NCBI RefSeq assembly: GCF_000189635.1
Contig: NW_002476454.1
Coordinates: 310,001-374,000, forward strand
Length of the DNA: 64,000 nt
From: Tetrahymena thermophila SB210
Taxonomy: Eukaryota; Ciliophora; Oligohymenophorea; Hymenostomatida; Tetrahymenidae
Reading direction: 5' to 3'
Shown here one piece after another: positions 1-64,000 of this stretch; the stretch's first letter is position 1, and each line of letters begins with the position of its first letter. A program made the translations under genes and the position numbers. Below the pieces are notes generated by a model, which saw only the letters and a program-made list of their open reading frames with translations, had not been told where the DNA came from and ran no database searches.

Positions 1-897
1 TATATTAATTGTAATTTGTAATACTATTGTTATTGGAAGAAAAATGAATTTCTTTTCAATCAATATTAAAATCATACCTTGTCACATTTGACTACTTTTT
101 CTCACCTTATCTAATTCATTAGATTAAATAAAACCATTTTTTTTAATTTTAGATGGTGAAAATGCTAAAAATAGAAAACCCTCAAGTTACGAATTTTTCA
201 GATAATTACTGTAATTAGTGCCTATAATACCTTTAAACTATACAAATCAGAATCTTTTTTTGTTAGGAATATCTAATTTTAATGATCTAATTTTCAAAAA
301 TTAGGTAATTAATTTATAAATGTATTATTTGTAGAACAATTGACTCTAAATGTTCTAAATAAATTTTTTTTAAAATCTCAATTTAACTAAATTGATTTAT
401 TTATGTTTCTTTGATTGTTTTGTTCTTCTTGGAATGAGTTATTCCTTAGTAAGAGTAAATCTAGTACCTAAAGGTGAAAACATTAAATGTTAAAAAGGAT
501 ATAGATCAATTTAATTTTATTTAGATAAACGAATAAGAAACTAATAAATTTAATCATATCAATCAAAACAAAAAAAAGATTTGTTTTTGATAATTTAATC
601 ATTTTTTTTCCTTCTTATTCTTGAATATTTTGTGAAATTTATATATATGTTAATTAAATAATTACTATGTTTTCGATACAAATCATAATATTATTATTAA
701 TATATATCTTAATAATTAATTCGTAATAAGCTATGGAAATAAAAAATTAATCTACGAAATACTTTTTAAGCACAATATAAAAGAATTTATTTTTAGGCAA
801 CATTACTGATTTAATTTTAGGATAAGCTATAAACACTAAATGATTTTTCTAAATTGAAATTAATAATTTATAGAAAGTAGAATCTAAAATAATGAAT
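1..897. other. AT-rich intergenic, no gene seen
   Basis: Non-coding-looking AT-rich DNA left of the first gene, probably its 3' flank. A plus-strand frame from about 153 stays open for some 80 codons, but it has no matching neighbours or motif. In this code (TGA the only stop) frames of that size arise often by chance. Confidence 0.5.
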
Positions 898-3149
898 TCA
901 ATTATTAGACAATTCTATTTCTTCTATTGTCGATAGACATTTAAAGAATCCAATCTAGCTGATCGAGGTTATATTTGTACACTGTATACATTCATTTTAT
1001 TCTAACTTATATCCATATTTACAGTTTTAACATTTTCTCAGAAATGTATCAAATAAAGCACAGTTCTTAGGTATTGGTTTACAAATATTATTTTCTATAA
1101 AATAACCAAATTCACATAAATTGCAAACTAACTCATGCCTTTTTTACAAATTTTCTTCATCAAGCAAACTATTGCTTTCAAAAATTAAACAATTTTATAT
1201 TATTGGTTAGCATTCAACAATAATTTTTAAATTGTGCATAACTTAATACACAGGTGAATATCCTCTTTTACATTATTAGCAATACCCACTTTAAGGTCTT
1301 TACATTTATTACTCTAACTGTCCCTCACTAAACAAAAAGCAATTTATTACATCTAGTTTTATTTTAAAAATTAATTAACATTTTCATTTTCAAATTTATA
1401 TAAATAAATTTTATTTGGATCTTTTAAAATTTAATAAAATGAGAATTTATGGAAATAATAATCAAAATAAATAAAATAATATTGAATAGCTAAAAATATG
1501 AGCAACTGCTGCCTGTCTGTTTGTTTTTTAATAATTTATTTTAATTTTTTACCAGAAGTTTTTTCTTGAATAACTATACATTCTAAGTAACCATTTGATA
1601 GAAAGTTTGAATATGCTCTAGTTTTATCACACTTGGTGCATCCTTTAATGTCACATTTAAGACAATTATATGAGCAGGGTATGCAACTGTTAGTTATATC
1701 ATCTAAAAAATAACCTTGCTAGCACTGATCTAAAAGTTAGGAGTTTTTCTAATTTTTTATCTATTTTACGCATTAGAAGTAGTTATAATTAGGATCAAAT
1801 CTCACTTTTTTATAACCCTGTAAGCATTTCTTACAAGAACCTTTGCTTACTTTATTTTCGTGATTCCATCCGTCAGCTATCATACATGTTGGTTGAATTG
1901 TACAGCCATAAAATTAATTTGATTTGCCAAAATAAGGTTAATTAAAGTAGGTTTTGCATTAAGTACTTTAAAATTATGGCATTTAATATTACATATCTAT
2001 AATATGGCAGAGTTAAGACTCAGAGTCTCTTTCTTAGCAATTCAGACAGATATTGTCCTTTTTAATATCTTTATAGTATCCATTTTAACAAATTAAGCAC
2101 TACAATATTTACTTTTATTCATTGAGTAGACATTTTGCACAACCTTCTGAGCAAGTTTCAAACATACCATTAATTAAGAATATTCTAAGATTAAATATCT
2201 GATCAACTATGTCTTTAAATATCAAATTTTTTAGAGCTATTTTTTCTAACTCTAACCCTTCACAACTTTTAATAATATCTTCTATTTTCAAAGATTATTT
2301 TTACATTATAATTTTTAAATTGGGACCTAAATGATTTTCAACAAAAGATAAACATGATTCACAAGCTTCATAAACAGGAGTTTCTTCATTTTTGGTGCTA
2401 AAATATTTTCTTTTATAGTAGTAGGGATAAGTACACTCTATGCAAGACTGAAAAGAATCGCATTTGCAATAATTTTAGCATTAAACACAAACGTTCTATT
2501 AAAAGTTCTTATCATAAAAAAGATTGTATCCATCGATACACTAAAAACAATTATTATCTTGATCACATTCATTACATAATTAATTTGTTTGATCAATTTC
2601 TCTTTTTAAAGAATTTAAATACATAAAGCTTGTACATTTAACACATTTCCCTTAATCATTTAAATAGTATCCTTTTTGGCATTCATAGCAACTAAGAAAA
2701 CCATTATAAAATTTAATTTTAATACAATTTTATCTTTCTATGCACATTCCACCTAGTAGAATATAATCTTCTTCACATTCAAGAGCTTAAAATTGAATTA
2801 AATTTGAAAGCTTTTCGATATCTTAATCATTTTAAAAGAAATTATGTAGCCACTCACTTTTTAAAATTTCATCGAGATTTACTATTTAGCAAACGATGAC
2901 TCCTTACGGACAATCAATAAATTTTGCTAAATAAAAAACTTATTTATATCTGGTTACTCCTTAGCAGCTAATTTATATATCGTTGCAGTTTTAGCAGCAA
3001 TTTTTGCTATTAGAAGGTAGAAAGCATTTAAGTTTTTATGGCGTCAAAAGTAAACAACTTTGTTCAACTCTTTAATAATTATCAGTTTATTATGTTTGAT
3101 AGATTTTAAATATACCAATTAATAAATATAATGTTAGTAATTTCTTCAT
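898..3149 (-). CDS. Secreted cysteine-rich repeat protein (furin/growth-factor-receptor-like)
   Basis: Two-exon gene. Exon 1 is 3149..1553, the intron 1552..1314 (239 nt, GTAAAA...TTAG), and exon 2 1313..898 with stop TGA, giving 670 aa. The start MKKLLTLYLLIGIF is a clear signal peptide. The rest is packed with CxxC pairs, for example CxxCIDGY, CxxCQNGYY, CKKCLQGY, CxxCKRGY and CNLCEFGYF, the spacing of the furin-like or growth-factor-receptor cysteine-rich repeats that ciliates encode in large families. No transmembrane anchor or protease domain is visible, so it is probably secreted or held in a surface matrix. It is divergent from the gene at 4433 across a 1.3-kb spacer. The splice sites were chosen because they join the two Cys-rich frames (phase 1). 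The exact junction is less certain than the overall call. Confidence 0.75.
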
Positions 3150-4432
3150 TTTCAAATATTATTTTTTTTTATTATTTTTTTAGGTTTAAATTTCTATTAA
3201 AAAATCTGATAATTAATTATGATATTTAAAATAAGTATTTAAATATTTCATAACATTAATAATTTACTTAAGTTCTAAATAAAATAAATATTCTTGATAA
3301 TACTGTTAAATTATTATTTAGAAAATGAATTATAGATGTAAATATATTTGTTAAAATTTATTCTCAATAAAATAATAAAAAGAATAGAATAAATATTATA
3401 TTATGGGTACCCTCATTACTAATACTTCTAAGATTTACAAAAATGTATAAAATTGGAGAATTTTTTTAATATTTATTTGACATAATATCGAATATTTTAT
3501 TTTGTTTTTATTAATATTAGAAATCTATACTTTAGGTAAGTTGAGGATGAATCTTAAGTGAAATTGTAATAAATTGGCTGATAAGTCAATTTAAAATTTA
3601 TAAGTAAGTCAATTCCAAATTTTAATACTTAGGAAGCTAAGTATAATAAATCGATTTATTTAAAAATAAAAACTAAATTAGCATCTTAGTCATTATTTTA
3701 TATACTTAGAATATTTTTATTTTCCTTGACATCTTTTTCTTAAGGCTCTATTATTTTTGAAATGATTAATTTCGGCAAAATTTAAATGAAATAGTTTTTC
3801 TGAGTTGGTCTTCATAAATGAAAAATTACAGTTTATTATTTAGCAATATAAACTAAAAAAATGACATAATTATAGTATGAAATTTTATTTTTTTGGAAAT
3901 TCTGTTTGAATTTTACAAATATAATATTTGATATATTCCTTATCAAAACTATACATATAACAAATACAAAAAAATTTTTTGAATTGTAGTGTATAATAAA
4001 ATATGCAAAAGATATTTAAATTTATTTTAATATCTATCTAATAGCTAATATATTCTTAAAACGATTATTGAAATGGAAACTTTAAATAAATACCAATTTA
4101 TAAAATATTTAAATTAAAATACTTTAAATACTAAAGGAAGAAGGATTGAAACAAATTTGATTGAATACTTGATCTAATTTTGATAGATCCAATAAATGAA
4201 AAATGATCCATTTTTTATTAGTATAGGATTCTTATAAATTAATAAAATGAAAGAAATAAAATTTCAATTAAATCATTGAATGGGATGAATAAAGATAAAT
4301 AAGAAGATAAGAATTATCAAAGAAAATCAAATAAGATAAACAAAAGATAATTATTTAGATAAGCAAAACTTATAGCTTTGAAATTAAAAGATAAAAGATT
4401 AAGGCAATTTAATTATAAAGGTAAATATATAA
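3150..4432. other. Divergent intergenic region
   Basis: A 1.3-kb AT-rich spacer between two divergently transcribed genes. It presumably carries both promoters, but I recognise no specific motif or coding frame. Confidence 0.5.
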
Positions 4433-5071
4433 ATGGGAGGAGATCATCATCACGAAGACAGTCATCATAAGAGTAATGTCGACTAACATGAATTAAAGGC
4501 AGAAATGATCAAGGAATTATCTCATTATTACGATCATCATGATTTATCCTTGTTCGGTAAAGTTTAACATTTCGTCGAACACCTCTTAGAAGAAAAGCAC
4601 CATGCTAAGATTAACACTTCAAATTTCGATTAGAAAAAGCTCGAAAATTTTTCTGAAAGCAAGCAAATTTCAAGAACTGTTTTTGCTCTTAAGAAAATAA
4701 AAACATTCAACCATGATTTCTTTACTAGTGAAGAAGAAATGATTTTAGAGCCTCTTCCTTTGGGTATCTTAACTTACGGTTTAAAGTACGCTTTTGCAGG
4801 TGTTGATGCTGCACTTCTTACTTATTTCTGGAGAAATTGGAATTTTAATGTCCGTACCATTGGATTATTGGGTGGTTTAGTTGGTATCTAAATGGCTACC
4901 CTTCATATTCCTAATTTGGTTAACGAAGTAGTCATCTAAACTCCTAGAAGACGTGCTCTTGCTAAAAAATATATCTCAGCTTATGGTCCTTAATTTTTCC
5001 ATGATATTGTCAATCCTAAATATGATATTGAACATCTCAGACATCTTTAAAACAAGCTTAATCCCTATTGA
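4433..5071 (+). CDS. Small His-rich membrane protein, ciliate-specific
   Basis: Single exon of 212 aa, starting MGGDHHHEDSHHK and ending KLNPY before TGA. The first 60 residues are hydrophilic and rich in His and Glu. Two hydrophobic stretches follow, around residues 105-130 (LTYGLKYAFAGVDAALLTYFW) and 140-162 (IGLLGGLVGIQMATLHI). The last part is basic, with TPRRRALAKKY. Codon use is visibly biased toward C-ending codons (CAC, TTC, GTC, ATC), unlike most neighbours, which suggests high expression. I do not recognise the family. A lineage-specific subunit of a mitochondrial inner-membrane complex would fit the size, two membrane segments and strong expression, but that is inference only. Confidence 0.8.
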
Positions 5072-6348
5072 AGATAGTATTAGCAGCATTCAATTTTAAA
5101 TAAATTCTATCAAAATATGATAGAAAATATTAAATAAAGATCATCTTGAATTGAACTATCTTTGTTTAATATTAAAAATATATTGCAAGAAAGTGAATAA
5201 TTTATAAAGGGTTTCTTCTAAAAGTACAAAGACATTCAATAAATGAGACTAACCTGTCTTTTAACTAAAAATAAAAAGCGTAGGATAGCAATTAATCTAG
5301 TATGATAACCAAATAACTATTAAAAGTATGGACTAAAGAACTTAGCAAATATTTGATCAGTTTTATTTAGCAAAACGAATATTTGTTAATAGATAGTGTA
5401 TAAATAATCAAATGCAAGCAATAAATAAAGAAAGAAAGATAGCAAGTAATAATAAAATTTGTTAAATTTGCATTTGAATCAAAACAAAAGATATCCATCC
5501 TAAAGCAAATTCTATCTATTAATCTATCTACCTATCTATCTATCAAACATCCTTTAAAAAGCAAACTACGTTTATTTTATTTGAATGTCCATTAGCACAT
5601 AAACTTTCATTTATAATCTTTATGTTAGAAAGTCTTTCATAACTATATCACTTTATGGCATACATAACCGAATTAACAACTCCTCAAACTAATATTATTC
5701 TTAATTAATATTTCAATCAAATTTAATTTCCTAAAATAAATAGTACTTTTTTTAGCTTAAATTCAAAATCATTTTTCAATTTTTACCTAATTTAAATATT
5801 AAAACTGTCATATCAATTACATTTTTTACTTTTTTCCAAAAAATTAAATAATTTTTAAAAAATATTTTTCTAAATTGTATTTAATTTATCTTTAAAACTA
5901 ATGAATAAATATTAAATAAAAGTTTAACAAATTTACTTCAATAAAATGTGAAAAATTTTAATAATTTTTACGGATAAATGAATGCATTGATTAAAATAAA
6001 ATATATTAAAATATGGAATATAATTAACTAATCTTCTCTTTATATCTTATTACAATTATTGCAAGTTGATATTATTATTAATTCTATTTATTTATTACTC
6101 ATTGAAATATTTAAGAAACATAAAATAAAATAAAATCATCAATACAAAGTATTCCTATTAATTTTTCATTTTCTATATAAATGTTAATTTTATTTTAAAG
6201 CAAAAATTTTTTAATCAATAAAATGAAAATAAATAAATAATATTTTATTAATTTAAATTATTTATCAATAATAAATTTATTTGATTTTATTTAGATAGAG
6301 AGTTTCAACCATATTGAAGCTATAGTTTATTAGATAATACTGAGATAC
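5072..6348. other. Convergent intergenic region with a short TCTA microsatellite
   Basis: 1.3 kb between two convergent 3' ends. Apart from a degenerate TCTA/CTAT tract at about 5521-5546 I see only AT-rich sequence and no coding frame worth reporting. Confidence 0.5.
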
Positions 6349-7296
6349 TCAATGTTTAGTGGCAATTTTATAACAACAGTACATTACTACAATCCCTGCC
6401 ATCATTTATATGATGTCAATAGTTTTATTGAACAATAGTAGATCAAATATTATTGCAAATATTACTTGAGAATAATTAAAAGGCATTATTTTATTTGCTC
6501 CTTTCATGAATAAGGCTTGGTTGATAAAAATTTGTGATAGATAAGCACATAAACCAAATAATAAAACCATTCCCATATTAAATAAACTAAATATCTCTAT
6601 ATTTGAGTATCCAAACCCAGTTTTAAGTAAGCTTGAAACAACCAATGCTCCTATGTGTATGTAAAGAATCATTTACTATTTCGAAGCTTTTCCTTTAAGT
6701 AACTTGTTTATATTGCTCATTACTGCAAAACTTATAGCTCCTAATAAGCTCAATAGTTATCCAAAAAGCTAAACAAATTCATACTTCTTTTCTTCTTGAC
6801 TCTCATTAAATAGAAATGGTGGTTTAAGTAAAAATATGATAGCTATAAAACTAATTAAAGTGTAGCCAAATGTTTTCATACAAAACCCTTCTCCAAAAAA
6901 CATGCAAGCAACAAAATTTGACCAAATAGGAGAAGTTTAGAATAAAATAGTTGATTCACCTAAGTTTATTAATTGTGTAGCTGTGAAAAATAATATAGTT
7001 GATCCATTGCTAAAAAGTGCTCTTAGTATTAAAAATTTAAATGTGTTTTTATCTGTGCAGTAAGTGCTTTCTCCAGTTACTTTCATAACATTTAGATTGA
7101 ATATAAGAACGAATATTGATCTATAATATAAAAGTTCAAAAACAGGAATGTGCTTTAATTTTTTCGTAACAAGAGAGGCAATTGCCATCGTAAACGATCC
7201 TATTATAGCATAGATATAAGGGATTTTATGCTAATATTTCTCATCAAGTTTTTCAAAAACTTAAACTGTTTGGTCATAAATTTCTTTTAACTTCAT
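6349..7296 (-). CDS. EamA/DMT-superfamily transporter (SLC35G-like)
   Basis: Single exon, 315 aa, starting MKLKEIYDQTVQVFEKL and stopping with TGA at 6349-6351. About ten hydrophobic segments lie in two halves, the standard fold of the drug/metabolite transporter superfamily. The first half carries the EamA signatures: a K-rich loop after TM1 (ASLVTKKLKHIPVFE), LLYYRSIF at TM2, RALFSNGSTILFFTATQ, and GESTILFQTSPIW in TM4. The second half repeats the pattern (SFAVMSNINKLLKGKAS... NQALFMKGANK). Length and layout match SLC35G/TMEM20-type carriers. The substrate cannot be told from sequence, and the compartment is plasma membrane or an endomembrane. It is divergent from the GTPase gene at 8202. 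Confidence 0.85.
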
Positions 7297-8201
7297 TCTA
7301 GTGTGTTTTCTAATTGGTTATTTATTGATTAATTGACTTATTCTATCTGAGTAATTTTTGCGTACTTTTATTAATTAAATTTTATACAGGCCTTAAATAG
7401 TCCAATAATAATCAAATTTACTATAAAAAGTCTTTTATTTAAAATATTTAGAAAATTCAAAGATTTAGATTTGCAAGATTACTTTTCTAAATTACACAAT
7501 TAAAATATAACGAAATTTATTTTAGCCATCAAAATATATATTACACAAATATGATTTTTTTATTTACATAATTAAAATGTACCATAAATTATCTTTAGAC
7601 ATGCAAACATAAATATGATATATTAATAAATTTACTGTTTTTTTGATTGCTAATTATAAATCCATCAAATTTTTATAAAATTAATAATAGGCTGTTTTGT
7701 AGATATATATTATTTAAAAATAATTTTTAATATCTGTAAACCTTTTTTTACTATCATAAATATTTTTCATGTGATAATTCCTAAATTTACAAATATTTTA
7801 CTGTATTAAATAAGATTTATGTAACTTTTTCTAGTAGGCAAACTAAATTTATTATTACAAATTCTTTATTTTTATTAAAATAATTGCTAGCATAACTAAT
7901 TTATATTATATTATTTTCTATTAACAATATTTTTAATATTATAATTTAATATAAAAATATAAAATTAAATTAATTTAAATAAATGTAAATAGCAATTTTA
8001 AACACTTTAATTTATATTAATTTTCTGCATAAAATATTATTTATAAAATTAATTTTCTTTTAATTTTAAACCTACATATTTTGAAATTAATTAATAATCT
8101 CAAAAAAGATAGAAATTTCTTATACTTATAAATTTAATAATTGGTATATATTTAGTTATTATCTAGGAATAAAAATATTTGAAATTGTAAAATAAGTAGA
8201 A
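7297..8201. other. Divergent intergenic region
   Basis: 905 bp of very AT-rich spacer between the transporter and the GTPase starts. No feature is recognised beyond homopolymer runs. Confidence 0.5.
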
Positions 8202-10274
8202 ATGATGATAGTTAGCAAAATAAAGAGAGTTATTAAAGTTGAAAATTCTTTTAAGAACTTAGTCACTTAATTAAATAAATTTTAATAATGTAATAAATCA
8301 CTATAGTATAACCAAGAGTTATAAAATAGGATTAGCTTTTAGTTTTGTTCCAAGCCATATAATAAATTTAATGATTCTACTCATTTCAATAAAGTAGGAA
8401 GTGATACAAAAAGAAATGATTAAAATAAAAAGTCTTTAGAGTATGAATAGAATTCTATTTTGAAATAATTAGAATTGGATGAATTTTAAATACCTAAAAA
8501 TTATAAAAATTGTACAGGATGTGGTGTAAAATTTTAAATAGAGCATCAAAATAAGTTGGGCTATATCGATAAAAAAGTACTTAAAGAAATAGTTGATCAC
8601 AATAAAAGAATAGATGAAGAAATAGAAAATGGAGATATTGTTGTTAAGCGTTCTAATTAGTTTGATGAAAGCGATTACATTAGTAAATATATGATTTAAA
8701 ATAACAAGTTGTAATAGCTTAAGAATACAGATCATAAATAATTTATTGAAATCGAAGATTTAGATATGTTAGAAGAAATCGAATCCAAAAAAGAAAATAT
8801 GACTGTTTACAAAAGAAAAGAAAAAAATTTAAAATATAAAAAGCCTATTTGCTACAGATGCCATTAATTAAAATATCAAAAAAATTTAATTGATTAATAA
8901 TCTGAAATTTCTAGATAGAATCAATAAGAGTAAAACTAGTAGAGCAATCTCTCTGATGATGAAAATGAAGATCACTAACAAGAATTAGAGATGACTGATT
9001 TTGAAAAAGGTGATCTTTTAGCTACAAAAGATCCATCAGAATTTTTGAAAAAAGCCTTTAAGTTGGTAAAGCGTAATTCAACTATTATATTTGTCGTAGA
9101 TGCCACTGATTTATTTGCAACTCTCAACACTTCTATTGTCGACTATGCTTTTGCTTAAAACCATAAAATCATATTAGCTGTTAATAAAATTGATGCTCTT
9201 CCTCCAAATAATGTCTAGTTTAACCAATTAAAAAGTGTTGTTAAGAAATGCATTTTAGAAAAATATCCTAATAATCTTCATCTACTAGAAGATATAGTTT
9301 TAGTAAGCGCTAAAAGCGGTGAAGGCTTGGAAAAGATTACTAAATACATTATATCTGCTAAAATGGAATCTAAATAATATTAACATAGCAGATACTCCAA
9401 GAACTTTTATGTGATGGGATTTGCCAATACAGGAAAATCTTCTTTTATTAATGCTTTAAACAGACAAACAAAAAAACTTTTGAAAAAATAGGAAGATCAG
9501 CAAACTAATTCTAATCCAGAAAATCTTAATTCATAAGATAAGCTAATGATTAAAAGGCTTTTAGGTGGAACATCAGTAGGTGGAGAAGAGGATGATTAAG
9601 AATTAACAACTAGCTCTATACCTGGTACAACTGTTTCATTTGTTAAATCAAGAAATAAAAGATTAAATGTAAACATTTATGATACTCCAGGTATTCCTAA
9701 CCCTCATTAGTTGTACCACTACTTTTCCAACCCCACCGATGCAAAAATTATAGTTATAGATAAAAAAATATCTCCATAAGTCTTTACAATCAGTAAAGAT
9801 CTCAGCGTATTTTTTGGAGGACTAGCACGTATAGACTAAACATAAGGAATAGACGTGAACGCAGCTGTATTCATGTCATCTCATATTGCTGTCCACGTAA
9901 CAAAATCTTACAAAGCTAACGAGGTATTCATTAAGCAGTATAATAATATCCTTGTTCCTGTTCTTAATCCTGATTTTACTTAGATCATTTTCTAGAGACA
10001 CGTGATAGATATTTCTTTCGATTCAAAAGGCAGATGTAACTAAGATTTAGAAATATTTGGACTTGGTTGGTTAAGCTTTACTTCATAAAAAGTTTGCAAA
10101 GGAGAAGCTTAATTCTTTTTATATTTGCCAGAAGGAGTTTAATATAAATTAAGAGAATCATTTTATAAATTTGATATAAGCTTGATGAGTAAAAAAATAA
10201 GAACAAAGCAAGTTCATTCTAATGTGATTGAAAAACAAAAATAAATAAATATTTCTAAATTAAAATAAAATTGA
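8202..10274 (+). CDS. Circularly permuted GTPase, YqeH/NOA1 family
   Basis: Single exon of 690 aa with no intron. The GTPase motifs come in permuted order. G4 (NKID) is at 328-331, a G5-like SAKS follows, then G1 GFANTGKSS at 406-414, a G2-like SSIPGTT, and G3 DTPG at 494-497. That order, G4-G5-G1-G2-G3, is diagnostic of circularly permuted GTPases. An N-terminal zinc-binding element is present as CTGC at 104-107 and CYRC at 217-220. This is the arrangement of bacterial YqeH and its organellar relatives NOA1/RIF1, which act in small-subunit ribosome assembly in mitochondria. The spacer between the two zinc pairs is long, about 110 residues and acidic. A basic C-terminal domain follows the G domain. 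The next gene on the same strand, 420 bp away, also serves mitochondrial translation. Confidence 0.88.
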
Positions 10275-10694
10275 TATTTATTTTTACTATTTGTAAACTA
10301 TTTTCTAAGTATTGTATAAATTAGACAATAATTATTATTGTTTAAAATATATTATCAATAAAATATTCTTTTACTTACACTTTAAAAAAAATTGTATTTT
10401 TGAAATAAAAAACAATTTTATTAATAAATTATTGTTGAGATTAATTTTTACTTTTTATCAGTAAATCGAGAAAATATTTGGAAATTTCTTAATTTAGAAT
10501 AATGCACGGAAGTGTTTTCTTATAAACTGATATGCATTGATTTTTCATTTTGAGTATATTTTTTGTTTATATGTATATATGATTATTTGTGTTTGTCATT
10601 TTATGCGAATCTTTACAATATCTCTTAAAAATTATAATTTAATTAATTTGAACCTCTTTTTAAAAGTAAGTAAGTAAATCAATAATAAGTAAAA
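10275..10694. other. Intergenic spacer between two same-strand genes
   Basis: 420 bp of AT-rich DNA between the GTPase stop and the MTO1 start. It must hold the 3' end of one transcript and the promoter of the next. No motif is recognised. Confidence 0.5.
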
Positions 10695-13365
10695 ATGTTT
10701 AGATTCTTAAAGAAGAATTAAGGCATACTATATAGATAGAATTCCCTCTTATATGGGTTTTCTTAAACAATTTCTTTTTAAGCAAATAATAAGTATGACG
10801 TAGTTGTAATTGGAGGCGGTCATGCAGGATGCGAAGCTGCTTATGGTAAAAGATCTTTATATTTTTAGTTTTATTTTAAATTAAATCATGTAGTCTCTTG
10901 TGAGATAATAGAAATAATAATTTTTTTTGTTATAAAATAAAATTAGCTGCTGCAAGAACTGGAGCTAAAACGCTTCTACTAACATAGAAAAAATAGACTG
11001 TTGGAGAAATGAGTTGCAATGTAAGTTGAGATATATATATTATAAGCGCAATTGATTAATTAAATCAAGCTTATTATATAAAATAAAAACTAATTTTATT
11101 TGTAAATAAATTGATTTTATTAAATTATTAATTAGCCTTCAATGGGTGGTATTGGAAAAGGAAATTTAATTAGAGAAATAGATGCCCTAGGAGGATTAAT
11201 GGGCCGTATGGCTGATCTCTCAGGAATTTAATACAAAGTTCTGAACTCTAGTAAAGGTGCTGCTGTATAAGGACCTCGTGCTTAAATAGATAGAGATTCA
11301 TATAAAAAGAACATGCAGAACTTTTTATTCAATCAAGTCCCTAACCTTGATGTTGCTGAAGCAAGGTAAACAAAATTGACATCAAATTAATAATAACTTT
11401 TAAGGGTTCTTTTAAAACTTAAAATTTGTTATAACTTATAAAATAAGTGCTGAAGATTTATTATTAGATGAGAAGACCCACTCTATAAAAGGTGTTAAGA
11501 CTTAAAATAATGAAAATATATACTCCAAAAGCGTCGTTATTACTACTGGTACTTTTTTAAGAGCATATTGCCATATAGGACATAAGAGGTATCCCGCAGG
11601 AAGACATATCAGAGATTCTGATTAAGTAGAACCACCTTCCATAGGCTTAGCCAAAACTTTAGAAAGATATCAATTCCATATTGCTAGATATACTACTGGA
11701 ACTCCAGCTAGAATCGACAGAAATAGCATAAATTTCGAAGGCTTAGAAACACAAGAAAGTGATGAAATAATTACTCCTTTTAGCTTTGTTCATGAGTTTT
11801 ACAGCCCTTTCATACCTCCTAATCCATTAGGTATTATTAATTTTAAAAGATAATATTAATTGTTTGTATCCACAAACTTTTAGTTTAAATAATTTTGAAT
11901 GAAGGAATGAATGAATTCAAACTTGAGATTTTTTTCTAGTTAGTTCTATTTTTTTAATTAATCTGGTTCAAACAAATTTGTTAATCAACTTTTCTTAATT
12001 ATAAATAGTTAAATGCTACATTACACAGACTAATTCAAAAACTCATGACATAATTAATTCAAACAGATAGTTCTTGCCTAAATTTACTTTCAATGATGGT
12101 AAAGGGCTAGGTCCTCGTTATTGCCCAGCTATAGAGAAAAAAGTAATTAGATTCCCTGATAAGAAATATCATTAAGTCTGGTTAGAGCCTGAAGGTTACA
12201 ACAACAATATTATTTATCCAAATGGATTAAATACAGCTTTCCCAGAAGAGATTTAATTAGATTTGCTTAGATCTATTAAAGGTTTTAATCATATTAAGTA
12301 AATGAAATATTAAAATAATAAAAAATTATTTTTATAGGTCTCGAAAATTGTGTAATGACTCGTCCAGGCTATGCAGTTGAATATGACTTTGTAAATCCTC
12401 AAGAACTTAAGAAGTCACTGGAAACAAGAAAAATAAAAGGATTGTATTTAGCTGGCTAAATAAATGGTACAACAGGGTATGAAGAAGCAGCTAGTCAAGG
12501 TATAATAGCTGGTATAAATGCTGGTTAAGAGTGTTAAGGAAAAGAACCATTAATCCTCGACAGAAGTGAAGCCTTTATTGGTGTATTAATAGATGATTTA
12601 ATTTCTTTGGGAATTTCAGAACCTTACAGAATGTTTACTTCTAGGTAAAGTTTAATTTAATTAAATTGATTAATCTAATTCATTAATTTTTTATTTCAAT
12701 AAAATAGATCAGAATTCAGATTGAGTTTAAGAGCTGAAAATGCTGATTTCAGATTAACACCTTATGGAATAAAATTAGGAATAATAAACAAAGAATAAGA
12801 AGAAGTTTTTAGATAAAAATATCATATGAAAGTTAAAGGAATGCATAATTTAATGAATTTTAAAATGTTAAGTAGAGATTGGTAAAAAAAGGGTATAAAC
12901 ATTGATCCATAACAGCCTGGATACAAGAGTGCTGCAGATATTATAGAAAAATATGATAAAAATATAGATGAAATATCATCAGCTTTTAATAATTTATTTG
13001 AAATTGAACCATAAATCAAAAAGCATTTAGAAACTGAATGCAAATATAGAACTTATCTTGACAAGCAGACAAAGGTAATTTTTTGCTTTTCTAAATAATT
13101 ATAAATGCATCAACTTATTAATTTAAATTATTAGGAAATTCTTAATTTACAAAAGAACTTAAATAGTATTGATATTAGTGAGATTGATTTAGAAAGTATA
13201 AAGCACACTGCAACAAAAGAAGAAATAGAGTTATTATCAAATCATAAACCTAGAACAATTTATGCAGCTAGTAGAATACCAGGTATAAGACCAACTACTT
13301 TAGTTTAGATGCTTTACTTAGCCAAAAAAGGTGCAGAAAATGAATCTCCAGTTGTTACTTAATGA
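10695..13365 (+). CDS. MTO1: MTO1/MnmG, tRNA wobble-uridine carboxymethylaminomethyl/taurinomethyl modification FAD enzyme
   Basis: Eight exons: 10695-10845, 10947-11020, 11136-11365, 11448-11830, 12009-12281, 12338-12644, 12708-13074 and 13135-13365, giving 671 aa. With its GTPase partner MnmE/GTPBP3 this enzyme modifies U34 of certain tRNAs in the mitochondrion, using FAD. The Rossmann FAD motif is [14 protein letters not shown] (GGGHAG at 40-45). The family blocks follow in order: [93 protein letters not shown] and [12 protein letters not shown]. The last domain holds YRTYLDKQ and the basic [14 protein letters not shown] stretch. The first 30 residues are basic and Ser-rich, consistent with mitochondrial import. 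All introns are GT...AG, 56-178 nt, and join conserved blocks without loss. Confidence 0.95.
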
Positions 13366-14099
13366 AAATAAAAAATATAAATGCATATTTATATGTGTAG
13401 GCTATTTAATCTTCTCAACCTTCTCTCTAATTAACTAATAAAATAATTATTTAAATAACTAAATCTGTTCTTATATAATTCAAATAAGTGTATTTATTTA
13501 TTTTAGTATGAGTGTGTATATATATTTATATATAATTTATTTTTGTTTTTCAAAATATTCAAAAGCATGCTTATTTAATTTATTGGTTAAACTTTATGTT
13601 TTATTCCTAACATTTTCAATAGAATACTTGCAGAATGAAATTAAATCAATTATTACCAAATATGATGAAATCTCAAAAAATATTTCCAAGCCATCTTTTC
13701 TTTACATAAAATCGATCGATCTTGTAAAACTTTACTTTATTTTTAATAATGAAAATACTTTTTTTGAAATAATTTCAAATAATTCCAATTAATTTAATTT
13801 AAAAAATTTCTTATTATTTTTCATACTTGTCTAAATATTAAAATAAAATCAATATTAATTTTTGAAATTTTGATTAAAATTTATCAACAAGGTATAGTGT
13901 TTGTTTTTTTAAATTTGTATTTATTAGGATAGTATTTAAAATATATATCTTAGAAATATAAAATCCAAATTCAAACGAACAGAAAATGGCAGTAAAATAT
14001 ACAAAATTAAAATTGTTTATTTTGATTTGTTAAGCATTTTGAAATATCAAAATTCAATTGAAGCTCGACAAAAATAAAAATATCATTTTTTTCAATATT
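13366..14099. other. Convergent intergenic region
   Basis: 734 bp between the convergent 3' ends of MTO1 and proline dehydrogenase. A 94-codon plus-strand frame at 13508-13792 is present but has no family signature. I treat it as untranslated sequence. Confidence 0.5.
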
Positions 14100-16658
14100 T
14101 CAATAGTAAAAAGGAGTTCTTCTTTTTACTTCATCCTTAAGCAGGTTGTATTAGAATTCAACACTGCTTAAGACTTGGAATGATTCCTAAGCTCTTCTTA
14201 TTAAGTAGGGAATCATGATGTGGGTTTCACCAAAAGGTATATATTTATATACGGAGTATCCCTTTTAGAGAATTAAATATTAATATTTAAAATTAAAAAA
14301 GCTATGTAATTTACTTCGTCAACAAGACTGTAAGTTAAATGGTCTGCTAATCCTAAAAGTTAAGAGAAATAGACTTGTTATGAATTATTGGGAATACCCT
14401 TAGACTTCATATATTATTTCATTTTTACAATTGTATCTTTGTTATGACTTCCAATAAGAAGTTCTGATCCAGGTAAAAGGTTATCTACAAGGAACTTTAA
14501 ATTAGATTCAATCATTTCAGTTGTTTTATCTAAACCATCACAAATTGGGTTTTCAATTCCTTTTTCTTTAGCAATTCTAGTTTCTTCATTGATGTATGCA
14601 CCTCTAACCATCTTAACTCCAAAAGGTATGTTTAATTCTTTGCATTTAGCAATTTCATAAGCAATTCTTTTTGAGCTAGACTTTAAGTAGTTTTAGAATG
14701 TGGTGTAAACAATAGGAGCTTCAACGTTGTATTTAATCTTTTAATTCAAAACTTTTGTTAATTGCTACTTAATAATAAAAATTTACCTAATATTATTCCA
14801 AGAAACTATCAATAGCTCTCTAAATGAAAGATTGTTCAGCATCAACTAAAACTCTAGTCTTATATTTATATAAATATTATTAACACAGGTATATTTAAAT
14901 TATTAAAAGCAATAATTTAATATTTAAAAATTTTTTCAATCGACTACCTTGTTTCTAAAAGCTGCATCAAAAACAAGTTCCATTCTTCTCAAAAAGTTTT
15001 CTGCCTTGCTAATTTCATGTTGATCGAGTTTTGTTAAATATTTAGAAATCTTAAGCTAATTCTTTTCAGATTAAATGTAGTAAGGATGAACTCTAATTCT
15101 CCAAATTAATTATCTAATTTAAGTATCTTAAAGAGACTTTCCATCTTAAATTTCTAAAACTGTTTTGATAAATTCCTAAGTATCGCTTTCTTCAATGTGA
15201 TAACCCTTTGCAACTAAAGCTTAGTGCAACTTTTAATAAAGAAAAAAAACATATAAATAAGAATTATATATTAGCGATCAAATTAATTTACTTCTTAGCC
15301 AGTAATGAAACCTTTTTTAGTTTTATCAATCTATTCATATAAACTATCGATTTCTTCTCCATAAATGTTTATTTTTTTCAAAACTTCCATATTAATTAAA
15401 CCAGAAATTTTCATTGAAACTTTGTGTCTGTTAATATTATCGCCAACATTAACTGTTTTTTCAAATACTTTAACACTTTTGTCCATGAACTATTTAGTTA
15501 TTTTAAAGAGATAAATTAATAAATTTTAATTAAAAAAAATAGATAGATAATAAATCAATAGAACAATAGAACGATTCAGCAATTTAATAGAGTTGTAATA
15601 AAGAAATTTTTTATGGTAAAAATTGCGTAATATCAATCTGATTAAATTAAATAATAATAGATAAAGAAATAAAGTATTACGAATTCATTTTGATCTTCTT
15701 CAAGTGCTTCACAACAGTAATCAACAATAACTGGAACATCTTTTATAAATAAAAAAATTAAAATTTGATTTATTAAATAATCATATTTGTATTTGCTAGG
15801 CTTATAATTTGATGGAAAAATTGCAAAATAAATAGCCTTAACTTTTTACTGGTATAATTTAGAAATTTCTTATTTGTCAGAATAGAAATATAAAGTCTGA
15901 CTTTAAATTAATAGTACACCTCTAATTTGATATTTACATTATTCAATTACTTAAATTTACTTGTTTATGTGAAATTCAAAAATAAATGATATTGAAATTT
16001 TCTTTTATTATTATATGTACTACTTATTATATTAGGATATACTTAAAGCTATTATTTCTTGCTTAAAGTAGTACTTCAAAAATATGAAATTTAAAGGCTT
16101 AAATATAAATGAATAAATAAATATATTTTTTTGTTTATTACTTCTGCTTTCAAGCTTTTTAGCAAAGCTCATAATTTCTTCGATATTTGAACCTCCAGTA
16201 AAAACTCTGCCCATTGTATTTTTAATAATAATTTCAGTAATTCTATGACCCAAAACCTTGCAAGATATTTTGTAAAGGCGATCTGCATTATTGACAAAAA
16301 CTGAATAATGAAGCAATTTGTTGATCATAAAAAGATTAACCAATTCAAGGGCGGTTTTTTCCTTGTAAATTCTAAGACTTTTAAAGTATTCTAACTCCTC
16401 ATCTGAAACAAATTTCTATTGCTCGGGTCGAGGTGAGCTCTCACTAGGCTAAGACTAAGTGGGTTTTACTGAAATAGTTGAGCGATCTTCTTATTTGGCA
16501 TCTTATTATGCAGATTCTGGTGCTTTGGTGCTTTGGAAAAATTTGCCCTTATAGCTCAATTACTATGTTGAGCTAAGATTGGCAATTTGGAAAATATTTT
16601 GGCTTCTTCTTGCAGCTAAAGAGCATCTAGCTAACCTATTTAAGTTGTTAAGTATCAT
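14100..16658 (-). CDS. PRODH: Proline dehydrogenase, mitochondrial
   Basis: Seven exons: 16658-16142, 15739-15681, 15489-15292, 15229-14948, 14858-14787, 14737-14315 and 14261-14100, giving 570 aa. It oxidises proline to pyrroline-5-carboxylate with FAD at the mitochondrial inner membrane, the first step of proline catabolism. The N-terminus, MILNNLNRLARCSLAARRSQ, is a typical import presequence. Family blocks seen are VIVDYCCEALEED, RVLVDAEQ (VDAEQ at 357-361), APIVYTTFQNYLK, KMVRGAY at 418-424, GSHNKDT, VYFSQLLGLADHL, YKYIPFG at 522-528 and YLIRRAQE at 536-543. The last of these carries the Arg pair that binds the substrate carboxylate. Intron 1 is long for this window (402 nt). The 49-nt intron 14786-14738 was chosen over 19-22 nt alternatives because it gives exactly the spacing of human PRODH. 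Confidence 0.93.
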
Positions 16659-18251
16659 ATTGGTTAAAGAGAGAAAGGTAAGTTAAGTTTAATAAATTTT
16701 GTATCAGAATTATTGATTTAATTTGATAAATAATTTATATTTTTTTCTGCATTTCAAGAAAAATTAAGTGAGCTGATAATATTTCGTGATAATATCTTTT
16801 TTTTTATTCAATTTTAAGTCAGAGATGACTCTATATTATTAAAATTTAAGCCTTTAAGATATTACTTACTTTTAGGAAGTGTTAATTTTATAGTATATAA
16901 CTAAGATCAGCTCACCATTAAAACTTTTTTTTTTACATTTAGCAATCTGCACTTTTGCTAGTAGAAAAATTAAAACTATTAAATATCTAGTTATTTACTA
17001 TGATAGCAACTCAAGCTTATAAATATAAATCAAAAACGAATAGTTTGATAATTCATATATTTGGTTTACTTAATTGGAATAACATATTTATCACCAAATA
17101 AATTTTAGCTTTGTGAAACGACAAAATAAAAAACAGAATCTAAGTTAGGATTTTAGCAATATTTACATACAAAGCAACAAATTGGTAATACTAAATACGT
17201 CATTTTTCAAACTATTATTTAAACAATTTTATATAATTTACTTTTAATAGTACTAAATAACCTTAAGAAGGCACATGTCTAAATCTTATAGAACTATATT
17301 AAACTTGTCAGAATATCACTTGTATATACTTGTTAGCTAAGATTTAGCCATAAGCTATTTAATACTTTTTTTCAAAATAAATTTAAAATACTTTTGTATC
17401 ATTATTATTTTTGCTTTAAATGTTAATTTTGAGCCTAATGTATTTTAGCTTGTAAATTTTATGATCAGCTTAAAATAATGTATATCCTATACTTTTATTT
17501 ATATACTCTCATTAGGTTTTCATTTTTTTAAATTGAATTTTAATATCTAACACATTAAGTTACTAGAAGTTAATGTATATGTAATGTAATATGAATAATG
17601 TTAATTTAAAATGAAATTAATGATTTTTAATCATAAATATTTATTGATTAATAATTATAAATTTAATAATATTTATGTTTAATAGATAGTTTTTAAAATC
17701 TTTCTTTTATAATTAGTAGAAGAAAATTACACATAAAAATATAAAAATCTATTCAATTAAAAAATCATCAGAACCTAAAATCTTGATAAAATAAACAAAT
17801 TTAAGTTGAGCATCACTTATTTTTATTTATTCAGCTATTTTCTAAAATATTATAATACTTTTTCATTCATTTCTTTATCTTTCAAATTAACTCTCATAAA
17901 AAAAAGTAATTAAAACAAAAGTTTATTTAAAAATATTTTCTTTCAATCAAATCATAAAAAAATATTTTTTATAAATTAAAAATAGCTTGTTCATATTATT
18001 TATTAGATGCTTTTAAAGATAAAAATTAAATTGATTTGTATTATTTAAAATAAGCAAATATTTCTTCATTAAGTTTAGTAAATATTTTTAGTGCAATCTT
18101 CAGTAAGCAATACTTTAAAAAAGCTAATTCATTTATTTTTAAAAAGCGAAATGTATATAATTTTTAATAATACTCTATACTCAACATTCTAAAAAATAAA
18201 TATTTTTAAAGGATTAATAACTAGAATTAAAAAGTGATTATTTTTAGTGAC
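16659..18251. other. Intergenic region, possibly with an unresolved small gene
   Basis: 1.6 kb of AT-rich DNA. On the minus strand, frames at about 18187-17900 and 17860-17740 encode plausible-looking peptides such as AQLKFVYFIKILGSDDFLIE. I could not join them with acceptable splice sites, nor recognise a family, so no gene is called. Confidence 0.4.
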
Positions 18252-18667
18252 TCATTCATTTAGACTGTATAATTTATTAGCTAAGTTATCTATATTTGCT
18301 TTCAAGTTTTCATTTAATTTATCTTATTTTATAAAATGAAAAATATTTAAATAATTTTAAATTTACTTGAATTTATAAACATACCTGCTTCATCCTTAGA
18401 GCTTAAGTAGTGCTATAAAGCAATTTTTCTTTCTTGCTATAATTTTTCAGTTTTTTATTCTATCTCTTCTTCTGTGTATGTATCAATTTGCTTAAGATTG
18501 TTAATATCATTTTGCATTTCTTATGCTAATTATGAAAGAAAGCGTGCTTAATTTTCAACATAATTCATATCTAAATCTTAGGGAGGGTTTTGAACTAGAT
18601 TAAATGCATTCTAAAAGTCTCTTAAAAATGTCTTCATAGTTTATTCTAATTAAACAACCTAATTCAT
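18252..18667 (-). CDS. Mediator subunit 21 (Med21/Srb7)-like protein
   Basis: Two exons, 18667-18385 and 18322-18252 with a 62-nt intron, giving 117 aa. The protein is almost all helix. An N-terminal part reads MNQVVQLEQTMKTFLRDF, then AFNLVQNPP, then a middle block FLSQLAQEMQNDINNLKQI. A long Glu/Lys/Gln coiled coil runs to the end (DKLNENLKANIDNLANKLYS). Size and pattern match Med21: a short N-terminal helix on a target of about 120-140 aa, a Pro-containing linker, an LxxxLxxxxxDIxxL block, then a C-terminal coiled coil that pairs with Med7 in the Mediator middle module. No catalytic motif exists to confirm it. Another small coiled-coil subunit (Med9-like, prefoldin-like) is possible. Confidence 0.55.
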
Positions 18668-19686
18668 TTTAGCAAAATCTATGAAAATAAATACTAAATT
18701 AGCTATATCTTTCGTAAATCGTTCTAAATAAATTAAATATATTGCTTGCTACAATATTTTAGCCGCTTTTGTTATAAATAATCTAAAAAATATTATTTTT
18801 GATAATTTTATAAAATATTTCAATTCAAGCAAATAAAATCTATTTAATAATGTTTATTTATGAAAAAAGAAATCTTAATAAAAATGAAATGTTATTTGAA
18901 AATAATAGCAAAATATTATTTATCATTATTTATTTGGTTTATCTTTTTTAAATTATTAAAATATTAATTTTAAAACATAAAAAATAATTTTGAGTCAAAT
19001 TCATTTTAGATGAATTCATAATTATTTAACTTTTAACGATTCTTTAGAAATTTAATATTTTCATAAAATAATGCCATTAAATTATGAAATAAAAAAAAAA
19101 TTCAAATGGTAATAACTTTTACATTTTTCTAAATGGAAATTGCCAAGAGAATTTTTAAATATTTTAAAATAAGGTGAGAATTTATTTAATATAACTCAAA
19201 ATAATAATAAATATTTTTTAATAATTAAAAAAAAATAAAATCAACTAAAGTAGGTTTTTGTATTAAAAAATATCAACGGATATTTTCATATATTTATTTA
19301 AATTATTATCTTAATATTTAATGAGTCTGATTTAAATTCATAGAATTGAAAGCAATTGATTGCTTGATAAAAAATTCTTTATGTATTGGATAACGCAGAA
19401 TTTTTATGATTTATTAAAAATTAATTATTTTTAATTGTTTGTTACTTTAAAAGATAATCAAATTACTAGCGAAACTTCAGATTTATAGAATTCAAATAGC
19501 ATATTTATTTTTAATATTTTGCTTTCAACTAGATTTTTTATTTACTAGACTCTAAAAGCTTTCATTTTAAATAATAAGGTAATACAAGCTCTTACTTCTT
19601 TTTATTTCAATATAAATAGTATTTGAAAATATTTTGTTATTTTTAGAAAGAATCAAAGAATATTTACTGAAATTAATCTTAGAGAT
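18668..19686. other. Divergent intergenic region
   Basis: 1.0 kb between the Med21-like and kinesin starts, transcribed in opposite directions. Homopolymeric A and T runs only. Confidence 0.5.
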
Positions 19687-22600
19687 ATGGAAAATATTCA
19701 TGTATCCTTGAGACTTAGACCTTTAAATGATAAGGAATTAAGGTAAAACGAGAAGATAGCATGGGAGGTGATAGATTAAAATACTGTATAAGTAGTAAAT
19801 GATAATATAGTAAATTAAACAAGTAGAAATGTTATATAAAATGCTCTCACATTTAATAAGCAACCATCTTTTCATTATGATAGATGTTTTGCAGAAAATA
19901 TTAGTAACAAATAAGTCTATGAAAATAGTGTTTAAGGCATATTAAAATCTAGCTTAAACGGAGTAAATGGTACTATTTTTATGTATGGATAGAGTGGTAG
20001 TGGAAAAACATACACGATGATGGGTTATGAAAAAAAGTAAAATTCTTAATAGAGTGCATCTAATTAAGGCGCTTCATAAAATCCATAACTCTCTATCTTT
20101 AACTATTAATCGAATCAATCAAACTTAACTTAATAGCGTAAAAGAAATAGTTCTTCAAATTCTCATTAACAAAACTCATATAGCCCATTAACAAAAAATA
20201 ACAACTACCTTTACTCAAATTAGATGTAAGATATTGATGATATTGATTTTGATAAGATAAAATCAAACACTCCAGATGATAATAAAGGTATTCTTATGCT
20301 GGCTTTATATGATTTATTTGACACTATTAAAAAAGTAATATTTTTAAATTTGTTAATTACTAAAATTTTTCTGTTGAAATTTTCAAAAAATCAAGAAAAA
20401 ATAACAAACAACTTATTTCTTTAACCATTAATAAAATGATTTATAAAATAAATATGAAATATCAAATTAAAAATTTTTTAATCAATGAATAAAAAAATAT
20501 TTTTATTATTCTATTTAATAAATAATTCATTCTAATGTTAAACTAATATTCAAATTTTTTTATTATTTTTATTTATTTGTTTATTTTAAAAAATTAAAGG
20601 ATGAAGATAAAACTTATGTAGTCAGATGTAGTTATGTTGAAATTTATAATGATTAAATTTATGATTTACTAAATCCTGTTAATAAATTAAATGAAATTTT
20701 ATAAGTTGGTATGAATTAGAATAAAGAATTTTACATTAAAGGAGTTACTTAAGAAAGTGTAAGTACTCTTGAAGAGGCTTATGAAGTTTTGAAAAGAGGT
20801 GAAACAAATAAGCATTATGCTTAAACTACCATGAATCACCACTCTTCAAGATCACATAGCATTTTTAAGCTTTATGTATAGAGCATAAGTAGTGTTTTGC
20901 TGAAAAGCTGTCTCCCTAAAAGGTCATAAAATAACATTGCATAAAGAAACGTTAATAACCAAGAACTTTTAGAGAAGCTAAACGAACATGACTCTACTTT
21001 AATTAGTACTTCAGAATTAAACTTTATCGATTTAGCAGGGAGTGAAAAAGTTTCTAATCACTCTAACTTAGAAGAAATTCTCTTAAACTCTGGCTCAAAA
21101 AATTAGTCTTCTTCAAATGCTAGAGATCTTTCTCCTCAAGATTTAATCAAAGATAGAGTTAAAGAAGGACAATTTATAAATAAGTCCTTGTTTTTCTTAA
21201 CTTAAGTTATATCATAAATAGCAGAAGGAAAACCTCTAACTCACATACCTTACAGAAATTCTCCCTTAACCAAGATTTTAAAGTAAAAAATTTAATAAAC
21301 TCAATAAATCACAAATATATTAATATGAAAATAGGAGTTCGTTAGGAGGTAATTCTAGGACTATGATAATTTTATGTATAAACCCATCTTAAAGCTAATT
21401 TGAGCAAAGTTATTCTACAATTAGGTTTGGACTTAATGCGAAAAAAATAGAAAACAAAGTATTATTTCCAAGTTCTTGCTTATTCTAATAAATATTTTAA
21501 TTAATTAGGTTAGAGTTAATATTCAGGCTAAAAATAATGAAGAAGCCCTCCAATTACTAATTTTAGATTATGAAAAAAAAATGAGAGTAAAAAGAATTAT
21601 TTTTTTTTATTTTCGGATTTATTTAAAAGTAATTATTTTATGAAAAAGGAACTAGAGCAATAAAGGAATGAAGAGAGAACTAGGAATGCAGACTTAATTA
21701 AAAAGTTAAACGAGTTGGCTAACTAAAATTCATAAATTTAGTAAAAGTTAATGAATTCAAACAGGAAAAATATTGAATTGAGCTTAACTAGAACAAGTAA
21801 TTTTGAAGGAATATGTTAAAACTGTTAGAAGAGCAATTAAAATAGTGGCGTTAAAATTGATAAATAAAAAGTATCTCAAAAAAGAGAAAGCAGTCATTAG
21901 AAATAAAAGTGGTTAAGCGAAAAGTAGAAAGAGCTTAATAACCAATCTAGTCTGCACTGTGATTATGTTGGGTTACTTTTTCCAACTTAAAATAATATTA
22001 CTGTGAGCGATGTCTGCCCTCTAGTTAAGAGAAATTGGTAGGATTTAGTATTTGACTATGAAGGTAGATATGCTTTTCATTAATATCAGCAGCGAAATAA
22101 ATAGTTTGCAGCTTACCTAAAAATGTGGGATAAAGTTAACATCAACATAGAAAAAGTTATTGAGCATCACTTGAGAATCTATGATTGCGCTTAAAAAATG
22201 AGAGATACTCTTAGGAATTATGAAGGATCACTTGAGAACGTTTTTCAAAAGTTGAAATCTTAAACCATGAATATTTAAAACCAATCATTTTAAACATAAG
22301 GAGGCAACTTAGCTTCATTTATAGTGGATTTAGAATAAATTACTTTAGATGAGCTCTAAAACCTTGAAAAGACATTAATTAAAGCTTTCGAATAGGTATT
22401 ATAAGAAAAATATAAAAGAAGCATAAAAAGTAATTTAGAATAGAATTTTAAATAAAATGCTCTCTCTACTTTTGAAAAGCAAAAATTTACAAATCTATTA
22501 TAAAGTGAAAATAACTTCATCATAATCAATTACCCAGAATCTGAAAAAAATAAAAAACTAAATGATTCTAAAACAAATAAAAATTCTTCAGCATAAGAAG

Positions 22601-25062
22601 AGTAAATATGTTCATAACTGGATACAAGCATTGATGATATTAAAAGATATCTTAAAGAAAATGAAGGACCTAAAGGTTTAATTTAGTATATTTAAAATTC
22701 TCATGAATAAGAAAGAGAGTTCATCAAGCAACTATTTTATCGATAAGTAGATGTATTATTTCTATCTGGAGCAAGCCAAATAGATTGGACAGAAGCTGAT
22801 TTTAAACACCTAAAATGTATTATAAATAAGTCAACATACTCTCACTTGAATATTTTTAATTAACCTTCGTCTGAAAGTGATGCAAACTAACCTAACAAAA
22901 AATCTGCTTTTCTTACCCCAAAAGTTAATAAATTTGGAATCAATCACTAAAAAATAAATGAATGTGAGGATGAGGTGGAGAAAAAAGACTAACTTAGTTT
23001 TGATGATGAATAGATAAATTTGAAAAAAACTAAACCCTAGCTTGGTTATTTTTCTCAGTCTTAATAACAAAATCTATTCTTGACTAACAATAACTCTATC
23101 ATGACTGAGGAGAAATTATAGTATCATCAAAACCCGATACCTAAAGCACAAGAAGAAGAAATTCAGTAAAATTTCGAAAAATTATAAAATCAAAGCTGCC
23201 TATTTGATGGTTGCTCAACAATTTCAAATATTAATTCAAATTATACACCAAGTAATACTTCATTTAACCAAAATGTAATAGGATCTTAGAGGTTTATGAA
23301 TACTTTAACAAATTAATAAAATAATAACGGAACCATGAACGTTTTACAAAGTAATGCTCCGAGCAATAGTAATAATAACAGTAACCTCAACTTTACTAAT
23401 TTTAACTTGCCCATTTAAAACAATACTAATTTACCAAACTAAAGTTCAATAAATATTTAATAATCTCCATTAATAGTGAATTTTTTATCTCACTAAGCAT
23501 TTTAAAAGTAAAGCAAGTAGATAGATAGTTCTTCAAAGCTTTAATTATAAAACTTACCACAGAGCAATTAAACCTCAAACTTTGTAAGTGCACTTCAAGA
23601 TAATTAATAGCAAGGGTAAAAATAAAATTATTTCATGGCACAAAATATTGATGAGTACAGTGAAAAAAACCCACTTAACTCTCTTAAACAAAATACTAGT
23701 TCAATTCCAGATTCAATAAATAGCTTAAATATTAACATGATAGAGAATTCTAAATAAAATAATTTATTAGAATACTCTACAAATAATTAAAATTATTTGC
23801 CAAAAATGCAAGTTAATATATCTAACCATTAAAGATCTCAGTCTTTTAATGAAGCTACATCGAATAATAAAAATAAATAAGACTCCTCATAAAAAAATGA
23901 TGATATTGGATCAAATATGTATTACATTGGTCATGCTTCCTCCAACAATTAAGCTCTAAAAATGGATGCATTTGATAAATTTGATAACTAAAACATCTAC
24001 CACAGAACCAGCAATGCAGCTGCTACTATTGATGCAAGCCCATTATTATAATAGAAAAGTTAAAACATTTAAGAAAGCTACTTAAAAGAAAAATTAACTC
24101 CAAATGTTTAATAGTAAAAAAATTTTGAAAGATTACCCTTAGATAGTATTAAAAATAATAGCATTTAATCATTTGAAAATTTATTGAAGTAATAAGAGGT
24201 AGCTTTAACAAATTAAGCCGACCTATTAACCTAGCAGTTTATAGGATCTTAGCACAAAAGAGCCTAATCAAATATTATTACAACAAAAGCAATTAATTTA
24301 AATTCTTAATCGTTTAATGTCGCACATATAAATAACACTAATTAGAAAATTAAAGGTGCAGAATCTCTTCAAAAAGATGAGAGCTCAGAATCTCTAAAAG
24401 ACTTTAAATAATAAGGTAGTATTTAACCTACAAAAAGCTTTTAAAAAATAATTGGAAATATTTCTAAGGGAAGTTCACTTTTACCTGATAATTCTAGTAA
24501 CAGAGAAAGCCAACTAAATAATAATAACAATGTTAATCCTTAATAAAAATATTCAATAAATTTAAGTGCTGTTCACAATTAATCAAGCAATACACATTCT
24601 TTCAATTAAAACTGTTAATCAGTAAATGTCACTCCTAAAAAATAAGGTTATAAATTGAATAATACAATAAGCATAGATATCATTTAGTTGCAGTCAAATT
24701 AACCTATACCGAGCAAGCCTTTTAACAATTATAACAAATAAATATAGAGTAACAATTATATGTCAAATAATTCTTCATTAATACAAGATAACTAATTGAG
24801 TTCTAATAGAAAGCAGTCAAGCTCTCTCCACAGCACTGCTACAAACATAGATAAAATAAATAAAAATCAGTACTATACAAATATGCCTTCATAGAATTAT
24901 TCTTTGAACAATAGCATGACAAGTAACTATCTAAGTGCAAATAATTCTTACAATACAGTTTCAAACTTAAATTAGATTAATAATAAAAATTGCATCTACT
25001 TTGATGAGAATAATTTATAGTAAATATCACAAAAGCCTTCTTCTCTATTAAACAAAAACTGA
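19687..25062 (+). CDS. Kinesin with N-terminal motor and very long Gln/Asn-rich tail
   Basis: Five exons: 19687-20334, 20600-21282, 21335-21458, 21509-21586 and 21649-25062, giving 1648 aa. The motor domain covers roughly residues 3-430. Its ATP P-loop is GQSGSGKT at 101-108, switch I is NHHSSRSHS at 295-303, switch II is DLAGSE at 360-365, and SPLTKILKSSLGGNS is the conserved block near its end. A Ser/Gln/Asn-rich insertion of about 70 residues follows the P-loop strand. The neck reads AKKIENKV, then a short coiled coil with LDYEKKMRELEQQRN. This layout recalls CENP-E-type (kinesin-7) motors, but I cannot assign a subfamily. From about residue 900 the tail is low-complexity Gln/Asn/Ser with no recognisable domain. 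It should move toward microtubule plus ends if the N-motor rule holds. Confidence 0.92.
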
Positions 25063-25524
25063 GATAAAAAATAATAAATTATAATAATAATAATGTGTAT
25101 ATATTATTTTTTTTAATTGTAATTATTTTTATTAAAGATGTGTTAACTTACTTATTTTTTTTTAATCACAGCAAAATAATGTAAAAATTCTAAAAAAATT
25201 ATATTTATACAAGTATTTTTTAAATTGTTTTGAATAAATAGTTTAATATCATCCAAATTCATTATCAATTTTATCACTAAATTTAAGGAGGTGTTAAATA
25301 TATAACATAATATTTTATAATTTAAATATTTATTCAAGTTTTTAATTAAGAATATGACAAATGAGGAAAAAGTCAAAATGTTTTCAAATTTAATTTTAAA
25401 GTTATAGTTGGCAAATAATAGTATTATATAATGTGAGAATAAGTGTAATAGATAAATATAATAAATGACTCACAATATTTGTATTGTATAATTTATTTTT
25501 TTTAAATAGCATATAAACAATAAT
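25063..25524. other. 3' flank of the kinesin gene
   Basis: AT-rich sequence with no coding frame of note, ending at the left terminus of the inverted-repeat element. Confidence 0.45.
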
Positions 25525-25951
25525 CAGGGCTGGAAAATGAACATAAAAATGTTCATGAATTTCACTAACATAATCTTTTTACAATCATGAATAAATATCA
25601 TGAACAAAATATTTTATGTTGAAGAAATTTTCATATTTAGCTTAAACCACAATAAATAGATAAAAAAAGACATTAATTTTTTTAAATAAAACTTTAAAAA
25701 ATATTCCTTCAAAGATTAATTAAAATAATTATTTAATATTTTATGTATTTTAATATTATTGTATTTATTTCATTTTTTTGGTCTGATTTAATTAAAATAT
25801 TTAAATAATCAAAAATTAAATTTCAAAATAATTGAAAATTTCTTCAATAGTTAACAAAAATAATTTGATATTTCATTATTTTTTCATGAAAAAATTTTAA
25901 AAATTAAAAAAGTTCATGAAATTTTTAATTTATTTTCATTTTCCAGCTCTG
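25525..25951. mobile_element. Non-autonomous DNA transposon-like element (MITE) with terminal inverted repeats
   Basis: A 427-bp element bounded by near-perfect inverted ends. The left end reads CAGGGCTGGAAAATGA and the right end, on the complementary strand, CAGAGCTGGAAAATGA (15 of 16 identical). Similarity continues inward with A-rich sequence and repeated TTCATGAA-type motifs on both sides. There is no coding capacity. Directly outside both ends is AATAAT, a possible 6-bp target duplication, although in such AT-rich DNA this may be chance. The CAG start and internal subterminal repeats recall hAT-type MITEs, which would give an 8-bp duplication that I do not see cleanly. It lies between two convergent 3' ends, where an insertion is tolerated. 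Confidence 0.65.
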
Positions 25952-26262
25952 AATAATTATTAATTTAATGTACTAAATATTTTTTTTGAAAGTTATTTAA
26001 TATGAATATGAGGAATATTTGTTTATAAAAACCTAAATGAAAAACGAATATTTGCTATTCTAATTCATTTTTTTAGAGCATATCTAAATAAACACCATTC
26101 CATCTAAAATATTTATTTAAAATTACAAATCTTTTTGTTTTTAATTAAATTATTATAACACCAAATAATAAACTATCATTTTTTTGTAATTTTTATATAT
26201 TAATTATAAATTTTAACCAAAATGAAATCATTTACATAATTTAAAATAAATTTTCATACTTA
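25952..26262. other. 3' flank of the EF-hand gene
   Basis: AT-rich, no feature seen. Confidence 0.45.
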
Positions 26263-28305
26263 TCATTATTCAAATCTACTTTTTGTAAAATCTTCACCTT
26301 TAAAAGGTTATATTTTTTCACCAGAAATCTGACTCCTAAAGTTAGGCTATAGATCGAATTTAGCAGTACTGGCATTATGTCCAACAGGCTTTATAGGCAT
26401 AGAACTTCTGATTGGATGATCGGCATGAATTTACGATTTTAAAAGATAGCTATTGGCTAATTAGCTGTAATTTTCATTTAAATTTTATTAAAATGTTGGA
26501 TATTTATCATATCTCATAGGGTAGTTTTTAGGATTTGCAGCATGTCTAGGTTGAGCTTAAAAATAATCTTCAGGGCTAGATAAATATTCTTTTTACTTAC
26601 TAAAATTTTCATAATCTAGATAAAGATTCTTTTGTGAGGAAAGGTAATTAATTGGTGATCTGTTGCTGTATTAGAAATCTCTTTGAGATAAAAATTTTTC
26701 ATCACGTTATGTTGCAACATTTTGATTAGGTTAAGTTGATTAACTATGAGGGCTAACATATCTTTGCTAGACAATAGACCCGTTCAATTTTTGTTTTAAA
26801 TATTAATAGTTTTAATTATTTCCTACCTTCATTAAAAATTAATTCAAAGTTGGATAATCATCCTTTAACTCTATGTATTCTATTCCAACCATAGGCCTTA
26901 CATTTTGAGTATTTTCATATTAAACAGATGTTTTTAAAAACTTTCTAGGCTATTCAACTCCCTACCTTTTTACTTAAGCATTATAATTATCTACATCATT
27001 TCTATACACAAATTCCTCCTAGTTAAAGTTATCTTAATCGTCCTGATGAATTAAAAATTAAAAAAATCATTAAAAAAAGAATAAATAGATGATTTAATTA
27101 CAAACTATCTTTAAGTGCTTGTAACATATTCATAAAATTCCTACTCATCTCCTTTAACATATCTTAAATATGGATTTTTTTTTCTTTCATTTATCATAGG
27201 ATTATCGGCTAAATAATCGCTAGGGAAAATAGCTTGGCAAAATTCATCCATGGTTATTATATCGTTATTATCCTTATTGAATCTTATGAGCACATATTTA
27301 AAACTGTTTTCACTAAATTCTGTAATTTGATTCTAAATCATAAAAGCATAGAATCTAAATATATATTTTTTAATAATTAGTTTAAATAATTTTCAAATTT
27401 TGCATTTTTAACTAATTAAATAAATAAATACGCTTATTTATCAATATGATATTAACCTGGGCGAGCTATTCTTTTAAAAGACTCTCTGTAATTCCAACCA
27501 TAATTATTCATAATATCCATTTTTTAAGCTTCTGTTTCTCTGATAAATTATATTTCTAGTTCAAATATTTTTGAAAGTTATTCTTCAATGTAAAAAGGAA
27601 GAGTGGGTTTCTAATTTGATGGTCTAAATTTTCTTCTCTCTAAGCATTATTCCTTTAAGTTATCGTCTTATTTAGGGAGAATGATTTTTAAAAATCTAAT
27701 TTATTAAAATATTTATATTCATTTATTTATTTAAATATGAATTTATTAAATGTTGAAAAATTTGATTTCTAATGATAAATGAAGTAAAAAAAATATTGAT
27801 TGCTATTCACATTTATAAATAAATGCTTGTTTTAAAATGAATATCATAATTTATAGTTTAAAATTTATTATTTTACTCTTGAAAGCTTATGCTCAAATGA
27901 TTTTTAGCAAACACATAAACAAGAAAATCGCATTCTTTTTCTCTGGTCATAACATGATTCTTTCTTTTAATTTATGATAAATTTTTTTAAAAAATAAATT
28001 TTATTCAAGATTATTTCAATTTTTACGATAGAAATAATTTTATATCATTTGAGGTAAGGTAACCATGTCCATGAATATCTAGTGACTTAAAAGCCTCAGT
28101 AACTTCAAATTTGTCATTTTCGCATAATAAACTTCTTAATTTTTCAATCTTTTTAGATTTTTTTGAAATTAATAAATTCCTCAAAAAGCGTATCTAAAAT
28201 AAATTTTTATACTTCGAATTCTTTCCTTATGATGGTAGCTAATAAATTCGCAAGATCTCTTTCATAGAAATCTTCTTAATCCCGACCTTAATAATTGTAG
28301 TTCAT
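26263..28305 (-). CDS. EF-hand calcium-binding protein of ciliary/cytoskeletal type
   Basis: Six exons: 28305-28213, 28148-28027, 27963-27877, 27695-27432, 27354-27102 and 27042-26263, giving 532 aa. The pattern is a helical lead-in RDLANLLATIIRKEFEIEKLR, then AFKSLD and an EF-hand loop DIHGHGYLTSND at 55-66, then a second lobe. This second lobe reads LPFYIEEQLSKIFELEIQFIRE...GWNYRESFKRI, with an EF loop NKDNNDIITMDE at 215-226. Such two-lobed proteins with R/E-rich connectors are common in ciliates and flagellates and are often axonemal. The first loop has Gly and His at liganding positions, so its calcium binding may be weak. The C-terminal 260 residues are Tyr/Gln/Asn-rich and unstructured. 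The 64-nt first intron restores the usual ELE-xxLR helix spacing. Confidence 0.8.
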
Positions 28306-29158
28306 AATTCTCTAAAATATTTTGATGGCTAAAAATGATATTTAGTTATTAATTTATTAAGTTATTTTTTAAGAATTTTTGAAATTTGTATGTTTAAGCT
28401 TAAATAAGAGTTAATGAGATAAATCTTATAACTACAAAATATAATGATAAATAAATTTATTAATCTTCTAATTGAAAACAATAATTATTTATTTATCGTA
28501 TATTTATATCTAAAATCTCAAAAAGTTTCGTTTAAATCTAATGGTTCGTTAAAATTATACTGGAAAATTTATTTCTCAATTTAAAATAATTATTTTAATT
28601 TTAATTAGTAAAATAATTATTAAATAAAATAATTTTTTTAAGTTTCTAAAAGCTAATTTAAAAATATTTAGTAATATTCTTTATTTTAATTAAAATAATT
28701 AAACACAAAAGATTATTTAATAATCTATAAAAATTTTATTTAAATTTATTTCTATAATTCATCAGAAAAACGAAATAAATTTTTTTTTTATATTTAATTT
28801 TAAAAAATTATTTATTCTATTTTTCAAAAACAGTTAAAATATTTATTGAGCTTTTAAATAAAAAAATCAAAATTAAAAAATATAACAAAAAATTCATTTT
28901 AAAATTTTCTAAGTAAATTTCCTCAAGCACAAATTTCAAAATATATTTGAAATTTTTCATGAATTTTAAAAATAAAATTAATTGACATTAACAAATAAGA
29001 ATGGCATTATTTTTAATTAAAAAAAATATTTGACTTTTTTAATTTTTTAAAGTAAATTTTAATGGAAAAAATTAAAATGTTTTTTTATTAAATTAAAAAT
29101 TTAAAATATAAAATAAAAAATCTAATATTTGAATTAATTTAACACATTTTTAATAATT
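28306..29158. other. Intergenic region, extreme AT content
   Basis: About 850 bp, among the most AT-rich in the window, with nothing coding and no repeat recognised. Confidence 0.5.
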
Positions 29159-31481
29159 TCACAAACATCCTTTAATAATTTGTTAGGATTTATAACATCT
29201 AGATTAATTTTAAGAGCACCAATTACTAGATTGGATTAAAGAAATTAATTGAGTTAGATCGTTTTAATCTAATGCTTTAATTATCTCATTCTTTAAATCA
29301 CATTTCTTTCCATTTGATTTAAAGAAATCGAATAATGTTATTTATATGTTTTAAGGAGCTTTAGAAATATTTGAATAGCATTATTGTGCTTAGGCTTTTA
29401 TATCTATGACGTATAAATTAAAAATTTACTAGGCTTAATTTTCGGATAAAATTATTTTATTGGATTTTAAAGCATTTTCGTCAATTTGGAAATTTTTTAA
29501 GTATTATTTTATATCATTTAAATCTATCTATGTTGTCAGAATTTTATTTAGAGGAGAAACTGTGAGTTAAAGCTGATTGTATTGGTTATCATTTTAAATT
29601 ATAAAACTACCTAAGTCTAGGTCTGAGCAAAGAGTTAAATTTGATTATTATTATTGTAATTTTTTATTAGCCATTGTTGAATATTAAGTATATCTGTTAT
29701 TTTCTTTTTCAAACACGCTATCCACTTCTTGGACTTCTAAAAATTTGACTTTTAAGATAGAAAATGAGTCATACTAGTTAGTAAACATTTGGTTGCACTT
29801 TTTTAAATTTGAATTTTAAGTCTTATCAGCTCCTTACAAGTAAAGTTGCTGGATTTATTCGGAGCCTGAAACATCTGATCTAGTTGCTGAGAAAAATCCA
29901 TTTCCGTAGTAACTAGAAACAAGTAAAGATGAAAATTGTACTCTATTAGGTTTATTAGTTGTTCTACCACAGACATCAACTATAGCATACATTTTCACTC
30001 TTGAAGACTTTTAGCTTGCAGCTGCCTAAATAAAGGCAAATTCTGCTTCTTAAAGTTTTTAATCGTCAATTTAATTAGATTGAGATTGCTAATCGAAACA
30101 ATCTACTAATTTTCCATTCTAAGTCATTGTAATTTCTTTAGATACTCTCAAAGAAACCTTGGTGTTAGAAGAAGTTGAAATAAATGGAATGTAAGAGTTA
30201 ATTTGTGTTTCACAAGAAAGTTAGTCGCAAGTAAAGTCAGATTTTGCTTTTTTCATGTATATAATATTTTAAAGCTATTATTTATTTATGAAATCACTCA
30301 GTAATTAAGGGTTTATTAAAGCCCCGTTTAGTTGAGCTAGGTGTTAGCTAAGTATAGTAGCATAATGTGTTATTAACTAACCTTTAACACCCATAGTACT
30401 CTTAGAAATTTAATTGTATTGGCATTTAGAGATTTAGTCTTTTAAGTTTGAGTACTTCTAAGCGAAACTCTAAATTTAGCATTGTGCTGAATCTACAAGC
30501 TCGACTCCAGACCATTTAGGATCATTTTAAAGATAGAGATTTTTGTATTGAACTGAGTAACTTTTTTTATTAACAAATTAAAAAATTTTTAAACCAAAGT
30601 TAAATAAAAATATAAGCTTACCTTGTTGGGTTTAATTTCAAGTTTTATGAGCAAATTTTTGTGTTTGAAATCGAATCTTGTTTCTTAGTAATTTAAATGT
30701 TATAATCAATCTTTTAAGCTGACTAATCACAGACACCATTAGAATCAGGATAAAAGCTTTGCAATGAGGCGCAAATAATACAATCGTTAAAATTTGGTCC
30801 TTTGCATGTTGTGCATGAAGAATGGCATTAAGAGCATTTCTATGAATTTTAATCCCAAAAGTATCCAGAAAGGCATTCTTCACACATCGATAAGCTTGAA
30901 CAGTTAAGACAATTTAATGAACAGTTTTAGCAAGAGTTTCCATCCCTTTTTACAAATTAATTAAAAATTAGTAAATAAAATTAAAAATTAGTAAATTTAC
31001 CAGAATTGTGAGAGACCACATATATCGGAATACTTTTTTAACAAAGTATCTTGATCTTTTGTAATATTTGAATTATCTAGGATACATTCAATTTATTAAA
31101 GACTTGAATAGTCATTACTAGATGGGATATATCCTCTTGGGCATGATTAGAAACATCTGAATTTTGAGTTTCTTATTATTTTAATAAAATATGTTAAAAA
31201 TTTAATTAAATCTAGTTAATAAAATACTCTTTAACATAAAAGCTCATGCTGCTCTAGCATTCATTACAAAGATCTGTAGAGTCGTTGCATTTAGAACAAG
31301 TGAAGTGACAGGCTTTATATATTTTTAAAATAATTAATTAAAAATTATTTTTCAAAAAAACAAAAAATAAAGTACATTTGATGGTTTAGGTTTTTGTATC
31401 AGTGAAAGTATTTTAGGCAAATACTACGCAAGAGGTTGAAGCAAGAATTAGCAAAGCCAATATTTTGAACTCTTTTTTCAT
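29159..31481 (-). CDS. Secreted cysteine-rich protein
   Basis: Five exons: 31481-31376, 31312-31228, 31171-31001, 30945-30622 and 30560-29159, giving 695 aa. The start MKKEFKILALLILASTSCVVFAQ is a signal peptide. Residues about 35-200 carry CxxC repeats: CSKCNDST...CNECQS, CQNCSLNCLNCSS...CEECLSGYF, and CSQCHSSCTTCKGP, which is close to the furin-like and proprotein-convertase Cys-rich pattern. From residue 230 on the protein is Gln/Ser-rich with scattered cysteines and ends KGCL, with no transmembrane anchor. The second, long part has no family I recognise. The last exon is open throughout 1402 nt. It is divergent from the gene at 33162. Confidence 0.78.
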
Positions 31482-33161
31482 TTTTTTTAAATTAGTATTT
31501 TGTATTAATCTTTTATAAAAATTCTTTAATTATCTAAATCTTGTTATTTCAAGTTGACAGACAGATAAAATCTATGAAATGGTAAGAATTTTTTAATTAT
31601 ACATTGCTTACATAAAATATCACGAATCACTGATTGAATATCTTAAGTAAGATTATTTTTAAAATTGAATAAACAAATATACTGGACAGATAGAATAGAT
31701 CTATCTAAATGTTTGATGTAATCAGACTTTCAAGTATATTTAATTTAATTAGTACTATAAGCAATTTACTTATTCATGTGTATTCATTGTATTACAAAAT
31801 AAGATAATTTCAAAACCAAAGACTATTTTTCTCTTTGCACAAAGAAGTGTTAAATTATAAAAGCTCATTTCTAATGATTGTCATTTTTATGAACCTTATT
31901 GAAATTCAAAACTAAATTATTTCATATTTATTAGTTTAAAATATATAAATTATACATTCTTTAATTATAAAAATCGTTTTCAAAATCAATATAATAAATA
32001 CCTACTAGACTTAAATAACATTTATTATGAAAATACTTCAGAAATAATTATACAAGTCAATAACTTATTCATATTTAATTGTGTAAAAAATTTTGTGTAA
32101 TTATTTTTCAAATGATATCTTAAATTTTTATTTATTCTATTTAAGTATTTTCTGTTAGAAGAAATTATTTTTTTTTTGTTACTTAAATTCATAAAAGAAA
32201 AATAAAAAATATGGTTATTTTTTGAATTTTATTGAGTAAAAAATACATAAATTAAATAGATATTTTTAAAATAAATATAAATACCTACTAGACTAATTTG
32301 ACAAATGTAAATTTATATGTTTCTTCTATCAATAATTGATTTAATTCAAGCAAAAGTATATTTATTTTAAGTTATAAACAAATTAAGTACTGTCAAAATC
32401 ACAAATCAAATAAAGATTTTTCTAATTTTGTATATTTAGATGACTATAGATTTTATTATGATTTTTTTTTTTTTCGAGTTAAAAGTGAAATATTTTATCT
32501 TTTAAAAAATGTTTATGTTAATTTTCAAGTTTATAGAATTTATATCATTAGGAAATAACTGTTTTTTGAGATGGACTAGACTTATCTTAATTTATATTTT
32601 AAGGAAACCCTACATTTTTTAAACTCCCAATTAAGGCATACAATGATTACTGATTTAAGTTATTTTTAATATCTTCCTTTTATCATAATTGTATATATTA
32701 ATTTTGTTTTTTATTTTTTACACTGGACTTATTTTAATTTAATTTCTTTTTATTTAATCCTAATAAACTGTATTAATTGATTGATAAATTAATTTTTTAA
32801 ATAAGATAAAAAAGTTTATCTATTATCTGAAAGAAGGATTTTATTTTATATTTTATAATTTTGAATATTATTTTAGAAAAATAAATTTCAAGAAACATTT
32901 CAAATTTAATACTTTCAAGTAAAAAATTAATTCATTAATTAATTGAAAATCAAACATTAAACGAAAATCATCTGTAAATACGTAGTACTAAATATGAAGA
33001 AAGTAAATATACTGTAAACTTAGCTTTTTAGTTGAATTAATCAATTTATAAAAAGCCTATCAATAGTATAACCCCATTTAAAAATTAATCATTGTGTATT
33101 AAAATAAATATTAAAGATTTAAAATAATAAAAATCATAAAAAAATTAAATTATATCTAAAT
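31482..33161. other. Divergent intergenic region with a short repeat
   Basis: 1.7 kb between divergent starts. A 17-nt direct repeat (TAAATACCTACTAGACT-like) occurs near 31997 and again near 32278. Otherwise AT-rich, with no gene. Confidence 0.5.
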
Positions 33162-36100
33162 ATGCTATCTGCAAACTAATCTTTCTAAAGAGAGAATATA
33201 CTATCTTCATAAAGGATAGTAGATAATAATTAACCATAAAATTATAATAACTAATAATCTGGAGAAGCAAATAATAACAAAGCTTTGGAAATTTTAGATG
33301 GAAATCAAAGGAAACAATCTGATTTGATAGAATCTATTCCTATTGATCAAAATAGTAACCAATAAAAAATTCCTGTCTATAAAAAGAAAAAAACTTTAAT
33401 TATTGCTGGAATTTTAGTAGCTATATTGCTCGCAAGTGCAGGTATAGCAGGCTATGTTTTATATAATTAGCTATAAGAAAAATCAGACTCTCCTTAAATT
33501 CCTGTTACTTTCCCTAAATACAAAGAACAAATTATGGTAAGTTTGTCTTTTTTAAAATACATTTTATAATTATATTTTATTATAAAAAGGCCGGACAAGA
33601 ATAAAATTTATTGAAAATTATTCATGTTCCTAAAACCTTAAGAGTTTATGAGTACACTCTTTACAACCTTTAAAAGACATAGTAGAGTTAGGAATTAGAG
33701 AATGAATCTTTCTCTAAAACTACTCATAAACTTGGTTTAGTTTGCACTAATGTTACTGAGTCTTCGTTTGACATGATGCTTTATGTCATGGAATCTACTT
33801 TTATTGACAACACTACAAACAAAAACTCTACTCTTTCTGGATACCCTTCTCTCAAAGAAAACAGACCTCAAAGAAGATTTTTAAAAGGTGAGATAGAAAG
33901 TGTCACACAAGAAGAATCAAATATTGATAGTTCCATTTTTAGAGAATTTGGTAAAAAATTAAGTTAAATTCAAATTATTTTAAAAATTTTATCTAAAAAT
34001 TATTAGAACCACTTTCACAAAATGAAGTTGAAATCTTGAAAGCTAAAAATATTACTGAAGAGTAATATTACTTTAGTTATCTCCCAATTATCAGATTTAC
34101 TATGTCAAAAGTAAATTATTATTTTAGCTTTTTTAAAATTTATATTTAATTTAATTTAAAATTAATTAGAATGGCTTAATTAATTATGTGTAATAACCTA
34201 TTAACTTAAGATACGATTTACACTCTGTCTTTTTAAACATCTTAGAATAAATCTCTCCTGTGGTTTTGAAAGATTTTTATTCTATCGTTTAATAAGAACC
34301 AACTAAGAATGGTAACAAGAGAGTTTTGCAATTTGCAAAATAATAATATTCTTAGAGAATGCTAAATAACTAAGAATCTTAACCTAATTTGGAAGCTCAA
34401 GTAGCAACTGATGTAAATGGTAATTTACAAAAATCTTTTTCATAGACTAATAACAAAGAAAATTATGCTGTCGAGAACACTTCTTATACCTAAAATACAA
34501 CCATAATAAATGGAGCACTTAAGAGCAGCCAAGTTGAATCAATATTTTCAATGAGTGACAATTCCAATAATCAAGAACACTAAGCTCCCTTGATGAAGAA
34601 TATTGGAATGAATTCTAATTGCACAATTACTTTTATGTATTAAAATGATGAAATGGATTCTAATTTGTATGATTAATTAAAAGAAGATTAAGAAAATATG
34701 GCTGTTTTAGAACTAACTTGGAATGAAGCTATTGATATTTATAATAAAGTATTTAACTAGTCTTACTAAACTCATACTAAATCAAAACAAAATGAATAAA
34801 GTAAGTTTTAAATCAATTTAAATTATTTTAAAATTTTTAACTGTTATGAATAATTTAGAGAGAGCACTAGAGGGACAAGACGGAAAAGCTATGAAAACTG
34901 TATTAAAGCCTATATTTAGATAAAATTATGCTTCAATTGATTTTGGTGCTGATGTTAAATCAGAATGTGTGGAAGCAGCAATCATTTCAGGAGATGACAT
35001 TTGCACTGTTGGATTATACAGTTATTTCAATGGCAATAGTATGCTGGTAGCAGAGAAGTAAACTAAGATTAATATCTCATAAGTATTAAAGTATTATCAG
35101 TACATTTAGTATATTCTATCTGATAAAATTGTTACCGTCAAAGGAAAACTTTAAAATCATATTGAGACCATTAGTAATTAACTTAATGACATTATGACTA
35201 GAGTTGACATAATGCTAGATATTTAACAAAATCCAGTTTTAAAAGATATTTACAATGTTGTTTATAAGGACGAGTTAAAAATCATTAGTTAAATTAACTA
35301 GATCGAACTCTTTATTAATACAGTAAAACTCTTCAATTCAAAAATGTATTTTTTAGTTAATCATTCATTTAACTTTATATATAGGCTATTAAAAATGTTA
35401 ATAAAATCGCTGAAGATCCTTTGACTACATTGAAGAGTAGAATCTTGAACTTCTTACTCAAGAAATAAATTGATATCAGAGAGTAAGTTGAAAATATTGA
35501 AAAGTTCTATAAGGGGTAGTTTAAAAGAATTTTAGACTATATAATTTCTGTTAAAAATAATGGTGTTAGTGATAAAGTCTACTAAAAGCTTAAATCTGCT
35601 CTTGAACACTACGATGGAGTAATTATTGAACTAGTTGAAATTCCTGTAAAAAAGATGCTTGATGCAGTAGAAGCCTCCATTCTTGAATAGGCTGACTAAG
35701 CTTATAAGAATAGCATGCAGGTAGATTAATAAGTATCCGTTGATTCTAAATCTGCAGTAGCATAAAATAAAACAGATATTTCTGCTCCTCTAAAATTAAA
35801 GTAAATACTCACAACTGCCAATCTCACAGATACTCTTTCCACTATAGTCTCTAAATCAGTCAAACAAATTTTCAATTAGACTCAGGTTCATGATGCTTTG
35901 ATGAAGGGCTTAAAGCAATCTTTAGATTTGTAGAAGACAGATGTCATAAAGTAGCTTGACGGCCTTAAAAGAAACAATACAGTTGAAGCTAATCAAGAAG
36001 TTGATGAAATCATACAAGATATTGAAAGTGTGGTTGATTATTCAATAAATTTATATCATGATGTTAAGGAAGTCAAGGATGATATTGTTGAAATAGTTAA

Positions 36101-37546
36101 TGCTCTCAAGAAGCTTTAAGGATATGACACCAAAAAGCTTATACTAGATCTTACTTCTAACTTAATAGATTTCCCAGTAAATCTTGCTGTCTAAATCAAA
36201 GATTCTGCTGTTGTAACAGTACAAAAAATTAAACAAATCGGCTCTAATATGAAAACCAATCTATTATAATGGAAAGATGATTTGGTGAAAAACTCAACTT
36301 CTCTTGTAACTGAAGTCAAAACCTTATACAAAGATGTTATTGATTTTCTTTAAATTAAATAACTCCCATCATCTGATGATCCTAAATTCTACAGCGTAAA
36401 TTTTTTAATTAAAGTTTTAAAATATTTATTAAATTTAAAATTTAATAATAGAAACCTCTATTTGATGATATCTCTCAATTAACTAATGGAGTTAAAGATT
36501 TGATGAATGTTAAGTTCTAGAACTTAACTAATACTTATAATAGATTTGTAGAGATTCCTAACAAATTTAAAAAATTTATAAGTGATTTCTAAGCACTTGG
36601 AAAGAGAACTGTTGATTTCTACACTGAAATTAAAGTTGCAATCACTTCTGTGAAAATAGAAGGAGGTCTTTTGTGGTAATACATTTAAAATAAGACAGCA
36701 GAAGCTAAGTCTGCATCTTTTTCTTCTATCTAAAATGTTATCAACTCAGATTTAGTAGAGTAAGTATAAAGTTAAGCTATTTCTCCTTTGAGTGACTCTT
36801 CTTCTTCTATCATGAAAACAGATATGATTGCTTATTAGTAGTAAGTAGACTTTTAGTAAACTAATATGACATAAATTTACAAAGAAGTAATTAAAACTAT
36901 AATAGCTAATTCTGAATTCGATAAGAAGTCTATCACTTTTGAACCCTTTTCATTCCCTTTAGAATACGTATATTTCTATCCCACTCCTATTGGTGTAGCT
37001 ATCAAGCTTAAGTTATCTGCTTCGTGGAATGCAGGTTTTAACTTGAATTTATCTTTTAAAAATGCAACTTTAGATTTATCTGCAGGTGTTAATACTAAAG
37101 TAAGTGTTTTAGGTGAGGTTTCTGCTTCTATCGTTATTGCTGAAGTTGGTGGATATGCTGAAGGAACGTTCTTAGAAACAAGCGTTACCACAGGTATACA
37201 ATTATAAGTTTTGAATAGCTTTCATGGTAATTTTTATATCGATGGAAGCTTTAAGCCTTATAGCGTTAAGATAGGTATCTACTACATGTATTATTTCCCT
37301 TCAGAAATAACAAAGTGCGGAAGCATTCCATAACCTACCTAAGATGAAATTAAAGGATAAATTGAAGTGAAAAAAAATGTCTAAACAATTAATCAATCAA
37401 TTATTTCATCCATCTTTAATAAAATAAAAAAGGCCATTGATTGTTTAACTTAAATTAAATTGGCTCCATAAAAAAAAGATATATTCCCTCCAATTTAAGT
37501 CTAAGGACAAATATATTAAAAACGTCTATTTGAGGAATCATTCTGA
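33162..37546 (+). CDS. Large single-pass (type II) membrane protein of unknown family
   Basis: Seven exons: 33162-33536, 33590-33950, 34007-34110, 34170-34800, 34859-35322, 35385-36395 and 36452-37546, giving 1346 aa. A hydrophilic Gln/Asn-rich N-terminus of about 75 residues precedes KKKKTLIIAGILVAILL, a membrane segment at roughly 79-100 preceded by lysines, so most of the protein should lie outside the cytosol. The middle (about 560-1050) is long helical sequence with heptad-like spacing (LKKQIDIREQVENIEKF, VKEVKDDIVEIVNALKKL). The last 200 residues switch to beta-rich, Gly/Ser/Thr sequence (ASWNAGFNLNLSF, VSVLGEVSASIVIAEVGGYAEG). Two paired cysteines are near the end. I do not recognise any domain. 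Six introns of 53-62 nt fit perfectly in phase. Confidence 0.8.
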
Positions 37547-38023
37547 AAATAATTAATTTACATTAAGTTATATACATTATATATTATACTGTAATACATT
37601 AAACAAATTTATAATTTTAAAAAATTCTTTCATATATTTACTTACTTAATTTTTTTTCAACTTCTTTTAACAAAGATAATAAATTATGAAATAATTAATA
37701 TAATTTTCATATCTGTAAAATTTTATTTTAATTTTTGCATTTAGAATATACGCAAAGTATAGTAGGAAGTTAATTTCAAAACAAATAAAAAGAGAGGTAA
37801 ATTTTAAAATATTTACAGCGAAAAGTAAGTAGACACACAAAAATAAATAAAAAATTGAGGTTATGTTTAAAAGAGGAAATAAATTTTAAGAGTTAGATTA
37901 ATAACATTAAGACTTGCATAATATGAAAACAAATATAGTCTAATTAGTAATATCATGTTTAATAAAGAATAAATGTATGTTTAAGATTTAGAAAATAATT
38001 TTAATTGAAAATTATCAAAAATT
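37547..38023. other. Convergent intergenic region
   Basis: 477 bp between two convergent stops. Only AT-rich 3' flank sequence. Confidence 0.5.
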
Positions 38024-39853
38024 TCATTTCTTTTGACTAATAATAAGATCGATAGCTTCACTGCATCTTTCAATAAGTTCCTTTTCGTCTTTAACGATGT
38101 CGACGATATCAGCAACTTCGAAGACGTCAGTATCGATAAGCATACCAGTAATTTTGGGGACTTGTTGTTTGAATTCAGCGATTTTAGCTCTAGCTTGGTT
38201 TTCGTTTTAAACATCAGGGATATATTCCATGATTTTTCTATTCTTGTCAAGATCAAGTTCAGAAATTTTATAGTAAATGATTTGACCAAGAATACTTCTC
38301 TTTGATTCATCTTGAAGCTTATCGAAATCGCTGAATTAAGTTGAAATGGCATTAGTAATTTGTTCAATTTTATTCTTCTTTTCTTCTGCAGTAGCCTTTT
38401 CGAACTAAATAAAAATATTTTGAGGAGCAGCAGGTTTATTAGGAACAGCAATAAGAGTTTGAGGTTTAGGTTCAATTGGTTAAGGAGTGTTTTAAATCTT
38501 CTTATTATGTTACATAGAAGGAATGTTAATAAGCTTTGGTTATTAATTTTAGAAGGGGATTTATTGGGGCATGAACATAGGAATAGGGTATCCATAGGGG
38601 TGAATTGGGTTAGGAGCTTAAATGTCAGTTTAGAATTTGTTGCTACCCATAGTGCTATTTTGTTGGAATTCACCAATTTTTTTAGTCAACTTTTAGACAC
38701 TTTCTTGTTCATTCTTTTTGAGATAAAGAGTGACCTTGTGTCTGTTGTCGAAGATTTCATCAACAGAGTTTTTATTAGATTATTTAGCACAGAAAATCAT
38801 CAACTTTTGACCGTCAGCCTAAGAATCAAAGAAAACTGAAACATTGTTAGTTTTTAATTGATCGTCAGCATTGGCGGGTTTAGTTCTCTTTTTAATTTTA
38901 ATGCTCTCAGTAGGAACAGAAACACCAATAGCCTTTTGAATCCAATCAGCAATGTCTTATTCCTTAATGTCAATCTTGACACCTAAGAAGAAAAGATTTC
39001 TTTCACTGCTTTCATTAGACTTGAAGTTAATGGTAGGTCCCTTGTTTTAGGCTCCTGAGTAAGAGAAATTCTTTTAAACTTATTCCTTAACAGTCTTATA
39101 AATGTGTTCTTCTTGCTTATCATCATCGTATTGGAAATCAACCTTGACCCAGAAGTTCTTCTTGCTTTCATTGTATTCAGTGTAGAAATTGAAATGAAGA
39201 ACATTGAGTTCTTACTTAATTTTCTCGAAAATGGCGTTGATTGATTAGGTCTTGGCTTCCTTTTAATCAGCTGGGATTTCGTTTTCGAATAAACCAAGAA
39301 TGACGATGTTGTTGGCCTTATTTTTGTTGCTATCGTTGAACTTTTAGATATTGAAAGAGATGGTAGAGTTAGGAAGAGAAATCTTACCGTTTAACTCGTG
39401 TTCTTTCAAAATTTCATTGTAGGCTTCTTCAGTTTCGAATTAAACGTAACCATAACCTAAATTCTTGTTTTCATCGTTCTTCTTAAGCATAAGAGAGGTA
39501 ATTTCACCATACTTAGACATGAAATTGTGTAAAGTGTTAGTTTCGAGATCTTAAGGAACATTGTGAATGAATAAGTTATACTTTTTCTTTTGCTTAAGTT
39601 CATCCTTGTTTTGGTAATTAACAATATTAATTTCCTTGTTCAAAAGCTTATTGTGATTGAGGGATTGCTTAGCATTCTTTGCTTCTTCAGGAGATTAGAA
39701 TTCAACTAAGGCGCTTTTGTTCTTAGGGAAGTGCTTCAATGACTTGATAGTACCGAATTTCTTGAACTCCTTGAAAATAAGTTCCTTGGTGACACCTTCG
39801 TGGAGCAATTGGACTAAAAGTGTGCTCTAATTTTAAGTGGCGGTTTATAACAT
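38024..39853 (-). CDS. Poly(A)-binding protein, cytoplasmic type (four RRMs plus MLLE)
   Basis: Single exon, 609 aa. It binds mRNA poly(A) tails and links them to translation and decay factors. RRM1 is at about 10-80 (TLLVQLL, KSALVEF). RRM2 is at about 96-175 with the clear RNP motifs LFIHNVP and NLGYGYVQF. RRM3 starts at NNIVILGLF, and RRM4 at RNLFFLGVKI. A Pro/Gln linker (PNPIHPYGYPIPMFMPQ) leads to the C-terminal MLLE domain, whose signature KITGMLID sits at 567-574. The RRMs are divergent and RNP1 is weak in RRM1, RRM3 and RRM4. Codons are strongly biased (AAG, TTC, GTC, CTC), as in highly expressed genes. The leader is A-rich (see separate entry), and a truncated duplicate lies at 42189-42869. 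Confidence 0.93.
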
Positions 39854-39937
39854 TTTTTCTTTTTTGTCTTTTTTTGTTTTTTTTTTTTTTTTAAAGGTTT
39901 GTCCTTTTGTTTGTTTTTTGGTCTCTTTTTTTTTTTT
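39854..39937 (-). promoter_or_regulatory. A-rich 5' leader of the PABP mRNA
   Basis: Immediately upstream of the PABP ATG the mRNA-sense strand is almost all adenine, broken by single C or G residues, with an uninterrupted run of about 17 A at 39876-39892 and another of about 12 at 39925-39936. PABP mRNAs of animals and plants carry oligo(A) leaders to which PABP binds and represses its own translation. The position and composition here suggest the same autoregulation. Poly(A/T) tracts are common in this genome, so the function is inferred. Confidence 0.55.
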
Positions 39938-40977
39938 AAGAAAGTCTTGATTATTTATATATTATCTGCAAATCTTTTCGCAAGATTTAAAATAATAGAA
40001 ACTATCTTTCGCATTCAATAACTACTGTTTGAACAGAAATTTAGTTTTTAGTAAAATTGTATCATTTTTAGATTTTTTCCCCTTTAAAATCAACGTGGTA
40101 AATATAATTTTCCCTTAACATTTTAACATGAAAACATAATGTTAGCTTTCATAATAATATTTTTATTTGTCTCAAAATTTTGAACGTCCTTCTAATAATT
40201 TATTTTAGACTTTCATAATTGTATTTAATATTTTGTAAATCTAACCTTCTATTGATTTATCTATTTTATTATCTAAACAATTATTAGACACATTAGTAAT
40301 TTTTACATATAAATATATTTAAAATAGAAACTAAGTGAATATAACTAGTCTCAACTTTTCGTAATAATTAAAATATAATTAAATATAAAATTTATTTATT
40401 TTTTTTTATTTTATATTATTTGATATCTTGTGATCATTCGATATTCGATTGGATTAAATATCATATAATATTAATAAAAATCAGCAAATTAATTATTTTT
40501 TTAGAATTAATTAACTCCCAAAATATTAATTTTGAACATTATTCAACTACTATTTTGTTAATTAATTCTTAAATTCTTTAGATCAGATATTCATTTTCAG
40601 CCACTGCCAATGCTTATCTATTTATTTATCAATATCCAAATTAAATTCTTCATTTGAATGTATTTTAATAATCTTTATATTCTTGATTAAACAAATAATC
40701 CTGCAAAATCTAAAATCCCCATATTTTCGTTTTTTATATTCATTATGTCTATTATTATATATTCTTTAATATTTTGAAAAAATCTATATTAAATAAATAT
40801 CTAATTTAATAAAAGATTTAAAATGATATTTTTATATTTTAATAACACCATAAATCTCATTTATAACTCAAAAATTAAATTTAGGCTTTAAAATTAAAAA
40901 ATATTTAACAAATTACATAAAATATAAATTGTTGTTTCATTACAAAAAAAATATTTTTTTTATGGTATATTGGAATG
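39938..40977. repeat. Divergent promoter region, first copy of a tandem duplicate
   Basis: From the PABP leader to about 40460 this spacer aligns by eye with 42870-43415. Shared blocks include CCCTTAACATTTTAACATGA, GTTAGCTTTCATAATAATAT and GTGAATATAACTAGTCTC. The middle (40460-40900) has diverged, and similarity resumes at about 40930 against 43670. It is the ancestral head-to-head promoter of PABP and the coiled-coil gene. Confidence 0.75.
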
Positions 40978-42147
40978 CTAAAAAATAACTAAAAGTAAAA
41001 TAAAGATATATCTAATAAATAAATGAAATAGAATATTGTATTTTTTACAGATAATGTTGAAGAAAAAAAATAAATGGAATCATCTTAAATAGTCTAGTAA
41101 ATAATTCAAATAATAACTATATGACGTTATAAAAAAAAGTATTTTATTTTCTAATGGAGACACATTTTAAATGAAAAAGAAAAATAAATAAAAGATATTA
41201 TGAACCTGAAAATTAAAATAGTTTCGAATTAATTTTTACTCTATAACAAACATTATATTTACAAAATTACGATAGCGAAACTTAAGATAGTAGAAGTGTT
41301 ATTAAAATTATAGCTTATCCAAAAAAACAATTAAACAAATTTTAATCAGAATCAAATGAGATCTAATAGAATAATTTATTTACTCTTAAAACTTAAGAAA
41401 AAAATAGAGCCACTTCATCCTTAATGTCAAGAAAAATAATTAACTAGGTACCATAAATAAATGAAATCATCTTAAATAATATAGTAAATAATTATGATTT
41501 TAGTTAATATGGTAATTAGTAAATTAAAAAGAATAATTCAAATAATAACTAAATATATAAAAGTATTTTATTTTCTAATGGAGACACATTTTAAATGAAA
41601 AGAAAAATAATAATAAATATTATGAACCTGAGAATTAAAATAGTTTCAAATTAATTTTTACCCAATAACAAACATTATATTTACAAAATTTTTACTCTTA
41701 AAACTTAAGAAAAAAATAGAGCCACTTCATTTATTAATGTCAAGAAAGAATAATTAACTAGGAACCATAAATAAATTAAATCATCTTAAATAAAATAGTA
41801 AATAATTATGATTTTAGCTAATATGGTAATTAGTAAATTAAAAAGAATAATTCAAATAATAACTATATAAATATTTTATTTTTTAATGGAGACACATTTT
41901 AAATGAAAAGAAAAATAAATTAAAATATTATGAACCTGAAAAAAAATAGTTTCGAATTAATTTTTACCCAATAACAAACATTATATTTACAAAATTTACG
42001 ATAGCGAAACTTAAGATAGTAGAAGTGTTATTAAAATTATAGCTTAACCAAAAAAACAATTAAACAAATTTTAATCAGAATCAAATGAGATGCTAATAGA
42101 AAAATTATTTCTCTTAAAACTTAAGAAAAAAATAGAGCTACTTCATT
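40978..42147 (+). pseudogene. Decayed, internally triplicated copy of the coiled-coil gene 5' part
   Basis: The sequence repeats the start of the intact gene at 43727 (ATG CTA AAA AAT AAC TAA AAG...) and then jumps to a part of it corresponding to about 44490-44905. That part is present three times: about 40978-41435, 41436-41747 and 41748-42147. Each copy ends in a block like AAATAGAGCCACTTCAT followed by a scrap resembling PABP sequence (CTTAATGTCA). Frames are interrupted and in-frame TGA codons appear, so no product is expected beyond a short N-terminal peptide. The conserved start codon and following codons between this copy and the intact gene support the ATG chosen for the latter. Confidence 0.8.
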
Positions 42148-42188
42148 CCTTAATGTCACTCTTGGCAATTTAGAAGAAAACATTTCTT

Positions 42189-42869
42189 TCACTTTTTTTC
42201 ATTAGATTTGAAGATAATAGAAGGTCCCTTGTTTTAGGCTCCTGAATATGAGAAGTTCTTTTCAACTTTTTCCTTAATAGTCTTATAAATATGCTCTTCT
42301 TGCTTATCATCATCGTATTAGAAATCAAAAACGACCCAGAAATTCTTCTATTTATGGTTGTATTCAGTGTAGAATTTGAAATGAGGAACTTAAAGGTCTT
42401 TCTTAATTTGCTCGAAAATGATGTTGATTTATTAAGCCTTCTATTCCTTTTAATCAGCTGGGATTTCTTGTTCGAATAAATTAAGAACGAGTAATCTGTT
42501 TGCCTTTTTTCTGTTGCTATCGTTGAACTTTTAGACATTGATAGATATGTTAGAGTTTGGAATAGAAATCTTACCATTTAACTCCTGTTCTTTGAAAATT
42601 TTATTGTAGGCTTCTTCAGTTTTGAATTCAACGATACCATAACCTAAATTCTTGTTTTGTTCGGTCTTCTTAAGCTTAAGATTGATAATTTCACCATAAT
42701 TAGACATAAAATTGTGTAAAGCACTAGTTTCGAGGTCTTAAGGAACATTATGAATAAATAAGATATACTTTTTCTTTTGCTTAAGTTCATCCTCGTTTTA
42801 TTAATTAACATATTTAATTTCCTTATTCAAAAGAGTCCTTTTATCTTAAGTGGTGGTGGTTTATTACAT
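42189..42869 (-). CDS. Truncated PABP paralogue (RRM2-RRM3 only)
   Basis: An open frame of 226 codons from ATG at 42869 to TGA at 42189, clearly homologous to the PABP at 38024-39853. It opens MQQTTTTQDK, then skips most of RRM1 and joins at LLNKEI. It keeps RRM2 with LFIHNVP and NLGYGIVEF and all of RRM3, and ends after KGPSIIFKSNEKK where the parent continues into RRM4. A small length change next to that point puts a TGA in frame, and parent-like sequence continues a few dozen bases beyond before it meets the coiled-coil gene fragment. RRM1, RRM4 and MLLE are lost, yet no stop interrupts the 226 codons and many changes are conservative. It may be a young pseudogene or a short RNA-binding protein. 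Confidence 0.7.
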
Positions 42870-43726
42870 TTTTTTCTTTTTTGTCTTTTTTTGTTTTTTT
42901 TGTTTAAAGAAAGTATTGATTGTCTATATATCAAATCTATTAGCTAGAATATATTTTTTTTTAAATAATAGAAAGTATCTTTTTATTCAATAACTACTTC
43001 TTGAACAGTAATTGAGTTTTTATTTATATTCTTTGATTTAGATTTTTGCCCTTTAAATTCTACATGGTAATTACAATTTTCCCTTAACATTTTAACATGA
43101 AAACACAATGTTAGCTTTCATAATAATATTTCTATCTGTCTCAAAATTTTTAAAATACTTTTAATAATTTATTTTAGACTTTCATTTTTGTATTTAATAA
43201 TTTTTTCAACTTTTTATTGACTTATATATTTTATTATATTAACAATTCTTAAATAAATCAGCTATTTCACATAAAAATACATTTAACAAAGAAGCTAAGT
43301 GAATATAACTAGTCTCCATTTTTCCTAAAAATTAAAATATAATTAAATTTAAAATTTATTTAAAATTATTTGATAACTTACAATCATAAGATTGGATTAA
43401 ATATCATATGCCTTTTCAATTTTTGTCATTTATATAATAAGATATACTATTAATATTTTTTGGTTTTATTAAATTTAAGTTGATATTTTAATATTAAAAT
43501 CTAACTTAAATAATATAATAGATAGATACATACTGTTATTTTATCTTAAAATTTAAATTCTAAACTACTTACAAAACTTACGATCAAAAAATAGTAATTT
43601 AAATAAATTTTTTTTCTTCCTTTAAAATTACAACTAGAATCTGTAAAATAGCCAAAATATTAAATATTTTTATTGAGAGTCATTACAAAAAATACATTTT
43701 TTTATAGGTATATTGGACGGACACTT
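42870..43726. repeat. Divergent promoter region, second copy of the tandem duplicate
   Basis: Duplicate of 39854-40977. It includes a shortened T-rich (mRNA-sense A-rich) tract directly next to the truncated PABP start (42870-42905) and the blocks listed for the first copy. It now serves as promoter for the intact coiled-coil gene at 43727. Confidence 0.75.
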
Positions 43727-46700
43727 ATGCTAAAGAATAACTAAAAGTAAAATAAAGATATACCAAATAAATAAATTAAAAAGAATATTGCATTTTTTTC
43801 AGATAATATTGAAGAAAAAGCATAGTATGGAGTAGATTTTATTTAAGATTCTCAATAATAGCTTACAAATGTTAGATATTTAAGTGATTTGGATGATCCA
43901 CTTCCAACAAATATTGTTAATAGCTCTAATTATCAAAAGGGTAATATAAAAATCAAAAATAGGTAGAACTTAACGAATGATGTATAGCAATCGTAAAGAA
44001 AATATTCTTAAAACTTGATACAGTAGAAGGAAAATATCAAAAACAATTTATAAGACTAAAAGTTTAAGAATAGCTCTAAAAGATAGAGTTTATCACCATA
44101 ATAATAATTAGATAAAGACAATCGTAATATATATGAAATTGATCAAAAATAATTATATGAAGAGCTAGATGAGTGGAAAAATGAATTAGAGAATACAAAA
44201 AGAGTTCAAAATTATACTGAATAGATATTTGGCATCAAAGAATCAACTTAGAGCTTCTTAGGATAAGATAGATTTAATAATAGGCATTTAAGATAATTTA
44301 AATAAATTTCAGTTTAAAATTTAAATGGAAATTAAGCTAAAAATGAATATGAAAAAAATTAAAATGGCAATATAAACTAATAAACTTCTAGACAAACTAT
44401 GTCAATATCAAATGATATATAACTTTCATAAATAGATTCTACTAAGTTTAATGCTTCTAATATATAGCAAAGAATGAAATTGAACGTTTAAGAAAGCACA
44501 ATTAACTAGGAACCATAAATAAATGAAATCATCTTAAATAGTATAGTAAATAATTATGATTTTAGTTCATCTGGTAATTAGTAAATTCAAAAGAATAATT
44601 CAAATAGCACTGATGATAAATAAAAGCATTTACTTTCTAATGGAGCCTCGCCTTAAATGAAAAGAAAAATAAAAAAAAAATATTATGAACCTGAAAACGA
44701 AATTAGTTCCAATTAATTAGCTACCCAATAATAAACATCATCTTTACAAAATTATGATAGTGAAACTTAGGATAGTAGAAGTGTTATTAAAATTATAGCT
44801 TAGCCAAAAAAAACAATTAAACAGATTTAATCTGAAACAAATGAGATGCTTATAGAAAAATTATTTCTTTTAAAACTTAAGAAAAAAATAGAGCCACTTC
44901 ATTAAGAGCATATTGAAGATTTAAAACATAGATTTTTAGCAAAGTTTAAAGAATAAAGCTCACTTTAAGATAATATAAACGGATAAAAATAAAAATAATT
45001 TTTATCTAGATTACCAAGTCCTAGGGTGAACGAAGAAAGATAAAATTCAGGGTTTATTTCTGAAAGAAATACTAGACCTTAAAGCATAACAAGCTAGTTT
45101 TTTTAAAAACAATAAGAAATTGTCAAAGATGAAATAGAAAATTTTTAAAAGAAAACTTTAGATTCATTCAAATTTATATAATAAATTAAGAGAGCAAAAT
45201 CTGGTACTCCATAACTACTCAATTTAGTGAGTGGGAAAAAGGTAGGTGGAAATTAAAGTTAAACAAAAACAGAATAATATATCCAATAACTAGAAAAAGA
45301 ATTTACTTTAAATTAGGTTAAATAAAGTGCACAATTAACTAAAAATCTTGAAAATGCAAATGAGGGTACATTTTTAAACGAATAAGTTCAATAATAGCTT
45401 TTATTAAATTACAAATAAATGGTTAGCAATATCAAAGAAAAAAAAGATATTTTAGAATCTAGCCGCTTAGAAACATTTAAATTACAGTCAATAATAAATT
45501 AAATATAAGAAGAAAAAAAAGATTTGCAGTAAAAAATGCAAGTTGAACTTGAAAAAGCAGCACTCTAAAAATATTAAGTTTTCAGCAGACAAAATATTAC
45601 TTTAGAAAAAGAGCAAGAATCTAACTAAGAAAAATAACTCAGATAGGGAAGAAACAAAGAGCAGAAAAATTAAAAATCATTTGCGAATTTGAACAGTTAA
45701 ATTTAAGAGTAACAAAAAAACATTTAAATTGATTTCGATAGAAGACAAAGATCCTTAAGTAACAAAATAAGGCAACTTTAATAACTACTTAAAGAAAATT
45801 AACTTAATTCAAACAGCCTCCAGGAAGAGCTTAGTAATCTAAAGAATTCAAAACTAACAAAAAAAAAGTAGTTAAAAAATTACTATCTTTCTCTTCTTTA
45901 ATAGCATAAGTCATATGAAAGTCCATAAATATCAATCATTAAGCTCATAGAAGTATATTTTTTAAATTAGAATTTTAAATTTTTTATAAAAATATATCAA
46001 TTCAGTATATGTAGGAAATCGATGAAGAAATTGACGAAAAAATGTTACCTAATTACTTTGATTAAGACAATATCGAATTTGTAAAAAAACTCTAGAGACT
46101 CAGTATATAGCTAGAAAAACTTCAAGAAGAATTTTAAATAGTTTCAAAAAGCACAAAAAATTCTCTCCACTCATAAATTTAGTTGAATAAAATTTAGTAA
46201 AGTCAGTAAGAGTTTGTTAGTTCTCCTATTTTAAAATCTTCACTTAATTTAACATAACCAAAAAAACCGTTCTTAGACTAATAAAGCTAAATAGAAATCA
46301 AAATGAATAATTAAATTATAAAAAATTTAGCTTAAGGTAGCTCTCCTGCACTCTCTTAATCTTTAATATCTTAAAATTTGGTTTCTAATAGAAATTGGGA
46401 AGATGAAGATAAAAAATTACTTAAAATGATGATAGGAAAAGAAGTAAATCATAAACAAGAAATTAAAAAGAAACTCTCTAAAATATCTAAAAATACTCTT
46501 CAAACAAAGAATTAAAATTTAGAATATTTTTAGCTTTATTCACAAAATTATATTGTCTAAGAGGAAGATGATTAGGAAAAAGATAATTCTAGCCTCCTTT
46601 TTTAGGATAGAGTAAAGGAAAATGCTCTGAAAGAGAGAGAACCTAGGTATTCGAGTGCTCTTAAATTTGCAAATAGATAAAAAGAAGAAGATGAATACTA

Positions 46701-47454
46701 TTTTTTTCTTTACAATCTAAAAAGAGGTTCTTTGTCAATTTTAGAATATAATAAAAAATTATCAGAGTAAATTTAGCACATATAAACTAATATTGATAGC
46801 TTAAAAGAATAAGAGTTAGAAAGGCTTATTAAAAAGTATAATAATATAACTGCTGAAGATAGATTACTCAATGTGAAGAAAATATTTATACTAATGTATG
46901 GATTTTAAGAAGGAAATGATTGGTATTCTAAATTTATTAAAAAAAGAAAAGAAATGTTAATAAAATCTGTGGCTAGCAAAACATTTAACTTTTAAGAATA
47001 TATCTACAGTAAAAACAATTAACAAAAAATAGATTTTATGATAAACTAAAAAGATTAGCTTTCCAAATAAGAAAAATACTAAATTCAATAAGATTTTTAA
47101 AAAAATGAAAATGAATCTAAAAAAGAAACAGAAAAAGTAAAATCTTACAATCCATAGCAAATTCATTAATAAAAAGAGTTAATTTTAAATAGATTTAAAG
47201 TTTTATAAGAAACTCCTAATTCAATAGGAGGTTCTAATACTACAAGACATTAATAATTATAAGATCCATTTTAATTATTTATTAAAAAAACTAATTTAGA
47301 GTAAATTTCTAATCTGAAAGCAAATCCTAGAGAAACAAAGAATTAGAAACAAAGAAAAAGTGTACACTTTTAAAATTATAATCTTGTATAAGAATAAAAT
47401 GAAATAAACTAACTAAGTAATACTACTTTAAATTTCTCCTCAAAAAATTTATGA
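43727..47454 (+). CDS. Large Gln/Lys/Glu-rich coiled-coil protein
   Basis: Two exons, 43727-45952 and 46006-47454, with a 53-nt intron, giving 1224 aa. The start MLKNNQKQNKDIPNKQIKKN is supported because the decayed duplicate at 40978 keeps the same ATG and frame. The protein is hydrophilic throughout. Residues up to about 380 are Asn/Ser/Gln-rich. Long coiled coils follow (EKKDILESSRLETFKLQ..., EEKKDLQQKMQVELEKAAL), then a second charged region (KKLLKMMIGKEVNHKQEIKKKLSK). No enzyme motif, zinc finger or membrane segment is seen. Structural or scaffold roles (cytoskeleton, basal body) are possible but unsupported. It is one half of the duplicated divergent pair described in this region. Confidence 0.8.
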
Positions 47455-48064
47455 TTATCCTTACAAAATAAAAATTAATTTATTTCTGCTGATATCTAAT
47501 TTAAAGATAATATTTTTGAATAAACCTTTATTAAAAAAATTTAAAAAAACACTATTAATTACTAATTTAAAATTAAATTATATTAATTTAATGTATTTAT
47601 CAAAAAATTGCATGTTTAAATATTTTATCAATTATAATCAATTCAGAAAATTTATTTTTTTAGAAAAATATTATTAAAATTAATTTTAAATATTTATGAA
47701 TTTAATTAAAAATATGATAAGTACATAAAATATTTGAATCAAATTTTTGAAATATTTAAATTGAATTAATTATTCTTTAAAAAATTTTGTAGTTAATTTT
47801 AAAATGAATGATCAAGAATACATAATCAAGCATTTTAATTTAAATAATTAAAAAATAAAAATGATATGTGATTATTAGAACAAATAAAATATTGAATTTT
47901 TTTAAAATTAATTCTTATGATAAATATTTTATTTAATAATCTTAAATTCAATATTAGTAGGTAGACAAGTATTTGAAAATTGCTTGCTTAAGGTATGTTA
48001 TAAACTTGCAAAATAAATATAAAAAAATAATTTTATAAAATAAAAAAATTCAATCAATGTTTGC
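47455..48064. other. Convergent intergenic region
   Basis: 610 bp of AT-rich 3' flanks with no feature recognised. Confidence 0.5.
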
Positions 48065-49646
48065 TCATTATTATTGAGGAATATTTTATTGAGAGGTATT
48101 TTAATTTGAATGTATCGATTTTTCTTGCTCACTGCCTTATTTTTCATTATTTTCTTCTTTTTAGTGCTCTTTTTCTTAAGAAATATTAGGCTAGCTAGTG
48201 GATTTTTGTATTTGAGAACTGGAAGATCTATCATCGTTGTTTTCTTCTCCTTCTTTATGTTAGTTATCTTAATGTTATTACTTTTCTTCAGTTTAGTCAA
48301 ACTATGACCCTTCTTATTTGTTGATTTCTCTTTTAAGATATTTTTCATAAAACTCTTCAGTTGATAAAAGCAATGCACTCTCAAGTTCTTCATAAGCATG
48401 TTTTTACATCATCTAGGTAGATTAGAGCCTTTAAATTATATCCATTTCAAGCATTTCCATTCTCTTCATTTCTCTTATTTTTTACTCTTTAATTTTATCT
48501 TCCTGTGTAGTCTTAACTTCAATTTCTTTTTTAATATGGTCCTTCTTGTAATCCTAAAATTCTTTTATTTTTTACTATCTATTTTCTCTTTGTTGCTTTA
48601 TATTTTCATATTTCTCCTTGGCTTTATTCATAACAACATCTTTTTTTTCTTTAATTTTCTTTTCATTTTGTAGCTTCAATTCTTTCATTTTTGTTGCATT
48701 TGATAGTTTTTATGACTCGTACATTTCCTTATTTGTTTTTTTAGATTCCATACTTGAGGCTCTTAACTATGAAACTCTCTCTTTCTTTCTAGCTAGCTCT
48801 TTTTGTTGTAATTCTACTTTCTTTAATAATTTAACAAAAAATGAACAAAATGATTTAAAATTACTTTAAAAATTATTTTTCTGTTTAATTTACTAATAAT
48901 TTTTTAGGCGTTTTATTTATTTATTTTAAAAAACACATTATTTTTATCTATTAACATCAAATGCTTAAGATCTAATAAGAAAAAAACCTAAATATGTCAA
49001 AATAATTTTTTACAGTCTATTGCTTCTTTTAATTTTTCAGCTTTAAATAGTAGATTTCCATTGCCTTTTTACGGGTTTCTTCTATTTTTTTTAAAGTTCT
49101 GACCTCTTCTTATTTTAGCAAGGAGATTCTATTTGCTAATGATTAAGTATTAACTTCTGCTTATTTTCTTTCTTTTCTAACTTAGTAATAATTGGTGATA
49201 GTGCTATTCTTTTATTCGACACTCCCATATTTACTGGCTGAATTCCCGTGAGTTTTCTTTTAACTACCTTCATCTTAATTGAAATCATTTTAATTGTCTC
49301 TGGAATGATGATGATCACTTTCTCTTTCGTTTTCATTTTTATGATCATGAATATCATCTCCCAAATGTCCATCTTCATTTTAATTAGCGTGTCCACTTAT
49401 CTAACTATCATGATGACTCTATTGCTTTTCATGGTTTTAATTATCTAAATTTTCTTATGAAATATTCCCCTGAGATTATTGCTTCTCCAATTTCTCATCA
49501 TTTTACTGATGAATTTAAGAATTATCATTTTTATTCAGCTAGGTGTTTGAATGCACATCTTATTATGATTGATTCTATGATTCTTTAGGTTTGCTATTAT
49601 TGTCAATTTAGCTTGCATTTTTAGATGGAATTTGCTTTTCAGACAT
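48065..49646 (-). CDS. Charged coiled-coil protein with His/Asp/Asn-rich N-terminus
   Basis: Two exons, 49646-49014 and 48820-48065, with a 193-nt intron, giving 462 aa. The first 150 residues are low-complexity Gln/Asn/Ser with His-Asp clusters (HDHKNENERESDHHHSRD). From about residue 160 to 370 it is a nearly continuous Lys/Glu coiled coil (RTLKKIEETRKKAMEIYYLK; NEKKIKEKKDVVMNKAKEKY; DKIKEQKIREMKRMEMLEMD). The tail is again Gln/Glu/Ser-rich. Several frames on the opposite strand look open but are only the complement of this coding sequence. Similar coiled coils occur in ciliary and cytoskeletal proteins of protists, and no specific family is recognised. Confidence 0.75.
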
Positions 49647-50114
49647 TTCTTATCAAACTTTTTATTCTAAATAATAGATAGCTTCAATGTATACGAATAA
49701 CTCTAATAGCTCTGCTAAAGGATAAACTTTAAGATTATAAATTTTTGCTTTTAGCTATTTATACTGAATTTATTTTTTAGTAATTATTAATTTATTTTAA
49801 TGATTTACTTAATTTTATAATCAAAAAATAAAAGTTATAATAATTCAAAAGAAAAAAAATTTTTTTTTTTGTTTTTGCTAATATATATGTTTATGATGTT
49901 TAAGCAAACAAACAAAGTATGCAAGGCCTAATTAAAAATAATGAAACATCTTGATTTATATCGTTTTTTTTACCTCCTTTATAAGTGTTTAATATATAAA
50001 ATAATAATAAAAATGAGAATATAATATTTAGAATAAATAAATAACAAACATATCAAAACAAACAAACACTTAAAATAATTTATTTTTAAATAATTATATA
50101 AAAAATCTATTTAA
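49647..50114. other. Intergenic spacer
   Basis: 468 bp between two minus-strand genes, AT-rich, with no motif recognised. Confidence 0.45.
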
Positions 50115-51982
50115 TCAAATAAAATCATCAAAATCTTCATTTTTTTTTTCTTCACAAATTTTTGTTAATTCTTTCTGTATAGTTCCATCTTTCATGGATT
50201 GTCTAATTTGCTCAAGTTCTTCTTTTTTGGCTTAATATTTCTACAATATTTCTTTAGTCCTATCACTGAATTCAAACATTTTCAAGTTTGATATGGCTGA
50301 TTGCATTTCATCGTTGCTGTCACATAGGTTACGGATAAGCATAACAGACCATTCTCTTTGAAGAGGATTAGTTTCATCCATGTAAGTTTAATTCAAGCAA
50401 CTTAGCAAATACCCATTTTATAAAATGTAATCTTATGCTTCTCTGTTAATGTGAACGACATTACTTAAAAATCTCATAATGTTAGAAAAGATATCTTAAT
50501 AACTTTCTGCTGAAAAGTAAAGCAAGCATTGCTTTTTGGAATTAATTAGTGCTTGAGAACGATCAAAACTTAAGCTATTTAATTTTTATAAATTTTAATT
50601 TAACTTTAAGACCTCCTCAAATAATCCGTTATCAAATATTTTTTTCTAAATTTAGCTGTTGTATGCTCCCAAAAAAGTGAGATTACAAAATACTCTAATT
50701 TTATCATGAATTTATATCAAATGATTAGTAAATAATAGCTTTTCCTCATCATCTAAATCTTGAGGATCTACCAGCTCAAAGGCTTTTTTTGCATCTAATA
50801 AGTTATATATGCTTTAATGTATATTTTTAAATTAAGTTGTGATATAATCCAAGTCATTTGTGTTAAGTTGGAACTAATAATCACTCTTATTAACGTACTG
50901 GCATCTTACATCTATAATAGTAGGTTCTAGTCCTTTTACAAATGAGTTATTAACTTTTTCATCAATAAATTTTTAGGAAATGTGGTACAAGAAGAGCTAG
51001 AATTTTTCAAATAAACTATTTGAAACAAGCTCATATAAATTATACTCCTTTCCTTTACATTTGAATAGGTAGGTTTCGTTTTTTTACTCAACATAAACCC
51101 CTTCCTCAGAAACAAACAAAATTTCTAAATACTATATAATGCTAAATGACTAATTTTAACTCAAGTTAAAGAGATGAGAAATTAATAGCAGAGTCCAATA
51201 AATAACCTACACTTCTTATGACTAAGCTTATATTTATTAGGTTGCTTATTCTTAAATATTAATATCACTCTCATTTTTATTTTCTAAAAATTCTACAAGT
51301 ACTCCTTTTAAAATATGCTAAAACTATAAATAAAATTAATAATTTTTAAATACACAATTATTTTAATTTAATTACTGAAAGGCTATTCATAATATTTTTC
51401 ATGACCACTTCTACCTTTTAAGCTTTTAAAAAGTTATACAAAAATGTGCAGATAAATTTTCTTAGTTTGGAATCTCTAAAGCTAAAAGAATCATAGACTT
51501 TTTTAAAAAGTAGATAATAGGTTTCATCTTTGCTAAAAATTTCTTCTGCCATAAAACTCTATTTAAAAATAGTAAATATTATGTAGAATTAAAAATATAG
51601 TATTTTACCTAATTTTGTTCATTTCCAGTAATAAAATTAGCCATAAACTAAAAGAAAAAGCTATCAATATTACTTTGGTGAAGTATATTTGCTTCGTTTA
51701 TGCTAATTACTTTCTGCAAAATAGATTTAAAACAATTACTTTATTGTAAGAACTGTCTAACTTCATCCTTTTTAAATTAAAAATGTGCTAAGTTATCATT
51801 ATTTAAGTTAATTTGATAATTACTTAGCACTATTTTTTTGTAACTAAAAGCCTTAGTTGTTTCCAAATTAAAGAAATAGTTTCTTTGCATTCTTCATTAT
51901 CTTTAATTTCAATTTATAAAAATAAATTGAAAATACTTTGAGAATCCATTTATGGAATTTCAGGTCTATAATCTTTATCCAT
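50115..51982 (-). CDS. Ataxin-10 family protein
   Basis: Four exons: 51982-51824, 51767-51609, 51558-51376 and 51323-50115, giving 569 aa. Ataxin-10 proteins are armadillo-like helical-repeat proteins linked in animals to cytokinesis and cilia-associated complexes, and in yeast known as Ctr86. The conserved C-terminal block is clear: FLSNVVHINREAQDYILQNG, then CLNQTYMDETNPLQREWSVM and LIRNLCDSNDEMQSAI, with NPLQREWSVMLIRNL at 486-500. An internal helix pair with IRVFCNLTFLGAYNSQIQ fits the repeat core. The rest is helical without further motifs. Intron 1 was placed at GTAATT (51823-51768), and a nearby upstream GT would also keep frame, changing seven residues. It is divergent from the VPS54-like gene. 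Confidence 0.82.
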
Positions 51983-53242
51983 ACTTTATAAACTAAATTT
52001 TTTTACTTTTTTCTAATTATTATTAATTTTTAATGAATTATGTTAGACAAATATTTTGATGAAATATCTATGAAATATTTAGCCATCACAATATATAGTA
52101 AAAATTATAATTGCTATCAGAAAATCTCAGATCTCAAAATATAATAATTCTTTATGGAAGTTTGATCAATTTAAAAAATATCTTAAAAAAAACACACCTT
52201 TTTACTTTAAATTTAATATTTATTTTAAGAAATTTATTTTAATTTAGAATTATTATTTAATCAATAATTATTAAATTGCTAATAATCTAAAAATTAAAAC
52301 CTTTTTAGTAATAAATAGATTTAAAAATCAAAAAATGAAGGAAACTTTTAAATCTGAAATTTAAACTTAATTATATTGGTTTTGTAATAAAATAATTATT
52401 AAAATGAATCTTTTATTGATAAATTTATTATTCTTAAATAAAAAATAATCAAAACATAATAAATAAATAAATGTGGTATTGTAATTAGTTAAAATTTAGT
52501 CTACAAATTATTTATTTAAATTATATTTTAACATTTAAACATTTATTTATTTTTCCTTAAAAGGACATTTAATACTTTTAAATTATTCAAAAATAATTAA
52601 TAATTTAGAACTAGTTTTATATTGAAATAGATTTTTAGAAATGAATGCAAAAAGGTAACATCAAAAAGTAACATATTGCTTATCCTAAAGTATTTTTACT
52701 CAAACATATTTGGAAATAGAAAGTCTTCTTAATTAAATCAATGAAAGAATATTTTAGAAAAAATGGTAAAAAAGTTTGAATTTTATTTATTTATTTGCTT
52801 GTTAAACTTTTATTTATATCATTTTCTTATGTATGTTTTTGAATTAATTAAAAATTTTGAAGATTAAATGTAGTTATTTATTTATTTTATTGAAGAGTTC
52901 GTTTAAAGATAATTTCAACTAATATAATTAAAACCTGAATTTATAATATAAAAAGTACTAACAAACACTTAATTCTAAATTAAAAAGAAATTAATATAAA
53001 AGAAAAAGATAGAGCTTTAAGAGCGATAGCTAGTATTGCAAGTTTTAGTCTTTTCAAATAAATACTACATAAATTATAGATCTACTAGAATAAATCTACT
53101 CAATAATCTATCTAAAAATTAGGTTTAGTTTGACATTAATATTTTAGAAAGCAATTTATTGATAGATCAAGTTTATTTATTGCATTAAGAGATACTTTAA
53201 AAAAGATTAAGAATTGAAACTAATTATAAAGATACCAAAAAC
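51983..53242. other. Divergent region, may hold 5' exons of the VPS54-like gene
   Basis: 1.26 kb upstream of the VPS54-like start. An ATG at 52641 opens MNAKRQHQKVTYCLSQSIF and stays open about 40 codons to a possible donor (TGGTAAAA). The frame used by the VPS54-like exon is itself open well upstream of its first Met (peptide ILESNLLIDQVYLLHQEIL). Either could be coding, and I cannot decide from sequence. Confidence 0.4.
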
Positions 53243-56200
53243 ATGAGCAATTACCAATCTAACTTCAAAGAGTAAAAATCTCAGGATAGCCATTCATAGC
53301 CTGCGTCAAATAATAGTTCGATTTTAACTCATTAATCAAGCATAGATAAAAATAAATAAAATTAACCGAAAAATTAGCAAACGCCATAAATACAACGCTA
53401 AACAGCAGGATTACTAGATTAGTCAGCATCGTTTCATGGAAATTAAGGAATTAATGGAGGATTAAGCTTATAGCAAAGTATAAATAATACCAATCCAAGT
53501 AATATGGAATCATTCAATAGATATATTACTTAATTAATCCCAAATAGAGCATAGAAAGTTGTTGATAATGTTTTAGAAAAATATGAAAAAATTAAAGATA
53601 TCATTGAAAAAAATATTAAACCAAATAAGTATAGTTTAAGCGAAGAAGAACTTTAAAAATTGACAATATCTATAAGCGATTTTGACCAGTATAAAAATAG
53701 GATACTTACAGATTATAAAGAGTATTAACATTAAAAATAGTAAAACGGTAGTTTTGAAGATCATCTTCATGATATGCACCTTAACAAAAATTTGATTAAT
53801 TGCTATTCTAAAGTGCCTACAATATTTTTTAAAGAGTATGAAAATGAAAACTATCCTTTTTTCAATGATATTGGAAGAGACGTTAGGGCTCTTATGTAGT
53901 ATCAAAATTAATTAGTTGAATACCTTGATGAAGTAGAGCTAAATTTATTCTATCAAGTATACTTTAGGTAAAAAGTTTTCAATTTATTTAAGAAAATAAT
54001 TTAAAGGATAAGCAAAAAACAACAGACGATAATGCTTAGAGTTTTATTTAATATAAAAATTTTAGTTTAGAAAAAATTGTTTTAGAGCTGGTTAATATAA
54101 ATATAACTTACCATGCTTTTGATGCAACATTTTTAAACATAAATTGCAAATATTTAATGATTATTTTTATAAATAGATTCAATCAGATACTTGAAATGAT
54201 ATTAAATTTTGATAAAATGGGAAGTAAGTGTGAAGAAAATCTCTAAAAAGTTAAGATAATTAAAGAAACTAATTAAAAAATGAAATAAAAGCTTTTGAAA
54301 GGAGGCTTGGAAATAGTCAAAAAGAAAAAGGCTCAACAAAGACTTTTAATGACTTATGAAGTTTTAATTAGAATGAAATAATTAAACTAAAATAAAGATT
54401 TAGCTTTATAAGAAGATCCAAAGTTAGAGCAAATATTACTAAATGAAGAGGAAAAGTTATCTAATTATTCTTCACCATAGAATAACTTACAAGCATAAAT
54501 TGCTAACTCATAAAACAAAATGACTATAAGTAATATTTTAGTTTTTACAAAAAAAAATATATAATTTAAATTAAATTAATTTTACAGGTGGAGAAGTTAA
54601 GAAAAGTGATAGGCTTTTAGAAAAATTAAAGTCAATAAGCCTTTATAATTTTATTTAAAAGAAATATGTCTAAGTTATTAAGAAGGAAGAGCAAGACCAC
54701 TACTCAGAATTACTTGATGGCATTAGCAAATATTTGAAAGAAAACTTAAATTATAAAGAAGTTTAGAAAAAGTAGAATCATGCAGAACTAAGCATAGATA
54801 TTTCTAGCATTCACAGCTACAACAGTAATTTACACAATGATTCATCATCAATTCATTATGATTAGGAAGATGATATAGATGAAAGCCTCTAAGTATTTGA
54901 ATGGACTTTTAATGATATTCACTCAATTTAAGCTACTGAGACAAAATTGGCTAAGTTATACCTGAAGTCCTCACATAACTTTGAACTTATAAGAATTGAA
55001 GTTCTTAAAAATAACATAATTAAAGATGTATAAAAGTTTCAAAATTAAATTAGAAATTAGTTCAGAGAATACTGTATTTAGCTTTACAAAACTCATAACT
55101 ATCATGAGAATAAAGAATTTAAATAAGATAAGGATGATTAACATGCATTTTTAAATGATGTTAATGATATCCTATTGATTAAATTTGCTTAGTTTTACTC
55201 AAAGTTAATATAATCTTACATTGTTAAATCATTTTCCTTGATTTATCAAATAAAGTAAGAAATAATAACTTCTACTTGGTAAACTGAGCAATCAGTAGAA
55301 TATTGGGGTTAAAAAGTATTACCTATTATTTGTAATTTCACTAAATTTTAGATAGAAATATTAGATACCTTTTCTTCTGATCTGATTGCATATGTAAAAT
55401 ATATCAATACATCTACAGATGCTAATTTGGCCTTCAAAATAAGTTCTTCAAATGAACTCTTTTAATATTGGCTCAAGGAATTTCCTACTATGTTTAAGAA
55501 AACCTCTGAGCTATCCTTTTTAGAATCCACTAATCTACCAATATAAATATAATCTGAATTAGTAAAGGCAAATAAAGACACCATTCAAACTTATGACATA
55601 AATTATTTCTACAAGCAAAAATCAGGACTTCATTTTGAGCTATTTACAACATTTGATGAAAAGCAAAGAATTATATTAGAAAATGCCTTATCTAATGATA
55701 ATTGGAATCCTTGTAACATCTCATATAAAATATACAACCTTTTAGACTATTTTTTTATATAAAAAGTAATATTTTTAATTTACAACTATTGATATTATTT
55801 AGTATTAAATTTGAAAAATAAATGGAGGGTTTCTTAAAATATTTTAATTAAATGAAAACCTAAAACAAAATAAATGTTTTTAAAATAGAAAAAACATGAT
55901 TTACATAGCAATAGTGATGATGAAGAAGAATAATTTAACAAAATAAGAAGCAATATCATAAAAGCAGATAGTGAAGATGAAGAGGAAGACCTACAAGATT
56001 TAAATCATTATTACATTAAAAAATTTGAGAGAGAATACAAAATTCAATTAAATAAGCTCATCTTTGAAAAGGAAAATAAAAAGTACATGTTCTCTGAAGG
56101 ATTTTTAGTTTTCTTAAAGCAAGTTTAGAAATATATAGGAATAATGGCAGAATCTAAAATATAATACAGCAAAGAATATTTTATCAGATTTATTTCTCTT

Positions 56201-57175
56201 CTAAGGTAGTACAATACCTTTTCAAGAGAGTTTATTGTACTTGCAAAAGGAAAAAATCCTTAATTTCCACAGATGAATGGGAAAGTTACAGTAAAAAATT
56301 TAGCCACTAGCTCTCTAAACTTGACATTTCTTATTAAGATATTTGATAAAATCAAAGAAAGATTAGTTTAAAATACAGATGTTTCGAAGGAAATAATTGA
56401 TGCAGAGTTTCAGAAGATCAAAATAGATATTTAAAATCATATTTCCGAAATTTTTGGAACAATTCCAAATATTATTAAGGATATGTTATAAAAATCTGCA
56501 TCATAGGTAAATTTGCTTGGTTGGCATAAACCCTAAGAAAAAATAAATGTTCCTCTTGCTCAAACTGCACGTATTGTTGATAGTATTCGCTCAATGTATA
56601 ACGTCTTAGAGGAAATATTAAACACAAGTGAGCTGAAATATATTTTTGAAATGATTATTAATGATTTTATTGAAATTTACATTTATACATTTATTTAGCT
56701 GTTAACCTCTTCTGACAGTAATAGGCTTTCTGTTTAAAGGATAAAAGATGAAGTTACCTATTTTTGTAATGAAATAGTCGAGATATCTATTATACCACAA
56801 CTTTCTAATATAGAAATGTTGATTCATTCAGTAGAGTAAGTAATTTAGATTTAAAAAGTACCCAGATTGGAGGAGATAAAAAATAAGTAATAAAATATTG
56901 AAAACATAGAAGATGAAGATTAATAAATAGATCTTTCAAAATAAAAAGCATAATAAAATAATAAAGAAGATGAAATTTAAAGAATCACTAAAAAATTCTC
57001 TTAGTTAAAAGAAAATGATGATGACTAATAAACAGAAAAAATGTACTAATCATCTGAAATGAATAAAATTAATATAAATAATAATAGTAACAAAAATATG
57101 ATAAATGACTCATAATCTGAGTCACCTAACAAGAATAGTAATAATCAAATTTCAGTAAATAACCAATCATCATGA
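53243..57175 (+). CDS. VPS54: VPS54-like subunit of the GARP/EARP tethering complex
   Basis: Four exons from the first secure Met: 53243-53967, 54177-54529, 54588-55765 and 55889-57175, giving 1180 aa. GARP tethers endosome-derived vesicles at the trans-Golgi network. The Vps54 N-terminal domain is seen as VPTIFFKEYENENYPFFNDI, LVEYLDEVELNLFYQVYFRFNQIL and KQKLLKGGLEIVKKKKAQQR, the last matching the LEIV-KR-R helix. In the C-terminal half LENALSNDNWNPCNI, LGWHKP...PLAQTARIVDSI and LNTSELKYIFEMIINDFIEIY are the family blocks. A Ser/Gln/Asn-rich N-terminal stretch and an acidic Gln-rich C-terminus are lineage additions. The 209-nt intron 53968-54176 joins YFR to FNQ and restores the family spacing. 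The N-terminus may extend further upstream. Confidence 0.8.
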
Positions 57176-57718
57176 AAATATTTTAGATAATCATAAATAA
57201 ATGATAACTAATTTATTAAGAGAATTTAAATAATATTATATAAAATTAATTAATTTAAATAAATAAATAAATAATTTTTTTGCAAATTTTTAATTTTTAT
57301 TTTAGTAAAATTTAATTCAAAAAAATGCAATAAGTAGTCAAACAAACACTTATCAAATCGCATTTCTATAAAATTAAAAATATTAAATATTTTAATAGAG
57401 ATAATCTAATAAAAAAATAATATTTAACATAATATTGACTGTTTAATTATTTTTTTATTTTTTTTATTTAAATATTTGAATAGAATTTGATCTAGAATTA
57501 ATGAAATAGCTGTTAAGATATTAATTTTATGGTAAATAATAACTAACTGAAAATTGCTTATGTTATTATAATTTTGTTAGAATAGGTGAAAAACAATATA
57601 GGTACAATATTATAAATTAAATATTTTCTCCTAATTTGAGAAATTTATTTAGTTGAAACAAAAATTATTAATAAATTAATTTTCTTTTTATTTAAAAAGT
57701 GAAATATCTATCAATCAA
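57176..57718. other. Convergent intergenic region
   Basis: 543 bp of AT-rich sequence, with a short TCAA/ATCA repeat at about 57710-57724 at the edge of the next gene. Nothing else is seen. Confidence 0.5.
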
Positions 57719-60043
57719 TCAATCTTAATTATTTATTGTAGTATTTTCATATTTTATTTTAGGTAAATGATTAAAATCAATTTAAGGATTTATGCTCTTT
57801 CTTGCTTGCTAAAGCTAATTTGACTCATTCTATTTTTTTATTTTTTCATTGTTTAAGTCTATTTATTCTTTTTTATGAATTTTAATGTATTCAAAAAGCA
57901 TTTCAGTTTATTTAGGAGTAGAAGTACTTCTTTTAGATTTATTATTTTAGATTGAAAATTAACCTCCAAATTATTTATGATAAATATCATGACAGCTACT
58001 TCTAAGCAAGCTTTTAGATTCTAAATCCAATTATTAATTTCTTTTATTATTATGTTAAACAGGACTCTAGCTAATATTACAATCAAATTTTAGTTAATTT
58101 TTTGAACATGGTGCTTTTCTATAAATTAAACATGTATTTTATCTTTAATCCTATTCTTGCTTATTTAAAGCTACAGATAGATCTAAACTCTTGTGATTAA
58201 GCTAATTATTATACAGTTAAAAATTATTTAATTCGGTCTAAAATATTTATTTTTCCAAATCAATTGATTTTTCTTTATTATTTCTATTATCACATTTATC
58301 TTTTGCAATTTAAATTGTCTATTACAACTAATTTTATAAGGAATTAAAGTTAGAAAATTATTAAATGCTATTTGTTTTTTATGAGCTCAAGTCAACGAAG
58401 CAAGGTTAAATACCTTTTTTTTATTAAATATTTGTATCCTAATTTTATTAAAAACTTATTTAATCTTTTTCGAAATCCTCTCTCACATTTTTAGAAAATC
58501 TATTAATATTCTTAGTCTAGATATTAGTAGCAATTACCATGTCTCTTAATATTATTCTTTTTTCATTTTATTATGTTTATTATTAATTTAATATATTATT
58601 TTTATTATTAATATTTTAATATTAATTGCGAGAGACTTTAATTATATTCTCAGAGTCTATATCTTCTTACTTCCAATTTTAATTTTATTCTTTTACACTT
58701 ATAAGAACAGATTGAGGAGGTTTTTAACTCTGCTATTATTAAATTTCATTTTTTTTATTAAAGTTATTTAAAACTATTTTTTAATTTTAGCTATAGCGCT
58801 TGTTACAGAAATCTTAATTAATTTCATGAATGTTATATTTTTGATTATCTAAATTATATTTAACATGATCATTTTGCTTTTAATCTATTTTTTTGTATTT
58901 ATTATATTTGGAGCTAACTTAAAATAGATTACCTATTTTTGTAGGCGTTGATTATAAAAGCTAGATATTATCTTGCGTTTGCTTTATCAATTATTCTTTT
59001 AAATGATCTTTCTGATTTTAACAAATCGAAACATCTGCGGCTGTGATTAATATGTCTTAATTTTTTGAACTATCACTTAAAGATAATGAAGACAAGCTAT
59101 GATTTTTTTGATTTTCCTAAGTAATGCAAAGACTATATCCATTTTCTATTGTTTGTGTTTACAGAGATTGCTTTCTTCTTTAGCTATTTGTCCTGAAATT
59201 GTAATTACAGTTTACTGTTTTGAGTCTTTAATTTTCATTATTATTTAACTATAAATAATTATTTGGAAAATTAGTGTTTTCTTAACTAGGCGTAAAATAT
59301 CTAATTTTTTATAGCTATTTGAATTTTATAGAGTCTTAAGAATTTTTTAGATCAAGAATATTTTATGTAATTTATGATTAAAATAATTTTTCATTTTTAA
59401 ATTATATGCTTTTAAATAATTATTAAGAAGGTTCAGTATGTATTTGACATATTTCTTCTTCTTAAGTATAAGGCTTTTAATAGACTAATTTAGTACTTCT
59501 CCTTCTGCCATAGTTTAAGTATTTATCAGTAATTGGCTTTAAAAAGCTATATTTTATATCTAATTTTACCTATTCTTTGTTTTATGTCTTTTAATCTTCT
59601 AAATTCTAGTTTGCATTAACCCCTCTTTATAAAGGTTATAATCCTATTTCATAATCTAATTTATGCGTTAATAACTATTTTTAATTTGTATTCTCTTATG
59701 TTTTAATAATGTTGCTTTCTTATCTTTAAACTTCATCTTTTATTAGATCTTAAACTCTTTTATATTCTTAATTTTCCATTTAGCTTAAGCTTCTTTTATT
59801 ATTTTTTTTTGCAACCCTTTTCTTACTTTTAATTCCATTTTTTTAGTAAAATCCCTAATTATATTTACTCAAAGATAGTTCAATATCTAATATTTAATTA
59901 AAATTCTCTGTTTAAGAGTTCCATGGACCTATGTCTATGTTTTGCTATTAACCAAAATAGCTTTAATCTTGATTTCTTTACTGAATAAAAGAAAGCGTAT
60001 TTGAGTTTATTTATTTTGCTTCTTCTTTTATCATCTATAACAT
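57719..60043 (-). CDS. Gln/Asn/Ser-rich protein of unknown function
   Basis: Single exon, 774 aa, from ATG at 60043 to TGA at 57719, with reading frame checked at more than 25 points along it. It begins MLQMIKEEAKQINSNTLS and includes NIDIGPWNSQTENFNQILDI. Throughout it is rich in Gln (encoded mostly by TAA/TAG), Asn, Ser and Lys, with no domain, membrane segment or signal peptide. A few ordered-looking stretches occur (LDIKYSFLKPITDKYLNYGRR; LFEYIKIHKKEQIDLNNEK). It is divergent from the helix-turn-helix gene at 60837, 793 bp away. The family is not recognised. It may be a disordered scaffold or regulatory protein peculiar to the lineage. Confidence 0.7.
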
Positions 60044-60836
60044 TAATTCTTTATACTTAAATTTATTAATTTCTTGGTAATTATTTGTTGCTAATTTAAT
60101 CTTAGTTACAATCAATATATTCTTTAATCAAATCAATATAATAATCACTCAGTTTTTAAGAATATCTTAAGCTTCATTATTACACTTGAAAAATGATTTT
60201 ATCGTTTAAAAATTAAAATATTTTTGACAAATCAAAATTTTTTCTTAATAAATTAATTTTAATTTATTTTTTGAGACTTTATTGAGTTTTCTATTTTTTT
60301 TAAATAGTTAAACGAATTTCCCAAATTAAAATAACAACTTAATCATTTTTATTTGAAAAATTAAAATTTAACTTGCAAATAACTTACTTCAAACTACCAC
60401 TATTACTCATTACCTAATTATCTTTTAATAAAATACAAAATACTCAATTTAAAAAAAAAGACACCCAATATACATTTTTTACCAAAATTTAGAAGCAAAA
60501 TTACAAGATATTTATTTTGAAAATTCATCTGATTTAATTTAAGCATCTAAAATAATTCTTGGAAATATTTTTTAATTTAATTTGAATAAAAAAAAAAATA
60601 TTTTAATTATTAGATAATATTAAATTAGGGGAAATAATAATTTTTACTATTTTAAAAAATTCTTGTTCTAATTTTTAAAAATTTTAATTATAAAATAAAA
60701 TCTAAAAACAAAATATAGAATGAATTTTAAAGCTAAAAAATATGAACTTATTTTAAATAAATAATTTATAATTTATAATATTTATAAAAATTAATTTTAA
60801 AAATAATATTAACAAGTTTCAAATAAAATCAATAAA
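60044..60836. other. Divergent intergenic region
   Basis: 793 bp, very AT-rich, between two divergent starts. No motif is recognised. Confidence 0.5.
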
Positions 60837-62368
60837 ATGGAAGGAAATTTTTAGGCAACATTACCAATAAAAAAGTCAACCATGGAAAATTAAAAAAAAG
60901 GTAAAACTGGCGATCAAAAAGAAACATTTAAAGGTGAAAATATAGTGAAAATTTTGGATTCAACTTACTAAAATAGAGGGATTTTTCTACAAGAGTGTTT
61001 TTAAGGCTTCGATGATAAAGTAGAGGATTTGATGAGAGCAATACTAAAAGTTTAAAGTGATATGTAGAAATTGTTAGAATAAAGCTTTAAAACAGAGTCA
61101 TAAGTATCTTAAAAAAGTTCTTAATTTAAAAATATGGTCGAACTTGTCTGCATTGATTTGAAATTCATAGCCTTGTAAGCAAAAATATTTGAAAACTAAA
61201 TGAATGAGTATTAAACGAGGTTAAATAGCTGTATTCAAAATAACTTTGCAAAAGAAAATATTTAAACTGAATAGCATGAAATTAGTTATCTGAATGATAT
61301 ATAGAAAGCTATTTTCGATAATTACTTTGACCCTTGCCCTCAATAAATTTAAGGTTCGAATCCTGGAAGTGTAATATTTTTATTCTTAATTAAAAAAAAA
61401 TAGATATTCTTTGTTTTTAAAAAAAAATTTTATTATGAACAATAAAATAGCAATAAAGTTAATAATAACTAAAATTTTGCTTTAATGAATTATTTAGAAA
61501 TGATTTTTAATTTTTTATATGACAGGTTAATAATTGCTAAAATAATGAAGAAAAATTTGATGATGAAATACATCTAAATCTTAAAAAGTTGAGTTAGATA
61601 AATACTGATTAAATATTTTAAGAGACTATCACACCAAGTAGCAATATTGTAATAAATTTTTTATAATGTTGCAAAATTTTATAAAATTTTAGAAATATAT
61701 TACGTCTCAACTCGATTTTATTATTACACAACAATACAAAAATGGGTGATTTACAATTATAAGAACAAATGATAATAAGAAAATCAAAATTTAAATTCAC
61801 TTTTTAAAATGTTCTATAATAATACTAGCTCATTTTTATATTATAAAAAATTTCGATAATTTCAAGAGGATTAAACTTATAATAATTTAATAGATAGTTC
61901 AGTAAAATGAATTTTAGACTATCAAATAAGCTAGAATAAAAAATGACTACTCAAATTTATTTGAAACACCTACAGTAACTTAGATTTAGCATATAATAAG
62001 TTTTATTTATTAGAATTATTTTAGGATTAAGGAGATGCCGAAGATGTTCGAGATAAAAATTTTAAAGTATTTATGAATTTATTTATGAGTAAAAAATTCA
62101 AAAATAAAAATTTTATTTTTAGGAGGAAGAGGAAGAGAAGGATGGTTAGTAAAAGAATATTAATTCTATTGAGTCAGAAAAGTTAAAAAGGTAATTTAAG
62201 AAGAGGTATACTGTTGAATAAAAAATAGAAATTGTGAAAGAAATTACATCGAAAACATTTTACCAGGAAAAAAAAATAATACCAAAGAACTTTTTGGCGA
62301 AGTATTAAATATGCTACTAAACACTTCAAAACTGGATTAAAAAATATTATGAAAAGTAAAATGAATGA
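60837..62368 (+). CDS. Protein with C-terminal helix-turn-helix (transposase/CENP-B-type) domain
   Basis: Five exons: 60837-61370, 61526-61648, 61894-61974, 62025-62066 and 62123-62368, giving 341 aa, with all junctions in phase 0. Residues 1-178 are helical with a Gln-rich coiled coil (DDKVEDLMRAILKVQSDMQK). The last 54 residues, from RYTVEQKIEIVKEI at 288, form a basic helix-turn-helix ending IPKNFLAKYQICYQTLQNWI plus KKYYEKQ. The pattern [KR]xYTxEQKxxIVxE...LAxxY.I...TLxxWxKKY is that of the DNA-binding heads of many DNA transposases and of Psq/CENP-B-type proteins. No catalytic domain is present. The exon order and splice phases are good, but the short exons 3 and 4 are less certain. It is likely a nuclear DNA-binding protein. 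Confidence 0.65.
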
Positions 62369-63269
62369 TTTCAAGTACTAAGTATTTCATAGTAATCTAT
62401 TAAATTTAGTATAAATAATGGTAAAAATTCGAAGTAGAATAGAACTTTTAAAAGATTATTAGTGTCATTTTATTAACGGGTGAGAAAATGTTAATAGTTT
62501 TGAAGAAGAAGAAAAAATATTATAATAAAGGCTGTATCTATCTATTAACATAATATGTAATTTACTGACGTTTACATTTGCAAATATAAATTAATTAAGT
62601 ATTTCTTATAGCAGATTTTAATTTGTATTCTTTTTAAATTGTTTTTTTTATTAAGAAATTATTACTTACACTAACATATATAAGCTTGAAAACTTGATAA
62701 CATTAATAATAATGTTGTTTTCAAATCAAAATACAAATGAAATTGTTTTTGTAGTCGATTTCATAAAATTCTATATGGATATAATCACTATTTTAATTGA
62801 TTTATATTTTACTATTCCATCTTTTAAAAAATTTAGCTTTAAATTAATAATATTGTTTATAATCAAAATATTTTAAAACTTTGATAAAATCTAAAAAAAA
62901 AAGAAAAAATGAAAAAAGGGGATAAAAACATCTGAATGTTGTTTTTTAATTTAAAAAATTCAATGTCTATCATATAATAGATATGTATCTAGAATATATT
63001 ATCATTTTATTGATGTATTCTATAAAATATTAAATATTATTTATATAGTAGAAAACTTTATTTTATAAATTTTCTTTTTTAAATTAAAAAAATTTGAATA
63101 ATAAAAACAAGGAAGGCAAGAATAAGAAGGCTTATTTAATTACCAAATAATTTAAGTACGTAAGCAAACATTTATTTGAGTTAAGTATAAAAATCAAAAA
63201 TTCTGGTTACTTAAATCTGAGTAACAGATTAGCACTCTTTAATTTCATTTATTTATTTTGAAATAATTA
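62369..63269. other. Intergenic region
   Basis: 900 bp, AT-rich. Short open frames occur on both strands but none shows a motif or matching neighbour. Confidence 0.45.
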
Positions 63270-63387
63270 ATGCTCAATAAAATTCATAGGAAATTTACCT
63301 TTTTTTTTTCTTTCTCTACTTCTCCTTCAATTTATAATTTGTTTGAGGTTCGTATAGGTAAAATCGCAAAAATGAAAAAAAACAAAA
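63270..63387 (+). CDS. Probable first exon of a tRNA-binding-domain (EMAP II-like) protein, partial
   Basis: The exon opens MLNKIHRKFTFFFSFSTSPS, a basic Ser/Phe-rich stretch like a mitochondrial presequence, then NLFEVRIGKIAKMKKNK up to a donor GTAAGC at 63388. The block [FL]xVRIGKIxKxxK is the opening strand of the tRNA-binding OB fold found in EMAP II, Arc1p and the C-terminus of methionyl-tRNA synthetases. The expected continuation (HPxADxLYxxxID) is not seen before the window ends, so the next exon may lie beyond it, or start near 63986 after a TTTAG. The call rests on one motif. Confidence 0.4.
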
Positions 63388-64000
63388 GTAAGCTAAACTG
63401 TTTTAAAAAAATAATATTTTTCAGCAGCTTTTGGAATTGTAAAAAAAAAGTATTCTTGCTTAATTTTATTGAAATAAATAAAAAATTGTAAACAAAAGTG
63501 AAAAATCTGCATTAACAATCAAATAGAGATATTCCATTAAAAATTAATTCTAATACCTTTTAAATTTATACTCAATTAATGAGTTTTGGAAGTATTTTGT
63601 CTTTATAGTACTTGACTATTCTACCCTTTTTCTATTTTGATGCGAAAGTAATTAAAAATTTGAAATTAAGAAATATTTGGTATAGACAGTCAATTTATTG
63701 AACGATTTCGCGATTAATTGCTTATTAATTAGTTAGTTAGTTATTTTATTCAGTTTATCTAATAATTTCGCACCAAACTGCAGCTAAATTTCTACTGAGT
63801 CATACAAAATTATATATCTCCCTCATTGGATTCTTAAAGCGTTAATTTAGCACTGGCTGTGTTTTCAGCAAAAAAATTGATTATTAAATAACAATATTAT
63901 AGAACTGCATATTAGATCAATTTTAATTTCACCTCTTGGTATTAATTGATAGTATTTTAACCTTTATATAAATCAATTTGTTTAGGTTTCAATGTGAAGT
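63388..64000. other. Possible intron, then window end
   Basis: AT-rich sequence with no clear exon. A tandem TTAG tract (TTAGTTAGTTA) is at about 63730-63742. It may be an intron of the gene starting at 63270. Confidence 0.35.

Follow-up and report, generated by a model that had tools for sequence, protein, structure and literature searches.

Tandem duplications whose breakpoints lie inside genes have been described in Drosophila yakuba, where they leave partial and chimeric duplicates (PMC5460883). Within Tetrahymena thermophila, the germline mat array is described as head-to-head gene pairs in direct tandem, with complete outer genes and truncated inner ones (PMC3608545). Here we analyzed a 64-kb window of T. 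thermophila DNA (64,000 nucleotides; positions are counted from its first letter) that holds two adjacent units of a divergent gene pair, a gene for a poly(A)-binding-like protein (PABP) and a neighbor that we call the second gene, labeled a putative coiled-coil gene in the initial annotation. We conclude, with a probability of roughly 0.77, that one tandem duplication, with breakpoints inside both genes of a head-to-head pair, gave rise to the locus. The locus was not described among the titles and abstract openings surveyed, which is weak evidence of absence given that this survey covered part of the matching literature.

Results

A head-to-head gene pair is present as two direct units

The intact PABP-like gene (38024..39853, minus strand) has 609 codons followed by TGA in the ciliate code 6. 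Its product contains RRM1, RRM2, a further RRM-like region, and a C-terminal MLLE domain, with Pfam matches to RRM_1 in two stretches and to MLLE at 1.6e-10, and its three best PDB matches are PABPs. The intact second gene (43727..47454, plus strand, about 1221 codons) consists of exon 1 (43727-45952) and exon 2 (46015-47454), separated by a GT..AG intron (45953-46014) assigned by eye. We found no Pfam match at E ≤ 0.05 in the two pieces of this gene scanned and no PDB match at E ≤ 1 for its first 743 codons. Searches for RNA families at E ≤ 1 in 36000-48000 and for tRNAs across the 64-kb window (ARAGORN, bacterial code) returned none.

Self-BLAST revealed collinear blocks in the order A-B-B-C, the copies being adjacent and in direct orientation. 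The PABP part common to both units (38959..39646, minus strand, with 38959 the left breakpoint of the duplicated segment) matches 42145-42833 at 85.6% over 689 columns with 1 gap. The intergenic diagonal pairs 39898-40466 with 42870-43409 (78.2% over 579 columns, 49 gap characters), and the start of the second gene pairs 40937-41067 with 43680-43819 (84.3%). Finally, an interior part of the second gene (44490..44903, plus strand, with 44903 the right breakpoint) matches 41742-42147 at 86.8% and has further copies within 41100-42158. When the 64-kb window was compared with itself (low-complexity filter on, each pair listed once), all 10 of the listed matches at E ≤ 1e-15 fell inside 38959-44903. 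The gene order and repeats proposed in the initial annotation are thus borne out, including the intergenic repeat that it placed at 39854-40460 and 42870-43415: the PABP N-half, most of the intergenic DNA, and the second-gene start occur in both units, which measure 3189 bases (unit 1) and 2759 bases (unit 2) today.

One junction bounds both truncated genes

At a single new junction (42145..42147), the right end of the duplicated segment is joined to the left end. Sequence to the left matches the second gene up to 44903 and sequence to the right matches PABP from 38959, with a 3-bp overlap, ATT, shared between second-gene positions 44901-44903 and PABP positions 38959-38961. Base by base, 42140-42147 agree with the second gene and 42145-42158 with PABP, overlapping in the same three bases. 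The broken second gene and the truncated PABP copy therefore share one junction as their 3′ ends, which argues that both truncations arose in one event.

This arrangement argues against the earlier proposal that two complete units each then lost a different member by independent, gradual decay. Two units and two damaged genes are indeed present, but independent decays are not expected to reach the same base pair, and the frame of the PABP fragment remains open, aligning to PABP without a gap over 633 bases. Decay remains a good description of the second-gene fragment and a doubtful one of the PABP fragment; as an account of the whole array we consider reciprocal decay very improbable. In the simplest version of the duplication model, reciprocal loss is unnecessary and neither gene was ever duplicated whole.

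A different two-step history would be whole duplication of both genes followed by a single deletion that took away the 3′ ends of both second-gene copy 1 and PABP copy 2. It would yield the same junction and the same map, so structure alone does not distinguish it from the one-step model, although it needs two events where the other needs one. Among the best candidates scored in the genome search, PABP beyond residue 291 matched only the gene itself (4 matches), and the second gene beyond residue 393, that is codons 394-743, likewise matched only itself (6 matches; the query was the first 743 codons). The absence of second 3′ copies is a weak counterpoint because the deletion itself would have removed them. 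The outer flanks had no second copy among the matches found in the 64-kb window. We regard this history as unlikely and retain a single duplication with internal breakpoints as the preferred reading.

The second-gene fragment decayed and was amplified

The initial annotation described a broken 5′ copy of the second gene. A broken copy is present, and its content differs from that description: it retains the first 93 coding bases (40975..41067, plus strand; 91.4% to 43727-43819, no gaps), lacks an equivalent of about 43820-44516, and continues as three tandem fragments of 44490-44903 (41068..42147, plus strand), namely A (41068-41428), B (41429-41742), and C (41743-42147). TGA occurs in all three forward frames of 40960-42160. 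The last 11 or so bases of fragments A and B resemble the PABP side of the junction (A exactly, B with two differences), indicating that both were copied after the junction had formed. By BLAST, the fragments match one another at 89-93% and the intact gene at 84-87%, and gap differences against the intact gene are common to them; together, these features indicate that decay began before amplification. In a MAFFT alignment the corresponding percentages were A-B 80.4, A-C 88.6, and B-C 86.9, with 78.0, 77.3, and 85.4 for A, B, and C to the intact gene; these fall below the BLAST values because that alignment misplaces the 3′ end of fragment B.

The assembly is about 101 Mb, a size that we take to fit the Tetrahymena somatic genome, in which case the array would represent the state left by any rearrangement. 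Both this and the broken frames of the inner second-gene fragment speak against a programmed cassette, like the mating-type locus, that is rearranged from germline to soma; the mat segments are described as keeping their frames with one exception, although the geometry of head-to-head tandem pairs with complete genes only at the ends is that of the germline mat array (PMC3608545). We give this explanation almost no weight.

Rather more credible, if still quite improbable, is that the inner fragments are transcribed toward each other and yield double-stranded RNA and small RNAs that target PABP or the second gene. The geometry would allow it: rightward transcription from unit 1 would enter the antisense strand of the PABP copy, and leftward transcription from unit 2 would enter that of the second-gene pieces. 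Exact 23-mers occur in the intact genes for 18 of 700 from the PABP copy and 66 of 1151 from the second-gene fragment, but most 23-mers of both fragments have no such match. Related silencing has been described in Paramecium, where truncated transgenes trigger siRNA silencing in trans (PMC4937312), and a review reports pseudogene-derived small RNAs in Tetrahymena with a preference for Twi2 (PMC7792047).

Most of the intergenic DNA is present in a separate copy next to each intact gene

Bidirectional promoters are usually sought where two divergent starts lie within about 1 kb of each other. The spacing here, measured between start codons and not transcription starts, is 1121 bases in unit 1 (39854..40974) and 857 bases in unit 2 (42870..43726). 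The initial annotation held that each gene would move onto its own copy of a formerly shared bidirectional promoter. Each intact gene does adjoin its own copy of most of this putative promoter region, at the 78.2% identity given above. The best conserved 80-column block (40096..40175) is identical at 75 of 80 columns compared with 78.2% overall (P 0.0058 by column permutation, columns permuted singly). Of note, the block can be read by eye as a stretch of 18 codons (ATG at 40128). The units differ at three sites in it, each synonymous under code 6, and so small a number does not justify calling an exon. Elsewhere in the genome, the intergenic DNA has short matches only (47-132 bases, E 2e-10 or weaker).

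Within the two intergenic regions, 40467..40936 of unit 1 and 43410..43679 of unit 2 have no detectable counterpart in one another, as 36 of 150 AT-matched null segments scored at least as high. At least one further insertion or replacement is thus needed in addition to the duplication. Judged from sequence, we see about an even chance that the main working effect of the duplication is that the intact genes became independently controllable, with the complete copy number of each unchanged.

The truncated PABP copy retains an open two-RRM frame

The truncated copy (42189..42869, minus strand) is an open frame of 226 codons that keeps RRM2 and the third RRM-like domain. Its start codon is retained, most of RRM1 is gone (net 171 bases, in frame), and, just short of the junction, a 1-base shift relative to PABP brings in the TGA that ends the frame. 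Pfam matched RRM_1 at 1.2e-11 and gave no MLLE match; neither of the 2 MLLE matches in the genome lies in this copy. The copy is predicted to form two RRM-like domains, and the stop follows the last strand by 4 residues.

These features raise the possibility that the copy functions as a short gene maintained by selection, as opposed to a relic, a proposal compatible with the tandem-duplication explanation and judged separately from it. Beyond the open frame, the in-frame loss of RRM1, and the predicted folds, a further indication is the scarcity of gaps: we counted 0 gap events per 88 mismatches in the PABP copy, compared with 11 per 77 in the intergenic DNA and 9 per 41 in fragment C against the intact second gene (Fisher 3.5e-4 and 6.5e-5, respectively). 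With gaps at runs of at least 4 A or T removed, the values were 0.012 and 0.012. The PABP part, however, has a lower AT content than the controls and contains fewer long runs, which by itself would lower the number of gaps expected. Restricting the comparison to changes on the copy's own branch, estimated at 57 (49 placed plus about half of 15 unresolved), gave Fisher values of 0.013 (half the intergenic events) and 0.0007 (fragment C), or 0.07 and 0.035 without runs. The codon-level data also weigh against selection. The branch omega of the copy was 1.18, not different from 1 (lnL difference 0.07) and not clearly different from the 0.36 of PABP (lnL difference 1.0). In a three-copy comparison that left out codons gapped in any copy (206 of 211 kept), changes placed on the copy's lineage were distributed 20/12/17 over codon positions, as they would be without constraint, and under simulated neutral change the probability of no TGA was 0.64-0.73 for 40-60 changes. 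On balance, we hold retention by selection to be a tentative proposal, somewhat less probable than its alternative.

A third PABP N-half, on contig C295, bears on this question. It is longer (276 codons), likewise open, and lacks the C-terminal half; its protein alignment to PABP has three gaps, each of one whole codon. We considered whether it might be a daughter of the truncated PABP copy, with mixed results. The score of its 3′ flank against the unit 1 repeats was reached by 1 of 100 shuffles, and when anchored at the junction the flank scored marginally against the stretch ending with fragment B (53.5; null mean 31.4, sd 13.2, maximum 52). Such anchored scores were unremarkable, however, for the intact second gene (score 22.5; null mean 20.2, sd 10.7; n = 60 AT-matched genomic nulls) and for fragment C (36.5; null mean 31.5, sd 14.5). 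The 3′ flank does not continue PABP (44 of 100 shuffles reached its score), and DNA upstream of the C295 leader matched neither intergenic region (53 of 100 and 81 of 100 shuffles reached the scores).

Discussion

Our results point to a duplication that spans the upstream region and front parts of two back-to-back genes, so that each gene is whole in one copy. We propose that an ancestor, assumed to have had one head-to-head PABP/second-gene pair, underwent a tandem duplication with breakpoints at PABP 38959 and second-gene 44903, joined through the 3-bp overlap by microhomology-mediated repair or template switching. The single step, the repair route, and the single-pair ancestor are the inferred parts of this best explanation. 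Each outer gene would have remained whole, with a separate copy of most of the intergenic DNA next to it, and two gene fragments, each with a start and without a 3′ end, would have come to face each other mid-locus. Afterwards, the second-gene fragment would have had its frames broken, lost pieces, and been amplified to three, while in-frame trimming would have reduced the PABP fragment to a reading frame of two RRMs that lacks MLLE.

This is a tidy and fairly ordinary route by which two neighbors could acquire separate upstream regions. It provides a clean natural example in which the space between divergent genes, and not the whole genes, was copied, and its junction is legible at single-base resolution. 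Its open two-RRM frame may also represent a new gene. The germline mating-type array of Tetrahymena has the same geometry, and the locus therefore suggests how arrays of this type might begin in one simple step. A fuller scenario seems to us improbable, namely that one partial duplication gave a mat-like array, uncoupled the genes, and created an RRM2-RRM3 protein without MLLE that competes with PABP for RNA, with the same type of event explaining the first origin of the mating-type array.

Compared with known systems, the intact copy resembles cytoplasmic PABP in having RRM1, RRM2, and MLLE; unlike it, the unit 2 copy has lost most of RRM1 and is without both MLLE and the region that follows the third RRM-like domain, and the C295 copy lacks the C-terminal half. 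As in the account of the mat array (PMC3608545), head-to-head pairs stand in direct tandem and genes are complete only at the ends of the array; unlike mat, there are two units and not six, the genes are others, and the inner frames are partly broken. By its sequence, the locus appears to be a tandem duplication with internal breakpoints. Like the D. yakuba cases described (PMC5460883), a tandem duplication captured and reshuffled gene parts and regulatory DNA, whereas here the breakpoints fall in two divergent genes, the fragments stand tail to tail, and both parents are whole.

Results

Both truncated copies end at a single junction

The window (C97 310001-374000) was compared with itself, and its PABP with 445 contigs (101,022,631 bases), most likely the somatic genome of Tetrahymena thermophila, with reading frames taken in ciliate code 6. 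Long stretches of a telomerase reverse transcriptase piece from these contigs are identical to PDB chain 6d6v_A, which is from T. thermophila, a species with a somatic genome of about 100 Mb. In the self-comparison (low-complexity filter on), 10 of 10 window matches listed at E<=1e-15 fall in the duplicated locus. Self-BLAST of the region bore out the annotated repeat of parts of both genes and of the DNA between them. The intact PABP-like gene (PABP, 38024..39853, minus strand) matches its short copy (copy 2, 42189..42869, minus strand) at 38959-39646 and 42145-42833 (85.6%, 689 columns, 1 gap). The intergenic diagonal, on which the initial annotation depended, is present at 39898-40466 and 42870-43409 (78.2%, 579 columns, 49 gap characters). 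The intact second gene (43727..47454, plus strand) matches its broken copy (from 40975, plus strand) at the start (40937-41067 and 43680-43819, 84.3%) and in the interior (41742-42147 and 44490-44903, 86.8%).

Base-by-base comparison placed the junction precisely: 42140-42147 follow the second gene up to 44903, 42145-42158 follow PABP from 38959 on, and the two sides overlap by ATT. This single junction accounts for truncation of both the second-gene fragment and copy 2. Searching the genome with PABP gave four matches; besides the gene itself, these are copy 2, a sequence on contig C184 with 34% identity, and a copy on contig C295. Only the gene itself, of these four, extends beyond residue 291. 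Because both truncations lie at one junction and none of the other three matches extends past residue 291, a duplication of the form A-B-C to A-B-B-C, with breakpoints within PABP and within the second gene, would yield in a single step the present order: an intact PABP, a truncated second gene, a truncated PABP, and an intact second gene. The reciprocal decay proposed in the annotation is thus not needed, given the common junction at 42145-42147. Duplication of the whole pair followed by a single deletion may instead have occurred and yields an identical map, but it needs two events where the one-step duplication needs one.

The second-gene fragment was rearranged further

The second-gene copy in the left unit is broken, as annotated, with TGA in all three forward frames. 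It keeps the first 93 coding bases (40975-41067, 91.4%), lacks a counterpart of about 43820-44516, and continues as three tandem pieces of 44490-44903 (A, B, and C; 361, 314, and 405 bases). These are 89-93% alike among themselves and 84-87% like the intact gene (BLAST), from which they share gap differences. The last 11 or so bases of A (exactly) and of B (with two differences) resemble the PABP side of the junction, and because both end in these bases, A and B were copied later than the duplication.

Copy 2 retains an open frame and two predicted domains

Copy 2 keeps its start codon and is open for 226 codons. Most of RRM1 has gone, through a net loss of 171 bases that leaves the frame intact; a TGA closes copy 2 shortly before the junction, after a 1-base shift relative to PABP. 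AlphaFold2, run on an alignment of two sequences (mean pLDDT 71.9, pTM 0.46), gave two strand-helix-strand-strand-helix-strand domains, with elements from 35 to 114 and 124 to 222 and pLDDT below 50 for residues 1-31. Foldseek aligned the model with tandem-RRM proteins across roughly 190-200 columns (lowest E 5.7e-07) at whole-chain TM-scores of only about 0.3, which we take to reflect uncertain placement of the two domains. Because of these domains and matches, copy 2 is likely to code for RRM2 together with a third RRM-like domain, the latter drawing no Pfam report.

The C295 copy is a dispersed PABP N-half (L025:4176-5006 (G000 C295), minus strand), open for 276 codons. It holds RRM1, RRM2, and a third RRM-like region, after which its stop falls within a few residues of that of copy 2, and protein alignment with PABP before this end shows three gaps of one codon each. 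Its 5′ leader matches that of PABP (74.5% over 110 columns) and that of copy 2 (73.2% over 97 columns), and for neither pair did any of 100 shuffles do as well. The ORFs beside it look different. At what we take to be the RNP1 positions of RRM2, PABP reads GYGYVQF, copy 2 GYGIVEF (residues 76-82), and C295 GDGFIQF, so that one aromatic residue is missing from each short copy. The genome has two MLLE matches, and the one that lies outside this locus, G000 C122:1150116-1150331, is presumably the standard PABP.

C295 served as the third sequence over 206 shared codons, after 5 of 211 were excluded because of gaps. At the 51 positions where PABP and copy 2 differ in amino acid, it sides with PABP at 29, with copy 2 at 7, and with neither at 15. 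Base changes by codon position were 20/12/17 for copy 2, 7/4/13 for PABP, and 6/2/7 unplaced. Pairwise omega was 0.57 (bootstrap 0.34-0.97); branch values were 0.36 (PABP), 1.18 (copy 2), and 0.59 (C295), and no comparison was significant: free omegas differed from one omega by 1.4 lnL units, fixing copy 2 at 1 cost 0.07, and equating it with PABP cost 1.0. Because TGA is the only stop, the copy 2 frame would stay open after 40-60 simulated neutral changes with probability 0.64-0.73. Gaps per mismatches were 0/88 in copy 2, 11/77 in the intergenic DNA, and 9/41 in fragment C (Fisher 3.5e-4 and 6.5e-5, respectively; 0.012 and 0.012 once gaps in A or T runs of at least four bases are dropped; 0.013, with half the intergenic events, and 0.0007 using an estimated 57 changes on the copy 2 branch; 0.07 and 0.035 with both adjustments), a comparison weakened because the PABP part is lower in AT (67.7% versus 80.8% and 76.6%) and poorer in long runs (1.5% versus 9.3% and 8.5%). 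The absence of gaps appears to count against neutrality, and copy 2 may be relaxed, young, or possibly functional.

Both intact genes adjoin a copy of most of the intergenic DNA

The annotation placed each gene on its own copy of a promoter formerly common to both. Most of the intergenic DNA is present beside each intact gene; in the ancestor it may have held a single shared promoter or a pair of promoters back to back within about 1 kb. Within these otherwise homologous copies, 40467-40936 and 43410-43679 have no detectable homology to each other (36 of 150 AT-matched null segments score at least as high), so that the history of one unit would need an extra insertion or replacement, or else the two units would have to have lost different pieces. 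Because the C295 leader is nearer in length to the unit 1 (left) than to the unit 2 (right) leader, a short leader piece was probably lost from unit 2. Conservation rises above that of the remaining intergenic DNA in a block of 80 columns beginning at 40096, with 75/80 identical (permutation P 0.0058, with columns permuted singly, a value that gap clustering may flatter). The block contains an ATG-led 18-codon reading (40128-40181 and 43097-43150) whose three differing sites between units are all synonymous in code 6; an upstream exon, a short ORF, or chance is possible.

Discussion

The mutation type at this locus is partial tandem duplication. In Drosophila yakuba, such duplications reportedly alter expression via reshuffled regulatory elements and chimeric structures, which matter more for expression change than whole-gene dose (PMC5460883). 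As a mat-type cassette, the locus fails on the tests available. The paper on the Tetrahymena germline mat array (PMC3608545), in whose main text the word "duplication" was not found, describes complete genes at the two ends of the array only, and our locus shares this geometry, with complete genes only at its ends.
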